Below are positions 1-64,000 of a stretch of DNA of 64,000 nucleotides, in pieces. The notes under the pieces were generated by a model, which made no database searches, was not told where the DNA came from, and saw nothing but the letters and a program-made list of their open reading frames with translations. Within the stretch, counting starts at the first letter, position 1. The number at the start of each line of letters is the position of its first letter. Position numbers and translations under genes: made by a program. Source of the DNA: Archangium violaceum (GTDB lineage: Bacteria > Myxococcota > Myxococcia > Myxococcales > Myxococcaceae). Where the stretch lies: positions 4,651,501 through 4,715,500 of the forward strand of contig NZ_CP069338.1 in NCBI RefSeq assembly GCF_016859125.1, read 5' to 3'.

Positions 1-223
1 GCCTCCGCCCGCCTCGCGTCCCGCCGCGCGCTCGGCCCCTTCCCCCGTGGAAGCCCTGTGCGGGCCGTTGATGTCGGAGATCCGCGTGGCCATCCGTGGC
101 CGCTCGCTCGGTGAGCTGGCTTCCGGGGTCTCGGCGACCCTGGAGCTCGTGGAGGAGGCGCTCGCCCTGCTCGTGGCCAGGGGAGCGATCATAAGGAGGG
201 GGCACAAATACTTCGCCGCTTGA
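1..223 (+). CDS. C-terminal end of an upstream gene (possibly pomY)
   Basis: Open frame entering from the left edge and ending at TGA 221-223; 73 residues are visible. They start with a Pro/Ala/Ser-rich linker and end in a compact alpha/beta segment (ELASG...LVEEALALLVARGAIIRR) that looks like a winged-helix or similar small fold. It lies 41 nt upstream of pomZ on the same strand, so co-transcription is likely. In Myxococcus xanthus I recall pomY next to pomZ and pomX, so by position this could be the PomY C-terminus. The visible residues alone do not prove that, and another protein with a C-terminal winged helix is equally possible. Confidence 0.55.
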   Translation, partial: PPPASRPAARSAPSPVEALCGPLMSEIRVAIRGRSLGELASGVSATLELVEEALALLVARGAIIRRGHKYFAA

Positions 224-264
224 GGCAAGGTATGCCCCCCTGAGATTCGACGAAGGGTTCCTCA

Positions 265-1224
265 ATGGATGCGCCGACGTACAGCCCCAAGCAGGTTGCC
301 GAGATGCTCGGCCTGCCCCCGAAGTCCATCGCCTCGGCGCTGAAGCAGGACAGCTACACCGGCACGGAGGTGTGGGCGTTGCGGGCACAGCTCGGCGCGT
401 TCCCGCCGTCGCTCGGCCGCCGCAAGCAGCTCTTCCTCAACTTCAAGGGCGGCACCGGCAAGACGTCCCTCTCCACCTCCTACGCCTGGCGCCTGGCGGA
501 GCTGGGCTACAACGTCCTCATCGTCGACCTCGACAGCCAGGGCCACGCCACCAAGTGCCTGGGCTTCGAGGGCGAGGACTTCGACAAGACGCTCCTCAAC
601 GTCCTGGTGCGCAAGGCGCCCATGACCGAGGTCATCCAGAAGAGCTCCCTGCCCAACCTGCACTTCGTCCCCTCCAACCTCACCATGTCCACGGTGGACC
701 TGGCGCTGATGCCCATGGCGGGACGCGAGTTCAAGCTGCGCAACGCCCTCAAGGAGGTGGAGGCCCAGTACGACGTCATCGTCTTCGACGCGCCTCCCTC
801 CTTCGGACTGCTCAACCTCAACGCGTTGATGGCGGCCAACGACCTGTTCGTCCCGGTGCTGGCCGACTTCCTCTCCTTCCACGGCCTCAAGCTGCTCTTC
901 GAGACGGTGCAGAGCCTGGAGGAGGACCTCAACCACGTGCTGGACCACGTCTTCATCGTGGTCAACTCCTTCAACGCCACCTTCAAGCTGGCGAAGGAGG
1001 CGCTCGAGGCCCTCCAGACGCACTACCCGGAGTACCTGCTGCCCACCATCATCCGGCAGTGCACCAAGTTCGCCCAGGCCTCGAGCGAGGGCCGGCCCGT
1101 CTTCGTGGCCGATCCCAACTCCAAGGGGGCCAACGACATCGAGGCCCTCATCCAGAACGTGCTTCCACGCTTGCGGGTGAACACGGCTCCCGGTAGCGAT
1201 AGCGGTACGCAGCAGGCCGGTTGA
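265..1224 (+). CDS. pomZ: PomZ, ParA/MinD-type ATPase for division-site positioning
   Basis: 319 aa. A short N-terminal extension (1-52) precedes a ParA-type P-loop ATPase domain. The deviant Walker A KGGTGKT lies at 61-67 (G62, K66), the Walker A' aspartate is D90 in VDLDSQ, a FDAPPS Walker B-like motif lies near 174-179, and K268 is present. G62, K66, D90 and K268 are the positions studied in M. xanthus PomZ for ATP binding, hydrolysis and DNA binding, and the length is the same. PomZ translocates over the nucleoid with the PomX/PomY cluster and places FtsZ at midcell. It was formerly called AgmE. pomX follows within 36 nt. The start ATG is preceded by GAAGGG. Confidence 0.95.
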   Translation: MDAPTYSPKQVAEMLGLPPKSIASALKQDSYTGTEVWALRAQLGAFPPSLGRRKQLFLNFKGGTGKTSLSTSYAWRLAELGYNVLIVDLDSQGHATKCLGFEGEDFDKTLLNVLVRKAPMTEVIQKSSLPNLHFVPSNLTMSTVDLALMPMAGREFKLRNALKEVEAQYDVIVFDAPPSFGLLNLNALMAANDLFVPVLADFLSFHGLKLLFETVQSLEEDLNHVLDHVFIVVNSFNATFKLAKEALEALQTHYPEYLLPTIIRQCTKFAQASSEGRPVFVADPNSKGANDIEALIQNVLPRLRVNTAPGSDSGTQQAG

Positions 1225-1259
1225 CGTCACCCCACCTCTTCCGCTTCAAGGCACAGCCC

Positions 1260-2390
1260 ATGAAGAAGGCCTTCGAACAGAACGTGTCCCGCGCCAAGCC
1301 GCGCCTCCGCTTGGGGGCCTTCACCGGCGTCGTCGATCCCGCCACGCCCGAGGAGACCCCGGAGTCCGCCGAGCCGCAGGCCCAGGTGCATGCTCCCGAG
1401 CCGGAGCCCGAGCAGTACGCGGCCCCCGAGCCCACGCGGGAGCCCGAGCCGCCGGCCGCCGCCGCCAACGATCTGTCCGCCGAGGTGCGGGCCCGTATCG
1501 AGCGCGCCCGCGCCCCGCGCCCCACCGCCTCCGAGGTCATCGAAGCCGCCCTGCGCTCGCCCCCGCACCAGGCGCCGCACCACGCGACGCAGGTGGCCGC
1601 CGCCCAGGCCCACACCGCCCCGGCCCACACCGCTCACGTGGCCACGCCCCCCGCGGCGCCGGTGGCCCGGGTGGAGGCTCCCGAGCCCGAGGTGGAGGTG
1701 CAGACGCCGCCCTCGCCCTCGCCCCGCGAGGACATGGACACGCACGCCCGCCGCGAGCGGCTCAAGGAGCGCCTCAAGGCGGTGCGCGAGAATCCCCGCC
1801 CCGAGCCCCTGCCGGCCAGCGTCGCCGAGGCGGGCATGCGCGCGGTGGAGCGCATCTCCGCGCTGCAGAACGAGCTCTCCAAGGTGAAGGCCCTCAACCT
1901 CTCGCTCACCCAGGAGCTGGAGGTGTCCCGTCGCCAGGCGGAGAAGGCCACCGAGGAGGCGCGCCTGCGCATGGACGAGGCCCGCCGGCTCGCCTCCGAG
2001 ATGGAGGGCCGGTTGAAGCTGCTGGGTGACCTCGAGCGCGAGCTGGCCGCCCTGGAGGGTGAGCGCGACGAGGCCCTGCTGTCCCTGCAGGAGGCACGTC
2101 AGGCCATGCAGGCCGCCGCCCAGGAGCGCGCCACCCTCGAGGCCGCCGTCGCGGAGGCCAAGAAGGCGCTCGCCGACAGTCTCTCCGAGGAGGAGCGGCT
2201 CGCCAGCGAGCTGGAGTCCTCCAAGGACGAGGCCGCCGCGTTGCGCCGCGCCGTGGACACGCTCCAGGGCGAGCGGGACGTGCTGGCCCAGCAGGTGGCC
2301 TCGCTCACCGCCGAGCGCGCCGAGCTGCTCGAGGCCCGCAAGGCGCTCGAGGCCGTCCACCGCGCGCTCAGTCAGGCCGTGGCGCGCTGA
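1260..2390 (+). CDS. pomX: PomX, scaffold and activator of PomZ
   Basis: 376 aa. I chose the ATG at 1260 rather than the in-frame upstream start because the protein then begins MKKAFEQNVSRAKPRLRLG, the conserved N-terminal peptide that stimulates PomZ ATPase, with K13 and R15 in the right places. Residues about 25-170 are Ala/Pro/Glu-rich and disordered. Residues about 195-375 are a long coiled coil (repeated E-rich heptads, RRQAEKATEEARLRMDEARR type) used for polymerisation in the M. xanthus homologue. The linker is shorter than in M. xanthus (about 404 aa). It is the last gene of the pomZX unit; a strong terminator follows. Confidence 0.93.
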   Translation: MKKAFEQNVSRAKPRLRLGAFTGVVDPATPEETPESAEPQAQVHAPEPEPEQYAAPEPTREPEPPAAAANDLSAEVRARIERARAPRPTASEVIEAALRSPPHQAPHHATQVAAAQAHTAPAHTAHVATPPAAPVARVEAPEPEVEVQTPPSPSPREDMDTHARRERLKERLKAVRENPRPEPLPASVAEAGMRAVERISALQNELSKVKALNLSLTQELEVSRRQAEKATEEARLRMDEARRLASEMEGRLKLLGDLERELAALEGERDEALLSLQEARQAMQAAAQERATLEAAVAEAKKALADSLSEEERLASELESSKDEAAALRRAVDTLQGERDVLAQQVASLTAERAELLEARKALEAVHRALSQAVAR

Positions 2391-2425
2391 CTCCGGGAGC
2401 CGCGCGCTCCCTCCTGTTGCCTCGC

Positions 2426-2465
2426 AAGCCCGCCCGGGTCCTCGTGACCCGGCGGGCTTTCGCTT
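2426..2465 (+). terminator. Rho-independent terminator after pomX
   Basis: A 14-bp stem with one bulged C: AAGCCCGCC(C)GGGTC at 2426-2440, loop CTCGT, then GACCCGGCGGGCTT at 2446-2459, running into TTTCGCTTT. It sits 35 nt after the pomX stop. The rest of the gap up to 2687 shows no other convincing structure; it should hold the promoter of the ferritin-like pair. Confidence 0.85.
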
Positions 2466-2687
2466 TGACTGACATCGAACTGACAGACATTGGACCGGGG
2501 TCCAGGGCGAGCGGCCAGCCGAGCCATCGTCCTTCCTGATGCCTTACGGGCGGAGAACGCGGGGCCCAACCCGGGTGCCATTGCCGCACTTGGAGTGACG
2601 TCGGAGCTTTACCGCCGAACCCGGGGGGACTCGGAGGCCATTCCGCTGTCCGTTTCCCCTCACACGAGCCGCGCAAAGGAGTCAGAA

Positions 2688-3890
2688 GTGGCCCTGGATC
2701 TATTCAAGGAGAAGGGTGTTCCCCTGGACCGCCAGAGGTTCACCTGGAAGGACCTCACACGCCGTACCTTCAGCAAGCTGGACGATGACGCCTTCACGCG
2801 AGTGCGTGTCATCCTGATGAACGGCATCGAAGCGGAGTCCGTGCGCTTCAGCCACGCCTGTGCGCGGATGAACCGTGAGCTTCGCGAACCTCTCGCCATC
2901 ATCCGCCGGGTGGAGCACTTCCAGCAGACGATGGTGAACTGGATGAACCCGCCGGACCAGTCTCCCCTCGAGACCACGCTCGGCTACGAGCAGACGGCCA
3001 TCGAGGTGACGGCGAGCGTGGCCCAGCACGAGCCGGATCCCTACCTCGCGCAGACCTACCGCTTCGGAATGCTCGAGGACTTCGATCACCTGTACCGCTA
3101 CTCGGCCCTGTACGACCGGTTGATGGGCAAGGATCCCAACTACATCGTCCAGAGCTACACGGACATCATTCCCGGGCGGCCCACCGTCGTCGAGCACCGT
3201 CACCCGCTGGACGACGTCCGCCGGTCCTATGACGCGCGCAAGGCGGACCCCATCTCCAAGCTCAACGCGCTCACCATCGTCTCGGCCGAGAACCAGGTCC
3301 ACACCTACTACATGAACATCGGCCCCATCTTCACCGACCCGGTGGCGCGCCAGCTCTACGCGGAGATCGCCGCCATCGAGGAGCAGCACGTCACGCAGTA
3401 CGAGTCGCTGTGCGACCCGAGCGAGTCGTGGCTGGAGAAGTGGCTGCTGCACGAGGCCAACGAGGTCTACAACTACTACAGCTGCCTGCACTACGAGTCG
3501 AACCCCGTCCTCAAGGAAGTGTGGCAGCGGTTCGTGGACTACGAGCTGGGGCACATGCACTACGTGATGGAGCTCTTCCAGCGGCTGGAGGGCCGGGACG
3601 CCGCGGAGGTGCTGCCCAAGGAGCTGCCGGAGCCCGTGCGCTTCGACACCCACCGCGAGTTCGTGCGCCAGGTGCTCCGCAACGAGGAGACGCTGAGCGC
3701 CAAGGGCACCGAGTTCGTGCCGCGCGCCGAGGAGCACGAGCGCACGCTGCGCTACCGCGAGGCGCTCCACGCGGACGGCGTTCCGTCCGATATCGCCGCG
3801 GCGGGTTACATCTGGCGTCCGGGCACCGAGCTGTCGGCCGAGGCCGATCGCATGGGCGTGAGCACCGTGGCCGAAGGGAGGATCCAGTAA
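2688..3890 (+). CDS. Ferritin-like diiron-type protein (400 aa)
   Basis: I chose GTG 2688, preceded by AAAGGAGTC, over a farther upstream start whose extra residues look like translated non-coding DNA. The protein is all-helical with several carboxylate/histidine pairs typical of ferritin-like four-helix bundles: EDFDHLYRY, AEIAAIEEQHVTQYE, LLHEANEVYNYYS and YELGHMHYVMELF. These could bind a diiron centre, so an oxidoreductase, iron-handling or stress role is inferred; no precise substrate can be given. Its stop TAA overlaps the next ATG (TAATG), implying translational coupling with a second ferritin-like protein. Confidence 0.75.
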   Translation: MALDLFKEKGVPLDRQRFTWKDLTRRTFSKLDDDAFTRVRVILMNGIEAESVRFSHACARMNRELREPLAIIRRVEHFQQTMVNWMNPPDQSPLETTLGYEQTAIEVTASVAQHEPDPYLAQTYRFGMLEDFDHLYRYSALYDRLMGKDPNYIVQSYTDIIPGRPTVVEHRHPLDDVRRSYDARKADPISKLNALTIVSAENQVHTYYMNIGPIFTDPVARQLYAEIAAIEEQHVTQYESLCDPSESWLEKWLLHEANEVYNYYSCLHYESNPVLKEVWQRFVDYELGHMHYVMELFQRLEGRDAAEVLPKELPEPVRFDTHREFVRQVLRNEETLSAKGTEFVPRAEEHERTLRYREALHADGVPSDIAAAGYIWRPGTELSAEADRMGVSTVAEGRIQ

Positions 3891-4645
3891 TGGAACGCAA
3901 GGCGAGCGAGATTGGAATGAACCGGACGGGCATCAAGGCCTCTCCGGTGCACAGCAAGGAAGCCATCGAGGGAGCCGAGAAGCGGGGCCCGAGCAGCCTC
4001 GGTGATGCCTCGGGCATCGCGAAGGTGCGTCAGGAGTTCTCGCGCGAGGTGGATGGCCTGGGGTCGGTGCCACCTCCTTCTCCGAAGGGGATGGTGAAGA
4101 CGGCGGTGGACATGCTGAAGGGCGGCCGGGCCACCGTGTTCGTCGACAAGCTGGGCCAGCGCGCCGGCTTCGAGCGCACCGGGGTGCGGCTGTACGAGGC
4201 GGCCCTGTCCAAGCTGGACGTGTTCGGCACGTGGGAGGGCGGGCCCTCGCGGGAGCAGCTGGAGAAGATCCGCCTGGATGAGCTGTCGCACTTCGCCCTG
4301 ATCAAGCGCACCATGGAGAAGCTGGGAGCCGATCCCACGGCGCTCACGCCGGCGGCGGACCTGCAGGCCAACATGTCTGCGGGCGTGCCCAAGATGATGG
4401 TGGATCCGCGCGTCAACCTGCTGCAGTCGCTGGAGGGGTTGCTGACGGCCGAGCTCGTGGACAACGCGAGCTGGGAGCTGCTCATCGAGCTGGCGCGCGA
4501 GCTGGGGCACTCCGCCATCGCCGAGGAGTTCCAGCGGGCGCTGGACGTGGAGCAGGAGCACCTGGCGCTGGTGCGCAGCTGGATCTCCACCGGGACGATG
4601 CTGGAGGCGAGGGTCGGCGAGGAGGCCGCTGGCGCTCCGGCGTAA
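3890..4645 (+). CDS. Second ferritin-like protein (251 aa)
   Basis: The start ATG overlaps the previous stop by one base (TAATG). About 70 N-terminal residues look flexible. The rest is helical, with DELSHFALIKRTMEK near 138-152 and DVEQEHLALVRSW near 222-234, giving the E/ExxH-like pairs of ferritin-like domains. It may work together with the larger protein just upstream. The gene converges head-on with the minus-strand DUF924 gene; the two stop codons abut with no spacer (4645/4646). Confidence 0.7.
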   Translation: MERKASEIGMNRTGIKASPVHSKEAIEGAEKRGPSSLGDASGIAKVRQEFSREVDGLGSVPPPSPKGMVKTAVDMLKGGRATVFVDKLGQRAGFERTGVRLYEAALSKLDVFGTWEGGPSREQLEKIRLDELSHFALIKRTMEKLGADPTALTPAADLQANMSAGVPKMMVDPRVNLLQSLEGLLTAELVDNASWELLIELARELGHSAIAEEFQRALDVEQEHLALVRSWISTGTMLEARVGEEAAGAPA

Positions 4646-5224
4646 CTAGAAGGACGAGTTCGGCTCCTGGAGGAAGGCGGCTTCCTCCGGAGTCGACTCG
4701 CGGCCCAGCCGGGCGTTGCGGTGGGGGAAGCGCCCGAAGCGCGCGATGATGTCGTGGTGGCGGCGGGCGTACTCCAGTGATTCGGCGCTGCCCGGGTCCT
4801 GGAGGGCGAGCACCTCGAAGAGGAACACGGCCAGACGCTGGTCGTGGATGTCCTCGCTGTGCTCGAAGGGCAGGTAGAAGAACCAACGCCAGACAGGGGG
4901 CAGGGGAACGTCGAGTCCACGGGCGAGCGCGTGACGCGCGACCTCGCGGGCCTGGGCGTCCGAGGCGTAGGCACGCGGCGACTCGCGGAAGAGGTTGCGC
5001 GGGAACTGGTCCAGGAGGAGCACGAGGGCCAGGGCACTGCGTGGCTCATCGCGCCAGGCGTTCAGCTCCCCGGCGGCGGCCTTCTCGTGGGTGGCGAGGA
5101 ACCGGTGGGCGCACTCGGCATCGAAGGCGGCGTCGCGCTCGAACCAGAGCGCGCGCGGCGCGGTGTGTCCTGGCTCGGACGGAGGGCCGAACCAGAAGGT
5201 GAGGATGTCGTCCACGCTGGCCAT
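4646..5224 (-). CDS. DUF924 family protein
   Basis: 192 aa from ATG 5224, which has AGGAG about 7 nt upstream on its strand. It starts MASVDDILTFWFG and carries LLLDQFPRNLFR and the RRHHDIIARFGRFPHRNA segment, the hallmark motifs of the DUF924/YPO4 family found in many proteobacteria. The fold is TPR-like and all-helical, and the biochemical function is unknown. The length is normal. It diverges from tspO; about 80 bp separate the starts. Confidence 0.9.
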   Translation of the reverse strand: MASVDDILTFWFGPPSEPGHTAPRALWFERDAAFDAECAHRFLATHEKAAAGELNAWRDEPRSALALVLLLDQFPRNLFRESPRAYASDAQAREVARHALARGLDVPLPPVWRWFFYLPFEHSEDIHDQRLAVFLFEVLALQDPGSAESLEYARRHHDIIARFGRFPHRNARLGRESTPEEAAFLQEPNSSF

Positions 5225-5303
5225 GGGTTGCTCCTGGGCGGATTGCGTTTCGAGTTCCTGGCCCCCAGCTTCCCACGACGCGCCCCTTGATGGAGGTTGG
5301 AGA

Positions 5304-5834
5304 ATGCAGGAGCAATACAATCTGGACAGCCCGTCGCTCACGACCTTGAAGAACCCGTCGCTGCGGACGGAGTCGCTCGTGGCGCTGGGGACCTTCGGGG
5401 CGCTCACCGCGGGCTCGGCCCTGCTGGGAGCGGGCGTTTCGAACAGCGGACAACTCTGGTACCGGCGGCTGCGCAAGCCGGGCTTCACCCCGCCGTCCTG
5501 GGTGTTCGGGCCGACGTGGACGGTGCTGTACGGATTGATGTCCTTCTCCGCGTGGCGGGTGTGGAACCGGCCGGCGGGCCCCAAGCGCTCGTGGGCGCTC
5601 GCCTTGTGGGGCCTGCAACTCGGCTTCAACGCGCTCTGGTCCCCACTCTTCTTCGGCAAGCACCGCACGCGGGCGGCGCTCGCGGACATCGCGGCGCTCG
5701 GCGTGAGCCTCGCCGCGTATACCGCGGTGGCGGGGAAGGTGGACCGGGGGGCCGCGTGGATGATGGCGCCCTATCTCGGCTGGGTGGGCTTCGCGAGCGC
5801 GCTCAACGAGGAGATCGTCCGCCTCAATCCTTGA
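5304..5834 (+). CDS. tspO: TspO/MBR family tryptophan-rich sensory protein
   Basis: 176 aa with five predicted transmembrane helices. The family signature is clear: WYRRLRKPGFTPPSWVFGP at about 53-71, followed by TWTVLYGLMSFSAWRVW, then LQLGFNALWSPLFFG and a final WMMAPYLGWVGFASALN. TspO proteins bind porphyrins and act as outer-membrane (bacterial) or mitochondrial translocator-type sensors; in photosynthetic bacteria they modulate tetrapyrrole metabolism. The start ATG 5304 is preceded by TGGAGG. The N-terminal extension of about 45 residues is longer than usual. Confidence 0.92.
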   Translation: MQEQYNLDSPSLTTLKNPSLRTESLVALGTFGALTAGSALLGAGVSNSGQLWYRRLRKPGFTPPSWVFGPTWTVLYGLMSFSAWRVWNRPAGPKRSWALALWGLQLGFNALWSPLFFGKHRTRAALADIAALGVSLAAYTAVAGKVDRGAAWMMAPYLGWVGFASALNEEIVRLNP

Positions 5835-5852
5835 GCTCCGGACCCGTGGATG

Positions 5853-5887
5853 TCCCCTCTCCCTCTGGGAGAGGGCCAGGGTGAGGG
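5853..5887. repeat. REP-like CCCTCTCCC/GGGAGAGGG palindrome
   Basis: CCCTCTCCC-TCT-GGGAGAGGG followed by CCAGGGTGAGGG. This type of short palindrome is widely scattered in high-GC proteobacterial genomes, usually just downstream of genes. It lies between the tspO stop and the convergent phosphatase gene, so it may also act as a transcription-ending hairpin. Confidence 0.6.
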
Positions 5888-5948
5888 TATCTTCCCCCTG
5901 CCGTCCATTGCCTTGCCACCGGGTCGCCCGGGAGTGGGACAGACTCGA

Positions 5949-6944
5949 CTACCGGGGGATGCAATCGGCGTCGGGCGTGGAGGCCACGACCGAGAGCAGG
6001 TGCTGGAGGTAGTCGTTGCGGATGGGCATGGTGCCGTCGACGCCCGCGTGCTCGCCAATGATATAGGTTTCGGATTTGGGCAGACCCGCGGCCTCATAGG
6101 CGCCAATGTCCGTGGTCGCGTTCCCATACACGCGGACGATGTCGAGCCCGACATCCTCGAGCAGGTAGGTGAGGTAGTCGGTCTTGTACTGCTCGGTGTT
6201 CGGCGGAATGGGACCATCTCCATAGGGATTGGTGTGGACGTGCCCGTCGACGAGGCCCTGGTAGTCGATCCACTCGCGCGTGTCCTTGCCGACCCAATAG
6301 GGGCGGGCCGTGAGATAGATGATCTGGTAGCCCTTGGCCGCGTAGCTGTTCACCACATCGACCGCATGCGCGTAGGCCTGGGCCGTGCTGCAGCCGAGGT
6401 AGTCGCCGACCGCCTCGAAGTCATTGAGGGTCAGGGTGCCGTCGATGTCGAACAGGACGGTCTGGCGGCCGGGCTCGACCACGGAGAGGAAGCCGGTGGC
6501 GGAGCTGAGATCGCCCTCGACGATCATGGTGACCCGGTACTCGCCCACGGGGCGGGTGATGGGGACGTAGATCTTCCCATCGGAGTCCGTGCGGAACTCG
6601 CCGACATACTGCCAGCCCGGTGCGTTGGTCCCCATGATGTAGACGTGGACGTCCTCGTCCTCGAGGTCCTTGTGCAGGACGCCGCCGTAGTCGAACTTGC
6701 CCACGACGGTGGCCTGGGTCCCCACGGGCACGATCTGGTCATGCACCATGTGATAGGGCGGATGGGTCCAGGAGAGGAGCTGGCTGCCCGTGTGCCGGAA
6801 GCTCCGCCGGGTCGGGCCCTGGAGCGCGGGGGGATTCGCGACCGAGCCATAGTCCGGGCACGTGAGTTGCGCGAAGGCAGACGAAGGAACCGCACACAGA
6901 ATCCAGACAGACAGCGCAGCGAGTCGAGCAACAGTCCGTGTCAA
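5949..6944 (-). CDS. Secreted lipin/LNS2-like HAD-family phosphatase
   Basis: 331 aa. A Sec signal peptide precedes a predicted cut after SAFA (residue 25). Residues about 60-155 form a beta-rich domain. From about 160 the LFDIDGTLT motif (D166, D168) marks a HAD nucleophile and acid/base pair. YLTARP at about 206 and GNATTDIGAY with a following Gly-rich loop complete HAD motifs II-III. The arrangement resembles lipin/Ned1/Smp2 (LNS2) phosphatidate phosphatases, so a phosphatidic-acid-like substrate is plausible but unproven. The signal peptide places it outside the cytoplasm, unlike eukaryotic lipins. It is monocistronic. Confidence 0.8.
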   Translation of the reverse strand: MTRTVARLAALSVWILCAVPSSAFAQLTCPDYGSVANPPALQGPTRRSFRHTGSQLLSWTHPPYHMVHDQIVPVGTQATVVGKFDYGGVLHKDLEDEDVHVYIMGTNAPGWQYVGEFRTDSDGKIYVPITRPVGEYRVTMIVEGDLSSATGFLSVVEPGRQTVLFDIDGTLTLNDFEAVGDYLGCSTAQAYAHAVDVVNSYAAKGYQIIYLTARPYWVGKDTREWIDYQGLVDGHVHTNPYGDGPIPPNTEQYKTDYLTYLLEDVGLDIVRVYGNATTDIGAYEAAGLPKSETYIIGEHAGVDGTMPIRNDYLQHLLSVVASTPDADCIPR

Positions 6945-7227
6945 AGTGGCCTCCTTGGCCGAGGGGGGGCCGCCTTATACAGCTCGAAGCGGGACCGCCT
7001 CATGCGGATTGAAGAAGACACACACACGTGACTGTGGAGCAGACGACGGGTGGAGAGCCATCCACGGGTAACGGATAAGTGTCGTGACGGCGCACTGCTC
7101 GGGTTCTCGAAGCGTGAGAGCGGGCCCGGCGGGCGAGCCGAACGGCACCTCGGAGTGGAGGCTGCGGTGCATGAGTGAGCCCGCGGCCTCGCACTCCGGG
7201 CTCGTGTTCTACGAAGCTACAGCGTGA

Positions 7228-7761
7228 CTACCACGGCATCCACGTGCCATTGCAGGTGTCGCCGTTGAAAGGATAGCCCTGGATTCTGGCCTGGGAGACC
7301 TTCCCGTCGAGGTCGCCGTTGTAACGGCAATAGCGGAGACTGTAGGCGGCGTTGTCCACCGCATCCTCGAAGGAATGGATGCAAAGCTGGTCTGCGTATT
7401 CCTTGACCACGATTTCCGCCCAGTCCTCACTATGGGAGCCGGAACCGCTGTTGTAGACGCGGACGATCGTGTTGGCCGGCATCCTGAACAGCATCATGGA
7501 CCGAGCCTCGTCATTGACCCACCCCGAGCCGCCGCTGTTGGGCATGATCATCGGGGTGTTGTTGTAGATATACCAGCCGACCTGATCCTGACTACAGCCA
7601 TTGCCCTCCCAGAACGTGACAACGGGGGGGTCCACGAGCTGGCTGACGCTGGTTTTCAGCTCGGAGGCCGAGGTCTCCTTGTTCGTCTCGTCCGCGGCGG
7701 ACTCAGGACCGCAGGCGGTGGCGAACAGCATGATGCTGAGCAATCCCATTCGACGGTTCAT
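7228..7761 (-). CDS. Small lipoprotein with possible beta/gamma-crystallin-like domain
   Basis: 177 aa from ATG 7761 with GAGGAG upstream. The N-terminus MNRRMGLLSIMLFATACGPES is a lipoprotein signal (lipobox FATAC, Cys17). After a Ser/Glu/Thr-rich linker, residues 50-177 contain VTFWEGNGCSQDQVGWY and NDEARSMMLF, reminiscent of the YEH..F and (N/D)(N/D)xx(S/T)S motifs of beta/gamma-crystallins such as myxobacterial protein S. The match is imperfect, so this is a suggestion only. Six cysteines in the mature part imply disulfides. Codon use is less GC-biased than in neighbours. Confidence 0.6.
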   Translation of the reverse strand: MNRRMGLLSIMLFATACGPESAADETNKETSASELKTSVSQLVDPPVVTFWEGNGCSQDQVGWYIYNNTPMIMPNSGGSGWVNDEARSMMLFRMPANTIVRVYNSGSGSHSEDWAEIVVKEYADQLCIHSFEDAVDNAAYSLRYCRYNGDLDGKVSQARIQGYPFNGDTCNGTWMPW

Positions 7762-8125
7762 GTGACGAATCTCCTCTTGAAGGTGGAACGTGGGGACGCC
7801 ATGGGCCGTCTTCGGCGACATGGGCACACCGGCGTTGTCCGGTTTGCGAGACCACGGTAGGGGCTTCGCGCATGTTCTTACAAGACGGCCGCAAGGCCAC
7901 CTGATGGTGCCGGGACTCGGCCTGAAACGCCAGCGAACTGTCAGTCCATCACTTCCTGACGTCTTGGATGGAAGTTTACGCATAGGGCAGACAGGGGCAA
8001 ACCAAGAGCCGAGCGCCATGGCGACCGTGATGTGGTTGGCGTCATTCAGCACGGCTGGCCAGCCGTCGGGGAGACACCCCGAACCTCATTTCGCTGGAGA
8101 AGCCGCGCTTCTCGAACCGCTCGCG

Positions 8126-8240
8126 TGGAGTAGGACGGTGCGGAGCCACCATGCACCTCCTGGAGCGAGGGCACGACTCGGCGCAAAGGAGAGGCCGGGG
8201 CCTTGAGCTGTCGGGGAGGCCAGCGAGGAGCACGCGTGGA
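8126..8240 (+). repeat. Direct repeat, left copy (flanks protease gene)
   Basis: 115 bp matching 9815-9929 with roughly nine substitutions by eye. In one frame both copies end a coding-like tail (HHAPPGA.ARLGAKER.GP, then TGA). They then carry the AGGAG ribosome-binding site and the GTGGA that, in the right copy, starts the kinase-like gene. The left copy is therefore a truncated duplicate of that gene's 5' end and leader. Confidence 0.85.
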
Positions 8241-8243
8241 GGA

Positions 8244-8261
8244 GGGCCGGTACACCGGCCC
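8244..8261. terminator. Perfect GC hairpin
   Basis: GGGCCGGT-AC-ACCGGCCC, an 8-bp perfect stem with a 2-nt spacer, directly after the left repeat copy. It has no T-tract, so termination activity is uncertain. Confidence 0.5.
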
Positions 8262-8326
8262 GGCGCCCCCCCCTCTCCCCATGTGCGTGGCTGCTGAGGT
8301 AGGGTCCCAGCGAGGAGGAGAACGGG

Positions 8327-9694
8327 ATGCCGTCACGTAAAGCCTGGCTGCTTTTGAATCTGACCCTGACATGCTTGATGTGTCTTCAAGCGGGTTGTGA
8401 CCCTATAACGGGCTGTGACACTGACTCCGATTGCAAGGGAGATCGCGTCTGTAACTTCGGCTATTGTGAAGATCCCTCCGAAGACGGCCAGAAGACGTGC
8501 GGTGATGTTGCGCGTCAGTGCTCCTGCGTGGATGGCCTGACCAGTGGAATGACGGTCACGGCGACCAGCTGCGAAACCGGTAAGGCAAAGGTGGAGGGTT
8601 GCAGCGCTTCCTGTGGCGCGGGGGCAACCCAGAGTGTATGTACATGTGGTGGCGATACCGATGAGCCCTCCGAGTATATTACCGGTGGTCAACTCACTCG
8701 TTCCTTCGCGGCGACTGGCGCGTTGGTGCATTACAACCAGAACGCCATATGCACAGGCACCCTTGTGGCTCAAAACAAGGTGCTCACTGCCGCGCACTGC
8801 GTGGATACAGCCTCCCCAGGAAGCCTCAGCTTCGTTCTCGGAGTAGACCTCTCGCAGTCACAACTGCGGTCGAATGTTCTGAGCATAGATATCCACCCCA
8901 ATTGGGTGCACAACCAATTCGAGAACGGAAACGATTTGGCTGTGTTGACGCTGGCATCACCCATCACCGGGGTCCAACCCGCTGTATTGCTGGTGAGTAG
9001 CTCTCCCACGATTGGCCAGCAGATGACCCTGGTTGGCTACGGTCGTACGAGCGGCGATTTCGTTACCGGCATCCGCCGGCTGGCGCGTGTCTCCATTGGT
9101 AGACTGACCCAGCAGTCCATCGGTTACCAGTTCAAGGGAGAGGGGGCGTGCCAGGGCGATTCGGGAGGGCCGGCTTTTGTCGAAGCAGGTGGAAGGTGGT
9201 GGCAGATTGGCGTCACATCATATGGCGACCAGAACTGCACTCAGTACGGCTTCTATCAACGAGTTGATCTCCACAAGGCCTGGCTCTCCGGACGTGGCGT
9301 CCCAGTACAGGAAACACAGAGAGCATGCGAGCAGGACAGCTCCTGCAATGGCGCATGTGAAGAGGACGCGGATTGCTGGTCGTCGATGTGTCCGGACGGC
9401 TCATGCACCGCGCCAAATAACCGATGCCTTGCGGATGGGAGCTGTGATCCGGACTGCGGGAGCTCGGATGCCGATTGCGGCGGCGCTCTGGATTACTGCC
9501 AGCGCTACAATCTCTATGGCAATGGATACTGTGACCAGGGATGCAGCAATCCAGATCCTGATTGCCAGGCGATCAGTTGCACCCCCTCGTACTATATGTA
9601 TGATAATGCTTTCTGTTATTGGTATGACTACTCGGGGCGCATGTGCGGGCAGACGGCTATCTATTGCCACCCGTATTACGGTTGCCGGTGCTGA
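8327..9694 (+). CDS. Secreted trypsin-like (S1) serine protease lipoprotein
   Basis: 455 aa from ATG 8327 with GGAGGAG upstream. A lipoprotein signal (lipobox LQAGC, Cys24) is followed by a Cys-rich segment (24-110). An S1 chymotrypsin-fold domain spans about 118-320, with the catalytic triad H157 (TAAHC), D203 (NDLAV) and S279 (CQGDSGGP). Residues 330-455 hold a second Cys/Asp-rich tail with repeated DxDC and CDPDC-type units, likely disulfide or calcium binding. It is probably a surface or secreted hydrolase used in predation. GC content is visibly lower than in neighbours, and it sits between two direct repeats, suggesting acquisition or rearrangement. Confidence 0.9.
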   Translation: MPSRKAWLLLNLTLTCLMCLQAGCDPITGCDTDSDCKGDRVCNFGYCEDPSEDGQKTCGDVARQCSCVDGLTSGMTVTATSCETGKAKVEGCSASCGAGATQSVCTCGGDTDEPSEYITGGQLTRSFAATGALVHYNQNAICTGTLVAQNKVLTAAHCVDTASPGSLSFVLGVDLSQSQLRSNVLSIDIHPNWVHNQFENGNDLAVLTLASPITGVQPAVLLVSSSPTIGQQMTLVGYGRTSGDFVTGIRRLARVSIGRLTQQSIGYQFKGEGACQGDSGGPAFVEAGGRWWQIGVTSYGDQNCTQYGFYQRVDLHKAWLSGRGVPVQETQRACEQDSSCNGACEEDADCWSSMCPDGSCTAPNNRCLADGSCDPDCGSSDADCGGALDYCQRYNLYGNGYCDQGCSNPDPDCQAISCTPSYYMYDNAFCYWYDYSGRMCGQTAIYCHPYYGCRC

Positions 9695-9814
9695 ACCTGG
9701 GTTTGCTTCTACATGGGTGAACGCATGAAGACCCTCTCTCCAGCGAGGAAGGAGGGCCTTCATGATTCGAAATGAAGAGGACACACCTCGCTCGTAACCA
9801 GCCCGCGACACTCG

Positions 9815-9929
9815 TGGAGTAGGACGGCGCGATGCCACCATGCACCTCCTGGAGCGGGGGCACGACTCGGTGCAAAGGAGAGGTCCGGGCCTTGAGCGGT
9901 CGGGAAGGCCAGCGAGGAGCACGCGTGGA
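9815..9929 (+). repeat. Direct repeat, right copy
   Basis: Partner of 8126-8240, exactly 1689 bp downstream. It contains the ribosome-binding site and start codon of the kinase-like gene at 9925. The two copies frame the protease gene. Confidence 0.85.
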
Positions 9930-10719
9930 CGAGAACGACGAGTCGAACTGGGAGGAAGTGGAGCGGTTGGGACCGTACCAACTGCGGGAGCAGGTGCCGC
10001 TGGACGAGCACAGCCAGGGCGAGCTCTACCGGGCCAGGAACGAGGAGAGCGGGGCCACGGCCCTGCTGTTCAAGCCCGCGGAAGGAGACGGAGCGGAACC
10101 ACCGACGGACTGGCGGGTGCGCTGCGTCAGCTCGGCCTCGCCGGGTTACGTAGCGCTGGAGGTGGAGCAGACGCCCTGGTCCGTGGCTCCCGACAAGCAA
10201 TCGACGGAGACGCTGGTGTGCACGTTGGAGGATGTGCTCGCCGGAGTGCGCCGCATGGCCCAGGCCGTCTCCGCGTCCAACGAGCCTCGTCACTGGCAGC
10301 GCCTGGGATGGGCGATGGCGGGAGTTGCCACGGCGTGCGCCTTGGGGTTCGCACTGATGCGTATGGACTCCGCGTGCCCACCATCGAGTGGGCCGGACTC
10401 CGTAGCGAGCGGGCCAGCACCCATGAGCCACGAGGTACCAGCGGACACCTGGATGCCGGAGCCATTCACCAGCGGATGGCTCGCGGACACCGTGCCTGAG
10501 GGACAACCTGTGTTCGCCCGGCCCATGCCGCGCGAGCCTTTCAAAGGGCAGAAGCGCCCGCCCTGCACTCGCCTCGTCGAGGTGGAGATCATGGGCGCAT
10601 GCTGGGGGCCGCACAAGCTCAAGGCCCCATGCCCGGACGAACTCTACGAGTACAAGGGTGAGTGTTTCCTGCCCATGTTCAGCGCCAAGAAGCCGGCGCC
10701 CCAGTCGCTCGGGAAGTGA
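9925..10719 (+). CDS. Kinase-like N-terminal/membrane protein without catalytic core
   Basis: 264 aa from GTG 9925 with AGGAG 5-6 nt upstream. The N-terminus (LGPYQLREQVP...GELYRARNE) resembles the first strands and glycine-loop region of a Ser/Thr kinase N-lobe. The HRD and DFG motifs and the rest of a kinase are absent. A single transmembrane helix lies at about 130-150 (MAGVATACALGFALM). The outer part is Pro-rich and ends in a Cys-containing segment (CWGPHKLKAPCPDELYEYKGECF). Such proteins commonly neighbour Ser/Thr kinases in myxobacteria and may be partners or pseudokinases; no intact kinase is adjacent here. Confidence 0.65.
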   Translation: MDENDESNWEEVERLGPYQLREQVPLDEHSQGELYRARNEESGATALLFKPAEGDGAEPPTDWRVRCVSSASPGYVALEVEQTPWSVAPDKQSTETLVCTLEDVLAGVRRMAQAVSASNEPRHWQRLGWAMAGVATACALGFALMRMDSACPPSSGPDSVASGPAPMSHEVPADTWMPEPFTSGWLADTVPEGQPVFARPMPREPFKGQKRPPCTRLVEVEIMGACWGPHKLKAPCPDELYEYKGECFLPMFSAKKPAPQSLGK

Positions 10720-10874
10720 TTGGAACGAGAGCAGAGGAGATTCAGAAGGTCAGCGCCTGCAGGTCTTGCTGGAGCGAGCGCAGGCGCTCACCCCAGTGTC
10801 GAATGATCGGAGGGCCATGCGGCACGCATTTGTCACACGTTGTTGGTAGCTCGGCACTTGTAACATTTCGGGGT

Positions 10875-11858
10875 ATGCCGATTCCTAGAATCTCGTCGTG
10901 GACTGCCTTGCTGCTCCAGATCCATGTTTCGCTATTGGGGTGCGCGACCGGACGTGTGGTGGATGCGAGGGCTCCAGCCAACCCTCTGGAGAAGGCGCCC
11001 GTCCAACGCCCGCCCGACAGCGGGTCGGAACGTCCTGTGAATGTTGTGAGATCAGCCTCTGCGGCTCGCGTGGCTGAAAACGATCCCCTCCTGACGAATT
11101 GGTTCGTGAGCATCAACGTTTTGCCTTTTGGTGCGGGTATGAGTCGGCCCGAGTTCGTCTCGGGGCCAAGAATCTTTTATACAAAGGAAGCCTTGGAGGA
11201 CCGCATCGAGGGTTTGCTCATCGCCAAGTGCACCATTACCTACGAGGGGGATGTTACGAATTGCCGTCTCCTCAAGAACCTCCCACACATGGGGGAGGCT
11301 GTGCTGCTGACCCTGGAACAACAGCGCTATAAGCCTGTGACTATCAATGGCAAGCCTGTTTCGGTGGATTACACGTTCAACATTCGGCTTTCGCTGCCTG
11401 GGGGGGAGGTCCTTGCCGACAAGATCCAATCCGCCGTCTCGAAAGTCGTGGTTCGTGAAGAATTGGAGCCGCGACAGAAAGCCGTGTGGCTCTGTCAGTT
11501 TGATATGTTCGAGGCGCCCGTGGTAGCGCGGATGCCGAAGAACGTCGATCCCTCTTTCTACATCCGGCGGCAGGATCTCGACTTCCTCCAGAAGGATTCC
11601 CCACAAGTGTTGCTGCCGGAACCCGAAAGGCCGGAGTGGCGCGATGCGCGGGCTCTGAATGACCTTTGTGAGGTAACAGCGGTGGTGAAGTCGAAGGACC
11701 TGGCCATCGTCCATCTCAAGATGGAGCGCGGAAACGCCGCCCGTGATGTTTCTTTGAAATCGCTCCGGTTTGTGAGCACTCCCGAGGGCTGGCGTGCCGA
11801 CTACCAGCTTCCAGAACGGAACGCGCAGACTCCCATGGCCGCACCTCCCGCGCATTGA
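10875..11858 (+). CDS. Lipoprotein with TonB-C-like domain
   Basis: 327 aa from ATG 10875. A lipoprotein signal ends in the lipobox SLLGC at about residue 23. Residues about 85-190 match the TonB C-terminal fold pattern: a helix (LEDRIEGLLIAKCTITYEG), then GDVTNCRLLKNLPHMGEAVLLTLEQQRYKPVTINGKPV and VDYTFNIRLSLP. The C-terminal 130 residues are unassigned. TonB-C-like domains in myxobacterial lipoproteins often occur outside TonB systems, so energy transduction is not implied. GC is moderately low, as in the neighbouring protease. Confidence 0.65.
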   Translation: MPIPRISSWTALLLQIHVSLLGCATGRVVDARAPANPLEKAPVQRPPDSGSERPVNVVRSASAARVAENDPLLTNWFVSINVLPFGAGMSRPEFVSGPRIFYTKEALEDRIEGLLIAKCTITYEGDVTNCRLLKNLPHMGEAVLLTLEQQRYKPVTINGKPVSVDYTFNIRLSLPGGEVLADKIQSAVSKVVVREELEPRQKAVWLCQFDMFEAPVVARMPKNVDPSFYIRRQDLDFLQKDSPQVLLPEPERPEWRDARALNDLCEVTAVVKSKDLAIVHLKMERGNAARDVSLKSLRFVSTPEGWRADYQLPERNAQTPMAAPPAH

Positions 11859-12076
11859 TTGTCTCCCCCTTGGATGGGGTCTCGAGGCAATTTCCTTCAG
11901 CGCAGTGAAGGCTCGCTGGTCGTGTAGGAGCACTACCATGGTGCCACCGGCTTCACTGTAGCAGGCCGGCCTGATAGAGGCGCATCGCGCGCTTCTCTCG
12001 GGCCGGACCTGGAGGCGGAACACACCTTCCGTATGAGGTGTTCGGTGCTTTCAGTGGGCTAGAGTCCGTACGCCCG

Positions 12077-13420
12077 ATGAGTACCCACTCCGCGCATCCC
12101 CTGTCCCAGCGTTCGCCAGACTCACTGGAGCACGAGCTCCGTGTCCAGCTCGAGGGCGCGTGGGAGGTGCTCGAGGAGGCCCGGGTCCGCCAGAGCGCTC
12201 TATTGGAGCCGCTCGCCTCCCGGCGCTGGATGCGCCACCTTCGGCGGCAGCCTGCGCTGTTGCGACAGGTTCGCGAGCTGGAGGCCCCTCTTGGCGAGGC
12301 ACTCGCTCGTGCGGAGCGCCGGCTTGAGCAAGGCTCCCGGTCTGAGCAGCAGCCGTTGGCCCTCCTCGCCCACGAGCTTCGTACCCAGCGCACCAGGCTG
12401 GAGACACTGGTGCGCGACCGGCTCGCTCGGCTCGGCGAACAGGGAAGCCTGTCCTTCGTGGAGGGTCTCGAACGGCTGGAGACGAAGCTGCGCGAGCCGC
12501 CCGCCCCGCCTCTCTTCGAGGGTGAGCTCGTGCTCCTCTCCATCAGCGACGGACGGTGGGTCCCCGTCCTGTATGTCGTCTCCCTCATCGCCCTTCTGTA
12601 CTGGAAGGCAGACAACGTACTCGGGTTCATCCGCAGCATCCCCTCGGGGGGCGTCTTGCGGCTCGTCCTCGCCGGTATGCAATTCCTCATGCTCACGGTA
12701 CCCGTGGTTCGCACACTGTGGGGCGTGGGTCGGTTCTTGCTCACGCCCCGGCGGCTGGTGTGGAAACCGCTCCTGGGCAAGACGAAGCAGCTCTCGTTGG
12801 ACTCGATCCCTCACGATGGCATCACCACCGAGCCTCATGCCTTCACGAAGAAGACCGGTGTCCTGCGTGTGAAAGGGGGAACGGAGACGCTGACCCTCAG
12901 TGATGTCCGGCTCCTCGAGCGCATGAAGGCGTTGCTCGAGCTGCACCGCAGGCCGCTCTTGTTCGGACGCGTCCTGGGCCCGCCCACGTACCCGCTGGCC
13001 CTGTTCCAGGCGACCCGCCGCCCAGCGTCCTCGGGCCCCGAGCACGCGGGAGAGCCGGGAATGCTGGTGCTGCGCTCCGGCTACGTGGCCTTCCTCCCAG
13101 AGGAGGGCTTTGACTTCATGCTGCGCGCTCTCTTCGGCGAGTGGCCCAGGGGCTGCCCGAAAAAGCTGACCCTGCCGCTGATGATGCAGCAGCTTTCCCT
13201 TCTTCCTGAGGCGGATTTCGACCGGTGCGTGGAGGACGCTGTCCGCGCCGGTGGCGGAGCGCTCTGGCCCGCGGCCACCGTCACCCACGGCTCCGCGCCC
13301 TCTGGCCAGGGATACCAGTTCACCCCCCGGCATGGCCCGGTGCTCACCGGAGTTCCAGACGACTCACTGCGCGATGCCTTTGACTGCGTCATGCGCCACT
13401 GGCCTCCTCAGGAGGGTTGA
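12077..13420 (+). CDS. Two-TM membrane protein with PH-like domain
   Basis: 447 aa from ATG 12077 (MSTHSAHP...). Residues 15-150 are helical and charged (coiled-coil-like). Two transmembrane helices follow at about 165-215 (VLYVVSLIALLYW and LVLAGMQFLMLTVPVV). A region resembling a bacterial PH domain comes next (LLTPRRLVWKPLLGKTKQLSLDSI...GVLRVKGGTETLTL). The last 150 residues are unassigned. Function unknown; likely inner-membrane. It converges with the lanthipeptide precursor, with 14 bp between the stops. Confidence 0.6.
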   Translation: MSTHSAHPLSQRSPDSLEHELRVQLEGAWEVLEEARVRQSALLEPLASRRWMRHLRRQPALLRQVRELEAPLGEALARAERRLEQGSRSEQQPLALLAHELRTQRTRLETLVRDRLARLGEQGSLSFVEGLERLETKLREPPAPPLFEGELVLLSISDGRWVPVLYVVSLIALLYWKADNVLGFIRSIPSGGVLRLVLAGMQFLMLTVPVVRTLWGVGRFLLTPRRLVWKPLLGKTKQLSLDSIPHDGITTEPHAFTKKTGVLRVKGGTETLTLSDVRLLERMKALLELHRRPLLFGRVLGPPTYPLALFQATRRPASSGPEHAGEPGMLVLRSGYVAFLPEEGFDFMLRALFGEWPRGCPKKLTLPLMMQQLSLLPEADFDRCVEDAVRAGGGALWPAATVTHGSAPSGQGYQFTPRHGPVLTGVPDDSLRDAFDCVMRHWPPQEG

Positions 13421-13434
13421 GGCGGTGACCGTCG

Positions 13435-13692
13435 TCAGCAGGCGACGAACGTGCAGCCCAGGGCGCTGGGGCAGGCGTCGATCGCACTGCACGGGATGTC
13501 GGTGAACTCAGGCGGGTTACAGCCCCCACGGGGACGGCTCACGCCCCCCACCGCGTCCGACAGCTCGCCTTCGTCGAGTTCGGTCACCGGCCTGCCGGAG
13601 GGGAGCTCGGGAAGTGCCGCCCGCTCCTCCGAGGTGAGGCTCGCGCGGAACGCCGGATCCTTCCACGCACGGATGATGGTCTCTACTCGCAT
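13435..13692 (-). CDS. Mersacidin/lichenicidin-type class II lanthipeptide precursor
   Basis: 85 aa from ATG 13692 with AGGAGG upstream. The leader shows the family pattern: IIRAWKDPAFRASLTSEERAALP, then ELDEGELSDAVGG with the double-glycine cleavage motif at 49-50. The predicted 35-residue core has five Cys (58, 68, 74, 80, 85) and five Ser/Thr (52, 64, 69, 76, 81), enough for up to five (methyl)lanthionine rings. No LanM synthetase or LanT peptidase-transporter is visible in the window, so the precursor is orphan and modified in trans, if at all. The neighbouring ABC genes face away and are of a different family. Confidence 0.85.
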   Translation of the reverse strand: MRVETIIRAWKDPAFRASLTSEERAALPELPSGRPVTELDEGELSDAVGGVSRPRGGCNPPEFTDIPCSAIDACPSALGCTFVAC

Positions 13693-13852
13693 GCTGTTCC
13701 TCCTGGCTGGCGCTCTCCGAAATGAGAGGACACGTTCAGGAGGATGGAGTTGCCTCATTTTGCTTGTGACGGGTTCGCGAGCTGGCGTCCCACGCTTGAG
13801 GTGACGTTCGAGTAGGTTCGCGTCATGATGCCCACCCTACTCGGGAGGGCTC

Positions 13853-14764
13853 ATGGAGCTCCGCATCCAGAACCTGTCCAAGCGCTACCCCAACGGGACC
13901 CAGGCGCTCCAGGACGTCACGCTCACCATTCCGCCTGGCATGTTCGGGCTGCTCGGGCCCAATGGCGCGGGCAAGTCCACGCTGATGCGGACGCTGGCCA
14001 CCCTGCAGGAGGCCGACAGCGGCAGCGCCTTCCTGGGTGACGTCGACATGCTGAAGGACAAGGACGCCGTGCGCCGCGTGCTCGGCTATCTGCCCCAGGA
14101 CTTCGGCCTCTACCCGAAGGTGACCGCCGAGGACCTCCTCACCCACCTGGCCACCCTCAAGGGCATCTCCAGCGCGCGCGAGCGCAAGCAGGTGGTGGAC
14201 GCACTGCTGCACCAGACCAACCTCCACCACGCACGCCGCAAGCAGCTCGGCGGCTTCTCCGGAGGCATGCGCCAGCGCTTCGGTATTGCCCAGGCGCTGC
14301 TCGGCAATCCCAAGCTGCTCATCGTGGACGAGCCCACCGCCGGCCTCGACCCCGAGGAGCGCGTGCGCTTCCACAACCTGCTGAGTGAAATCGGCCAGGA
14401 CGTCATCGTCATCCTCTCCACGCACATCGTCTCGGACGTGCGCGACCTGTGCCCGCAGATGGCCGTGCTCAACGGGGGCAGGGTGCTGCTCACCGGCGCG
14501 CCCGAGGACATCATCGCCCGCCTGGCGGGCCGCATCTGGAAGAAGTTCGTGGACAAGGCTGAACTTCCCAGATTGCAGGCCGAGCTGCCCGTCATCTCCC
14601 ACCGGCTGCTGATGGGCCGCACGCTCGTGCACGTCTACAGCCCGGGTGCTCCGGACGCTTCCTTCACTCCGGCTGTCCCGGACCTCGAGGACGCCTACTT
14701 CGCCGCCATCAAGGGGCACCTCGCGGGGGATGCCGCGCCCACCCTCCAGGCCACCGCGGGCTGA
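13853..14764 (+). CDS. ABC transporter ATP-binding protein
   Basis: 303 aa with Walker A GPNGAGKST (about 39-47), Q-loop LPQDFG, signature FSGGMRQR, Walker B LLIVDEPTAGLD and H-loop STHIV. This is the ABC-2 exporter subtype. The next gene starts 13 nt downstream and encodes the matching permease fused to an M1 peptidase, so the two form one transport complex. Substrate unknown. The gene is divergent from the lanthipeptide precursor (about 160 bp between starts). Confidence 0.93.
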   Translation: MELRIQNLSKRYPNGTQALQDVTLTIPPGMFGLLGPNGAGKSTLMRTLATLQEADSGSAFLGDVDMLKDKDAVRRVLGYLPQDFGLYPKVTAEDLLTHLATLKGISSARERKQVVDALLHQTNLHHARRKQLGGFSGGMRQRFGIAQALLGNPKLLIVDEPTAGLDPEERVRFHNLLSEIGQDVIVILSTHIVSDVRDLCPQMAVLNGGRVLLTGAPEDIIARLAGRIWKKFVDKAELPRLQAELPVISHRLLMGRTLVHVYSPGAPDASFTPAVPDLEDAYFAAIKGHLAGDAAPTLQATAG

Positions 14765-14777
14765 GGAGCCATCCCCC

Positions 14778-17700
14778 ATGCTCTCCATTGCCCTCTTCGA
14801 GCTGCGTCAGCGGCTCAAGATGCTGTCCACCTGGGTGTACTTCGGCGTCTTCTTCTCGCTCGCCTGCCTGGCGATGTGTGTGGCGGGAGGCGCCTTCGAG
14901 TCCGTCAATTTCAGCGCGGGGGGCGGCGGCAAGGTGCTCGCCAACTCGCCTTTCGCGCTAGCCTCGCTTCTCTCCCTGCTCGGTTTCGCCGGGGTCGTCA
15001 TCACTGGCGGAGTGATGGGCCAGTCGGTCTACCAGGACTTCGCCCACGGCACGCACGCGCTCTTCTTCACGGCGCCCATCTCGCGCACCCGGTTCCTGCT
15101 CGGCCGCTTCCTCGGGGCCTTCCTCACGCTCGTCGTCATCTTCTCGAGCATCGGCCTGGGGGCCCGCTTCGGCGCCTCGCTGCCCTTCCTGGACCAGACC
15201 CTCTTGGGCCCCACCGTGTCCGGTTCGTACCTGCGGCCCTACCTGGTCAGCATCCTGCCCAACCTCTTCTTCACCGGCGCGCTCTTCTTCGGGATGGCCG
15301 CGCTCTCCCGCCGCATGCTCCCCGTCTACGTCACCAGCGTGGTGCTGCTCGTGGGCTACCTCGCGGCGGGCCGCCTGCTGCGGGAGCTCGACACGAAGTG
15401 GATCGCCGCGCTGGCGGACCCGTTCGGCATGAACGCGCTACGCATGGTGATGGAGTACTGGACGGTGGCGGAGAAGAACTCCCGCCTGGTGCCGCTCGAG
15501 GGCTGGTTCCTCGTCAACCGTCTCCTCTGGGTGGGGCTGGGTGCCGCCATGCTTGGCTATACCCTCGTCCGCTTCCAACGCTCCCACGCCTTGACGGGAG
15601 GCCGCGCGGAGGCCGTCACCGAGTCCGTGTCCGCCCAGGCGCCGCTCGCGCCTCCCTCCGTCACGCGCGACTTCCGGGACGCCACCTTCCTGCGGCTGCT
15701 CCCGCGGCTGGCGTGGCTGGACCTCCAGGAGACGGTGAAGAACGTCTACTTCCTGGTCATGGTGCTGGCCGGCGTCCTCATGGTCTTCGCGGCCTCGAGC
15801 ACCCTGGGCACCATGTTCGGCACTCCCATCCACCCGGTGACGTACCTGGTGGTGGAGATGGTGGGCGGCGGCTTCAGCCTCTTCCACGTCATCATCATCA
15901 CCTTCTATTCGGGCGAGCTCATCTGGCGCGAGCGCGACGCTCGCATGCACCAGCTCTACGACGCGCTCCCCGTGCCCGGGTGGCTGCCCTTCCTCTCCAA
16001 GCTGCTGGCGCTGATGGGCGTGCAGGTCCTGCTCAGCGCGATGCTGCTCGTCTGCGGCGTGCTGGTGCAGCTCTTCCGCGGCTTCACGGATATCGAGCTC
16101 GGCCTCTACCTCACGGACCTCTTCGGCTACCGGCTGGTGGATATGTGGCAGTTGTGTGTGCTCGCGGTGCTCGTCCACGTGCTGGTGAATCACAAGTACG
16201 TGGGCCACTTCGTGATGGTGCTCTACCTGCTGGCCGCCACGTTCGCCGCGCAGTTGGGCTTCGAGCACAACCTCTACAACTACGCGGGCGCGCCCGTGCA
16301 CATGTACTCGGACATGAATGGCTATGGGCCGTTCGTCGCGCAGATGGTGTGGTTCCGCGTGTACTGGGCGCTCGTGGCGGTGGTGCTCGCCCTCGTCATC
16401 CACCTGTTCTGGGTGCGCGGCACGGAGAGCGATTTCCACTGGCGGCTGAAGCTTGCCGGCGCGCGGGCCTCGCGCCCGGTGCGGAGGGGGCTGGTCCGGT
16501 CCGTGGTGGGGGCCGTGGTCGTGGGCGCCTTCATCTTCTTCAACACCAACGAGCTCAACCCCTTCAAGACGGAGCACGAGGAGCAGACGGAGTCCGCCGA
16601 CTACGAGAAGAAGTACAAGCCGCTCGCGAAGGTGGCGCAGCCGCGCATCGTCTCGGCGAACGTGCAGGTGGACCTCTTCCCCGAGGAGCCGCGCATGCGG
16701 GCCCGGGGCACCTTCGGGCTCGTCAACAAGACGGCCGAGCCGGTGAAGACGGTGTACGTCAACCTGCCGGACGACGTGAAGGTGTACCGGTTGGTGGTGG
16801 CGGGCGCCGAGGCTCCGTCCGAGCAGGACTCGCGGCTGGGCTTCTTCACGTACACGCTGCCCGCGCCGCTCGCGCCTGGGGCCTCCGCCGAGCTCCAGTT
16901 CGAGCTGGGCCTGGAGCCACACGGCTTCCGCAACAAGGGCGCGGAGACGCGGATCGTGGAGAACGGCACCTTCATCCACCACGACGTGCTGCCGAGGCTG
17001 GGCTACCTGGAGGAGCTCGAGCTCCAGGAGGACGAGGTGCGTAAGAAGCAGGGGCTCGCGCCCAAGGCGCGCATGGCCGACGTGAACGACCTGGAGGCCC
17101 GGCGCAACACGTACATCGCCTCGGACTCGGATTGGGTCAGCTTCGAGGCCACGGTGAGCACCTCGCCGGAGCAGATCGCCATGGCGCCCGGCTACCTCCT
17201 GCGCGAGTGGACGGAGAACGGCCGTCGCTACTTCCACTACAAGATGGACAGTCCCATCCTGAACTTCTACTCGTTCCTCTCCGCGCGCTACGAGGTGAAG
17301 CGCGACACGTGGAATGACGTGGCCATCGAGGTCCTCTACCACCCGAGCCACGCGTACAACGTCGAGCGGATGATCCAGGCGGTGAAGGACTCGCTCGACT
17401 ACTACACGAAGAACTTCGGGCCCTATCAGCACCGGCAGGTGCGCATCCTCGAGTTCCCCCGCTACCAGACCTTCGCCCAGGCCTTCCCGAACACCATTCC
17501 GTACTCGGAGAGCATCGGCTTCATCGCGAAGGTGGATCCGGACGACCCGGAGGACGTGGACTATCCCTACTACGTGACGGCCCACGAGGTGGCGCACCAG
17601 TGGTGGGCGCACCAGGTCATCGGCGGCAACGTGCAGGGCGCCACGCTCCTGTCCGAGACGCTCTCGCAGTACTCGGCGCTGATGGTGATGAAGAAGAGGT

Positions 17701-18350
17701 ACGGGGAGGCGAAGATGGGGCGCTTCCTGCGCTACGAGATGGATGGCTATCTGCGCGGGCGCTCCTTCGAGCGCAAGCAGGAGATGCCGCTCATGCGCGT
17801 GGAGGGCCAGACCTACGTCCACTACAACAAGGGCAGCGTGGTGATGTACGCGCTGCAGGACTTCCTTGGTGAGGACACCGTCAACCGCGCCCTGGCCTCG
17901 TACCTGAAGAAGGTGGCCTTTCAGCAGCCGCCCTTCACGAACTCACCGGAGCTGCTCGCCGAGCTGCGCGCGGTGACGCCCGAGCACCTGAGCTACCTCA
18001 TCCCGGACTTCTTCGAGCGCATCACCCTCTACGAGAACCGGGCCTTGAAGGCCACGTACACCGAGGTGGCCGGCGGGAAGTTCGAGGTGAAGGTGACGGC
18101 GAAGGCGCACAAGGTGGAGGCCACCGGCACGGGCGCGGAGTCGGACCTGAAGCTCGCGGACTGGGTGGACGTGGGTGTGCTCGACGCGGAGGGCAAGCCG
18201 CTCTACCTGGAGAAGCTCCAGGTGACGAAGGAGGACGTGGAGTTCACCGCGCTGGTGGACGCGCGCCCGGCGAAGGCGGGGATCGATCCCCTCAACAAGC
18301 TCATCGACCGCAAGCCGGACGACAACACGGTGACGGTGGAGAAGCTCTAG
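14778..18350 (+). CDS. ABC-2 permease fused to M1-family aminopeptidase
   Basis: 1190 aa. The N-terminal ~590 residues have about twelve hydrophobic segments in two six-helix blocks, an ABC-2 permease duplicated in one chain. Residues about 620-1190 form an M1 (gluzincin) aminopeptidase on the far side of the membrane. The zinc site is HEVAH (H936, H940), with the third ligand in the downstream LLSETLSQYSA segment. A final beta-rich region follows. This fusion is an established family in myxobacteria and Bacteroidetes, annotated as ABC permease/M1 aminopeptidase. It pairs with the ATPase immediately upstream; peptide processing coupled to export is inferred. Confidence 0.9.
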   Translation: MLSIALFELRQRLKMLSTWVYFGVFFSLACLAMCVAGGAFESVNFSAGGGGKVLANSPFALASLLSLLGFAGVVITGGVMGQSVYQDFAHGTHALFFTAPISRTRFLLGRFLGAFLTLVVIFSSIGLGARFGASLPFLDQTLLGPTVSGSYLRPYLVSILPNLFFTGALFFGMAALSRRMLPVYVTSVVLLVGYLAAGRLLRELDTKWIAALADPFGMNALRMVMEYWTVAEKNSRLVPLEGWFLVNRLLWVGLGAAMLGYTLVRFQRSHALTGGRAEAVTESVSAQAPLAPPSVTRDFRDATFLRLLPRLAWLDLQETVKNVYFLVMVLAGVLMVFAASSTLGTMFGTPIHPVTYLVVEMVGGGFSLFHVIIITFYSGELIWRERDARMHQLYDALPVPGWLPFLSKLLALMGVQVLLSAMLLVCGVLVQLFRGFTDIELGLYLTDLFGYRLVDMWQLCVLAVLVHVLVNHKYVGHFVMVLYLLAATFAAQLGFEHNLYNYAGAPVHMYSDMNGYGPFVAQMVWFRVYWALVAVVLALVIHLFWVRGTESDFHWRLKLAGARASRPVRRGLVRSVVGAVVVGAFIFFNTNELNPFKTEHEEQTESADYEKKYKPLAKVAQPRIVSANVQVDLFPEEPRMRARGTFGLVNKTAEPVKTVYVNLPDDVKVYRLVVAGAEAPSEQDSRLGFFTYTLPAPLAPGASAELQFELGLEPHGFRNKGAETRIVENGTFIHHDVLPRLGYLEELELQEDEVRKKQGLAPKARMADVNDLEARRNTYIASDSDWVSFEATVSTSPEQIAMAPGYLLREWTENGRRYFHYKMDSPILNFYSFLSARYEVKRDTWNDVAIEVLYHPSHAYNVERMIQAVKDSLDYYTKNFGPYQHRQVRILEFPRYQTFAQAFPNTIPYSESIGFIAKVDPDDPEDVDYPYYVTAHEVAHQWWAHQVIGGNVQGATLLSETLSQYSALMVMKKRYGEAKMGRFLRYEMDGYLRGRSFERKQEMPLMRVEGQTYVHYNKGSVVMYALQDFLGEDTVNRALASYLKKVAFQQPPFTNSPELLAELRAVTPEHLSYLIPDFFERITLYENRALKATYTEVAGGKFEVKVTAKAHKVEATGTGAESDLKLADWVDVGVLDAEGKPLYLEKLQVTKEDVEFTALVDARPAKAGIDPLNKLIDRKPDDNTVTVEKL

Positions 18351-18352
18351 GC

Positions 18353-19219
18353 TCAGGCCAGGCCCAGGGCCGGCCCTCCCCGTGCCGCGCTCCGGGCCAT
18401 TCCCCCCACGACGAGGTGATGGAAGGGCCGGATGGCGTTGAAGTACACCGGTCCGGTCCAGTTCCGGTAGTGCACCAGCGTCACGACGTGGAAGCGCCTC
18501 CGGGTTCCGTCGGTTGGCTCCATGACGACGGCGAGGGTGGCCTCCAGGTGCGAGTCCGTCGCCGCCACCACCCAGACGTGCTCCTCCTCCGCGTGGCGCA
18601 CCGTGAAGAACGAGGCGGCGCTGCCCGGGGCCATGGGGATGTCTTCCGGGCGCAGGTGCTGGGACTTGGGAATGCCGAGCTGCCTCAGCCCCAGCATCCG
18701 GACGAAGAGGCGCCGCACTCCATACAGGGCCGTCACCCAGGCGGGCTGGTACGACAGCAGGCCCGCCAGGAAGGCGCGCAGTGAGGCCTCTGATTCCACC
18801 GTCTTCACGTCCACGTGGTCCGCTCCTTTCGCGAAGGGGCGCAGCACCTCGGGTAGTGCCTGGGGCGTTCGGGCCTGGAAGAGGACGCGAAGGCCCAGCG
18901 GGAAGAACACCCAGGCTCCGGTCTCGAACATGGGGACCACGCAGAAGAGAGCCACGCCGAGCAGCCCCCAGCCGAAGCTCGCCGGGAGCGGGCGGTTCAG
19001 CTCGCGCTCCACCCAGTGGCACAGCGCTCCGATGAGAAGCATGAGCCCGCCTGCGGCCAGGAACCAGAAGGCCGCCGCGCGGGCGCTGGTGTCCTCGCCC
19101 ACGCTGTTGAACACGCCCGCGTGCACCATTTCCAGCAGCGGCTTCCGGTAGACCACCAGCCCCACGACCTGGTGCAGCGCTCCGGTGAGCATCAGCAACG
19201 ACCCGTTCGTCACCCGCAT
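18353..19219 (-). CDS. DUF6463-like membrane domain fused to DUF2867-like domain
   Basis: 288 aa from ATG 19219. Residues 1-125 contain about four transmembrane helices in the DUF6463 pattern (LTGALHQVVGLVVY, then FWFLAAGGLMLLIGALCHWVER). Residues about 130-280 match a DUF2867-type beta-rich domain (FFTVRHAEEEHVWVVAATDSHLEATLAV...VHYRNWTGPVYFNAIRPFHHLVV). The two are normally separate proteins that often co-occur. The gene is divergent from a TetR regulator, with palindromic operator sequence between them, so it is probably the regulator's target. Function unknown. Confidence 0.75.
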   Translation of the reverse strand: MRVTNGSLLMLTGALHQVVGLVVYRKPLLEMVHAGVFNSVGEDTSARAAAFWFLAAGGLMLLIGALCHWVERELNRPLPASFGWGLLGVALFCVVPMFETGAWVFFPLGLRVLFQARTPQALPEVLRPFAKGADHVDVKTVESEASLRAFLAGLLSYQPAWVTALYGVRRLFVRMLGLRQLGIPKSQHLRPEDIPMAPGSAASFFTVRHAEEEHVWVVAATDSHLEATLAVVMEPTDGTRRRFHVVTLVHYRNWTGPVYFNAIRPFHHLVVGGMARSAARGGPALGLA

Positions 19220-19243
19220 GTGCGGCCCCTGTTCTCGTCATCG

Positions 19244-19276
19244 GATACGGTACCGTATCGCGATACGATACCGTAT
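19244..19276. promoter_or_regulatory. Palindromic operator, probable TetR binding site
   Basis: A perfect 16-bp palindrome GATACGGTACCGTATC (19244-19259) is followed by a degenerate second dyad ATACGATACCGTAT (19263-19276) sharing the ACCGTAT half-site. It lies in the short divergent gap between the DUF6463/DUF2867 gene and the TetR gene, where repression of both would be expected. Confidence 0.8.
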
Positions 19277-19342
19277 AGTCCCAGGCCGATGTGGACGCCA
19301 CCCTGGACGTCGGGGAGGGGGTCCGCCAGACTGCGGCGAACG

Positions 19343-19972
19343 ATGAGACGCCTTTCCGCACGCACACCAGCGCCCACGCCCCTCCGGACGCTCGAGGACA
19401 TCCGCGAGCAGCGCCGGGGCCCGGGGCTCTCGGCCGAGGACTGGGCGGACGCCGCGCTCTGGAGCCTCGCGGACGGCGTCGAGGCCCTCTCGGTGGAGAA
19501 GCTGGCCCGGCGGCTCGGGGTGACGAAGGGAGGCTTCTACTGGCACTTCACGGACCGCGCGGAGTTGCTCCAGGCCGCGCTCGCGCGCTGGGAGCAACTG
19601 GCGACCACCCAGGTCATCGCCCGGCTGGACGCACTGACAGATCCCCGGGAGCGGCTGTACCAACTCCTGGCGTTGACGTTCGAGGCGGACCCGCACGGGA
19701 AGATCGAGGTCGCCATCGTCGCGGGCGCAGCCGCGGATCCACGCATCCAGCCGGTCCTCGCGCGTGTGTCACAGCGGCGCATGGGCTATCTGGTGACGCT
19801 GTACCGGGCGCTTGGCCTGCCGGCTCGCGAGGCGCGCCACTGGGCGCTGCAGGCCTATTCCACGTACGTGGGTCTCCTGCACCTGGCGATCTCCAGCCCG
19901 GACACGCTGGGGACGAGCCGCGCCCGCGCCGACTACGTCAAGCACCTCACCCGGGCGCTGATTCCGGCGTGA
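19343..19972 (+). CDS. TetR/AcrR family transcriptional regulator
   Basis: 209 aa. The N-terminal helix-turn-helix spans about residues 28-75 (AALWSLADGVEALSVEKLARRLGVTKGGFYWHFTDRAELLQAAL), a textbook TetR signature. The ligand-binding half is all-helical. Two starts are possible: ATG 19343 (used here) or an in-frame ATG at 19289 that begins right after the operator; neither has a strong ribosome-binding site. It probably represses itself and the divergent membrane gene. Confidence 0.85.
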   Translation: MRRLSARTPAPTPLRTLEDIREQRRGPGLSAEDWADAALWSLADGVEALSVEKLARRLGVTKGGFYWHFTDRAELLQAALARWEQLATTQVIARLDALTDPRERLYQLLALTFEADPHGKIEVAIVAGAAADPRIQPVLARVSQRRMGYLVTLYRALGLPAREARHWALQAYSTYVGLLHLAISSPDTLGTSRARADYVKHLTRALIPA

Positions 19973-20012
19973 GCGCCAGAGCCGGCCATGCCGCCATCAC
20001 CGACAGCATCCC

Positions 20013-21155
20013 CTACGCGGATGCCGCCGTGCCCAGCCTCAGGTCCTTGTTGAGTCCCGCGTCCCGGCTCACGCGCCAGATCTTCTGGTCCAGGTAGTAG
20101 TGGTGGAGGGCGAAGCCCCAGATGAACCCCTCCATCAGGTGTCTCAGCGTGAGCCCCGCCGCCAGCGGAATGTGCCAGTCGAAGCGTCCACAACCCGGGT
20201 GCGCGCCGAAGCCACAGCCCAGCCCGCGGTACATCAGCGTGAAGGCCACGCCGCAGACCGCGTAAATGATGAAGCGCTGGCTCACCCTGGGGGCCAGTCC
20301 GAACGGAGCCGGGTCCACCCCGGCCGCGTGGTAGCGGTTGCGGTGATAGAACCAGACCACGCCGTGGTACTGCACGTTGTGGAACGCCGTCACCGCCACC
20401 GCGAACATGATGAAGTCCATGCGCACGGCCACCGACGGCCAGAACACCACCGCCGTCAGCCCCAGCGCCGCGCCCATCATCAGCAGCTTCGGCCCGTTCA
20501 CCCGCAGCCCCTCGCGCCTGCGCTGCACCTGCCGGGCCGCGTAGAGCGTCACCAGCGCGAGCACCAGCGCGAAGCACGCCCCCGCCAGCACCGGCTCCCA
20601 GGTGGGGGCTCCCGTCAGCCCCAGCCGCTTGCGCGCCACCGGATGTGTCACCGCGAAGGCCACGAAGGGCGCCAGCAGCCCCACGTACAGCGTCACGCTG
20701 TCGAGCCGCCGGTCCAGGGGCAGCGACTCGCCACCCTTGCGCTGGTACAGCACCATGATGCCGTAGTGCTGCCGCACCACGTGCCAGTACGCCCACAGCG
20801 AGGCGAACGTCAGGAAGAGCTCGAAGGGCAAGCGGGTCCCCAGCGCCGCCGACAATCCGAAGAGCAGGGGCCCCGAGGCGAACCACCCCAGGCTGCCCAG
20901 GAGCAGACGCCGCCGTGTCCGCCATTCGCGTGCGTCCAGGTACGTGCGGGACACCGTGGCGAACAGGTGCGGCCCGTCCAGCGCCAGCACCCACGCCCAC
21001 CAGAGGACGAAGCCGCTGACACCACCCAGGACGTGCAGCCCGACCAGCGCGCCGCTCGCGGCGACCCCTCCCAACGTGGAAATCAGATCGTGCCGTCGGT
21101 CCACGAGCCAGCCCGTGCGGGCCGGTGTGGGACCGGTGAGAGTGACAGCGGTCAT
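20013..21155 (-). CDS. Histidine-rich polytopic membrane protein
   Basis: 380 aa with about nine transmembrane helices. Conserved-looking His clusters occur at the membrane edges: WHVVRQHYG, FHNVQYHG followed by FYHRNRYH, and RHLMEGF...LHHYYLDQKIW. Their spacing recalls the His-box pattern of membrane diiron desaturases/hydroxylases, but the classical HxxxH/HxxHH set is not exact, so this is a suggestion. A small Cys/Gly loop (GCGFGAHPGCG) lies between late helices. The family is not recognised with confidence. Monocistronic; it ends 40 nt after the TetR stop on the opposite strand. Confidence 0.6.
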   Translation of the reverse strand: MTAVTLTGPTPARTGWLVDRRHDLISTLGGVAASGALVGLHVLGGVSGFVLWWAWVLALDGPHLFATVSRTYLDAREWRTRRRLLLGSLGWFASGPLLFGLSAALGTRLPFELFLTFASLWAYWHVVRQHYGIMVLYQRKGGESLPLDRRLDSVTLYVGLLAPFVAFAVTHPVARKRLGLTGAPTWEPVLAGACFALVLALVTLYAARQVQRRREGLRVNGPKLLMMGAALGLTAVVFWPSVAVRMDFIMFAVAVTAFHNVQYHGVVWFYHRNRYHAAGVDPAPFGLAPRVSQRFIIYAVCGVAFTLMYRGLGCGFGAHPGCGRFDWHIPLAAGLTLRHLMEGFIWGFALHHYYLDQKIWRVSRDAGLNKDLRLGTAASA

Positions 21156-21344
21156 GAATGGCTCCTACGAAGGTGACCAGGATACAACGAGGCGCGGGGC
21201 GTCGAGACCCCCGGTTCCTTCGAATCCGGGATGCATCGGACATCTCGTCATGTGACGAGACAGGTAGAGTCGTGCGCTTGACTCGATGGGTTCTCAGGGG
21301 GGATACTCATGAGCGGGTGACCAGGTAGGGCGTGGTCGTGCGCA

Positions 21345-21713
21345 ATGACTGACAGGGCGGTCGGAGCGCAATGCGTGTCAGAGGGGCTGGTTAGCCTCGC
21401 GAAGGATGGGGGGCGTTGCCGGGGAGAGTGGGAGCAGGTGGATGGGGCGGTCTACGCCGATGGTCTCTCTCGTCTGATCGAGTGCAAACACTGGCGGGAG
21501 CCCCTGGACTTCAGCCCGATTGCGAAGTTCAAGGCCCGGGTCGAGCGGCGGCTAGCGGCGACCATCGGGCTGCTGTTCTGCGTGAGTGGGTTCTCCCTGC
21601 CCGCGCTGCGCGAGGCTCGAGTGTAGCCCGTGCGCGATGTCTTGCTGTGGCAGAGGAGGGATGTGGAGGAAGCCGCGATGGACTACGAGCTCAAGGGGGA
21701 GGACTTCCAATGA
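21345..21713 (+). pseudogene. Restriction-endonuclease-like gene broken by in-frame TAG
   Basis: From ATG 21345 the frame reads EWEQVDGAVYADG...LIECKHWREPLDFSPIAKFK, with D and ECK placed as in PD-(D/E)xK nucleases (Mrr-like). A TAG at 21624-21626 interrupts it after LPALREARV. The same frame then continues with protein-like sequence (PVRDVLLWQRRDVEEAAMDYELKGEDFQ) to TGA 21711-21713. That TGA overlaps the next gene's ATG by four bases, which is strong evidence that the ancestral gene ran through. It also looks short at the N-terminus. Either a recent nonsense mutation or a sequencing error. Confidence 0.75.
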
Positions 21714-22255
21714 ATCCGGTCTTGATCGTGCGAGGGAAGGCGATGGTCCTGGTATTCCGCAAGTTGCTCGAGCCGGAATTCGGACGCGAGCTTCACGTGC
21801 TCGAGTCGGATCACACTGGAGATGGAGTCTCCCTGGCACGTTCCATCCTCCTCAACCGCAAGTCCATCGTGGCGCTGGTGACCGATGCGAAGCCAGAGGA
21901 GCTCCGGCAGACGCACCGCTCCATCGTGTACCTGCTCATCAGCGTGGCCTGCGCGGACCTGTGGAAGGTGGCCTTGCTGGTGCCGCAGATGGAGGTGCTG
22001 CTCTTCCAGGAGCGGGGAGTGCTGCGCCAGGTGCTTGGGCGGGAGCCGACGGAGGCGGAGCTGACACGTGGCCAGACCGAGCCCCGGCGCGTCCTGGAGG
22101 AGCAGCTCGGGCTCGAGAGCTGGGCGTTGGACGAGGAGCTGTGCCGGCGTCTGGAGACGGTGGACATGAGCCCCCTGGCAGGGCAGCCCGCCGTGCAGCA
22201 GGTGCGTCAGTTCTTCCAAGCACACCGCGAGGGGCGCGCCTCACTGCCCTTCTGA
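21710..22255 (+). CDS. Partner protein of the restriction-like gene, unknown function
   Basis: 181 aa. ATG overlaps the previous stop (ATGA), showing former translational coupling. The first 60 residues (MNPVLIVRGKAMVLVFRKLLEP...VLESDHTGDGVSLARSILLNRKSIVALVTDA) look like an alpha/beta TOPRIM- or DUF-type core with a conserved Asp-rich turn. The rest is helical and ends near SPLAGQPAVQQVRQFFQAHREGR. I do not recognise the family. Its pairing with a nuclease-like gene suggests a defence role, which is inference. Confidence 0.55.
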   Translation: MNPVLIVRGKAMVLVFRKLLEPEFGRELHVLESDHTGDGVSLARSILLNRKSIVALVTDAKPEELRQTHRSIVYLLISVACADLWKVALLVPQMEVLLFQERGVLRQVLGREPTEAELTRGQTEPRRVLEEQLGLESWALDEELCRRLETVDMSPLAGQPAVQQVRQFFQAHREGRASLPF

Positions 22256-22376
22256 ATCCAGGACGCACCGGCCCGCCCGCCTGGAGGCCAGACAGACGCT
22301 CCCTCTCCTCCAGGTGAGAGGAATGGCTCACATCCCCCACTCATGAACTCAGACCTCTGAACCCAGGAGGTACGAC

Positions 22377-23903
22377 ATGAGAACGAGTGGGAGTAGATGG
22401 GCATTGGCCTGTTCTTTGGCATTGGCGTCCGGTGGAGCGCTCGCGGGAGCGGGGTGCGCCCACTCCACGCAACGAGAGGTTCCAGGTGAGGCGGCCGGGA
22501 AGAAGCACGACTCCAAGCGAGGGTCCCCGCAGCTCCTGAAGCGCTTCCCGGCCATGAACAACCCCGACGTCCGTAGCATCACGGAGCTGGTGGACTTCCG
22601 GGGGAAGACCTACTTCGGCCGGAGCCCGGATGCCGGAGGGCCGTCTCTCTGGAAGAGCAATGGCACCGTCAAGGGCACCGTGCTCGTCAAGCAGTTCCCC
22701 GAGGTGACCGGTGCCAGCATCCGCGAGTTGACCGTCGTGGGCGATCGTCTCTTCTTCGTGGCGGATGATGGCGTGCACGGAGCCGAGCCGTGGATCAGCG
22801 ATGGCACTTCTCAGGGCACGCGCATGCTCGCGGACATCACCCCGGGAGCCGCCTCCTCGTCCCTGGAAGAGCTGGCCGCCGTCGGCAACGCCCTGTTCTT
22901 CGTGCGCAGGGTTCCCGGGACCGAGGTCCATGAGGAGCTGTGGAAGAGCGATGGCACCGCGGCCGGGACCGTTCGCCTCAAGGACCTGGGCACGGCGCCC
23001 AGCGGGGGCATCGCCATCGGGCTGACCGGCTCCGGCGATCGCCTCTTCTTCAGCGGGTTGGATCCAGCGCACGGCCGCGAGCCCTGGATGAGTGATGGCA
23101 CCGAGGCCGGTACCCGGATGGTCAAGGACATCAACCCGGGGCCCCAGAGCTCCTTCCCCAACTTCCCCGTCTTCGTGGAATCGGGAGTGAACTACTTCGC
23201 CGCCACCAACCCCGAGAACGGACGCGAGCTATGGCGGTCCGATGGCACGGAGAGCGGCACGGTGCTCGTGGAGGACATCGTCCCCGGTCCCACGGGCTCC
23301 CGGCCGCGGCCCTTCACGTTCTTCAAGGGGCGGCTCTACTTCACCTCGAGCGAGTCGCCCGATGGGGCCCTGCGGCTGCGCACTCTCGTGCCGGGCAATA
23401 CGAGCTCGGAGCACATCACCGACATCCCCAACCCGTTCGGTCCCGGAGCGCCTCCGCCGAGGGAGCCTCTCGTCATCTACGCGGCGGGGACTGACAACCA
23501 GCTCTTCATGACCGTCAACTTCCCCGACCTCACCGCCCCCACCCCTCGGGACGTGCAGCTCTGGCGCACCGACGGCACCGGGGGCGGGACCCGGCTGCTG
23601 CACAGGCCGCTGTTCCTCTCGGACCGCTACCCGCCGCCCAACCTCATCCCCATGCGCGACGGCGTCGTCTTCACCGGCTTCAGCCCGGAGACGGGGAACG
23701 AGCTGTGGAAGAGTGATGGCACCGTGTCTGGCACGCGTGTGCTGATGGACTTCGTGCCCGGGCCCACCGGCTCGGCGCCCTTGTTCCTGACGCGCTCGGA
23801 CGGAGAGCTCTTCTTCGTGAACCAGGGCGCCGACCGCGGCGAGCAACTCTGGAAGCTCCCGCTCCACAAGGACCGGCACCACGATCGCCGGGCCGCGCGC
23901 TGA
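22377..23903 (+). CDS. ELWxxDGT-repeat lipoprotein
   Basis: 508 aa from ATG 22377 with AGGAGG upstream. The lipoprotein signal has lipobox-like GAGC (about residue 27). The body has about seven repeats of the ELWxxDGT type: LWKSNGTVKGT, PWISDGTSQGT, LWKSDGTAAGT, PWMSDGTEAGT, LWRSDGTESGT, LWRTDGTGGGT and LWKSDGTVSGT, each followed by a beta-rich stretch. This arrangement suggests a beta-propeller. Such proteins are abundant in myxobacteria; they are surface proteins of unknown role. Confidence 0.9.
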   Translation: MRTSGSRWALACSLALASGGALAGAGCAHSTQREVPGEAAGKKHDSKRGSPQLLKRFPAMNNPDVRSITELVDFRGKTYFGRSPDAGGPSLWKSNGTVKGTVLVKQFPEVTGASIRELTVVGDRLFFVADDGVHGAEPWISDGTSQGTRMLADITPGAASSSLEELAAVGNALFFVRRVPGTEVHEELWKSDGTAAGTVRLKDLGTAPSGGIAIGLTGSGDRLFFSGLDPAHGREPWMSDGTEAGTRMVKDINPGPQSSFPNFPVFVESGVNYFAATNPENGRELWRSDGTESGTVLVEDIVPGPTGSRPRPFTFFKGRLYFTSSESPDGALRLRTLVPGNTSSEHITDIPNPFGPGAPPPREPLVIYAAGTDNQLFMTVNFPDLTAPTPRDVQLWRTDGTGGGTRLLHRPLFLSDRYPPPNLIPMRDGVVFTGFSPETGNELWKSDGTVSGTRVLMDFVPGPTGSAPLFLTRSDGELFFVNQGADRGEQLWKLPLHKDRHHDRRAAR

Positions 23904-23928
23904 ACCTTCCACGGTGGAGATACGGCAC

Positions 23929-24684
23929 ATGATGGACCAGGAGTATCGAAACGCGCTCATCACGGGCGCTCCGAGCCAGTTGGCGCGCGAGCTGGCGCTA
24001 TGGCTTGGCGAGAGGGGCACGCGGGTCTACGTCACGGCGCGAAATCAGGAGGAGCTGGAGCCCTACCTCGCGCGGGCCCGGGGCTCGGGTGCCCGGCTCG
24101 TGCCGGTGGAGCTGGACACCTCCCGGGTGGAGACGGCACGCGAGCGCCTCCTCGCGCTCGACGAGGAGTGCGGTGGGCTGGACCTGGTGGTGGCCGCGGG
24201 CACGTACGAGGAGACGAACGCCCGGGACTTCTCCTGGGAGCGCGCGCGCCACCTCATCGAGACCAACGTCATGGGGGCGGTGGCGCTCCTGTCCGCGGTG
24301 CTGCCACGCATGTTGGAGCGTGACCGCGGGCACCTGGTGGGCATCTCCAGCCTGGCCGCGTACCGGGGCCTGGCGGGGCGCTCGGCCTACTCGGGCACCA
24401 AGGCCTTCATCTCCAACTTCATGGAGAGCCTGCGCGTGGACCTGAAGGACACCCGGCTGCGCGTCACCTGCGTCTACCCCGGGCACCTGCGCAACCACCA
24501 TGCGGTGTGGGGCCATTCCGAGCCCTTCACCCTGGACGAGAAGGACGCGGCGGCGCGCATGGGACGGGCCATCCTCCAGGGGAAGGCCCGGTGCGCCATG
24601 CCCTGGCAGGCCGCCGCCTTCATGCGTGTGATGCAGGTGTTGCCCGGCGCCCTCTTCGACACGATCGCCCGTCGTATGCGTTGA
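23929..24684 (+). CDS. Short-chain dehydrogenase/reductase (SDR)
   Basis: 251 aa from ATG 23929; a GTG 15 nt upstream is an alternative. A Rossmann fold with a degenerate nucleotide-binding motif TGAPSQLA replaces the usual TGxxxGxG. VYVTARN follows beta-2, VVAAG replaces NNAG, and the catalytic set is S (GISSLAAYRG), YSGTK (YxxxK). TCVYPGHLRN follows. The cofactor and substrate are not deducible. It lies upstream of a type III polyketide synthase, separated by a terminator, so a shared pathway is only a possibility. Confidence 0.88.
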   Translation: MMDQEYRNALITGAPSQLARELALWLGERGTRVYVTARNQEELEPYLARARGSGARLVPVELDTSRVETARERLLALDEECGGLDLVVAAGTYEETNARDFSWERARHLIETNVMGAVALLSAVLPRMLERDRGHLVGISSLAAYRGLAGRSAYSGTKAFISNFMESLRVDLKDTRLRVTCVYPGHLRNHHAVWGHSEPFTLDEKDAAARMGRAILQGKARCAMPWQAAAFMRVMQVLPGALFDTIARRMR

Positions 24685-24761
24685 GGCGGGATCGAGGGCT
24701 GGGGAGACCCCCCAGCCCTCTCCGGCCCGCGCAATTCCTCTCGAAAATTCACGGAACGAAA

Positions 24762-24798
24762 GACGGAGCCGCCCTTCCCTCGTGAAGGCGGCTCCGTC
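24762..24798 (+). terminator. Hairpin terminator after the SDR gene
   Basis: A 15-bp stem with one bulge: GACGGAGCCGCC(C)TTC at 24762-24777, loop CCTCGT, and GAAGGCGGCTCCGTC at 24784-24798. No clear T-run follows, but the stem is strong. Confidence 0.7.
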
Positions 24799-24875
24799 AC
24801 ACGTTCGCTCGGCTCCTTCTGTCTGTGTATCCACACACTGATTTTTCATTCCACCCATTCAGGAAGGAAGCCTCC

Positions 24876-25082
24876 ATGAACCCAGACACCCGGGGTCCCC
24901 GCATCACCGCGCACTCGTTCTTCAAGGAGATGCGCTCGTACGGCTACACCTCGAAGCAGATCATCCGGATCATCAACGAGCTGCTCGAGCTCGTCACCAC
25001 CAGCGTCCGCGAGGAGCGGCGCACCCCCTCCGTCGCGGAGGCCCGGGTGGAGGCGGGGCGCGGCCCGCTGGATGTCCGCTGA
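24876..25082 (+). CDS. Small 68-aa protein of unknown function
   Basis: The start ATG 24876 has AGGAAG upstream. The sequence is helical (HSFFKEMRSYGYTSKQIIRIINELLELVTTSV) with a charged C-terminus and no Cys. No known family is recognised. It lies 114 nt upstream of the type III PKS and probably shares its transcript. The helix-rich middle could be a small DNA- or protein-binding motif, but that is speculative. Confidence 0.6.
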   Translation: MNPDTRGPRITAHSFFKEMRSYGYTSKQIIRIINELLELVTTSVREERRTPSVAEARVEAGRGPLDVR

Positions 25083-25196
25083 AGAGCGCGCGTCACAACA
25101 CATTCCGCGGCCTTCCATCCGAATGTCCCGGCCAAGACGCGGGACAGGGTTTCCCCCTCGAAGGTCCCCCCCCCCTCACACCGAAATGGTCCATCC

Positions 25197-26264
25197 ATGA
25201 AGAACAACACGTCCACGCGTGAAGTCCATCCTACGTTCCTCTGCCTGAGCTCGGCGTTCCCGAAGAATGCCTATGCGCAGAAGGATCTCTACGAGACGTT
25301 CGGCAAGGAGATCTACGGCGACATCGCCGCGCTCGAGCGCATCATCCGGCGCGTCCGCGTGAAGCGCCGCTACCTGGCCCTGGACCCGCGCGAGGTGCTG
25401 AGCCGCAAGGTCGGGCTCGGTGAGCGCATGGCCATCTTCGAGCGCGAAGTCATGGAGGTGGGAGGGCGCTCGGTGGAGGCGGTGCTGCGTCAGGTGGATC
25501 GCGAGTCCATCGGCAGCTTCGTCATGGCCAGCAGCACCGGCTACATCGCTCCCACGCCGGATCTGCTCCTGGCGAGGCAGCACCACCTGCCCGCCCAGCT
25601 GCGCCGCACCTTCGTGGGCAACATGGCCTGCAACGGGGGGATGAACGCGCTCAACGTCGCCCTGGACAGCCTGATGGCGCGCCCGAACGAGCGGGTGCTG
25701 CTCAATTGCACCGAGTTCAGCTCGCTCCACGTCCGCCCCGAGGAGTCCAGCCGCGAGCAGGTCGTCGTCCACGCCCTCTTCGCCGATGGGAGTGCCTCCA
25801 CCGTGATGGGCATGGAGCCGCCGGGGGTCGGGCCGCAGGTGCTGGACTTCCACTCCACGCACCTCTACGGCGCGGTCGACCTGATGACGTGGCGGCTGGT
25901 GGACGAGGGCTTCCGCATGACGCTCTCGCCCGAGGTGCCCGGCCTCATCGGGGAGCACATCGAGTCGCTCATCGGAGCGCTCACCGCGAAGGCGGGCCTG
26001 AGCGCCAGTGACATCAAGCACTGGGCCGTCCATCCGGGTGGGCCGAAGATCGTGGAGGTCATCGGCCAGAAGTTCGGGCTGAGCGACTCCCAGCTCCGCT
26101 CCACCTGGCACATCCTCGAGGAGTACGGCAACTGCTCCTCGGCCACCGTCTACCTCGTCCTGGAGGATCTGATCGCCAAGGACAAGCCGCGGCCGGGTGA
26201 GTACGGCGTGATGCTCGCCTTCGGCCCCGGGTTGACGATGGAAGGGGCCCTGCTGCGCTTCTGA
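25197..26264 (+). CDS. Type III polyketide synthase (chalcone synthase family)
   Basis: 355 aa, thiolase fold. The catalytic triad is in place: Cys145 (GNMACNGGMNAL), His279 (WAVHPGGPKI) and Asn312 (EYGNCSSATV). The HPGGPKI and GNCSSATV blocks separate it from FabH. It should condense an acyl-CoA starter with malonyl-CoA to make alkylresorcinol- or pyrone-type products; the starter cannot be read from sequence. No adjacent methyltransferase or monooxygenase follows on this strand; the upstream SDR is a possible tailoring enzyme. Confidence 0.93.
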   Translation: MKNNTSTREVHPTFLCLSSAFPKNAYAQKDLYETFGKEIYGDIAALERIIRRVRVKRRYLALDPREVLSRKVGLGERMAIFEREVMEVGGRSVEAVLRQVDRESIGSFVMASSTGYIAPTPDLLLARQHHLPAQLRRTFVGNMACNGGMNALNVALDSLMARPNERVLLNCTEFSSLHVRPEESSREQVVVHALFADGSASTVMGMEPPGVGPQVLDFHSTHLYGAVDLMTWRLVDEGFRMTLSPEVPGLIGEHIESLIGALTAKAGLSASDIKHWAVHPGGPKIVEVIGQKFGLSDSQLRSTWHILEEYGNCSSATVYLVLEDLIAKDKPRPGEYGVMLAFGPGLTMEGALLRF

Positions 26265-26276
26265 GGCGCTCCGGGC

Positions 26277-27077
26277 CTACCGGAAGGTCAGGCCGGTCAT
26301 GGGGAGCCGGGAGGCCATCATGCGCCGACGCCGGAGGATGGAGCGCAATCCCAGCCACATGGCCACGAGTGACACACCCATCCACACCGCGGCCCAGAGG
26401 GGCGCGGGCAGGTACGTGAGCTGCGCCATGGCCTGGGCGTCGGAGACACCGACCTCCAGGCCATAGCCGAACAGGCCCTTGATGTCCTGAAGGGCCATCA
26501 GGCACGACAGCGCGGCGATCCACACGATCAGCCCGCGCCTCATCCACACCGGGCCCTTCCACGCGACCAGTCCCAGCAGGGCGCCCATGCCGGCGATGAA
26601 GCCGAGCGTGAAGAGTCCATCCGAGCGCGAGGAGCCGGTGGCGAGCGCATGGGCGGCACCGGGGTCGGGCGGGAGCAGGGGCACCCAGAGGACGGCCACA
26701 CCCACCATCCAGGCGACCAGGCCCCATAGGAGCAGGCGTCCACTGCGCATGCGACCGGCGGCCACCAGCAGCAGGGCTCCGGCGACGGAGGAGCCCACGT
26801 AGCCACCGGAGGCGATGAGCAGCTCCTTCCAGAGCGAACCCGTGAGTGAGTGGTAGGTGAGCCCACCCGTGGCCGGGCTGATGGTGACGCTGCCCACGTG
26901 TGAGCCCAGGGCCCAGGCGGTGAGGGCGTGTCCGCTCTCGTGCATGAGCGTCACGAGCAGCCGGAAGGGGTACAGCCACACCGTCTGCCAGAGGAAGAGG
27001 CTGGCCACGGCGGCGAGCACCAGACACGCCAGCAGGGCGCGGGTGGACATCGGCGGCGGCTCGGGGACGGGTCGCAT
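26277..27077 (-). CDS. Membrane M50-like zinc metallopeptidase
   Basis: 266 aa with about seven transmembrane helices. The zinc motif HESGH (H46, E47, H50) lies in the first helical pair (LLVTLMHESGHALTAWALG), followed by a beta segment (VGSVTISPATGGLTYHSL), as in the M50B peptidase family. A second metal-ligand motif (an Asp/Asn-rich late helix) is not obvious. It converges with the PKS gene (12 bp between stops) and has a divergent DUF202 neighbour. Substrate unknown. Confidence 0.85.
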   Translation of the reverse strand: MRPVPEPPPMSTRALLACLVLAAVASLFLWQTVWLYPFRLLVTLMHESGHALTAWALGSHVGSVTISPATGGLTYHSLTGSLWKELLIASGGYVGSSVAGALLLVAAGRMRSGRLLLWGLVAWMVGVAVLWVPLLPPDPGAAHALATGSSRSDGLFTLGFIAGMGALLGLVAWKGPVWMRRGLIVWIAALSCLMALQDIKGLFGYGLEVGVSDAQAMAQLTYLPAPLWAAVWMGVSLVAMWLGLRSILRRRRMMASRLPMTGLTFR

Positions 27078-27189
27078 GACGCTTGGACGCTAACACGGGA
27101 CTTTTTGTTCCGCGGGTCGTCTCACGGGGAGCGGGCAGGGGAGGGGGTCCCGGGTTGCATGGCACCTCCAGAGCGGGTGTGATGAAGGG

Positions 27190-27648
27190 GTGAGTCTTCC
27201 CGTAGAGCCGCTTTCCTCCGGAGCTCCTTCCCCGGAGAGCCCGCCCCCCGTGACTCCGGTCGCCCCTCGCCCGGCCCGGGATGCGCGCTACGACTGGGCC
27301 GCCGAACGCACCTTGCTGGCGTGGGTCCGCACCGGCCTGGCGATGATGGGGTTTGGCTTCGTCGTGGCCCGCTTCGGTGCCTTCCTGCGAGCGCTCGGTG
27401 TCACCGCGCCCGGTGCGGTGCTGGACCAGGGCCAGTCCTCCTCCTCGATGGTGGTGGGTCTGCTGATGGTGGCGTTCGGCATCGTGGCCAACCTCGTGGC
27501 CGTCCAACGCTACCTGTACAACCACCGGGCGCTCTCGCGTGGGGAGCCCATCGACCCCTCCCCGGCCGGTCCCGCGGCGCTGGCCATCTTCGCCGCGTTG
27601 CTCGGGGGCGTGCTGGTGCTCCTGTTGGGGAGGACCCTGCTGAGCTGA
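27190..27648 (+). CDS. DUF202 (YidH-type) membrane protein
   Basis: 152 aa from GTG 27190. A Pro-rich cytosolic start (1-30) is followed by the DUF202 motif ARYDWAAERTLLAWVRTGLAMMGFGFVVARF. Two more transmembrane helices lie at about 88-105 and 128-150. The typical DUF202 length is about 110 aa; the extra is the Pro-rich N-terminus. Function unknown; inner membrane. Confidence 0.9.
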   Translation: MSLPVEPLSSGAPSPESPPPVTPVAPRPARDARYDWAAERTLLAWVRTGLAMMGFGFVVARFGAFLRALGVTAPGAVLDQGQSSSSMVVGLLMVAFGIVANLVAVQRYLYNHRALSRGEPIDPSPAGPAALAIFAALLGGVLVLLLGRTLLS

Positions 27649-27702
27649 GCGCCGCGCCTCCCCCCATGCTGGAGCGGTGGGGCCCGGCATAGAGTGGGGG
27701 GA

Positions 27703-29925
27703 ATGGCATCGGACATGGCATCCAGGAAGAGCACGGTCGAGGCGTATGCCGCCCAGCACCGGGGCGACGCGGACCACTACGCCACCTACTTCGCGGGCAT
27801 GGATGCGTCCATGCAGCAGAAGGTGGCCCTCACCACCGCGCACTTCCCCACGCGCGGCCGGGTGGCGGACATGGGCAGTGGCTCGGGCCGTGGCACCCAT
27901 GACCTGGCCTGTCTCTACAGGGGCCTGGAGTTGGTGGGCGTGGACATCAACCCCGTGTCCGTGGACATGGCCGCCGCCTCCTACCAGCGCCCCAACCTGC
28001 GCTTCGTGGTGGGCGACATCGCCGACCCCGTCTTTCCTCCGGAGTCGCTGGATGGGGTGCTCGACTCGTCGGTGCTCCACCACGTCACCAGCTTCAACGG
28101 CTTCTCGCTCGCGCGGCTGGAGGAGTGTCTGGACAACCATGTGCGCGCGCTGCGTACCGGCGGTGTCATCATCATCCGCGACTTCCTCGTTCCGGAGGGG
28201 CCCGAGGAGGTGTTCCTCGACCTGCCCGAGACGGATGGGGCGGCCGAGGGTCCCGTCTCCGGGCTCTCCACCGCCGCGCTCTTCGAGCGCTTCGCACGCG
28301 ACTTCCGTTGCAGCGTCAACCGCGACGGCCCGGTGCCCCATACACGGCTCGCCTCGCCCCACGCGGGGCACGTCCGCTACCGGCTCACCCTGCGCGCCGC
28401 CAATGAGTTCATCCTCCGCAAGGACTACCGCACCGACTGGGACGTGGAGCTGCTCGAGGAGTATTCCTATTTCTCCCAGTCCCAGTTCGAGTCCGCCTTC
28501 CGGCGCCGCGGGCTGCGCATCCTCAGCTCGATGCCCATCCGCAACCCGTGGATCATCGCCAACCGCTACGAGGGCCGTTTTCATTTGAGCGACCTCGAGG
28601 GCCGGCCGCTGCCGTTCCCGGCCACCAACTACCTCATCGTCGGGGAGAAGGTGCCCCCGGGCGCGGGCGTCGAGCTGCGCGAGGAGCGCCGGGAGTCGCT
28701 CACCACGCCCCACTTCCTGTCCCTCCGCGCCTGGCGCCACGACTCCGGCCACGTCCTCGAGCTGGTGGAGCGTCCGGGGCGCACGTTGGATCTGCTGCCC
28801 TGGTTCCGCCAGGACGGCCAGGTGTTCGTGCTGGCGAAGAAGGGCTTTCCGCGGCCCATCGTCAACGCGTGCGCGGACCATCCCAACCTGGGAGGCGCGG
28901 CGCTGTCCGGATACGTCACCGAGCCCCTCGCCGCCATCACCCACGCGGGAGAGGCGCCGGACAAGGCCATCGCGCGCATCCTGCACGAGCGGGCCGGGCT
29001 GTCCGCCGACAGCATCCGCTCCCTGAGCGAGCCGGCGCGCTACTTCACCTCGCCCGGTGGGGTGAGCGAGCGCGTGGCCGCGTACCTGGTGGAGGTCGCG
29101 CCTACCGCCGGGTTGCCCGCGCCCGACTACGGTCCGTTCACCAGTGCGGGCTCGGTGCGCGAGCTCGATGCGCGCCAGGTGCTCCGTGCCTGCCACGTGG
29201 GCGGCATGGTGGACGCGCGGTTGGAGATCAACATCCACCGTCTGCTGCGCCACCTGGGCACCTCTCCCGGGCCGTGGATCGGCGCGACGCTCCAGCTCAC
29301 CGAGCAGACCGGTGGGCCTCGCTGGGCCCAGGACGCGCTGACGCCCGAGCGCCGCGTGACGTTCACTCCCCACGAGGAGGGTGCCAGTGGCTACCTGGAC
29401 CTGCGCACCGGCACCTTCTCCGAGCGGGACGCGGAGGGGCGCGTGTTGGCGAGCGTGCCGCGCGAGTACCTCGTGCCGCGCGAGGCCAGCCGCAACACCA
29501 CGGTGGCGCTTCCGGTGGTGCGGACGCGGGAGGGCTTCTGGGTGGGGCTCGAGCACCGGGAGTTGCCGGTGGTGCAGCACTTCACGGGCAGCGCCCACTT
29601 CGCGGTGACACCGGCCTGGCGGCTGCCCCGGACGCTCACCCACCTGGGCCAGGTGCCCGCCTTCATCACCGAGCGCCTGCGCGAGGAGTTCTCCGTCACG
29701 GTACGCGATGTCTGGGAGCTCGGAGGCTCGTACCACGCGACTCCAGGTGTCACTCCCGAGCTGGTGTGGCCGTTCGCCGTGGAGGTCGAGGCCGACGCGG
29801 CGTGTGACTCGCGCCTGCGCTGGATGCCACTCGAGGTGCTCATCGGCCAGTTGGACGAGGTGCAGGATGCGCACCTGCTGGTGGTGGCCTGGCGGCTGGC
29901 GCACGCGCTGGGCGTGTTGGGGTGA
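27703..29925 (+). CDS. SAM methyltransferase fused to a large unassigned C-terminal region
   Basis: 740 aa. Residues about 1-300 are a class I methyltransferase: motif I VADMGSGSGRG, then LVGVDINPVSV, VVGDI and GVLDSSVLHHV. Residues about 330-740 contain two similar alpha/beta stretches with Nudix-hydrolase-like flavour (AIARILHERAGLSADSIRSLSEPARYFTSPGGVSERVAAYLVEV, and later ITERLREEFSVTVRDVWELGGSYHATPGVTPELVWPFAVEV). A clean GX5EX7REUXEEXGU Nudix box is absent. I do not recognise the fusion. GTG 27694 is an alternative start. Confidence 0.75.
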   Translation: MASDMASRKSTVEAYAAQHRGDADHYATYFAGMDASMQQKVALTTAHFPTRGRVADMGSGSGRGTHDLACLYRGLELVGVDINPVSVDMAAASYQRPNLRFVVGDIADPVFPPESLDGVLDSSVLHHVTSFNGFSLARLEECLDNHVRALRTGGVIIIRDFLVPEGPEEVFLDLPETDGAAEGPVSGLSTAALFERFARDFRCSVNRDGPVPHTRLASPHAGHVRYRLTLRAANEFILRKDYRTDWDVELLEEYSYFSQSQFESAFRRRGLRILSSMPIRNPWIIANRYEGRFHLSDLEGRPLPFPATNYLIVGEKVPPGAGVELREERRESLTTPHFLSLRAWRHDSGHVLELVERPGRTLDLLPWFRQDGQVFVLAKKGFPRPIVNACADHPNLGGAALSGYVTEPLAAITHAGEAPDKAIARILHERAGLSADSIRSLSEPARYFTSPGGVSERVAAYLVEVAPTAGLPAPDYGPFTSAGSVRELDARQVLRACHVGGMVDARLEINIHRLLRHLGTSPGPWIGATLQLTEQTGGPRWAQDALTPERRVTFTPHEEGASGYLDLRTGTFSERDAEGRVLASVPREYLVPREASRNTTVALPVVRTREGFWVGLEHRELPVVQHFTGSAHFAVTPAWRLPRTLTHLGQVPAFITERLREEFSVTVRDVWELGGSYHATPGVTPELVWPFAVEVEADAACDSRLRWMPLEVLIGQLDEVQDAHLLVVAWRLAHALGVLG

Positions 29926-29942
29926 GGCTCCGCCACTTCCCT

Positions 29943-32279
29943 CTACGAGTGGGCCTCACACTCCCCCCTCGTCCCGTCGTGCTCCGAGCCCAGGCCCAGC
30001 GGCAGCCGCACCGTGGCCACCGCTCCGCCGCCCTCGCGCGGGCGCAGTGAGATGCGCCCTCCGTGGCGGCGGATGATCTCCCGCGACACGTACAGCCCCA
30101 CGCCGATGCCCGAGATGCCCGTCTGCTCGCGCCGGTCCCCGCGCTCGAAACGCCCGAAGAGCTGCTCCTCGTCCTCCACGCGCAGGCCGATTCCCCGGTC
30201 CGCCACCACCAGCTCCGCCTCGCCGTCCGGCAGCACCCGCGTGAACACCTCGATGAGTCCCCCCGTCGGGCTGTACTTGATGGCGTTGGACACGAGGTTG
30301 TGCACCACCTGCTCCATGCGGAGCTCGTCGAAGACGCCCACCAGCGGGCGCGTGAAGAGCTCCAACGTGTGCAGCGGCGAGGCTCCCACCAGCCCCTCCG
30401 CCACCCGCCGCACCACCTCGCTCAGGTCCATCCGCGTGCGCTGCAGGGGCAGCTGCTCCAGGCCGAGCTGCGAGGCATCCAGCAGCTGGTTCACCAGCCG
30501 CGTCACCCGGTCCACCTGCCGGCTCACGTTGTCCAGCCGAGCCACGTGCTCGCCGCCCACCTTGCGCCTCAATAGCTGCACCTGCGCCTTGAGCGCCGTG
30601 AGCGGCGTCTTCAGCTCGTGCGAGGCGATGGACAGGAACGCGTCCTTCTCCCGGCTGGTGCGCTCGATGGCCTCGAGCTGCCGGGAGATCTGCCAGGCCA
30701 TCCGGTCGAACGTCTCCGCCAGCTGGCTCAGCTCGCGAGGCGCGTCCCTGGCCGCCTCGGAGGCGCGCGCCGTGCGGTCCCCCGCGGTCAACCGGGCCGC
30801 CGCGTGCGACACCTCCTGCACCGGGGCGACGATGACGCGCGAGAAGCCGAGCGCCAGCAACACCGCCGCCACCGTGGCCAACCCCATCGTGCCCAGCAGG
30901 CCGAAGTAGGCCTGCTCCACGTCGTGCTGCAGCCGCGTGTCCGGTTGCTCCACCACCACCCGCCAGCCCAGCGCGGGGACCTCCACCATGCCGAAGTGGC
31001 GCATCGTGCCCACGCGCACCAGTGTCACCGCGTCCTGCTCGACCTCGTAGCTCCCCGTGCCGCCGCTGCCCACGCGCTCCAGCGCCCGCTCCAGCGACGT
31101 GCCGCGGATGCTCTGCAGCTGCCCCGGTCCCTCGTCGGCCGAGTCGAAGATGATGCCCCCTCGCGCGTCGGCCACGAGCACCCGCTTCGGAGTGTCCCCC
31201 ACCTGCGCGCGGGCATGTCGGCGCAGCCTCGGGAGATCCATCGCCGCCAGCACGTAGCCCGCGTAGTGCTCCTCGCGGCGGATGGGGGCCAGCGTCACCA
31301 CCAGGGGGCCCTGCACGCCGCCGCGCCCGAGGAAGACGTCACTCACGAGGGGCTCGCGCGCGCTCCGCACCTCGCGCACGTAGGGCCTATCCGAGAAGTC
31401 GGTGCCCGCCAGCGGACGGCCCGCTTCGTCATTGCGCGGGGAGAAGGCGAGCGCTACCCCCTCCGGGCCGCCGATGTAGGCGTTGACGACCTCTGGCGAG
31501 TACGTGACGAGCGCGTCCAACTCGCCCTCGAGGAAATGGGGACCCGGCAGCCGCCCTTCCTGCGAGAGGCTCGTCGAGAGCGTACGGGCCAGCTTCGAGA
31601 CGCCATGGCTGGCGTGCGCGAGGCTGCTCTCGATTTCACTGACCACCACCCCGGCCGCGTGCAGGTTCTCCTCGTCCACCTGCCGCACCTCGGAGGCGTA
31701 GCGCGCGCGGCCCTCGGCGCCGCCCACCACCAGCAGCGGGATGATGGCCCCCAGCGTGAGCGCCGAGCCGAACGCACGGCCGATGGACATGTCCGCCAGG
31801 GGCAGGGGCAGCAGCACACGCAGGCGCGCGCGCACGTGGGGGATGAGCAGCACCACCTGGAGGACGAGCACCGCCAACAGCCCGTTCACCGCCTGCTTCA
31901 ATCCCGCCACCAGCGTGGCATCCAGCGGGATGCCCTCCACCAGCCGGTAGGTGAGGAGGAAGTACAGCGGGCTCAGCGCCCAGTAGCAGGCGTCCGCCAC
32001 CAACGGGGTGAGGCGCCGACGCAGCGCGCCAACGAAGACACCCTCCAGGATGATGTTGAGCCAGCCCCAGGGATGGCCCCACAGCCAGAGGGTCCTCATT
32101 CCGGCCACAGCCCCCGCCAGCCCGCCCGCCAGTGGGCCGAACAGCACCGCGGCGATGAGCACCAGCAGGGGTCCGAGCAGCAGGTGGACCCCGGGCAGGA
32201 CCTCGAGGGCCGCCAGGTTGAGCACCAACCCGATCAGCCCGAGGCCCAGACCCCACGCTATGCGCCCCAGGGTGCTCAT
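29943..32279 (-). CDS. Membrane histidine kinase with extracytoplasmic sensor domain
   Basis: 778 aa from ATG 32279; an in-frame upstream start adds 91 unlikely residues. The N-terminus has about six transmembrane helices (5TM-LYT-like, 1-185). A periplasmic PAS/dCache-type sensor (about 210-440) and another transmembrane helix follow. Then come HAMP, HisKA with phospho-acceptor H554 (SIASHELKTPL) and an HATPase_c domain with N, G1 and G2 boxes (NAIKYSP, DRGIGL, GIGVGLYVS). No response regulator is adjacent, so it is orphan here. It converges with the methyltransferase gene (17 bp between stops). Confidence 0.92.
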   Translation of the reverse strand: MSTLGRIAWGLGLGLIGLVLNLAALEVLPGVHLLLGPLLVLIAAVLFGPLAGGLAGAVAGMRTLWLWGHPWGWLNIILEGVFVGALRRRLTPLVADACYWALSPLYFLLTYRLVEGIPLDATLVAGLKQAVNGLLAVLVLQVVLLIPHVRARLRVLLPLPLADMSIGRAFGSALTLGAIIPLLVVGGAEGRARYASEVRQVDEENLHAAGVVVSEIESSLAHASHGVSKLARTLSTSLSQEGRLPGPHFLEGELDALVTYSPEVVNAYIGGPEGVALAFSPRNDEAGRPLAGTDFSDRPYVREVRSAREPLVSDVFLGRGGVQGPLVVTLAPIRREEHYAGYVLAAMDLPRLRRHARAQVGDTPKRVLVADARGGIIFDSADEGPGQLQSIRGTSLERALERVGSGGTGSYEVEQDAVTLVRVGTMRHFGMVEVPALGWRVVVEQPDTRLQHDVEQAYFGLLGTMGLATVAAVLLALGFSRVIVAPVQEVSHAAARLTAGDRTARASEAARDAPRELSQLAETFDRMAWQISRQLEAIERTSREKDAFLSIASHELKTPLTALKAQVQLLRRKVGGEHVARLDNVSRQVDRVTRLVNQLLDASQLGLEQLPLQRTRMDLSEVVRRVAEGLVGASPLHTLELFTRPLVGVFDELRMEQVVHNLVSNAIKYSPTGGLIEVFTRVLPDGEAELVVADRGIGLRVEDEEQLFGRFERGDRREQTGISGIGVGLYVSREIIRRHGGRISLRPREGGGAVATVRLPLGLGSEHDGTRGECEAHS

Positions 32280-32623
32280 CCGTGCCCAGGGTGCGCACCT
32301 GCTGCCGACACCGCAACGCTTCCTCGCCCTTTGGGTGCGCTGGCAGGAGTTGATGCCGGTTGACTGACCGACACGGCAGCCGAGCACGCTGGATGTCTCC
32401 AACGAGGCTGGACGCGGATCCGTGGTTCCTCGAAGGACGGGCGGGCATGCGTTGGACCCTGGACGAATCCTGGACAGCCCACGGAATGTCGGGTCTGTTT
32501 GCGCGCGGCGTCGTCCCTGTGCCAGACGGGGAGGTAGCTCCCGTCTCTCCACACCTGGGATGCAGCGCCGCGGGGGGGGTCCGGTCGGAAGCGGACCCGC
32601 AGGGGCCCCGACACGGAGAAATC
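32280..32623. other. 344-bp divergent intergenic region
   Basis: Between the histidine kinase start and the OmpA-like start. It should hold both promoters. I see a GC-rich stretch with weak inverted-repeat potential but no convincing gene or defined site. Confidence 0.4.
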
Positions 32624-34480
32624 ATGAGACACACCAGGCCGTCGTTCCGCCGGGGGGCGGGATACGTGCGTTCGTCTACCATTGCCACCCTCCTGCTCGC
32701 ATCGAGCGCGCTCGCGCAGCCCTCGGGCCTGCCCTCGTTCGAACTGGAGCGGCTGGAGCTGAACCCCAATGGCCGAGGCTCGCTGCTGATGGGCACCGGC
32801 GAGCTGCTGCCCCAGGGCGGCTTTCGCGTCTCGCTCGCGGGGCAGTACGAGAACGAGCCCCTGGTGATGTACCGGGATGGCAACCGGCTGGGCTCGGTGG
32901 TGAGCGACCGGGTGACGGCGCACCTGCTGGCGGCATGGGCACCGATGCACTGGCTGGAGCTGGGCGTGCAGTTGCCGCTGGTGGCCTGGCAGCGCGGGGA
33001 TGACCTCGGCGCGCAAGGTGTCACGGCACCGGGCCGTACGGGGTTGGCCACCCCTTCGGCGCACGTGCGGCTGGGGCTGCTCGCGCAACGGCGGGAGGCG
33101 CCGGTGGACCTGGCGCTCGAGCTGGGCGTGGGGCTGCCCGTGGGCAGCGTGGACACGCTCTCGCGCGACAGCATCGTGCGCATCTCGCCCAAGCTGATGC
33201 TGGGCCGGAACTTCGGCGCGCTGCGTGTCGGCGTGGAGGCGGGAGCGCTGATTCGGCCCGCGGTCGTCCTCGGGGACGAGGGCGCGGTGCAGGACGAGCT
33301 GGGCAACGAGGTGCGCTTGGGCGCGGTACTGGCCACCACGGGCGATGGGCTGCGCGGCGAGCTCAACGTGCGCGGCACCGTGCCGCTCACCCGCGAGTCC
33401 AGCTCCCTGGAGGTGCTGGCCGGTCTCCGGCTGCCCGTGGGCGAGTCCGTCGAGGCCTACGCGCTCGGTGGCCCGGGCTTCGGTGATGCTCCGGGGACGC
33501 CCACCTTCCGCCTGTTGCTCGGCGTGGCCTTTGGCGGGGGCGAGCGGCCGGATGCCTCGCGGCGTGACGACGATGGCGATGGCGTGAGGAACGACGATGA
33601 CAGGTGCCCCACGATGGCGGGTCCGGTCGAGCGCTGGGGCTGCCCTCGGGCGGAGCCCTCGGACCAGGACCTCGTCCCGGATGACCAGGACGCGTGCCCC
33701 ACGGAGGATGGTCCGGCCGAGAACCAGGGCTGCCCGGTGCGGGACTCGGACCAGGACGGGACCAGCGACGACATGGACCCATGCCCCACGGAGGCGGGTC
33801 CGGTCGAGCGCCAGGGCTGTCCGGTGAAGGACTCGGACCAGGACGGTATCGAGAACGACCTGGACGAGTGCCCCACGGAGGCGGGTCCGGCCGAGCGCCA
33901 GGGCTGCCCGGTGAAGGACTCGGACAAGGACGGCCTCGAGGACGCCGCGGACAGGTGCCCCACGGAGGCGGGCCTGGCGGAGCTGCGCGGCTGCCCGGCG
34001 AAGGACACGGACGCCGACGGCGTGGCGGACCACCTGGACAACTGCCCCGCCGACAAGGGCGTGGCCACCAACGCGGGCTGCCCGGTGCGGCAGAAGCAGC
34101 TCGTGGCCATCCAGACGGGCAAGCTGGAGATCAAGGAGTCGGTGTTCTTCGCCACGGGCAAGGCCATCATCCAGCCGCGCTCCTTCAAGATGCTGGACCA
34201 GGTGGCCCGGGTGCTCCAGCAGCACCCGGAGGTCGACCGGATGGTCATCGAGGGCCACACCGACAACCGTGGCAACGCGGAGGCCAACCGCAAGCTGTCG
34301 CTGGCGCGGGCCGAGGCGGTGAGGGGCTACCTCGTGAGCAAGGGTGTGGAGCCGTCACGCCTGGAGGCGAAGGGTTTCGGTCCGGACCGGCCCCTCGCGT
34401 CCAACAAGACGGAAAAGGGCCGCGCGGCCAACCGCCGCGTGGAGTTCATCATCGTCACCGCCGAGCGCGAGCTGAAGTAG
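32624..34480 (+). CDS. OmpA-family protein with thrombospondin type-3 repeats
   Basis: 618 aa from ATG 32624; the in-frame upstream extension is not protein-like. A signal peptide is cut near residue 32 (ASSALAQ). Residues about 35-305 form a beta-barrel-like region. TSP3-type calcium-binding repeats (DSDQDGxxxxxDxCPTEAG, six or so) fill about 315-485. A C-terminal OmpA/MotB peptidoglycan-binding domain includes the TDNRGNAEANRKLSLARAEAV motif. It likely links outer membrane to cell wall. Gene order with the AgmC-like gene 18 nt downstream suggests an operon. Confidence 0.9.
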   Translation: MRHTRPSFRRGAGYVRSSTIATLLLASSALAQPSGLPSFELERLELNPNGRGSLLMGTGELLPQGGFRVSLAGQYENEPLVMYRDGNRLGSVVSDRVTAHLLAAWAPMHWLELGVQLPLVAWQRGDDLGAQGVTAPGRTGLATPSAHVRLGLLAQRREAPVDLALELGVGLPVGSVDTLSRDSIVRISPKLMLGRNFGALRVGVEAGALIRPAVVLGDEGAVQDELGNEVRLGAVLATTGDGLRGELNVRGTVPLTRESSSLEVLAGLRLPVGESVEAYALGGPGFGDAPGTPTFRLLLGVAFGGGERPDASRRDDDGDGVRNDDDRCPTMAGPVERWGCPRAEPSDQDLVPDDQDACPTEDGPAENQGCPVRDSDQDGTSDDMDPCPTEAGPVERQGCPVKDSDQDGIENDLDECPTEAGPAERQGCPVKDSDKDGLEDAADRCPTEAGLAELRGCPAKDTDADGVADHLDNCPADKGVATNAGCPVRQKQLVAIQTGKLEIKESVFFATGKAIIQPRSFKMLDQVARVLQQHPEVDRMVIEGHTDNRGNAEANRKLSLARAEAVRGYLVSKGVEPSRLEAKGFGPDRPLASNKTEKGRAANRRVEFIIVTAERELK

Positions 34481-34498
34481 TCGAGGGAATCGATACAT

Positions 34499-37330
34499 AT
34501 GAAGAACGGTCTCTTCAAGAAGTGGCTCGCGGCGGCGCTGTGCGTGCTGGCCCTCGGCTCGACGGCGGCGCTCGCCGAGCCGGATTCGTTCGGGTTGGGC
34601 TCCGGGCGCGATGGCGCGCTCTCGGTGACGACCTCGGGCACCATCATCAACAGCTATGCCCAGGTGACGGGACCCCTGGCCCCGGGGGACACCGTCGTTC
34701 CCATGGGGACGTGCCTGGGTGCTGTCTCCTGCTTCGCGGCCGGCGACCTGGTGATGGTGCTCCAGACGACCGGTCTCGTCCCGGTGCCCCCCTCTGGAGG
34801 CACGGGCGCCATCGACATCTCCAATGATGCGGTAGGCCGCTGGGAGCTCGCGCGGCTGGCCTCGGTCTCGGGAGCGACGCTCACGCTGACCGCTCCGCTC
34901 ATCCACTCGTACGCGGCCAATGTGACCCAGGTCATCCGGGTCCCCGAGTACACGACCGTCTCCCTCACCACGACTGGGAGGATCACCGCGGTTCCCTGGA
35001 ACGGGAGCGCGGGTGGCGTCATCGCGTTCCTGGCCACGGGCACGGTGAGCAACGCCGGGCAGATCACCGCCAACGCCATGGGATTCCGTGGGGGCGTGTA
35101 CGTCGATGATGGCTCTGGTTCGACGGGCTGTGCGTTGCTGGATGAGGATGCCGCCAAGGGAGCTCAGAAGGGCGAGGGCATCGCCGACGTGCGTTACGGC
35201 GCCTCTCATACCGGGCGTGGCAACGTGGCCAACGGGGCCGGAGGCGGCATCTGCTTCAAGTCGGGCGGCGGAGGCGGTGGTAATTACGGGACCGGTGGTG
35301 TGGGCGGGCGCTCGGAGTTCTACGTCGATGGGGCCCGGCTCGTGGGCGGGCAGGGAGGCACGGCGCTCGTCTATTCGATGCTGAATCACCTCACTCCAGG
35401 CGGTGGCGGCGGAGCCGGTCATGGTGCCGACGGCACGGGCGTGCCGGGTGGGCGTGGCGGCGGCATCATCTTCATCCGGGCCAACCAGCTCTCGGGCACG
35501 GGCGCCATCCTGGCCTCGGGTGGTTCGGGTGGCGCCTCGTCCGACGATGGTGGCAGTGGCGGTGGAGCGGGTGGCTCCATCTATCTGCGTTTCGCCAGCA
35601 CGGCCTCGTGCGGCCAGGTCTCCGCCGCTGGAGGTGTGGGTGGCTCGGTGAATGCCGGCCGGGTGGGTCCCGGCGGTGGTGGCGGCGGTGGACGGGTGTT
35701 GTTCCAGGCCGCGCTGGGAGGCACCTGCAACTTCAACCTCGGCGGCGCCACGCCCGGCAACCAGCAGGATCCCACGGCTCCCGACGGCCCTACCTACGGG
35801 GCGACGGTGGGCGCCAATGGCAACTCCGTCACCCTGACGGGCGGCTTCGTCGTGCCTGCCGTGCCCTCGGTGACCACGCCGGCCGATGGCCTCATCACCA
35901 ACAACCGCCAGCCCGATATCCGGGGCAACGCCCAGGCCAACACCACGGTGGTCATCTACATCGACGGGGTCGAGGTCGGCCGGACCATGTCCAACTCCAG
36001 CGGCGATTACATCTTCGGCCTGCCCGCCGCTCTCTCCGAGGGCAATCACACGGTGCAGGCGGCCACGGAGCTCAATGAGGTGCAGAGCCCCAAGAGCGCG
36101 GCCAACACCTTTACCGTGGATGTCACCGCGCCCGCGGCGCCGGTGGTGAGCGCGCCCGCGGACGGAGCCCTGCTCAATACGTCCAGGCCCGTCATCACCG
36201 GAACGGCGGAGCCCAACAGCACCGTCACGGTCATCATCGACGGCGTGGCGGTGGGCACGGTGACGGCGGACGCGTCTGGCAACTGGAGCTATACGCCGAC
36301 GACGCCGCTGGCGGACGGCTCGCACACTGTGAAGGCGACGGCGACGGACGCGGCGGGCAACACCAGCCCCGAGTCCCCCATGCGCGACTTCACCGTGGAC
36401 ACGGCCGTGCCGGACACCCGAATCGTCTCGGGACCGCCGGCCTCGAGCAACTCGAAGGATGCGACGTTCGTCTTCGACACCGTTGTGGCGGACACGGGCG
36501 TGACGTACGAGTGCAGGCTGAGCCCCGCGACCACCTTCGCCCCGTGCACGAGCCCGTTCGACCTCACGGTCCCGGCGGATGGCTCGTACACGTTCGCGGT
36601 TCGTGCAGTCGATGCCGCGGGCAACGTGGACCCCACGCCGGCCAGCTACTCCTGGACCGTGGACACCACGGCGCCCTCCGTGCCCGTGGTGACGGGCCCG
36701 ACGGGGACGGTGGACACCCTCACCCCGGTCATCAGCGGAACGGCGGAGCCGGGCAGCACCGTCACCATCATCATCGACGGAGTGGAGGTGGTCACCGCCC
36801 AGACGGATTCGTCCGGCAACTGGAGCTACACGCCGACCACTCCGCTCATGGAGGGTCCGCACACGGTGACCGTCCGCGGCACGGACGCGGTGGGGAACAC
36901 CAGTGAGGTGAGCGCGGGCCACAGCTTCACCATCGTCCAGGACCACGCGGCGCCGGACACCACCATTACCTCCGGTCCGTCGGACACCACGCCGGAGAAC
37001 AGCGCGACGTTCACATTCGACTCGAACGAGCTGGGCGTGACGTACGAGTGCAGCCTGGATGGTGCCGACTTCACGCCGTGCACGTCTCCAGTCACCCTCA
37101 CGGACCTGTCCGAGGGCGAGCACACCTTCCAGGTGCGCGCTCGTGACGCCGCGGGCAACGTGGACGCCACTCCGGCTACCCGGACATGGACCGTGTCCGC
37201 GAACACGGGGGGTGACATCGCCTTCCTGGGCAATGGCATCGGCTGCTCGGCCACGGGCGGTGACTCGTCGCTGGTGTTGATGGGTCTGGGCACGTTCCTG
37301 GCGCTGGCCCGTCGTCGCCGCCGTCAGTAA
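34499..37330 (+). CDS. agmC: AgmC-like adventurous gliding motility surface protein
   Basis: 943 aa. A signal peptide (cut after ALA, about 26) is followed by a beta-rich region, a Gly-rich stretch (about 245-420, GGGGGG runs) and bacterial Ig-like repeats in which FTVDVTAPAAPVV, WTVDTTAPSVPVV and similar mark domain ends (about 455-905). The last 30 residues are a MYXO-CTERM sorting signal: Cys near 916 (GIGCSATGG), a hydrophobic helix and an Arg cluster (RRRRRQ). The overall layout fits the protein usually named AgmC in M. xanthus; the name is by resemblance. Confidence 0.65.
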   Translation: MKNGLFKKWLAAALCVLALGSTAALAEPDSFGLGSGRDGALSVTTSGTIINSYAQVTGPLAPGDTVVPMGTCLGAVSCFAAGDLVMVLQTTGLVPVPPSGGTGAIDISNDAVGRWELARLASVSGATLTLTAPLIHSYAANVTQVIRVPEYTTVSLTTTGRITAVPWNGSAGGVIAFLATGTVSNAGQITANAMGFRGGVYVDDGSGSTGCALLDEDAAKGAQKGEGIADVRYGASHTGRGNVANGAGGGICFKSGGGGGGNYGTGGVGGRSEFYVDGARLVGGQGGTALVYSMLNHLTPGGGGGAGHGADGTGVPGGRGGGIIFIRANQLSGTGAILASGGSGGASSDDGGSGGGAGGSIYLRFASTASCGQVSAAGGVGGSVNAGRVGPGGGGGGGRVLFQAALGGTCNFNLGGATPGNQQDPTAPDGPTYGATVGANGNSVTLTGGFVVPAVPSVTTPADGLITNNRQPDIRGNAQANTTVVIYIDGVEVGRTMSNSSGDYIFGLPAALSEGNHTVQAATELNEVQSPKSAANTFTVDVTAPAAPVVSAPADGALLNTSRPVITGTAEPNSTVTVIIDGVAVGTVTADASGNWSYTPTTPLADGSHTVKATATDAAGNTSPESPMRDFTVDTAVPDTRIVSGPPASSNSKDATFVFDTVVADTGVTYECRLSPATTFAPCTSPFDLTVPADGSYTFAVRAVDAAGNVDPTPASYSWTVDTTAPSVPVVTGPTGTVDTLTPVISGTAEPGSTVTIIIDGVEVVTAQTDSSGNWSYTPTTPLMEGPHTVTVRGTDAVGNTSEVSAGHSFTIVQDHAAPDTTITSGPSDTTPENSATFTFDSNELGVTYECSLDGADFTPCTSPVTLTDLSEGEHTFQVRARDAAGNVDATPATRTWTVSANTGGDIAFLGNGIGCSATGGDSSLVLMGLGTFLALARRRRRQ

Positions 37331-37355
37331 CCCGACCCCGCTGTCTCGAGTCCCG

Positions 37356-37399
37356 GGCCGGGCTCCCTTCCCTCATGGGATGCGGGGCCCGGCCTTTTT
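37356..37399 (+). terminator. Rho-independent terminator after agmC-like gene
   Basis: Stem GGCCGGGC (37356-37363) pairs with GCCCGGCC (37387-37394), with an inner CCC/GGG pairing, followed by TTTTT at 37395-37399. It closes the OmpA-AgmC operon. Confidence 0.85.
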
Positions 37400-37636
37400 C
37401 GCGTCTCCGTGCATTTGTCAGGCAGGCCCCATGCGCCGGGTCATCCTCATCGTGGATGACACCCCCCGCCAGGTGCATCCACAACCATGGCAATGCCATC
37501 TACGTGAGGGAGTACAACGGGGAGGCGGATGACAAGGAGTTACCCGCCCTTTCCAGGTAGGTATCTGGCGACTCTCGAGGATGCCGTCAACGTGAGGACG
37601 ATCGAGAAGCGGCACTGGCGGTCCGTGCATGGGCGC
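37400..37636 (+). other. Intergenic stretch with possible gene debris
   Basis: A 33-codon frame starts MRRVILIVDDTP, the typical opening of a receiver domain, but stops at once. A later frame (TLEDAVNVRTIEKRHWRSVHGRSA) also looks coding but lacks context. Possibly decayed response-regulator or other gene fragments; nothing intact. Confidence 0.3.
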
Positions 37637-38665
37637 TCAGCGTAGTCGCGCCTTGCAGTAGGGGCATGCGACGAGCCACAGGGCCTCCACGCTCCTGGTT
37701 CCGCGCGCCTTCACTTCCGCTTTCAGGTTCTCATCTCTGGACGGGTTCCTCCTCGTCCACCATGTGAAGGTCTCGTCGCAGGCGGGGCAGCGGAGCAACT
37801 TGAGGTCGCCGTACACGCCGCCCACCAGGCCTCCGAGTAACAGCCCGAATCCCACTGTCCCCCAGGGTGTTCCCGCGTGTCCGAGGAGCCCCTTCGGGCC
37901 GAAGAGCACCATGAGCCCCCAGCCCACGACGAGCGGAAACAGGGCAAGCCGCATGTACAGGCTCGTACGGCGGCCGTACTCGTCCCGGATGTCCTTGTCG
38001 CTCAGGGTCCTGCCCACCTGGGACTTCGCGGGCTCTGGCTCGACAGGAGCCTGGGGCACCTGCTCTCGAGCCAACACCTCCTGCTGTGTGAGCTGACCCG
38101 CGGACCGCTCGAGCGTGAACGCCACCTGCGCGAGTGTCCGGAGGGCGCGGCGGCATGGCTCCTCTCGCACCGGGTAGCCGATGGGGGCCACCACCTCGTT
38201 CTCCGTGAGCACGGCTCGTGGGTTGTCGGCCACGAGTGCCAGGAGCGCCTCGCGTAAGTCCGGCTCGCGCAGCAGGCGGATGACGGCCGCGGGGTTGCTG
38301 CCTTGGATGATGAAGGCCGCGTCCAGGGATTCATCCCCCACCTGGATATCGCGCAGGCCCCGGAGTTGGAGACGGTGGGTTCCCGCCTCCTGACGCGAGA
38401 GGTGGAGACCGGAGGGCAGGTCGGCCCGTGCCTTCATGCGCATCTGCGCCGTGCCATCCGGGGAAAGCAGCACCTCTACGGAGTGGCCCTGATAGCGCCC
38501 GGAGAGCAGCCGGTGCGCGCCATCAGCCGCGAAGGAGAGCTCCAGCTTCGGAGCCAACGCGAGCCATGCGCGCCGGGCTCGGCGCCGCCTCCACCATCGG
38601 AGAGCGAAGGGGAGGGGCACCCCCAGCATGCCCACCAGCAGTAGACCGAGGAACAACGGATTCAT
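37637..38665 (-). CDS. Membrane protein with C-terminal zinc ribbon
   Basis: 342 aa from ATG 38665. One N-terminal transmembrane helix (FLGLLLVGMLGVPLPFAL) precedes a soluble beta-rich domain (about 30-200). Two transmembrane helices follow at about 245-290, then a C-terminal CPAC...CPYC treble-clef-like Cys pair, probably zinc-binding. Function unknown. The neighbouring broken GST lies just upstream on the same strand. Confidence 0.6.
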   Translation of the reverse strand: MNPLFLGLLLVGMLGVPLPFALRWWRRRRARRAWLALAPKLELSFAADGAHRLLSGRYQGHSVEVLLSPDGTAQMRMKARADLPSGLHLSRQEAGTHRLQLRGLRDIQVGDESLDAAFIIQGSNPAAVIRLLREPDLREALLALVADNPRAVLTENEVVAPIGYPVREEPCRRALRTLAQVAFTLERSAGQLTQQEVLAREQVPQAPVEPEPAKSQVGRTLSDKDIRDEYGRRTSLYMRLALFPLVVGWGLMVLFGPKGLLGHAGTPWGTVGFGLLLGGLVGGVYGDLKLLRCPACDETFTWWTRRNPSRDENLKAEVKARGTRSVEALWLVACPYCKARLR

Positions 38666-38687
38666 GGTGTCTCTTGGCGCTTCCGGG

Positions 38688-39244
38688 TCAGTGGGCCACC
38701 GGCGGGGGGCGATGCTCGGCATAGAGCTGGTCCCTCCAGCGGAGCAGGTCCGCGAACCGCTCCGCGAGGGCCGGATGGGACCAGGCCTTCCTCCGGCCCG
38801 GCCCCAGCGGGATGAAGCGCTCTTCCACGGGCTGGATGAACTGGAGTGTCACCGCCATGGTGATGTCCGCGTACGAGAACGTACCGGTGAGGAAGCTCCT
38901 CCCCTGGAGCGCGGCACGCAGTTGCTCCAGGCCGGGCACGACCGTGGAGAGCAGGAGCGCCTCCGGGTCCGACGCCGCCTCATGCTTGCTCGCGAGGAAG
39001 CGCGCCGCCATTCGCGCCATGGGCTTCAGCGCTGCGCGATCGCGTAGGAGCCCATCGTGATACCCGAGTCCTCCACCAGGAGCGGCACGGTGCCGCGTCC
39101 TCCGGGAGGCGCATGGCGGCGCAGGCGCAGCTCGCCCAGGAGCGGGATGTGTTCGCTGTACTGGTAGGCCAGCCGATGGTGGTCCATCGCCCAGCGTGCC
39201 TTCTCGGTCCAACCGGAGTAGCCCAGGCCTACGAGAGTTCGCAT
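38688..39244 (-). pseudogene. Glutathione S-transferase-like pseudogene (frameshift plus deletion)
   Basis: The 5' part (39244-39026) encodes a clear GST N-terminal thioredoxin half: MRTLVGLGYSGWTEKARWAMDHHRL...GTVPLLVEDSGITMGSYAIAQ. It then stops. A different frame, joining near 39030 at LKPMARMAARFLASKHE, encodes the GST C-terminal helical half (FLTGTFSYADITMAVTLQFIQPVEERF) to 38688. The segment expected between the halves, about 50 residues, is missing. The gene is therefore broken by a deletion with frameshift. Confidence 0.8.
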
Positions 39245-39299
39245 GGCCAGTGACTCTCCTCGGGCTCCGGTCCCATGGCAACTGCGCGGCGCACCCGTG

Positions 39300-39947
39300 T
39301 CAGGGCGCCGCTGCGACTCCGGCGGGGCGGAGCTTCACCAACTCCCTCCAGAAGCAGCGCCGCACCTCGGAGGCGCCACGCAGGCTGGGTTCGATCGTGG
39401 AGGTGAACCAGGAGGCGTCGCCCTCGAGGAAGTGCTTGTGCAGGTCGACGAGGACGCCGTGCTCCGAGGCGAGCTCGGCGATGAGGTCGTTCATCCGCCG
39501 GTGGTTGTCACGAGCCCGTTCCACCGGCACTCCGGTGAAGTTGTGGCGGTCATCACCCACCGTGGGGTCGTACACGTTCGCGATGAGCACCGGGCGGATG
39601 GGTAGGGCCGTGAGGAAGGCGGAGAGCTTGCGCCGGAACTCCTCGAAGCCCGGGCCCGCGTCCAGGAGCAGGCCCTGGAGGAGGTCGTTGCCGCCCACCG
39701 AGACGAGCGCCACCGACGGCCCGTGGCTCTCCACTCCGCGCAGCTGGCGCGCAAGGGAGTTCACCGTCCCCCCATCCTGTGCGAGCTGTTCGAGTCGCCC
39801 ACCCCCGAGTGCGCTCAGGTCCTGTCCGAGGAACTCGGGGAAGAGGTCATCCCAGTTGTGCACCAGCAGCTCGCCGGGCGAGACGCCGTAACGGTTGTAG
39901 TGGCCACAGTCGAGAACCGAATCGCCAAAGGTGAATACCGTGAGCAT
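39300..39947 (-). CDS. GDSL/SGNH-family hydrolase
   Basis: 215 aa. Block I FTFGDSVLDCG carries the Ser nucleophile, block III VSVGGNDLLQGL the Gly and Asn of the oxyanion hole, and a late DLHKHF segment is the probable catalytic Asp-His. It is an esterase or lipase-type enzyme. No signal peptide is seen. It is divergent from the alpha/beta hydrolase (207 bp gap, both promoters). Confidence 0.88.
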   Translation of the reverse strand: MLTVFTFGDSVLDCGHYNRYGVSPGELLVHNWDDLFPEFLGQDLSALGGGRLEQLAQDGGTVNSLARQLRGVESHGPSVALVSVGGNDLLQGLLLDAGPGFEEFRRKLSAFLTALPIRPVLIANVYDPTVGDDRHNFTGVPVERARDNHRRMNDLIAELASEHGVLVDLHKHFLEGDASWFTSTIEPSLRGASEVRRCFWRELVKLRPAGVAAAP

Positions 39948-40154
39948 CCTCCGCCTCCGTCCCGCGCTTCATCTTGCAACCCTGGGGTGGGGGAGCGCAC
40001 CGGGCAACGGGCCTGCGGTACACGGGCCTGAACACTCGCTCGCCCGCCTGCCTGGAACCTGGTGGCGCCGAGCACGGATCACAAAACCTGACGTTCTCCT
40101 CGGACTCCTGGGCGGTGCACGTACCCGCTCATGGAGCGATAAGAGGGCAATGTC

Positions 40155-41105
40155 ATGGCGGAGCGAATGGTGAAGTCCAATGGCGTCGAGCTGTGGACCG
40201 AGAGCTTTGGCGAGCCCGGAAATCCACCCCTCCTCCTGGTGATGGGCGCATCGGTCCAGGGCATTGCCTGGCCCGAGGAGCTCATCGAGCTGCTGGTCGC
40301 GGGCGGGTACTACGTCATTCGCTACGACCATCGGGATACTGGCCAGTCGACCTGCTTCGACTTCCAGAAGAACCCCTACACGCTGTTGGACATGGCCGAG
40401 GACGCGGTGGGGGTGCTCGATGCGTACGGCATCGCCGCGGCCCATCTGGTGGGCGCATCGATGGGCGGGATGATCTGCCAGCTCGTGAGCATCCACCACC
40501 CCGAGCGAGTGCTCACCCTCACCTTGATGCTGTCCACGCCACTGCGAGCCGGGCGCATGGAGACCTTCCAGGGCAGGGCAACGACGGAGACGCTGCCACC
40601 ACCCGCCCCATTCGTGTGCGAGCTGCTCATGGCGGCGGCAAGCAAACCGCCCGGCAACCGCCAGGAAGCCATCGACTCCCAGGTGAAGATGGTTCGAGCG
40701 CTGTCCGGCAGCGTAGCCCCCTTCGACGAGCAGGAGTGTCGGCGCAGGGTGGAACGGATGTTCGACCGCGCTCGCGATCCGGCCGCCTCGGCGAACCACG
40801 GGTTGGTGCCATTACCCACTCGCGAACAGGCCGAGGCGCTGAAGCACCTGCGCGTGCCAACGCTCGTCATTCACGGGACGGACGATCCGATGCTTCCTCC
40901 CGCGCATGGGGTCGCCGCGGCCGAGGCCATCCCGGGCGCCAGGCTGCTCATGCTGGAAGGGCTGGGGCATGATCTCCCCCGCCCGCTGTTCGGGGAGATC
41001 GCTCGGGCGCTCCTCGCGCACGCGGACTCGATCGGGGTATCAACCAGCACCGGCGGGGCGGGACCCACGGCCGCCGTGTGCTCCCAGCCGTGGCGCGGGC
41101 GATGA
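40155..41105 (+). CDS. Alpha/beta hydrolase
   Basis: 316 aa. The nucleophile elbow is GASMGG (Ser about 102), a strand-6 Asp lies in VIHGTDDPMLP, and the catalytic His is in EGLGHDLPRP. The oxyanion region LLLVMGASVQG is typical of the family. The last 25 residues (GVSTSTGGAGPTAAVCSQPWRGR) look non-homologous. They end 8 bp before the toxin-immunity array, so the C-terminus may have been altered where the array inserted. The start ATG is at 40155. Confidence 0.88.
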   Translation: MAERMVKSNGVELWTESFGEPGNPPLLLVMGASVQGIAWPEELIELLVAGGYYVIRYDHRDTGQSTCFDFQKNPYTLLDMAEDAVGVLDAYGIAAAHLVGASMGGMICQLVSIHHPERVLTLTLMLSTPLRAGRMETFQGRATTETLPPPAPFVCELLMAAASKPPGNRQEAIDSQVKMVRALSGSVAPFDEQECRRRVERMFDRARDPAASANHGLVPLPTREQAEALKHLRVPTLVIHGTDDPMLPPAHGVAAAEAIPGARLLMLEGLGHDLPRPLFGEIARALLAHADSIGVSTSTGGAGPTAAVCSQPWRGR

Positions 41106-41112
41106 ATGCGCC

Positions 41113-41913
41113 TCAGTGGAGGGGCTGGCCGAGGGAATCGAGGATGGGGCGGCGGGTGGGGAGGGTGTGGTGCACGTGGTCGTAGAAGCACTCGGGGCCG
41201 AGCAGGGAGATGAGCTCGCGCTCACGTGCAATGCCCGCCTCGGTGCCGGCCTCCGTGGGCAGTTCGTAGGGCTGGACGAGGACGAGCTCCTCTCCGAGCG
41301 TCTGGCGGCAATCCGGAGGCAATGTGTCGAGCCGCTCGCCGAACATACGGACGAAGGGCGGGCCGTAGAAGTTGCGCCAGACGAGACCCGGGAGACCCTC
41401 GCTGTAGTCTCGGACGGTGGACACCTCTTCCGAGTAGGTGAACGGCTTTCCTTCTGTGGGAATGTTCTTGTGCACGAGTCGCCATTGCCTGGCATGAAGC
41501 TCCGCGTCCAGGCCGGCCAGGGCCAGCGGGGAATGGACGAGTCGCATGAGCTCAACCACCTGCACACCATGGGCTGCACGCCAGGAGGCTTTCGAGGTGG
41601 AACTGGCGGATGTCGTCCATGTGATTGCGCCCGTGTAGGGAGGAGCGCCAGTAGAGGTGGGATGAATCCAGAAGAAATCCCGGTCCGTGCGTGCTGCCAC
41701 ACACAGGTGGCCATTCTCTTCGTAATAGGCAACGAGAGCGCCGAGATCCAGGTGGGCCGGGTCAATGGTCTCTGAGAGCGATACGGAACCATAGCGCCTG
41801 GGCTCGAACCACTTGAATTCGCGGAGAGCGAGGTTGAGGAACTCTCTCACGACGACTTCTGAAGGACGGCCTGGGGGAAGTCCAAGCTGAGTCTGGAAAT
41901 ATTTCAGAGGCAT
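41113..41913 (-). CDS. Presumed immunity protein A
   Basis: 266 aa, starting 14 nt after toxin A's stop (41928), the same spacing as in the other two cassettes. No signal peptide or transmembrane helix, so it is a soluble cytoplasmic partner. Its family is not recognised. The C-terminal ~95 residues (GLVWRNFYGPPFVRMFGERLD...YDH.HHTLPTRRP.L.SLGQPLH) are nearly identical in all three copies. The N-terminal ~170 residues are the most diverged of the three, matching the toxin tip that diverges most. Presumed to neutralise toxin A; inference from position. Confidence 0.75.
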   Translation of the reverse strand: MPLKYFQTQLGLPPGRPSEVVVREFLNLALREFKWFEPRRYGSVSLSETIDPAHLDLGALVAYYEENGHLCVAARTDRDFFWIHPTSTGAPPYTGAITWTTSASSTSKASWRAAHGVQVVELMRLVHSPLALAGLDAELHARQWRLVHKNIPTEGKPFTYSEEVSTVRDYSEGLPGLVWRNFYGPPFVRMFGERLDTLPPDCRQTLGEELVLVQPYELPTEAGTEAGIARERELISLLGPECFYDHVHHTLPTRRPILDSLGQPLH

Positions 41914-41927
41914 GCCAAAGGGACGAG

Positions 41928-43946
41928 CTACGGATGGTGTCTCAGGGTTGCTTTGTTTTGGTTCTTCAGTCTGCTGAGAAAATCCAGGAGTGGTTTCGAC
42001 AGGTGCGTGGGTCCATCAGGATGCCCAGGAGAACGGACCCACAATTCAAGGTGGCCACCATATTTGTCGACGTACTTGAGCATAGCCTCGAGGTTGCCGG
42101 AGAGGGAGAGTTCCTTGCGAGCCTTGGACTCGACGAAGGGGTAGGGCTCCCCCCATACGAGTTCCGCGGGGTTGCCCTTCACCGAGTCGGGGATGAAGCC
42201 CTGGGCGCGGCTGCCCGGTGGCGGCATCATCATGGCGGCGTTGCGCTCGTACCGGTGGGCCTGGAGGATGGCGTCCTCGAAGGCGTTGCCCGCGGGCCTG
42301 TTCTTCAGAATGGTCGCGTAGAGGCGCTCCCAGTCCGAGTCCGGCTGGAAGGAGAAGCGGCGGTACTTCTCCGGGTGGCGGAACTGGTAGTCCACCCAGC
42401 GCTGAGCCTTGTGGGCTGGGGTGCCGGGCAGCAGCCGGGTGCCGTCCGGCAACGTGCGCACGCCCAGCAGCGGCACCTTCTGGCCCGCCCGCAGGGCCCC
42501 GGCCGCCTCACGCAACGGTGTCTCCAAGCCGCGAGCCACCCGCTCGAGGAAGCGCGATTCCTCCTGGGTGAAGGTGTGGCCCCGCGAGGCCTGTGCCAGC
42601 AGGCGCTCAATCTCCTTGGCGTCCCCCGGAGACAGGTGCGAGGCCACACGCGAGAGCACCTCCACCTCGCCCAGGCCCCGGCCGGTGAGCAACGCCAGCC
42701 GCTCGGCGTCCTCCGTGGCCTTCATCAGCACGGCCCCAGTTATGAAGGGCAGCAGCACGCCCAATGCACACACCACGCGCTCGGTGCGCGTGAGGGTATG
42801 GCCGGTGAGGCTGTGGCCGGTGACGGCTGCCCGAGCGTCCGTTACCTCACCCACGCCCGGCGTCAGGCCCACCAGCAGCTCCAGCACCAGGTCCTCGGAG
42901 CGGAAGGACTCCGGGTCGAAGGACTCGTTGTAATCCAGGTGCACCGGAGCCAGACGGCCCAGATGCACCGCGCTGGCCAGGGCCGAGCGACTCGCCAGCA
43001 GGTAGAGGGCCACCTCGTCAGGCGTGCGCTTGAGGAAGTCCGGGTCCTCCGTATGGGCGTAGGCCCAGGCCAGCGTGGCATTACCCAGGGCGCGCAGCGA
43101 GTGCTCGCGCAGGGGCGACTCGCTCAGGAGGTAGCCCGGGGCCAGTCGGCGCGGGGGCGGGGCGTAGGTGCTCAGCAGCCTTGTGCCCCACGCCTCGTAC
43201 TCGGCCAGCTTGCGCTGCACCGCGCGCCAGCGCTCCTCGCGCTGTCGCTCCTCTCGTAGCAGCACCGTGTAGCGCGCCAGGGGAGAGGGTGCTTTCTCCA
43301 GCGCCTCCTCCGGTTGCAGCAGCACCTCGCGCTCCAGTCTCTTCAGCGCCGCCAGGCCCTCGCGGCGCGCAGCCTCGGAAAGCCCCGTGGCCTGCAAGGC
43401 CTTGCCCTGGTGGCGCAGGAAGGCCTCGTAGGGCGCCAGGGGCCGAGTGGCCGAGAGCACCGGGCCCGTGGACTCCACCTCCTCGCGCCAGGGGCCTTCT
43501 CCGCGCCGCAGCGTCAGCACCACCTCGCCCCGCTGGCCTCGCGCATACCGGTACAACGCCCACTCCAGCAGGCCGCGGAAGCTCTCGGCGTCCACCGCTC
43601 CCAGCTCGCTGCCGGTTCCCTCGTGCACGCGGAGGCCGAGTAGCCGGACACGCCCGTTCTCCACGCGCAGCCCCAGGGCCAGCCATGCCCCCGCGCGCTT
43701 GAGTCCGCGTGCCGCTGCCCACGTTTGGGCACGCACCTCCTTCGTCCCTTCCAGCACCTCGGCCCCGGTATATGCCGAGGCCTTCCTGCCCAGGCCCCCC
43801 TCTCCAGAATGAGAGGCCAGCGGACCCGTGCCCGGTGACTCCAGGGCGAACGCCAGGCGCGGGCCAGGGCTGCTGTCGGTATGGCTCCGGCACGCGGCCA
43901 CCGCCACCAGCAGTACGACCGGGAGAAGAACCGAGGGCGTTCTCAT
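41928..43946 (-). CDS. Polymorphic lipoprotein toxin A (SitA-like)
   Basis: 672 aa. Lipoprotein signal with lipobox VAAC (Cys19), then a helical body (60-330). A pre-toxin-TG-like hydrophobic segment lies at about 355-405 (LLVGLTPGVGEVTDARAAVTGHSLTG). The C-terminal nuclease-like tip spans about 510-672, with E557, D587 (GFIPDS) and E606-x-K608 (VESK), a PD-(D/E)xK arrangement. Upstream of residue ~600 it is almost identical to toxins B and C; the last ~70 residues differ clearly. A lipoprotein toxin with an immunity gene downstream is the SitA/SitI design delivered by outer-membrane exchange in myxobacteria; delivery here is inferred. TAG stop. Confidence 0.82.
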   Translation of the reverse strand: MRTPSVLLPVVLLVAVAACRSHTDSSPGPRLAFALESPGTGPLASHSGEGGLGRKASAYTGAEVLEGTKEVRAQTWAAARGLKRAGAWLALGLRVENGRVRLLGLRVHEGTGSELGAVDAESFRGLLEWALYRYARGQRGEVVLTLRRGEGPWREEVESTGPVLSATRPLAPYEAFLRHQGKALQATGLSEAARREGLAALKRLEREVLLQPEEALEKAPSPLARYTVLLREERQREERWRAVQRKLAEYEAWGTRLLSTYAPPPRRLAPGYLLSESPLREHSLRALGNATLAWAYAHTEDPDFLKRTPDEVALYLLASRSALASAVHLGRLAPVHLDYNESFDPESFRSEDLVLELLVGLTPGVGEVTDARAAVTGHSLTGHTLTRTERVVCALGVLLPFITGAVLMKATEDAERLALLTGRGLGEVEVLSRVASHLSPGDAKEIERLLAQASRGHTFTQEESRFLERVARGLETPLREAAGALRAGQKVPLLGVRTLPDGTRLLPGTPAHKAQRWVDYQFRHPEKYRRFSFQPDSDWERLYATILKNRPAGNAFEDAILQAHRYERNAAMMMPPPGSRAQGFIPDSVKGNPAELVWGEPYPFVESKARKELSLSGNLEAMLKYVDKYGGHLELWVRSPGHPDGPTHLSKPLLDFLSRLKNQNKATLRHHP

Positions 43947-44293
43947 GGACGTGTCGAGGGGCGCTCAGTCTATCCCTGCCTCCGGAGAGCGAGCTCCCTC
44001 CATCGTTACATCCTCCAGCCCCTGGAAGACCTGCCGGGTCTCCAGTCCGTCTCCATTGGCGGGCAGAATCATCGGGTGACCACACCAGAAGCCCTCGCCA
44101 GGGAAAACATCGATGATGCCCTGAGCGCCCTCTCAACGCGCTCTGCGGCTTCATTCCGTTCAACAGGCTGACCGAGCGCATCACGGTCATCGAGAGAACA
44201 ACCTGGCCACCTCCCTCAACCCCGACTTCCTCTCGAAGTCCGTGGCCGAATATTTCAAGCGCGAGGACACGACGACGCCCTGCTCAATCCAGC
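43947..44293 (+). pseudogene. Junction A/B: decayed restriction-gene remnant
   Basis: Homologous to the B/C junction but shorter by 238 bp. From GTG 44076 it starts VTTPEALARENIDDAL, an HsdR-N-terminus-like sequence. It then jumps by a 237-bp deletion (breakpoint near GATGCCCT/GAGCGCCCT, short shared GCCCT) into the 3' remnant seen in junction B/C. A further single-base loss turns TCATCCGAG into TCATCGAG. No functional product is expected. Upstream of the remnant lies the presumed promoter/leader of toxin A. Confidence 0.75.
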
Positions 44294-45097
44294 TCAGTGA
44301 AGGGGCTGGCCGAGGGAGTCGAGGACGGGGCGGCGGGTGGGGAGGGTGTGGTGCGCGTGGTCGTAGAAGCATTCGGGGCCGAGCAGGGAGATGAGCTCGC
44401 GCTCACGTGCGATGCCCGCCTCGGTGCCGGCTGCAGTGGGCAGTTCATAGGGCTGGACGAGGACGAGCTCCTCTCCGAGCGTCTGGCGGCACTCGGGAGG
44501 CAGTGCGTCAAGCCGCTCGCCGAACATGCGGACGAAGGGCGGGCCGTAGAAGTTGCGCCAGACGAGGCCCGCCAGTCCTTTGCTGTAGTCGGGCACTGTG
44601 AGTACCTCTTCCGAATAGGTGAACTCCTTTCCTCCTTCCATGGGAGTGCTCTTGTGGACGAGCAGCCATTGCTTGGCATGGAGATCCGTTTTCAAGCCGG
44701 ACAGGGCCAGTGGGACCCCAAACAGGCGCATCACCTCGAGCACTTGCTTTGCATGGGCCGCACGCCAGGCGGCCTTTGAGGCCCGGCTCGCGGACGTCAT
44801 CCAGGAAATAGCACCCGTGTAGGGCGGAGCGCCGGTGGTGATGGGATAAATCGAGATGAAGTCCCGATCCGTGCGGGCTGCCACGAACAAGGTTCCATGC
44901 TCTTCGTAGTGGGCCACGAGCGCACCTAGATCGATGCGGCTTGGGTCGATGGGCTTATCCAAGGCCGAGGACCCATAGCGCCTGGGCTCGAACCAACGGA
45001 ACTCACGAAGCACGAGGTCGAGAAATCTGCCCACCACCGCGCAAGATGGTCGTTCAGGTGGTAGATCAAAATCCGTATTGATGTATTTGACGGGCAT
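44294..45097 (-). CDS. Presumed immunity protein B
   Basis: 267 aa from ATG 45097 (MPVKYINTDFDLPP), 14 nt after toxin B's stop. A longer upstream in-frame start would run into the toxin and looks wrong. The C-terminal third is shared with the A and C copies; the N-terminal two thirds are about 80 percent similar to C by eye and less similar to A. No signal peptide, cytoplasmic. Presumed to neutralise toxin B. Confidence 0.75.
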   Translation of the reverse strand: MPVKYINTDFDLPPERPSCAVVGRFLDLVLREFRWFEPRRYGSSALDKPIDPSRIDLGALVAHYEEHGTLFVAARTDRDFISIYPITTGAPPYTGAISWMTSASRASKAAWRAAHAKQVLEVMRLFGVPLALSGLKTDLHAKQWLLVHKSTPMEGGKEFTYSEEVLTVPDYSKGLAGLVWRNFYGPPFVRMFGERLDALPPECRQTLGEELVLVQPYELPTAAGTEAGIARERELISLLGPECFYDHAHHTLPTRRPVLDSLGQPLH

Positions 45098-45111
45098 GTT
45101 GTGAATGGGAA

Positions 45112-47130
45112 TCACGGATAACGTCGAATGTTTGCCTTGAACTGACGTGACAGACGAGCCAGTTCGTTTAGGAGCGGCTCTGACAAGTGCGTAGCTCCAT
45201 CGGGGTGCCTGGCTGAGCGGACCCACAGTTCGAGGTGACCTCCGTATCGGTCCACGTAGTCGAGCATCGCTTTGAGGTTGCCAGAGAGGGAGAGTTTCCT
45301 GCGAGCCTTGGACTCGACGAAGGGGTAGGGCTGTCCCCATACGAGTTCCGCGGGGTTGCCCTTCACCGAGTCGGGGATGAAGCCCTGGGCGCGGCTGCCC
45401 GGTGGCGGCATCATCATGGCGGCGTTGCGCTCGTACCGGTGGGCCTGGAGGATGGCGTCCTCGAAGGCGTTGCCCGCGGGCCTGTTCTTCAGAATGGTCG
45501 CGTAGAGGCGCTCCCAGTCCGAGTCCGGCTGGAAGGAGAAGCGGCGGTACTTCTCCGGGTGGCGGAACTGGTAGTCCACCCAGCGCTGAGCCTTGTGGGC
45601 TGGGGTGCCGGGCAGCAGCCGGGTGCCGTCCGGCAACGTGCGCACGCCCAGCAGCGGCACCTTCTGGCCCGCCCGCAGGGCCCCGGCCGCCTCACGCAAC
45701 GGTGTCTCCAAGCCGCGAGCCACCCGCTCGAGGAAGCGCGATTCCTCCTGGGTGAAGGTGTGGCCCCGCGAGGCCTGTGCCAGCAGGCGCTCAATCTCCT
45801 TGGCGTCCCCCGGAGACAGGTGCGAGGCCACACGCGAGAGCACCTCCACCTCGCCCAGGCCCCGGCCGGTGAGCAACGCCAGCCGCTCGGCGTCCTCCGT
45901 GGCCTTCATCAGCACGGCCCCAGTTATGAAGGGCAGCAGCACGCCCAATGCACACACCACGCGCTCGGTGCGCGTGAGGGTATGGCCGGTGAGGCTGTGG
46001 CCGGTGACGGCTGCCCGAGCGTCCGTTACCTCGCCCACGCCCGGCGTCAGGCCCACCAGCAGCTCCAGCACCAGGTCCTCGGAGCGGAAGGACTCCGGGT
46101 CGAAGGACTCGTTGTAATCCAGGTGCACCGGAGCCAGACGGCCCAGATGCACCGCGCTGGCCAGGGCCGAGCGACTCGCCAGCAGGTAGAGGGCCACCTC
46201 GTCAGGCGTGCGCTTGAGGAAGTCCGGGTCCTCCGTATGGGCGTAGGCCCAGGCCAGCGTGGCATTACCCAGGGCGCGCAGCGAGTGCTCGCGCAGGGGC
46301 GACTCGCTCAGGAGGTAGCCCGGGGCCAGTCGGCGCGGGGGCGGGGCGTAGGTGTCCAGCAGCCTTGTGCCCCACGCCTCGTACTCGGCCAGCTTGCGCT
46401 GCACCGCGCGCCAGCGCTCCTCGCGCTGTCGCTCCTCTCGTAGCAGCACCGTGTAGCGCGCCAGGGGAGAGGGTGCTTTCTCCAGCGCCTCCTCCAGTTG
46501 CAGGAGCACCTCGCGCTCCAGCGTCTTCAGCGCCGCCAGGCCCTCGCGGCGCGCAGCCTCGGGGAGTCCGGTGGCCTGCAAGGCCTTGCCCTGGTGGCGC
46601 AGGAAGGCTTCGTAGGGCGCCTGGGGCCGAGAGGCTGAAGGCACCGGACCCGTGGACTCCGCCTCTTCGCGCCACGGGCCTTCACCGCGCCGCAGCGTCA
46701 GTACCACCTCGCCCCGCTGACCTCGTGCATACCGGTACAACGCCCACTCCAGCAGGGCGCGGAAGCTCTCGGCGTCCACCGCTCCCAGCTCGCTGCCGGT
46801 TCCCTCGTGCACGCGGAGGCCGAGTAGCCGGACACGCCCGTTCTCCACGCGCAGCCCCAGGGCCAGCCATGCCCCCGCGCGCTTGAGTCCGCGTGCCGCT
46901 GCCCACGTTTGGGCACGCACCTCCTTCGTCCCTTCCAGCACCTCGGCCCCGGTATATGCCGAGGCCTTCCTGCCCAGGCCCCCCTCTCCAGAATGAGAGG
47001 CCAGCGGACCCGTGCCCGGTGACTCCAGGGCGAACGCCAGGCGCGGGCCCGGGCCGCTGTCCGTATGGCTCCGGCACGCGGCCACCGCCACCAGCAGTAC
47101 GACCGGGAGAAGAACCGAGGGCGTTCTCAT
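45112..47130 (-). CDS. Polymorphic lipoprotein toxin B (SitA-like)
   Basis: 672 aa, same length and architecture as toxin A: lipobox VAAC at Cys19, pre-toxin-TG-like segment and PD-(D/E)xK tip with E557, D587, E606/K608 conserved. In the last 73 residues it differs from A at about 20 positions (for example K624D and the final helix ELARLSRQFKANIRRYP). Earlier differences are few (HTDSGPG, EEAESTGPVPSASRPQ). Start ATG 47130; an in-frame upstream ATG at 47256 adds residues from the leader. Its immunity gene follows at 45097. Confidence 0.82.
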   Translation of the reverse strand: MRTPSVLLPVVLLVAVAACRSHTDSGPGPRLAFALESPGTGPLASHSGEGGLGRKASAYTGAEVLEGTKEVRAQTWAAARGLKRAGAWLALGLRVENGRVRLLGLRVHEGTGSELGAVDAESFRALLEWALYRYARGQRGEVVLTLRRGEGPWREEAESTGPVPSASRPQAPYEAFLRHQGKALQATGLPEAARREGLAALKTLEREVLLQLEEALEKAPSPLARYTVLLREERQREERWRAVQRKLAEYEAWGTRLLDTYAPPPRRLAPGYLLSESPLREHSLRALGNATLAWAYAHTEDPDFLKRTPDEVALYLLASRSALASAVHLGRLAPVHLDYNESFDPESFRSEDLVLELLVGLTPGVGEVTDARAAVTGHSLTGHTLTRTERVVCALGVLLPFITGAVLMKATEDAERLALLTGRGLGEVEVLSRVASHLSPGDAKEIERLLAQASRGHTFTQEESRFLERVARGLETPLREAAGALRAGQKVPLLGVRTLPDGTRLLPGTPAHKAQRWVDYQFRHPEKYRRFSFQPDSDWERLYATILKNRPAGNAFEDAILQAHRYERNAAMMMPPPGSRAQGFIPDSVKGNPAELVWGQPYPFVESKARRKLSLSGNLKAMLDYVDRYGGHLELWVRSARHPDGATHLSEPLLNELARLSRQFKANIRRYP

Positions 47131-47259
47131 GGACGTGTCGAGGGGCGCGCAGTCTATCCCGGCCTCCGGAGAGCGAGCCCCCTCCATCGTTACATCCTCC
47201 AGCCCCCGGAAGACCTGCCGGGTCTCCAGTCCGTCTCCATCTGCGGGCAGAATCATCGG

Positions 47260-47705
47260 GTGACCACACCAGAAGCCCTCGCCAGGGAAAACATCGATGA
47301 TGCCCTCCGACTCGCCGGCTGGCTCATTCAGGACGCGAAGGATGGCAATGTGGATGCGGGCCTGGGCGTCGCGTCGCGGCCTTCGAGGTCGAGTGCACCA
47401 CGAGCGTCTACTCGAGGCTGCTGCGGATGGCGGATCTGCTCGCCCTTCAGCCCAACCTCAACATCCGGCTGTTCCTGGTGGCCCCGGACGAGCGCCGGAG
47501 CAAGGTGGAGCAGGAGATCCGCCGCCCCGCGTTCTCCCTGAGGGAGCGCCCTCTCAACGCGCTCTGCGGCTTCATTCCGTTCAACAGGCTGACCGAGCGC
47601 ATCACGGTCATCCGAGAGAACAACCTGGCCACCTCCCTCAACCCCGACTTCCTCTCGAAGTCCGTGGCGGAGTATTTCAAGCGCGAGGACACGACGACGT
47701 CCTGA
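47260..47705 (+). pseudogene. Junction B/C: composite restriction-like remnant
   Basis: From GTG 47260 the frame reads VTTPEALARENIDDALRLAGWLIQD..., resembling the start of type I restriction HsdR proteins. Near 47375 protein-like sequence shifts to another frame: AFEVECTTSVYSRLLRMADLLALQPNLNIRLFLVAPDERRSKVEQEI...EYFKREDTTTS, ending at TGA 47705. This reads as the C-terminus of a different protein (restriction-like, low confidence). The element is the longest version of the spacer; junction A/B is its deletion derivative. The 585-bp gap holds nothing else intact. Confidence 0.7.
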
Positions 47706-47715
47706 TCAATCCAGC

Positions 47716-48519
47716 TCAGTGAAGGGGCTGGCCGAGGGAGTTGAGGACGGGGCGGCGGGTGGGGAGGGTGTGGTGCTCGTGATCGTAGAAGCACTCGGGG
47801 CCGAGCAGGGTGATGAGCTCGCGCTCGCGTGCGATGCCCGCCTCGGTGCCAGCATCCGTGGGCAACTCGTAGGGCTGGACGAGGACAAGCTCCTCCCCAA
47901 GCGTTTTGCGGCATTCGGGGGGCAATGTGTCGAGCCGCTCGCCGAACATGCGGACGAAAGGCGGGCCGTAGAAGTTGCGCCAGACGAGGCCCGCCAGTCC
48001 TTTGCTGTAGTCGGGCACTGTGAGAACCTGTTCCGAGTAGGTGAACTCCTTTCCGCCCTCCATGGGAATGCTCTTGGGGATGAACCGCCATTGCTTGGAG
48101 TGGAGATCCGTCTTCAACCCGGACAGGGCCAGCGGTACTTGAAACAGGCGCATCACCTCGCGCACCTGTTTGGTATGAGATGCACGCCAGGAGGCTTTCG
48201 AGGCCAGGCTCGCGGAGGTCATCCAGGAGATGGAACCCGTGTAGGGTGGAGCACCGGTTGTGATGGGATGAATTGAGATGAAGTCCCGATCGGTGCGGGC
48301 TGCCACGAACAAGGTTCCATACTCTTCGTAATGGGCTACGAGCGCACCCATGTCGATGCGACTCGGATCGATGGGTTTATCCAAAGCCACCGATCCATGA
48401 CGCCTGGGCTCGAACCAACGAAACTCACGAAGAATGAGGTCGAGAAACGTTCCCACCTCTGGGCTGGGAGGACGTCCAGGCGGAAGCCTGAATCGTGTTT
48501 CGAGGTATCGGATAGGCAT
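47716..48519 (-). CDS. Presumed immunity protein C
   Basis: 267 aa from ATG 48519 (MPIRYLETRF), 14 nt after toxin C's stop; an ATG overlapping that stop (TGATG) is in frame and would add five residues. The C-terminal ~95 residues match A and B; the N-terminal part diverges. Cytoplasmic. Presumed to neutralise toxin C. Confidence 0.75.
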   Translation of the reverse strand: MPIRYLETRFRLPPGRPPSPEVGTFLDLILREFRWFEPRRHGSVALDKPIDPSRIDMGALVAHYEEYGTLFVAARTDRDFISIHPITTGAPPYTGSISWMTSASLASKASWRASHTKQVREVMRLFQVPLALSGLKTDLHSKQWRFIPKSIPMEGGKEFTYSEQVLTVPDYSKGLAGLVWRNFYGPPFVRMFGERLDTLPPECRKTLGEELVLVQPYELPTDAGTEAGIARERELITLLGPECFYDHEHHTLPTRRPVLNSLGQPLH

Positions 48520-48533
48520 GCCTTGAGTAGACA

Positions 48534-50552
48534 TCACGGGTAGTGGTGAAGGATTGCCTTACCTTGTTCTTTCAGGTCGTTCAATTTGTTTAGGAGCGGC
48601 TCTGACAGGTGCGTGGCTCCATCGGGATGTCTGGCGGAGCGGACCCACAGCTCGAGGTGACCACCATAGTTGTCTATGTATTCGAGCATCGCCTTGAGGT
48701 TGCCGGAGAGGGAGAGTTTCCTGCGAGCCTTGGACTCGACGAAGGAGTAGGGCTGTCCCCAGACCAGCTCCGCGGGGTTGCCCTTCACCGAGTCGGGGAT
48801 GAAGCCCTGGGCGCGGCTGCCCGGTGGCGGCATCATCATGGCGGCGTTGCGCTCGTACCGGTGGGCCTGGAGGATGGCGTCCTCGAAGGCGTTGCCCGCG
48901 GGCCTGTTCTTCAGAATGGTCGCGTAGAGGCGCTCCCAGTCCGAGTCCGGCTGGAAGGAGAAGCGGCGGTACTTCTCCGGGTGGCGGAACTGGTAGTCCA
49001 CCCAGCGCTGAGCCTTGTGGGCTGGGGTGCCGGGCAGCAGCCGGGTGCCGTCCGGCAACGTGCGCACGCCCAGCAGCGGCACCTTCTGGCCCGCTCGCAG
49101 GGCCCCGGCCGCCTCGCGTAACGGCCCCTCCAGGCCGCGAGCCACCCGCTCGAGGAAGCGCGATTCCTCCTGGGTGAAGGTGTGGCCCCGCGAGGCCTGT
49201 GCCAGCAGGCGCTCAATCTCCTTGGCGTCCCCCGGAGACAGGTGCGAGGCCACACGCGAGAGCACCTCCACCTCGCCCAGGCCCCGGCCGGTGAGCAACG
49301 CCAGCCGCTCGGCGTCCTCCGTGGCCTTCATCAGCACGGCCCCAGTTATGAAGGGCAGCAGCACGCCCAATGCACACACCACGCGCTCGGTGCGCGTGAG
49401 GGTATGGCCGGTGAGGCTGTGGCCGGTGAGGGCTGCCCGAGCGTCCGTTACCTCGCCCACGCCCGGCGTCAGGCCCACCAGCAGCTCCAGCACCAGGTCC
49501 TCGGAGCGGAAGGACTCCGGGTCGAAGGACTCGTTGTAATCCAGGTGCACCGGAGCCAGACGGCCCAGATGCACCGCGCTGGCCAGGGCCGAGCGACTCG
49601 CCAGCAGGTAGAGGGCCACCTCGTCAGGCGTGCGCTTGAGGAAGTCCGGGTCCTCCGTATGGGCGTAGGCCCAGGCCAGCGTGGCATTACCCAGGGCGCG
49701 CAGCGAGTGCTCGCGCAGGGGCGACTCGCTCAGGAGGTAGCCCGGGGCGAGGCGGCGTGGGGGCGGGGCGTAGGTGTCCAGTAGCCTTGTGCCCCACGCC
49801 TCGTACTCGGCCAGCTTGCGCTGCACCGCGCGCCAGCGCTCCTCTCGCTGTCGCTCCTCTTGTAGCAGCACCGTGTAGCGCGCCAGGGGAGAGGGTGCTT
49901 TCTCCAGCGCCTCCTCCAGTTGCAGGAGCACCTCGCGCTCCAGCGTCTTCAGTGCCGCCAGGCCCTCGCGGCGCGCAGCCTCGGAAAGCCCCGTGGCCTG
50001 CAAGGCCTTGCCTTGGTGGCGCAGGAAGGCCTCATAGGGCGCCAGGGGCCGAGTGGCCGAGAGCACCGGGCCCGTGGACTCCACCTCCTCGCGCCAGGGG
50101 CCTTCACCGCGTCGCAGTGTCAGCACCACCTCGCCCCGCTGGCCTCGCGCATACCGGTACAACGCCCACTCCAGCAGGGCGCGGAAGCTCTCGGCGTCCA
50201 CCGCTCCCAGCTCGCTGCCGGTTCCCTCGTGCACGCGGAGGCCGAGTAGCCGGACACGCCCGTTCTCCACGCGCAGCCCCAGGGCCAGCCATGCCCCCGC
50301 GCGCTTGAGTCCGCGTGCCGCTGCCCACGTTTGGGCACGCACCTCCTTCGTCCCTTCCAGCACCTCGGCCCCGGTATATGCCGAGGCCTTCCTGCCCAGG
50401 CCCCCCTCTCCAGACTGGGAGGGCAGTGGACCCGTGCCCGGTGACTCCAGGGCGAACGCCAGGCGCGGGCCAGGGCTGCTGTCCGTATGGCTCCTGCACG
50501 CGGCCACCGCCACCAGCAGTACGACCGGGAGAAGAACCGAGGGCGTTCTCAT
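48534..50552 (-). CDS. Polymorphic lipoprotein toxin C (SitA-like)
   Basis: 672 aa from ATG 50552. Same lipobox, pre-toxin segment and nuclease-like tip (E557, D587, E606/K608). Differences from A before residue 600 are few (LPSQSGEG, LLQEERQREE, AALTGHSL, LEGPLRE). The final 70 residues diverge again (LNKLNDLKEQGKAILHHYP ending). It is the first cassette in transcription order. Its start is 58 nt from the stop of the PAS histidine kinase gene on the same strand, so read-through from that gene is possible. Confidence 0.82.
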   Translation of the reverse strand: MRTPSVLLPVVLLVAVAACRSHTDSSPGPRLAFALESPGTGPLPSQSGEGGLGRKASAYTGAEVLEGTKEVRAQTWAAARGLKRAGAWLALGLRVENGRVRLLGLRVHEGTGSELGAVDAESFRALLEWALYRYARGQRGEVVLTLRRGEGPWREEVESTGPVLSATRPLAPYEAFLRHQGKALQATGLSEAARREGLAALKTLEREVLLQLEEALEKAPSPLARYTVLLQEERQREERWRAVQRKLAEYEAWGTRLLDTYAPPPRRLAPGYLLSESPLREHSLRALGNATLAWAYAHTEDPDFLKRTPDEVALYLLASRSALASAVHLGRLAPVHLDYNESFDPESFRSEDLVLELLVGLTPGVGEVTDARAALTGHSLTGHTLTRTERVVCALGVLLPFITGAVLMKATEDAERLALLTGRGLGEVEVLSRVASHLSPGDAKEIERLLAQASRGHTFTQEESRFLERVARGLEGPLREAAGALRAGQKVPLLGVRTLPDGTRLLPGTPAHKAQRWVDYQFRHPEKYRRFSFQPDSDWERLYATILKNRPAGNAFEDAILQAHRYERNAAMMMPPPGSRAQGFIPDSVKGNPAELVWGQPYSFVESKARRKLSLSGNLKAMLEYIDNYGGHLELWVRSARHPDGATHLSEPLLNKLNDLKEQGKAILHHYP

Positions 50553-50610
50553 GGAGGTGTCGAGGACGCGCAGTCTATCCGGCCTCGGGCCTGGACACCT
50601 CTCAGTGCAC

Positions 50611-52176
50611 TCAGTGCACCTGCTGCGACGAGCCCGTGGGCGGGCGCGGCTCGGGAGGCGTGGGGCTGGCGGCGGACAGTAGCGGGAGCGCCACGTAGAA
50701 GGTGGAGCCCCGGCCCACCTCGCTCTCCACCCAGATGCGGCCCCCGTGGCGCTCCACGATGTCGCGGCTGATGTAGAGGCCCAGTCCCAGTCCGCCGTAG
50801 GACGTGACGGAGACGTTCCGGGCGCGGAAGTAGCGCTCGAAGAGCTGCTCCTGCTGGTCGCGAGGAATGCCGATGCCCTCGTCCGCCACGGAGAGCAGCG
50901 CGAAGTCGCCGCGCACATCCATCGTCACGCGCACGGTGCTGTCCCCGGGGCTGTACTTGAGCGCGTTCTCCAGCAGGTTGGCGATGACCTGCTCGAGCCG
51001 GTACGGGTCTCCGCGGATGGGGACCGGCTCCTCCGGGTGCGAGTAGTCGATGCGGTGCTGGCCCCGCTCGGCGTCCATCACGGTCAGCGCGCGCTCCACG
51101 ATGGCATCCAGCCGGGTGGGCTCGAAGTGCAGCGCGAGCCGGCCGGCCTCGATGCGGGAGGCATCCAGCAGGTCGTTGATGAGCGCCGCCAGCCGCACCA
51201 GGTGCTGGCGCGCGTGACGCAGCAGCGTGGGGTCCACCGGCTCATGGCGCTCCAGCCGGCGCTCCAGGCTGGCCAGCCGCAGCGAGAGCGGGGTGAGGGG
51301 CGTCTTCAGCTCGTGCGAGGCGATGGTGAGGAAGTCGTCGCGCACGCGGATGGCCTCCTGGGCCTCGCGGAAGAGGCGGGAGCGCTCGGCCTCCGCGATG
51401 CGTTGCTCGGTGACGTCCTCGACGATGCCCACGCCCCCTTCCACCTCGCCGCACTCATTGAGGCAGGGCGCGAAGTGGACGCGCACCGGGGTCACCTTGT
51501 CCGCGGTGATGGAGCGGTAGTCCCCTTCATAGGAAGCGTGACGTCCCTCGAGCACCTCGCGCACGCAGGTCATGATGGCCTCGTCCTGGAGCGAGAGCAG
51601 GTTCAGTCCGATGAGCGCCCGCTTGGAGGAGCCCAGGATGCGCACGAAGTAGTCGTTGCACGCCAGGAGGGTGGGGGTGGTGTCGAAGTGGAACAGGCCC
51701 ATCGGCGCGTTCTCGAAGACGAGCCGGTAGACGCGCTCCCCCGTGGAGATCGGGTGGAGGGCGCGCGTGCGTACCGCGGAGGACAGGCGCTCCAGGGGCT
51801 CGTCGGTGTAGTCGGGGAACTCGGGCGTGCGCCGCAGCACCACGGTGATGCGCTCTCCGCTCGCCGCCTCGGCGGCTCCCACCGTCACTTCCAGCTCCAG
51901 CTCCGGTCCACCCCGGCACAGCAGGGTGGCCCGAACGGGGCGCCCGCTCAGCGCGCGCCGCCGTCTCAGCAGGTAGCGCAGGAAGGATTGCCCATCGAAG
52001 GCATGCAGACGCTGGGGGACAAGGCGGTCGAAGGGTTGTCCCGCCAGCTCCTTCAACTTCCAGCCAAGCAAGCGCTCGGCGGCGGGGTTCAGGTAGAGGA
52101 CGCGCTCGTCGCCATCGCAGGCCACGAGGGGATCCGCCATCGCATCCATCAGCACCCTGAAGTCATCGCCGGACAT
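50611..52176 (-). CDS. PAS-domain sensor histidine kinase
   Basis: 521 aa, soluble, with two PAS domains (about 1-115: YLNPAAERLLGW; about 140-265: LVFENAPMGLFHFD, ACNDYFVRILG). HisKA contains H288 (TIASHELKTPLTPL), and HATPase_c has NALKYSP, DEGIGI and GLGLGLYISRDIV. The C-terminus is short and Pro-rich. No response regulator is adjacent. It lies immediately upstream of the toxin array on the same strand. Confidence 0.93.
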   Translation of the reverse strand: MSGDDFRVLMDAMADPLVACDGDERVLYLNPAAERLLGWKLKELAGQPFDRLVPQRLHAFDGQSFLRYLLRRRRALSGRPVRATLLCRGGPELELEVTVGAAEAASGERITVVLRRTPEFPDYTDEPLERLSSAVRTRALHPISTGERVYRLVFENAPMGLFHFDTTPTLLACNDYFVRILGSSKRALIGLNLLSLQDEAIMTCVREVLEGRHASYEGDYRSITADKVTPVRVHFAPCLNECGEVEGGVGIVEDVTEQRIAEAERSRLFREAQEAIRVRDDFLTIASHELKTPLTPLSLRLASLERRLERHEPVDPTLLRHARQHLVRLAALINDLLDASRIEAGRLALHFEPTRLDAIVERALTVMDAERGQHRIDYSHPEEPVPIRGDPYRLEQVIANLLENALKYSPGDSTVRVTMDVRGDFALLSVADEGIGIPRDQQEQLFERYFRARNVSVTSYGGLGLGLYISRDIVERHGGRIWVESEVGRGSTFYVALPLLSAASPTPPEPRPPTGSSQQVH

Positions 52177-52355
52177 GCATCCCTTTCGTGTGAGAGGGCC
52201 ACCTCCTTAGAGCCTACAGGTTGGCTATGGCCTTGCTGACCCGTGAGTCCTCCCGGTCCGGATGCCGGAGGGCCGAAGCCCGGCTCGCGAAGCAGGCGAT
52301 GGAGCGGGGTCTCGGGCTGCCTGTCCGCCGGGCAACGGTGCGCGCGGGGGGCGTC

Positions 52356-53369
52356 TCATGCCCCGGTGGGAGCGGACGGCTCGTTGGACGGAGGGGAGGG
52401 CGGCTCGGCGTGCGCGGCCGGTGGTTCCAATTGGAAGCGCGCGATGAGCGGCATGTGGTCCGAGAGTCCGTGGAAGCGGCTGCGCGTGTCCCCGAAGGGG
52501 CGCGTCTCGTCGGCGTCCAACCAGCGCACCCCGTTCCCGGAGAAGATGTGGTCCAGGTGCATGCGCATGTGCATGAAGCCGGCGGTGGGGAAGCCTCGCG
52601 AGAGGTGCGGATCGATCTGTCCCACCGCCGCCTGGGCACAGGCGAGGTGGGCCTCGTCGCAGAAGTAGTGGAAGACGGGCGAGGCCGGCGGCGAGTTGAA
52701 GTCGCCGCAGATGAGGAAGGGCTCGCCGGCCGCCCGGTGCCGCACCAGGGTGCAGAGCGCGCGTGCCTCGTGGAGCTGGTTGATGCCGTTGCCCATCTTG
52801 TCCCGGGTGGCCCAGAAGGCGCGGGAGAAGGGCGTGGGCAGGCTGAGGTGGGTGTTGAAGACGTGGAGGGGGAGTCCGTCCTCCTTGCGGAGCAGCCGCA
52901 TGTGCGCGCAGATGCGGCTCTGCTTGCGCTCGCGCAACATCCGCACGTGGTGGTGCGTGATGTGGTGGGGCGAGTCCACGTTGTGGGTGTCCACCGCGAG
53001 CCGTTGGGTGTTGACGATGATGGCCAGCCCGGTGGTGTAGAGCGAGAACTCCCTCAGCTTGTAGTGGTGGGCGCGGAAGTAGAAGGCCTCGTAGGGCATG
53101 GGCCGGCGGAGGTTGGCGAACGTCTCCTCCATGCGCCCCATGAAGGCCTCCAACTGCGTCTCGTCCGGGTGGGAGGGGCGGTGGGCGACGCTGCTGCGGA
53201 AGGACTGGGTCTCCACCTCTTGCAGGCAGATGATGTCCGGCAGTGGCTCCAACGTGGCCAGGGCCGCGGCGACCCGTCGTTTGGGCCCCAGCGTGCTGGC
53301 GAGCCCGCGCAGGGCATGTCCGAAGTAGCGGACGTTGTAACTGACGATGCGTAGAGGCGTCTGGGCCAT
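52356..53369 (-). CDS. Endonuclease/exonuclease/phosphatase (EEP) family protein
   Basis: 337 aa. EEP motifs are in order: SYNVRYF (beta-1), LQEVE (metal Glu), NTHLS, GDFNSPP (catalytic Asp/Asn), LDHIF and SDHMPL (final Asp-His). There is no signal peptide, so it is probably cytoplasmic. It could act on nucleic acids, inositol phosphates or lipids; sequence alone does not decide. Monocistronic; divergent from the MoxR gene. Confidence 0.9.
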   Translation of the reverse strand: MAQTPLRIVSYNVRYFGHALRGLASTLGPKRRVAAALATLEPLPDIICLQEVETQSFRSSVAHRPSHPDETQLEAFMGRMEETFANLRRPMPYEAFYFRAHHYKLREFSLYTTGLAIIVNTQRLAVDTHNVDSPHHITHHHVRMLRERKQSRICAHMRLLRKEDGLPLHVFNTHLSLPTPFSRAFWATRDKMGNGINQLHEARALCTLVRHRAAGEPFLICGDFNSPPASPVFHYFCDEAHLACAQAAVGQIDPHLSRGFPTAGFMHMRMHLDHIFSGNGVRWLDADETRPFGDTRSRFHGLSDHMPLIARFQLEPPAAHAEPPSPPSNEPSAPTGA

Positions 53370-53625
53370 ACTCGCTCGTGCGTCGTGTGGAAGCGGAAAG
53401 GTAGGGGGAACGTATTGCCTCTTCCTTCCGGGGGGGAGCGCCCCGGTCCGGGTGCGTCACCCCCAGCTCGGGATACCCCGCCGCCACCGGGGTTGCCCGG
53501 TCCCCGGGGGGGCATGCACCCCCTGGGGACGTCGTGCCCCGGAAGCAAGGACGCATGGCGGGTGGGCGGGGACGGACGCCAGGCAGGCGGAGGAGCCGGG
53601 GTGGTGTTAAAGGAAGGGGCACGCC

Positions 53626-54468
53626 ATGACGTCCTCTCCTTCTCGTTTCCGCGGAACCGATTCCTATCTCTCCAGCGAGGGCCTGCAGGCCGCCGTCAAC
53701 TGTGCGCTGACGCTCCAGCGTCCGCTGCTGGTCCGAGGCGAGCCCGGCACGGGCAAGACGCTGCTGGCCGAGGCCGTCGCCGAGAGCCTGGGGCTGCGCC
53801 TGCTCACCTGGCACGTGAAGAGCACCACGCGCGCTCAGGACGGCCTCTACGTCTACGACACCGTGCAGCGCCTGTACGACTCGCGCTTCGGTGACGGGGA
53901 CGTCCGGGACATCCGCCGCTACATCCGCATGGGACCGCTGGGCGAGTCCTTCGCCTCGAAGGAGCGCGTGGTGCTGCTCATCGACGAGGTGGACAAGGCG
54001 GACGTGGAGTTCCCCAATGATCTGCTCCACGAGCTGGACCGGATGCGCTTCCGCGTCTCGGAGACGAACGAGGACGTGGTGGCCACGCACCGCCCCGTCG
54101 TCATCATCACCAGCAACAACGAGAAGGAGCTGCCGGACGCCTTCCTGCGCCGCTGCGTCTTCCACTTCATCGACTTCCCGGACCAGGAGCTGATGCGGCG
54201 CATCGTCGCGGTGCACCACCCGGGGCTGGACGAGTCGCTGACGAAGCAGGCGCTCGACATCTTCTACGAGCTGCGCAACTTCACGCGGCTGCGCAAGCGG
54301 CCGAGCACGAGCGAGCTCGTCGATTGGATCGCCGTGCTGAAGGCCAACGGTGTCACGAGCATGAAGCTGGACGAGAACCTGCCCTTCCTGGGCGCGCTGC
54401 TCAAGCGCGAGCAGGATCTGATGGCGGTGGCGGAGGCCTTCGGGCGCGGCCGCCGGACGAAGGCCTGA
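53626..54468 (+). CDS. MoxR-type AAA+ ATPase
   Basis: 280 aa. Walker A GEPGTGKT (about 38-45), Walker B LLIDEVDKAD, sensor 1 TSNNEKELP and an arginine-finger region LRRCVFHF. These ATPases act as chaperone-like activators, usually with a VWA-domain partner. The partner starts 13 nt downstream, so the pair forms an operon and presumably one complex. Confidence 0.92.
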   Translation: MTSSPSRFRGTDSYLSSEGLQAAVNCALTLQRPLLVRGEPGTGKTLLAEAVAESLGLRLLTWHVKSTTRAQDGLYVYDTVQRLYDSRFGDGDVRDIRRYIRMGPLGESFASKERVVLLIDEVDKADVEFPNDLLHELDRMRFRVSETNEDVVATHRPVVIITSNNEKELPDAFLRRCVFHFIDFPDQELMRRIVAVHHPGLDESLTKQALDIFYELRNFTRLRKRPSTSELVDWIAVLKANGVTSMKLDENLPFLGALLKREQDLMAVAEAFGRGRRTKA

Positions 54469-54481
54469 GCGAGGGCGAGCC

Positions 54482-55681
54482 ATGTACCTGCCCTTCCTCT
54501 ACGAGCTGCGGCGGCGCGGGGTGCCGGTGGGCGCGCAGGAGGCGCTCTCGCTGGCGGCGGCGCTGAAGGCGGGCCTGCACGACAGCTCGCTGGACGGCTT
54601 CTACCATGTGGCGCGGGCGCTGCTGGTGCACGCGGAGACGCACCTGGACGCCTTCGATCAGGCCTTCCTGGCGCACTTCAAGGGAATGGAGGGCGCGGGG
54701 CAGCAGCTCACGCAGGAGCTGTTGGAGTGGCTGAAGGACGCGCGCGAGCGGCGCGAGCTCACCCCGGAGGAGCGGGCGCTGCTGGAGCAGTTCGACGTGG
54801 AGGAGCTGGAGAGGCTCTTCCAGCAGCGGCTGGACGAGCAGCGCGAGCGGCACGACGGTGGGACGAAGTGGATTGGAACGGGGGGCGCGTCGCCCTTCGG
54901 GCACTCGGGGAACCCGCGCGAGGGCTTCCGGGTGGGGGGCGAGGGCACGGGAAGCCGCATGGCGATGAAGCTCGCGGGAGCGCGCAGGTACCAGGGCTAC
55001 CGGGGCGACGTGGTGCTGGACACGCGGCAGATGGCGGTGGCGCTGCGCAAGCTGCGGGCCTTCGCGCGCGAGGGTGTTCCGGACGAGCTGGACGTGGAGG
55101 GCACCATCGCGGCCACGGCGAAGAACGCGGGTGAGCTGGAGGTGGTGACGCGCCCGCCGCGCCGGCCCAACACGCGCGTGGTGTTGATGATGGACGTGGG
55201 CGGGTCGATGGACCCGTACGCGCACCTGGTGAGCCGGCTCTTCTCGGTGGCGAAGCAGGCCACGCACTTCAAGGAGCTGCGCACCTACTACTTCCACAAC
55301 TGCGTGTACGGGCGCGTGTTCGACTCGCCGTACCTGGTGGGAGGCATCAGCGTGCCGGACCTGTTGGGGCAGGTGGGGCGGCACCACAAGCTGGTGGTGG
55401 TGGGCGACGCGTTGATGGCGCCGTACGAGCTGGCGATGCGGACGAACGCGGAGGGCCGCTACGACCCCGCGGAGGGGAAGGAGGGGCTGGTGTGGCTGAT
55501 GGAGCTGGCGCGCCACTTCGAGCGCAGCGCCTGGCTCAACCCGGAGCCTCCGCAGACGTGGCGGGGCAACACCATCCAGGCGGTGAAGAGCGTCTTCGAC
55601 ATGTTCCCCCTGACGCTGGAGGGACTGGGAGACGCGGTGGCGCACCTGACGAAGGGCCGCACGGTGCGCGGGCGCCGGTAG
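54482..55681 (+). CDS. VWA-domain (CoxE-like) protein
   Basis: 399 aa. The N-terminal half is helical and charged (MIDAS-independent). The VWA domain follows, with DVGGSMDP at about 239 (DxSxS-like motif with Gly in place of the first Ser), LRTYYFHNCVYG and VVVGDALMAPYE. It is a typical MoxR partner. The altered MIDAS start suggests weakened or absent metal-ion adhesion. No signal peptide; cytoplasmic. Confidence 0.88.
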   Translation: MYLPFLYELRRRGVPVGAQEALSLAAALKAGLHDSSLDGFYHVARALLVHAETHLDAFDQAFLAHFKGMEGAGQQLTQELLEWLKDARERRELTPEERALLEQFDVEELERLFQQRLDEQRERHDGGTKWIGTGGASPFGHSGNPREGFRVGGEGTGSRMAMKLAGARRYQGYRGDVVLDTRQMAVALRKLRAFAREGVPDELDVEGTIAATAKNAGELEVVTRPPRRPNTRVVLMMDVGGSMDPYAHLVSRLFSVAKQATHFKELRTYYFHNCVYGRVFDSPYLVGGISVPDLLGQVGRHHKLVVVGDALMAPYELAMRTNAEGRYDPAEGKEGLVWLMELARHFERSAWLNPEPPQTWRGNTIQAVKSVFDMFPLTLEGLGDAVAHLTKGRTVRGRR

Positions 55682-55795
55682 GGTGGGCTTCGTTCTGATG
55701 GACAGTGTACTGGCCGGAAGAATGAGCCTGCACCCGTGGGGTGGGGAGATTAGAAGGGGCGCTCCACTCGCCGTCCCCTCTCGAGGAGTCCTTTC

Positions 55796-56236
55796 ATGGC
55801 CCCCATCTCCATCCAGCCGCTCTACACCGCCACCGCCACCTCGCACGGGGGCCGCAACGGCCGCGTCCGCTCCGACAACGGGACGATCGACATGGCGCTC
55901 ACCATGCCCAAGGCCCTGGGCGGTCCGGAGACCCCGGGCTCCACCAACCCCGAGCAGCTCTTCGCCGCGGGCTATTCGGCGTGCTTCGAGGGCGCGCTGC
56001 GCCTGGTGGCCGGGCAGATGAAGAAGCAGATCAAGGACGCCCACATCACGGCCAAGGCCACCATCGGGAAGACGCCGACGGGCGGCTTCGGCCTGGCGGT
56101 GGAGCTCCACGGCAAGCTCGAGGGCGTGTCTCAGGCCGAGGCCGAGGAGCTGATGCACGCCGCGCACAAGGTGTGCCCGTACTCGCTGGCCACCCAGGGC
56201 AACATCGAGGTGAAGCTCTCGTCCGAAGTGGCCTGA
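55796..56236 (+). CDS. ohr: Ohr/OsmC-family organic hydroperoxide reductase
   Basis: 146 aa with the two reactive cysteines Cys63 (YSACFEGAL) and Cys127 (HKVCPYS), plus R20/R23-region residues and QLFAAGY, all Ohr signatures. It detoxifies organic hydroperoxides using lipoylated partners. Full length for the family. No OhrR regulator is adjacent. Confidence 0.9.
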   Translation: MAPISIQPLYTATATSHGGRNGRVRSDNGTIDMALTMPKALGGPETPGSTNPEQLFAAGYSACFEGALRLVAGQMKKQIKDAHITAKATIGKTPTGGFGLAVELHGKLEGVSQAEAEELMHAAHKVCPYSLATQGNIEVKLSSEVA

Positions 56237-56317
56237 GCCACCCGAGCGTCCCTCCGCCCATCGTTCGAGCAGCGCCCGGTCGTGCGCGCGCTGCTCGGCG
56301 ACGTTGGCCGGCGTGCC

Positions 56318-57496
56318 TTACTTCTGACCCCCGAGCCAGGTGCCCCACCGGACGAGGCGGGAGCTGCCCTCGGGCTCGCGCTTGCCGTCCGGGAGCACGC
56401 GCTCGGTGCCCTCGCTGAGCGTCCGGAAGCGCGCTTCGTAGGGCAGGCCCGAGAGCACCGGCCCCCAGGGATCGGCCGCGACCGTCTCCGAGTAGACGCG
56501 CTGGATGCCATCCGAGGTCTCGGTGCGCTGCACGGTGATGGCGGGCACCGCGCGCTCCTCCACCGTGAAGGTGCCGCGGGTGCCGGACGCGGCGGCCGTG
56601 GGAGGCCAGTCACCGGCACTCAGCGCCTCGAAGGGCAGGCCCAGCAGCACCTCCTCGAGGCGCTCCGGCTCGGCCTGGGAGAAGTCGGAGCAGGGGGCCG
56701 CGTTGGTGTCGATGGGACCCTCGGTGCGCAGGAGGAAGCCGCGCTCGGCGGAGAAGCACACGCGATGCACGGCGGGCGAGGGGCCCATGTCCACGCGCCG
56801 GTCGTAGTACGCGCCGGGGCCCAGCGGCCTGTCCAGCGCGGGCACGGCGGCGTTGGTTCCCGAGCCCTCGCGGAACTCGCGCAGCGAGACCTGGATGCCG
56901 CCCGGCACGTGGAAGCCGGCGGACTCGGTGTTCGACTCGAGCAGGCCCTGGGTGAGGTAGAGCGGGCCCGGCTCGTTGGCGTACACGCGCGTGCGCAGGG
57001 GGCCATCCACGGGGCGCTGGTCGCTCACGTAGCGCATGGCCTCCCAGGTGCGGCCGGCGGTGGTGGGGCTCTCGGCGGTGGCCTCGCCCGCGTGGGGCAC
57101 GTCGAGCGGGCGCGTCACGTCCGTGCGCACGGGGATGAGTTGATCCTGCGCGAGCCGCGTCTGCGCGAGGGGCTTGCCGGCTTCATCGGAGAAGGTCACG
57201 CGCACCCAGACCCAGGGCTGCTGCACGGCCTCCACTTCCAGCGTCACCTGCCCGTTGAGCGTTCGCGCGGTGCCGCCGCGGGGATCCGGGCCCTGTTTGG
57301 CGGAGAACGAGTAGGTGACCCGGTCGCCCACGCGGGCGCGCTGCCAGGCGTCCTGTGTCTGCACGGGGGCGTCCTTCTGGGTCTGGGTGTCGGAAGGGGA
57401 GGGGCCGCTCGACTTCATGCTCTCGCAGCCCGGGAGGAGGGACAGTGCCGCGCCCAGCAGCGCGGCGATGGAAAGAGGGGAGTGGCGCATTTGCAT
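56318..57496 (-). CDS. Lipoprotein of unknown function (392 aa)
   Basis: Lipoprotein signal with lipobox LLPGC (about Cys24); ATG 57496 or the ATG two codons later may be used. The mature part has a Ser/Thr/Gln-rich linker and two beta-rich halves (WVWVRVTFSDEAGKPLAQTRL; HRVCFSAERGFLLRTEGPIDT). No family is recognised. It is divergent from the DUF4139 gene with only 57 bp between starts, so the promoters overlap. Confidence 0.6.
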   Translation of the reverse strand: MQMRHSPLSIAALLGAALSLLPGCESMKSSGPSPSDTQTQKDAPVQTQDAWQRARVGDRVTYSFSAKQGPDPRGGTARTLNGQVTLEVEAVQQPWVWVRVTFSDEAGKPLAQTRLAQDQLIPVRTDVTRPLDVPHAGEATAESPTTAGRTWEAMRYVSDQRPVDGPLRTRVYANEPGPLYLTQGLLESNTESAGFHVPGGIQVSLREFREGSGTNAAVPALDRPLGPGAYYDRRVDMGPSPAVHRVCFSAERGFLLRTEGPIDTNAAPCSDFSQAEPERLEEVLLGLPFEALSAGDWPPTAAASGTRGTFTVEERAVPAITVQRTETSDGIQRVYSETVAADPWGPVLSGLPYEARFRTLSEGTERVLPDGKREPEGSSRLVRWGTWLGGQK

Positions 57497-57553
57497 GGGA
57501 GACTTGATACACCGGGAGTGTATTCACTCCCATCTTTCGTTGGAGCCGCGCGC

Positions 57554-59584
57554 ATGCCCCCGTCCCTGCCCATCCGCCGCGTCGTCCTCTACAAGCATGG
57601 CGTTGGTTACTTCGAGCGCCGCGGCAAGGTGAACGGAAGTGAAACACTTCACTTCGACTTCAAGGCACGGGACATGAATGACGTCCTGAAGTCGATGACG
57701 GTATTGGATTTATCGGGTGGTTCAGTATCGGCGGTGAGCTACGACTCCACCAAGCCGCTGGAGCAGCTGCTGCAGGAGGCCACCATCCGGATTCCGGACT
57801 CGGGGAGCCTCACGGCGCTGCTGGGGCAGATCAAGGGCGCGCGGGTGCGTGCGCGGTTGGGCCGGGAGCAGCAGGTGGAGGGCGTCATCGTGGGGCTCGA
57901 GTCCCTGCCGGTGGCGCAGGGCGAGGTGGCGGTGCACCGGCCCTTCCTGACGCTGCTGGTGGGCGCGTCGCTGCGCAGCTTCGACCTGCTGGACATGGCG
58001 GAGCTGGTCTTCCTGGACGACACCGTGCGCAAGGATCTCGAGTTCTACCTGGCCACGGTGCTGTCCTCGTACAAGAAGGACACCAAGCGGCTGTCCGTGC
58101 TCACCGCGGGCGAGGGCGAGCGGGAGTTGTTCGTCTCGTACGTGCTGGAAGCGCCGGTGTGGAAGACGAGCTACCGCATCCTCCTGGACGAGGAGCGGAA
58201 GCCGCTGCTGCAGGGCTGGGCGGTGGTGGACAACACCGGGGACGAGGACTGGGAGGACGTGGACCTGGCGCTCATCGCCGGGTTGCCGGTGTCCTTCGTG
58301 CACGACCTCTACAACCCGCGCTACATGAAGCGGCCCGTGGTGGAGGTGCGCACGGAAGCGGCCGCGGCGCCCGTCATCCCCGAGGAGGCGTTCGAGACGG
58401 CGGCCGTGGAGGAGGTGCTGGCCGACGAGGGGGCGCCCATGGAGATGATGAATGCCATGCCAGCGATGGCCGCACCGGCTCCCGCGCCCATGCGGACCTT
58501 CGGGGCGGGACCCAGGGGCGCGAGACGGCGCGAGGCCATGGAGCGCAGCGCGGACGTGAAGACGCTGACGAAGGAGGTGGGTGACCTCTTCGAGTACCGG
58601 GTGGACCACCCGGTGACGGTGCACCGCAACCAGAGCGCGCTGGTGCCCATCCTCCACCGTCCCTTCGAGGGCAGGCGGGTGCTGCTCTACAACCGCTCCA
58701 CGCGCGAGAAGAACCCCATGGCGTGCATCGAGCTGAAGAACACCACGGGGCTGACGCTGGAGGGCGGGCCCGTGACGGTGACGGAGGCGGACACGTACGT
58801 GGGCGAGGCGATGCTCGACACGATGAAGCCCGACGACAAGCGCTTCGTCCCGTACGCGGTGGAGCTCGGGTGCGTGGTGTCGGTGGAGGACAAGACGGAG
58901 GAGGGGCCGGTGTTCAAGGCGGTGGTGAACCGCGGCACGCTGGTGGTGGAGTTCTTCCACTTCCGGCGCACCCACTACCTGGTGCGCAACAAGGCGAAGC
59001 GGGCGCAGACGCTGTACCTGGAGCATCCGCGCACGGGCTGGCAGCTGCGGGACACGCCGGAGCCCGATGAGACGACGGACGGCTTCTGGCGCTTCAAGCG
59101 CGAGCTGGCGGCCGGCGCGAGCGAGGACTTCGCCGTCACCGAGTACTCGGGAGGCCAGCGCTCGTACTACCTGTCGAACACCGGGGCGGACGAGGTGGGC
59201 TTCTTCCTGAGCTCGGGCTTCATCGACGAGCGCGTGGCCGAGGGCATCCGCGAGGTCATCGCCATCCGCGAGCGGGTGGCGCGGCTCAACGAGGACGAGC
59301 AGCGGCTGACCCAGGAGCGGGCACAGCTCTTCAAGGACCAGGAGCGCATCCGGGCCAACATCGAGTCCCTGAAGAGCGGAGCCTCCCAGCGCGAGCTGGC
59401 CGAGCGCTTCGTGACGAAGCTGAACGAGCAGGAGGATCGGCTGGAGTTCATCGCCCGCGAGCTGGAGCGTGTGGCGCGCGAGAAGCGCGAGGCCCAGGAC
59501 GAGGTGAACCGTAAGGTCAAGGCCCTGTCCTTCACCGCGGACCTGGGCACGCCCCCCGCCGACAAGGGCAAGGGGCGAGCGTAG
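57554..59584 (+). CDS. DUF4139-family protein with C-terminal coiled coil
   Basis: 676 aa from ATG 57554; an in-frame extension from 56282 is antisense to the lipoprotein gene and is rejected. The start IRRVVLYKHGVGYFERRG and the GRRVLLYNRSTREKNPMACIELKNTTGLTLEGGPVTV block match DUF4139/mucoidy-inhibitor-like proteins. Residues about 270-345 form a Met/Pro/Ala-rich linker. Residues about 560-660 are a coiled coil. Function unknown; no signal peptide. Confidence 0.82.
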   Translation: MPPSLPIRRVVLYKHGVGYFERRGKVNGSETLHFDFKARDMNDVLKSMTVLDLSGGSVSAVSYDSTKPLEQLLQEATIRIPDSGSLTALLGQIKGARVRARLGREQQVEGVIVGLESLPVAQGEVAVHRPFLTLLVGASLRSFDLLDMAELVFLDDTVRKDLEFYLATVLSSYKKDTKRLSVLTAGEGERELFVSYVLEAPVWKTSYRILLDEERKPLLQGWAVVDNTGDEDWEDVDLALIAGLPVSFVHDLYNPRYMKRPVVEVRTEAAAAPVIPEEAFETAAVEEVLADEGAPMEMMNAMPAMAAPAPAPMRTFGAGPRGARRREAMERSADVKTLTKEVGDLFEYRVDHPVTVHRNQSALVPILHRPFEGRRVLLYNRSTREKNPMACIELKNTTGLTLEGGPVTVTEADTYVGEAMLDTMKPDDKRFVPYAVELGCVVSVEDKTEEGPVFKAVVNRGTLVVEFFHFRRTHYLVRNKAKRAQTLYLEHPRTGWQLRDTPEPDETTDGFWRFKRELAAGASEDFAVTEYSGGQRSYYLSNTGADEVGFFLSSGFIDERVAEGIREVIAIRERVARLNEDEQRLTQERAQLFKDQERIRANIESLKSGASQRELAERFVTKLNEQEDRLEFIARELERVAREKREAQDEVNRKVKALSFTADLGTPPADKGKGRA

Positions 59585-59590
59585 GGTCGA

Positions 59591-59618
59591 GGAGCCGGGG
59601 CGGGGGAGCCCCGGCTCC
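59591..59618. terminator. Bidirectional hairpin terminator
   Basis: Perfect 11-bp stem GGAGCCGGGGC (59591-59601) and GCCCCGGCTCC (59608-59618) with a 6-nt loop, between the convergent DUF4139 and amidohydrolase genes. No T-run, but placed to stop both. Confidence 0.75.
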
Positions 59619-59629
59619 GTCCTCGTGTG

Positions 59630-61315
59630 TTACGGGGCCCGGTAGACCTCGGCGCCCGCCACCACCGTGAGCTTCACCTGGGCCTTCAGGAGCTCCGCCG
59701 GCGGCGCGTCCACCGGGTCCACCGAGAACGCCACGAAGTCCGCGTCCATGCCCGGCTTCAGCCGCCCCCGCTCGTTCTCCGCGAACGCCGCGTAGGCCGC
59801 CCCCACCGTGAAGCCCTCCAGCGCCTCCTCGCCGCTCAGCCGCTGCTCGGGGTACCACCCGCTCGCGGGCTGGCCCTCCGCGTCCTGCCGCGTGCGCGCC
59901 GCGTACAGCCCCAGCACCACGTCCGGCCGCTCCACCGGGAAGTCGCTGCCGAGCGCCAGCGGCGCCCCCGACTCCTTCAGCTTCCGCCACGCGTACGCGC
60001 CCTGGATGCGCTCGGGGCCCACGCGCCTCTCCGCCCACGGCATGTCGCTCGTCGCGTGCGTGGGCTGCATGCTCGCCACCAGTCCGCCCTGGCCCATCCG
60101 CTGGATGTCCTCCAGCCGCATGATCTGCGCGTGCTCCACCCGGTGCCGCAGGTGGCGCGTCCCCGTGGCCTCGGACTCGCGCAGCAGCGTCTCCAGCACC
60201 AGCGTGTTCGCCCGGTCTCCAATCGCGTGCGTGGCCACCTGGAAGCCGCGCGACATGAAGGCCTTCACCCGCGCCTCGTACTCCTCGGGCTTCAGCAACA
60301 GCAGCCCGCGGTGGCCCGGCTCGTCACTGTAGGGCTCGTGCAGCGCCGCGCCCCGGCTCCCCAGCGCTCCGTCCAGCATCAGCTTCACCGACCGCAGCGT
60401 CAGCATCCGTCCCTGGAAGGGGCCCTCGCGCAGGTATGCCGCGTGGTCCGGTCCCTGGCCATCCGCCATCGCGTAGACGCGCAGCGGCAGCGTGCCTTCC
60501 TTGTCCCAGCGCTGCAGCAGCCGGAAGGTGCGCAGGTCCATGCCCGCGTCGTGTGCTCCCGTCAGCCCCACCTCCGCGCAGCGCGCGAGCGCCGCGGCGA
60601 GCCGCGCCTCCAACTGGGCGTCCGTGGGGGGCGGCACCACCGCGAGCACCAGGTCCATCGCGTTGTCCACGAGCACGCCCGTGGGCTCTCCGTCCGGGCC
60701 GCGCAGGATGCGGCCTCCCGCCGGGTCCGGTGTGTCCTTCGAGATCTTCGCGCGCCGGAGCGCCTCGCCGTTCACCCACAGCGCATGGCCGTCCACGCGC
60801 TCGAGCACCACCGGCGTCTTCGGCAGCTTCGCGTCCAGCTCGGCCCGGCCAGGGAAGCTCTTCTCCGGCCAATCGTTCTGATCCCACCCCCGGCCGATCA
60901 GCCAGTCACCCTGCATCGCCGTGGCGGGCGCGGCGGTCACTCGCGCGAGGATCTCCTCACGCGAGGCCGTGCCCTCCAGCTGCACTCCGGCGAGGCTCTG
61001 GCCGAGCCCCGCCAGGTGTCCGTGCGCGTCGGTGAGGCCGGGCACCACCGTCACGTCTCCCAGCTCCACCACCCGCGCGTCCGCTCCCGACGCGGCGAGC
61101 ACCTCGTCCCGGGTGCCCACCGCGAGCACCTTCCCCGCGCGCACGGAGAGTGCTTCGGCGATCGGCCGCTCCGCATCGAGCGTCCGCACGCGCCGCGCGA
61201 CATACACGGTGGTGGTGGAAGAAGGAGCCTGCTGTGTCTCGGCTGCTCGCCGGGCACAACCGGCCGCGCACACGACGAGGAGCACCGCGCCAAGGAGGGA
61301 TTTCAACCCGTGCAT
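59630..61315 (-). CDS. Lipoprotein amidohydrolase (YtcJ-like)
   Basis: 561 aa. Lipoprotein signal with lipobox CAAGC (Cys about 20). The amidohydrolase TIM barrel has VPGLTDAHGHL (metal ligands HxH), a lysine or equivalent near strand 4, THAIGD, HRVEHAQIM and LGSDFPV (final Asp), as in the amidohydrolase_3/YtcJ group. Substrate not predictable. Exported to the envelope, which is unusual for this class but common in myxobacteria. Confidence 0.9.
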   Translation of the reverse strand: MHGLKSLLGAVLLVVCAAGCARRAAETQQAPSSTTTVYVARRVRTLDAERPIAEALSVRAGKVLAVGTRDEVLAASGADARVVELGDVTVVPGLTDAHGHLAGLGQSLAGVQLEGTASREEILARVTAAPATAMQGDWLIGRGWDQNDWPEKSFPGRAELDAKLPKTPVVLERVDGHALWVNGEALRRAKISKDTPDPAGGRILRGPDGEPTGVLVDNAMDLVLAVVPPPTDAQLEARLAAALARCAEVGLTGAHDAGMDLRTFRLLQRWDKEGTLPLRVYAMADGQGPDHAAYLREGPFQGRMLTLRSVKLMLDGALGSRGAALHEPYSDEPGHRGLLLLKPEEYEARVKAFMSRGFQVATHAIGDRANTLVLETLLRESEATGTRHLRHRVEHAQIMRLEDIQRMGQGGLVASMQPTHATSDMPWAERRVGPERIQGAYAWRKLKESGAPLALGSDFPVERPDVVLGLYAARTRQDAEGQPASGWYPEQRLSGEEALEGFTVGAAYAAFAENERGRLKPGMDADFVAFSVDPVDAPPAELLKAQVKLTVVAGAEVYRAP

Positions 61316-61404
61316 CGCTCACCTTTCGGACTGCCCCGGAGGCCGGGGTCGGTGGCGGCGCACTCTGGCGCACTCGCGCGCGAGTGGGAACTTCGTGCTA
61401 CGGG

Positions 61405-63354
61405 TTAACGCTTCACCGGCTCGGCCAGTCCCTTGCTCACCGCGTCATCCAGCAAGGTCTGGGCCTTCTTCTCGGTCTCCTGGCTTCGTGCCTCCATTCC
61501 CTCGCTGAGCTTCTCCATCTCCTCGCCGAAGTCCTCCATCGGCTCGCTGTACTTCTCCATCTCGTCGCCGAGCGCCTCCATCTGCTGCTCGAGGGGCTCT
61601 ATCTGCTTATCGAGCTCATCCATTTGCTTCTCGAGCTCCTGCTGCTCGCGCTTGAGCTGCTCTCGCTGGCGCTTGATGTCCGGGGTCTCCTCCCCCTCTT
61701 CCATGTCCAGGAGGCTCTCCTTGAGGGAGAGCTGGGCCTGCTTCCGTCCCAGCTCGCCACGCTTCGTGCCGAGCTCCCCCATCTTCGAGCCAAACTCGCC
61801 CATCTTCCCGCCGAGCTCGCCCATCTTCCCGCCGAGCTCGCCCATCTTCTCGCCGAGCTCGTTCTGCTTCGCGCCGAGCTCCCTCACGGCCTTGAAGGTG
61901 TCATCGAAGGCGCGCAGCGTCGCCGCATCGCGGATGATGAACTCCTGACCATCATCGCGGCGCGTGTAGAGCAGGGGCAGCTTCCCGTTGCCCGCGAGGT
62001 TGCGGGCCACCTTCAGGTCGTGCGTCGAGCCGGACATCATCGCGTCGCCCTCGGACCGGAGGAGGACGTAGGAGTACCTGCCGTCTTCGTTTTCATGGAT
62101 CACGCTCGGAGGCGCGGGAGGCTTCGCCGGGGCGGCGGGCTGCGCGGCGGCGACGCGGGGCGCGGGGGCCGGGGCCTTCAGGGCGGGCAGGGCGGCGGGG
62201 GGCACCAGGGGCTTCACGGGCTCGGCGGGACGCGCGGCCGTGGCGGGCGCCTGGGCGGCGGGGGGCGGCGCGGGTGGAGTGGCGGGCGTCTCGCGGGCCA
62301 CCACCTGGAAGGGGATGATCGCCACCAGGGCGAGGCCTCCCAGGGTCCAGCGCGTCCAGCGGCGGTGCTTCGATTCGGTCCCAGCATGTTCCAGCATGGC
62401 GATCCTCCGTTTGAGGGCTGCGAGGTGTGACGATGCACCGGACGCCGCCGCGGCAGCCGGAGCGCGGGCGACACCGAAGATGAGCAGGAGCCGCCCGTAC
62501 TCGCGGGGCGCGGCACCGGTGGCCTGGAGCGCGGCGGCGTCACAGGCCTCCTCTCGGGCGAGCGCGTACTCACGGCACGCCCTCCGCACGAGCGGATGGA
62601 AGAAGAGCGCCGCCTGCGCGAGCGCTGGCACCCAGCCGAGCCACAGGTCCCCGCGCCGCACGTGGGCGAGCTCGTGCGCCAGCGCCATGCGCTGCTCCAG
62701 GGGGGACAGCGTCTCCAGGGCCTTGCGCGGCAGGATGACCTCGGGGCGCAGCGGGCCGAGCGCGAGCGGGCTCGGCGCATGCTCGGAGACGAGCAGCCGG
62801 GGGACTCGAGAGAGGCCCAGCTCCCGCCCGAGTGCCGCCGCGGCCTGGTGGAGCGAGGCGTCCTCCAGCGGCCGGGCCTCGCGCCGGATGCGGCGCAGCT
62901 GCGCGAGCCCCCGCATCAGCTCCCGCCCCTGCCACGCGATGCCCCCGAGCCACACGAGCAACGCCCCCCAGACGAGCGCCGTCCAGCCCCTGCGCATTCC
63001 GGCGTGTTCCCTCGCGTGCACCCCGGGCGTGGGCCCATCACCGCGCTTCCTCTCGCCCGCCCCCACCTGCGCGAGAGCCGGCGCCGGGGCCACCTCCTCC
63101 ACGACGGCCACGCGAGCCTCGGGCGCGGGCAGCAGCGGCAGGCGCACCGCGACGGGCGCGCACAGGCCCACCAGACACTTGAGCCCCACCAGCCACCACA
63201 GCGTGGTGCGCACGGACGCGGGCAGCCTCGGCAGCGCGCGCGTGAGCGCCCACACGGCCAATGCCCAGAGCGCTCCCTGCCACGTCACCTGCCAGAGCGC
63301 CCGCAGGACACCGGGCCCGAGCTCCATCACCGCGTGCGGTTCCAGGGCGCTCAT
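61405..63354 (-). CDS. M56 (BlaR1-like) membrane protease with heptad-repeat tail
   Basis: 649 aa from ATG 63354, overlapping the blaI stop by four bases (ATGA). Four transmembrane helices (10-175) and a zinc site HELAH (about 255) with a downstream EACDAAAL segment follow the BlaR1/MecR1 M56 pattern. After transmembrane helix 4 there is a Pro/Ala-rich linker, a small beta segment, then near-perfect 7-residue repeats (GEKMGEL, GGKMGEL, GGKMGEF, GSKMGEL, GTKRGEL) and a long coiled coil to the end. No beta-lactam sensor domain is present. Confidence 0.88.
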   Translation of the reverse strand: MSALEPHAVMELGPGVLRALWQVTWQGALWALAVWALTRALPRLPASVRTTLWWLVGLKCLVGLCAPVAVRLPLLPAPEARVAVVEEVAPAPALAQVGAGERKRGDGPTPGVHAREHAGMRRGWTALVWGALLVWLGGIAWQGRELMRGLAQLRRIRREARPLEDASLHQAAAALGRELGLSRVPRLLVSEHAPSPLALGPLRPEVILPRKALETLSPLEQRMALAHELAHVRRGDLWLGWVPALAQAALFFHPLVRRACREYALAREEACDAAALQATGAAPREYGRLLLIFGVARAPAAAAASGASSHLAALKRRIAMLEHAGTESKHRRWTRWTLGGLALVAIIPFQVVARETPATPPAPPPAAQAPATAARPAEPVKPLVPPAALPALKAPAPAPRVAAAQPAAPAKPPAPPSVIHENEDGRYSYVLLRSEGDAMMSGSTHDLKVARNLAGNGKLPLLYTRRDDGQEFIIRDAATLRAFDDTFKAVRELGAKQNELGEKMGELGGKMGELGGKMGEFGSKMGELGTKRGELGRKQAQLSLKESLLDMEEGEETPDIKRQREQLKREQQELEKQMDELDKQIEPLEQQMEALGDEMEKYSEPMEDFGEEMEKLSEGMEARSQETEKKAQTLLDDAVSKGLAEPVKR

Positions 63355-63737
63355 TCCTCCCCCTCCTTCTTCGACTTGAGCCGGGCGACGGCCTCTTCCA
63401 GCTGGCGCAGCTCCTCGTCGCTGACCTCGTCGGCCTGGGACAGCCACGTGGCGAAGGGGGACAGCGAGCCCGCCAGGGACTTCTGCACGAAGTCCCCCAC
63501 CACGCCGCGCAGCAGCTCCGCCAGCGGCACGCTCGAGCTGTACTGGTAGACGCCCTCCACCTTGTTCCGGGTGAGGTGTCCCTTGCTCCGCAGCCGCTCC
63601 ATCACCGTGAGGATGGTGGAGCGCGCCAGCCCCTGCGGCTCACCGAACTTCTCCGCCACCTCTCCCACGGTGGCCGGGCCGTGCTCCGCCACCCAGCGCA
63701 GCACCGCCAACTCCTGGTCTCCCACCGGCTTCTTCAT
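63351..63737 (-). CDS. BlaI/MecI-family transcriptional repressor
   Basis: 128 aa from ATG 63737. A winged helix (LAVLRWVAEHGPATVGEVAEKFGEPQGLARSTILTVMERLRSKGHL) is followed by the dimerisation helices. In BlaI/BlaR1 systems the M56 protease inactivates the repressor on signal sensing; here the two genes overlap by four bases. Two dyad operators lie upstream of the start. Confidence 0.92.
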   Translation of the reverse strand: MKKPVGDQELAVLRWVAEHGPATVGEVAEKFGEPQGLARSTILTVMERLRSKGHLTRNKVEGVYQYSSSVPLAELLRGVVGDFVQKSLAGSLSPFATWLSQADEVSDEELRQLEEAVARLKSKKEGEE

Positions 63738-63752
63738 GCACCCCACCCGCGT

Positions 63753-63802
63753 GACTACAAGTGTCGTCACGAAGCAAGGTATCGGTGACTACGGTTGTAG
63801 TC
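63753..63802. promoter_or_regulatory. Two BlaI-type operator dyads
   Basis: GACTACAAGTGTCGTC (63753-63768, near-perfect dyad) and GACTACGGTTGTAGTC (63787-63802, perfect 6-bp arms). Both contain the TACA-nn-TGTA-like core of BlaI/MecI sites and are centred 34 bp apart, just upstream of the blaI-M56 operon; autoregulation is expected. Confidence 0.85.
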
Positions 63803-63820
63803 AAGCCGGGGGAGGTGGGC

Positions 63821-64000
63821 TCAGGAGCTCTCGCGCTCGAGCACCAGCGGCGTCCAGTCCACGCCCAGGGACAGGCGGGGGACGGTGACACCGCCGTCCG
63901 GGGCGGCGGTGATGGTGCCGCTGGCCTTGCCGAAGCTCCAGCGGATGCGCTCGCCCGGCAGACAGTGGAAGCGCTGCACGCGCCGGGGCGTCACGTCCAC
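63821..64000 (-). CDS. C-terminal end of a gene running off the right edge
   Basis: 59 codons visible, ending at TCA 63821-63823. The residues FHCLPGERIRWSFGKASGTITAAPDGGVTVPRLSLG look like the beta-rich end of a secreted hydrolase, but no family can be named. It is on the same strand as blaI, with its stop 19 bp from the second operator. Confidence 0.6.
   Translation of the reverse strand: MDVTPRRVQRFHCLPGERIRWSFGKASGTITAAPDGGVTVPRLSLGVDWTPLVLERESS

Follow-up and report, generated by a model that had tools for sequence, protein, structure and literature searches.

A probably stranded lanthipeptide precursor in Archangium violaceum and the dispersed precursor family to which it belongs

Described systems and how the locus compares

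The best-known trans-acting lanthipeptide systems are those of marine picocyanobacteria; the mersacidin and lichenicidin systems follow the logic of a LanM joined to a C39 LanT. In Prochlorococcus and Synechococcus, ProcM and SyncM are each described as one LanM serving many precursors with a common leader, diverse cores and scattered genes (accessible parts of PMC10783134 and PMC7268733), the precursor counts being 29 and 79, respectively (PMC10783134, same parts). Among myxobacteria, a compact class II cluster has been reported in Myxococcus xanthus, and LanT homologues with one precursor in Cystobacter fuscus, scattered precursors going unmentioned in the accessible text of that source (PMC3951391). 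From the genus Archangium, the class II product LanII-2B of A. violaceum has been made in E. coli with two of its four Ser/Thr dehydrated and two of its three Cys cyclised, giving one DL-Lan and one DL-MeLan ring and weak activity at 130 uM (PMC9576775, Nat Commun 2022); it was treated as an ordinary cluster, the available portion of the article making no mention of dispersed precursors. As far as the accessible text of PMC7268733 goes, its genome mining limited the distance to a LanC-domain gene, so that dispersed precursors would be missed. Our searches of the open literature, a coverage outside which most subscription papers lie, turned up no description of scattered myxobacterial precursors.

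The window analyzed here is a stretch of 64,000 nucleotides of an A. violaceum genome (NZ_CP069338.1, 4651501-4715500) holding a single lanthipeptide precursor gene, the orphan. Its genome is called G000; G001 is A. lansinium, G004 is A. violaceum, and G000 to G005 belong to the same genus. In the Archangium relatives the layout is like that of the prochlorosins and synechococsins, with many dispersed precursors per LanM. However, the precursors of the orphan's kind (D-type) bear mersacidin/lichenicidin-type instead of Nif11-family leaders, their LanMs (clade D) have a CHG zinc motif (16 of the 16 examined) where ProcM-like enzymes have CCG, and they are fewer, from 1 to 12 per genome, with a common promoter pattern (comparison with the accessible parts of PMC10783134). 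The window genome itself is not prochlorosin-like in number, the orphan being the only D-type precursor found there. With mersacidin and lichenicidin the orphan has the leader family and the GG site in common, but its core differs and it does not lie beside a LanM or LanT.

The orphan gene and its orthologues

The initial annotation had taken the gene for a class II lanthipeptide precursor with a mersacidin/lichenicidin leader, and the corresponding family model agrees (TIGR03898, 67.3 bits, E 8e-19, cut-off 23.5), all Pfam matches being sub-threshold. No Nif11 leader model appeared among the NCBIfam and Pfam matches up to E 10, and the related NHLP leader model reached 12.5 bits, below its cut-off of 50.9. 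The leader over the family cut-off is followed by a GG site and a Ser/Thr- and Cys-containing core, as in class II precursors; this core, VSRPRGGCNPPEFTDIPCSAIDACPSALGCTFVAC, has the 35 residues, five Cys and five Ser/Thr originally counted. Spacing suggests the candidate rings T-D-I-P-C, S-A-I-D-A-C and S-A-L-G-C, with the first and the last Cys then unpaired or joined by a disulfide; the second predicted ring is impossible in the G002 copy because the second of those Ser/Thr is Asn there. The ribosome-binding site is intact, as annotated (Table 1). An in-frame ATG at 13758 was rejected as start, since it sits between both promoter boxes and three orthologues start at the equivalent of 13692.

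Table 1. Features of the orphan locus, in window coordinates
Feature	Position	Strand	Remarks
Precursor gene, 85 aa (85 codons)	13435..13692	minus	ATG at 13692, stop codon ends at 13435; leader is residues 1-50, ending GG; core 35 aa; TIGR03898 match
Core coding part and stop codon	13435..13542	minus	5 Cys; contains SAIDACPSALGC
Shine-Dalgarno AGGAGG	13699..13704	minus	6 nt before ATG
5' hairpin GTCCTCTC-ATTTCG-GAGAGCGC	13710..13731	minus	7/9 pairs in G000
Box ACTCC (-10-like)	13746..13750	minus	15 nt after TCAC
Box GTCACA (-35-like)	13765..13770	minus	
Sole stretch found alike with the G001, G002 and G003 orphan loci	13424..13772	minus	blastn

A LanM in the same cluster is usual, not obligatory, for class II; no PF13575 match was found in the 64-kb window. 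The absence of LanM and LanT nearby was thus correctly noted at the outset, all PF13575 and PF03412 matches lying outside 4651501-4715500, and so were the unrelated ABC neighbors: the flanking genes encode an ABC ATPase, an ABC2-permease/M1 protein and one protein without Pfam match. Elsewhere in the window (8327-9694), a frame looks by eye like a trypsin-type protease: it carries a GDSGGP motif and its tail is rich in Cys.

Full-length orthologues of the orphan occur in three of the five other genomes of the genus (G001, G003 and G002, with 86, 87 and 76% identity), and they sit in three different neighborhoods, that of G000, that of G003 and one shared by G001 and G002. A blastn comparison (E up to 1e-5) of window positions 3001-30000 with the 12-kb orphan loci of these three genomes found a single similar stretch, made up of the promoter boxes, the hairpin, the gene and about 10 bp (Table 1). 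The ABC gene (from about 13824 on) has counterparts in each of the five relatives, where no precursor adjoins it among the matches listed. Long open reading frames are plentiful in high-GC DNA, but there is practically no chance that the orphan is one of these or a mis-called gene, a reading ruled out by a family match 44 bits over the cut-off and by full-length orthologues that keep the core and the upstream boxes.

Pairwise dN/dS came to 0.22-0.34 between the G000 orphan and its orthologues and to 0.33-0.36 for pairs of relatives, and changes confined to a single genome (silent/replacing) numbered 6/5 in G000, 6/5 in G001, 4/4 in G003 and 7/11 in G002. No relaxed selection or excess of amino-acid changes is visible, in small numbers: 11 changes on the G000 branch cannot separate a gene still in use from one recently lost. 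No stop, frameshift or loss of Cys was found in the orphan gene.

Dispersed D-type precursors, their synthetases and their upstream regions

The TIGR03898 profile search found 55 precursors in nine genomes, namely three in G000, 13 in G001, five in G002, nine in G003, one in G004 and 14 in G005, with six in G018 and two each in G032 and G027. After addition of genes from the genera g15 and g26, 77 precursors were extracted and sorted into 61 D-type, 11 B-type and five from g26, the types being assigned from LanM linkage, leader and genus with no blind rule. One precursor each from G027, G001 and G084, that of G067, a weak G001 match near 10175725 and the matches below 77 bits in genomes added with the A1 profile search were left out. 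While the B-type precursors lie close to other LanMs, the D-type genes combine one leader type and mostly one promoter pattern with different cores, four of the 61 lacking Cys. In genomes bearing the clade-D enzyme (LanM-D), 23 of 60 D-type genes lie within 20 kb of it and the remaining 37 farther away or on another contig, a count affected by the many contigs of the G004, G005, G018 and G084-G086 assemblies; in G001-G003, assembled in one or two contigs each, 16 of 24 are far from LanM-D. A. lansinium has a single PF13575 LanM and 12 D-type precursors, eight of them more than 20 kb away. One D-type gene of G085 adjoins a second D-like LanM.

The core motif of the orphan, [SN]AxDxCPS followed after 1-3 residues by C, is present in 10 of the 77 precursors, distributed over five genomes of the genus (G000 included) and G086 of a second genus, and an STGC-TCGI core type recurs in three genera, in LanM-linked as well as in dispersed genes; some cores have therefore been conserved for a long time. 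Another type of scattered core, which contains CCF and ends in CRDLE/D, was seen in the g15 genomes G084, G085, G086 and G082, and the core at G003:8952334, which resembles it at CC without the CRDLE/D end, perhaps belongs to it. Three G001 precursors (2259187, 7069732 and 10175385) have degenerate leaders or starts and are possibly decaying copies. Two D-type genes by a LanM cluster, L062:11565-11837 and G085:C279:39696-39854, have similar Cys-free cores (GPDQDL..) and possibly encode partner or immunity peptides.

In a tree of 31 LanMs, 16 formed clade D (support 100/100), one from each of 16 genomes, with the g26 LanMs as a sister branch within it, and all three LanMs of G000 fell outside. 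Profile A1 matched with at least 77 bits in 17 of 96 genomes of the family (six Archangium, G018, five g15 and five g26), the line having been drawn after the scores were seen to drop from 77.8 to 67.2 bits. The LanM search covered 28 of the 96 genomes, and a clade-D LanM was present in 16 of the 17 with such a precursor, G000 being the sole exception. What argues against a strict pairing is that in G066, G068 and G070 of g26, assembled in 530 to 1240 contigs, partial D-like LanM matches occurred but no precursor reached 77 bits. The pattern as a whole suggests that one clade-D LanM modifies many dispersed D-type precursors in trans. In G004 the only TIGR03898 precursor has four Ser/Thr and three Cys, and the only PF13575 LanM belongs to clade D; on matching residue counts, we infer that LanII-2B as described in the accessible text of PMC9576775 is this precursor. 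Just after the LanT of the same genome (L060, about 17070-17134), a leaderless sequence ending in ..INSCGIVACV and a stop was read by eye, an apparent precursor remnant in A. violaceum.

D-type genes are preceded by the pattern TCAC-N15/16-[ACG]CTC[CT]-N7-TG, which, with looser spacing (9-19), was found complete in 45 of 61 D-type upstream regions vs. a shuffle mean of 0.5, and in none of the 11 B-type (other-LanM-linked) or five g26 precursors. It had been recognized by eye in the Archangium and G018 set (30/42); in genus g15, outside this discovery set, it was found in 15 of 19. Box spacing was 14-16 nt in 42 of 52 cases and the distance to the ATG ranged from 37 to 62, and this near-constant spacing with a variable ATG distance leads us to read the boxes as a putative promoter. 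Genome scans returned 7, 8, and 12 sites in G000, G001, and G003, respectively, vs. 0, 4, and 2 for the reversed pattern; seven of the 27 precede extracted precursors and the other 20 have no clear common theme. One pattern in G001 (7033601-7036100, L242) stands 97 nt before a 74-aa frame with the repeats TTKKFPSD/TLKFPSD, which we take to resemble a microviridin-type graspetide precursor.

Between these boxes and the ribosome site, the 9-bp hairpin is fully paired (9/9) in three relatives, two double changes included, and its energy is -13.2 to -17.7 kcal/mol there vs. -6.3 kcal/mol in G000, where the incomplete hairpin hints at decay. In the four aligned sequences 94% of cells pair vs. 47-64% when slid, and 35 of 500 shuffles reach the observed level; this inner hairpin, in a fixed-offset test vs. 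mononucleotide shuffles, gave p < 0.05 in 27 of 59 sequences and p 0.70 for that of the window. For 13300-13950, Rfam gave a single match; it lies outside the 5' region and, at 14.2 bits, falls short of the cut-off of 38. A different structure, in which the ACTCC box would pair with the Shine-Dalgarno sequence and hide the ribosome site, was also considered. Single-sequence folding favors it (mean z -1.97 for the 61 D-type, -0.16 for 11 others and -0.92 for the five from g26), and the ribosome site was paired far upstream in 50 of 61 D-type sequences vs. 1 of 10 others and 0 of 5 from g26; the same far-upstream pairing occurred in 19 of 43 mechanical background starts. In 57 of the 61 D-type sequences (four dropped) 60% of cells pair vs. 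34-50% when slid, the covariation score was 0.093 vs. up to 0.111 when slid, and RNAalifold gave no consensus structure for the pairing. It was not adopted, because the 15-16 nt box spacing and the variable ATG distance fit a promoter better.

Deletion of LanM-D and readings of the orphan

A genome-wide search, as proposed by the initial annotation, found in the 12.68-Mb single contig of G000 three PF13575 LanMs, three TIGR03898 precursors (the orphan included) and four PF03412 (C39) proteins. For two of the LanMs, a TIGR03898 precursor lies no more than about 6 kb away. Near the third (G000:C1:1707723-1708850, a 958-aa frame with relatives of 74-76% identity in G003 and G005) there was no TIGR03898 match. 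Relocation of LanM-D within G000 was discarded, a full-length LanM-D query returning only the three LanMs at 35-44% identity. When the G002 LanM-D locus was compared with G000, both flanks matched at 84-86% identity (11183658-11187797 and 11187819-11192411), with about 21 bp between them in G000; the LanM-precursor segment missing there is 4.0 to 12.4 kb long in the five relatives. At the join, the LanT stop is followed by sequence that aligns with the last ~20 bases of the LanM 3' end, which points to a deletion in G000 and not to an insertion in the relatives. This loss is most likely recent on the scale of the lineage. The adjoining LanT-D of G000 is intact (742 aa, with C39, membrane and ATPase domains), is preceded by two intact HlyD proteins, and has a dN/dS of 0.14-0.17 vs. 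relatives; it may export peptides of the orphan type.

From what can be read directly in the sequence, i.e., the gene, its family and its dispersal, the pairing with clade D, the deletion, the intact LanT gene and the upstream pattern, we consider it probable that the orphan was a substrate of a trans system resembling that of the prochlorosins and was stranded recently, when its matching LanM was deleted and the exporter gene kept. In Archangium and neighboring genera many small, separate D-type genes would feed one clade-D LanM in trans, with chemistry such as that of the E. coli product of the A. violaceum cluster, taken to be clade D, and a C39 LanT would then cut after the GG and export the product. 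Deletion of the segment holding LanM-D in the window genome would have stranded its sole D-type precursor, which is presumably still transcribed from the intact promoter into a peptide now made without the proper synthetase. Against the trans reading stand the five g26 precursors, which lack the promoter pattern despite clade-D LanMs, and the four Cys-free D-type cores. The two options originally offered for the orphan each hold in part: an enzyme elsewhere fits the relatives, such as A. lansinium, but G000 has lost the matching LanM and keeps three LanMs that are not its orthologues; a relic fits the loss of the enzyme, but not a precursor free of inactivating changes, of Cys loss and of any excess of amino-acid changes.

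One of the two mersacidin-type LanMs near 7.26 and 9.12 Mb may instead have taken over the orphan in trans, its product still being a lanthipeptide, and this we regard as a real possibility, if an unlikely one. The precursors of both LanMs have leaders of the same pattern as the orphan (51 and 46% identical to it over about 50 residues), and the intact frame, promoter boxes and Cys of the orphan, with no visible relaxation of selection, would suit such a takeover. However, the two LanMs are 38-46% identical to clade-D LanMs and outside that clade, their local leaders score 51-53 bits with A1 vs. 134 for the orphan, itself in A1, and at least 77 for the other D-like leaders, and the D promoter pattern is missing from both local precursors, which belong to the 11 B-type genes without it. 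It is quite improbable that the peptide now functions in a lanthionine-free form, for instance as a Cys-rich, disulfide-bonded product that is cleaved and exported by LanT-D. The integrity of LanT-D and its HlyD proteins and the low dN/dS of LanT-D agree with this, as does the fact that the two other mersacidin-type clusters own their C39 proteins and that TIGR03898 finds no further G000 precursor for LanT-D; yet too little time may have passed since the loss for selection to leave a signal, and LanT-D could have a GG peptide from a different family as its substrate.

A bolder version of the preferred reading, that of a recently stranded trans substrate, would see, in Archangium and its sister genera, a trans regulon of mobile single-gene cassettes of ~350 bp, each consisting of promoter, 5' hairpin, leader and core and all served by one LanM; in the window genome the LanM would have been lost, with the exporter and one cassette maintained by selection and the exported peptide produced by a novel route. 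We hold this version as unlikely and put it forward tentatively. Should the preferred reading hold, myxobacteria would provide a second leader/enzyme pairing with the same layout, and one could ask what favors one enzyme with many scattered substrates. The common leader and promoter pattern would offer a route to substrates missed by cluster-based mining, and the window genome, with five enzyme-bearing relatives in its genus, would represent a natural enzyme-loss experiment.
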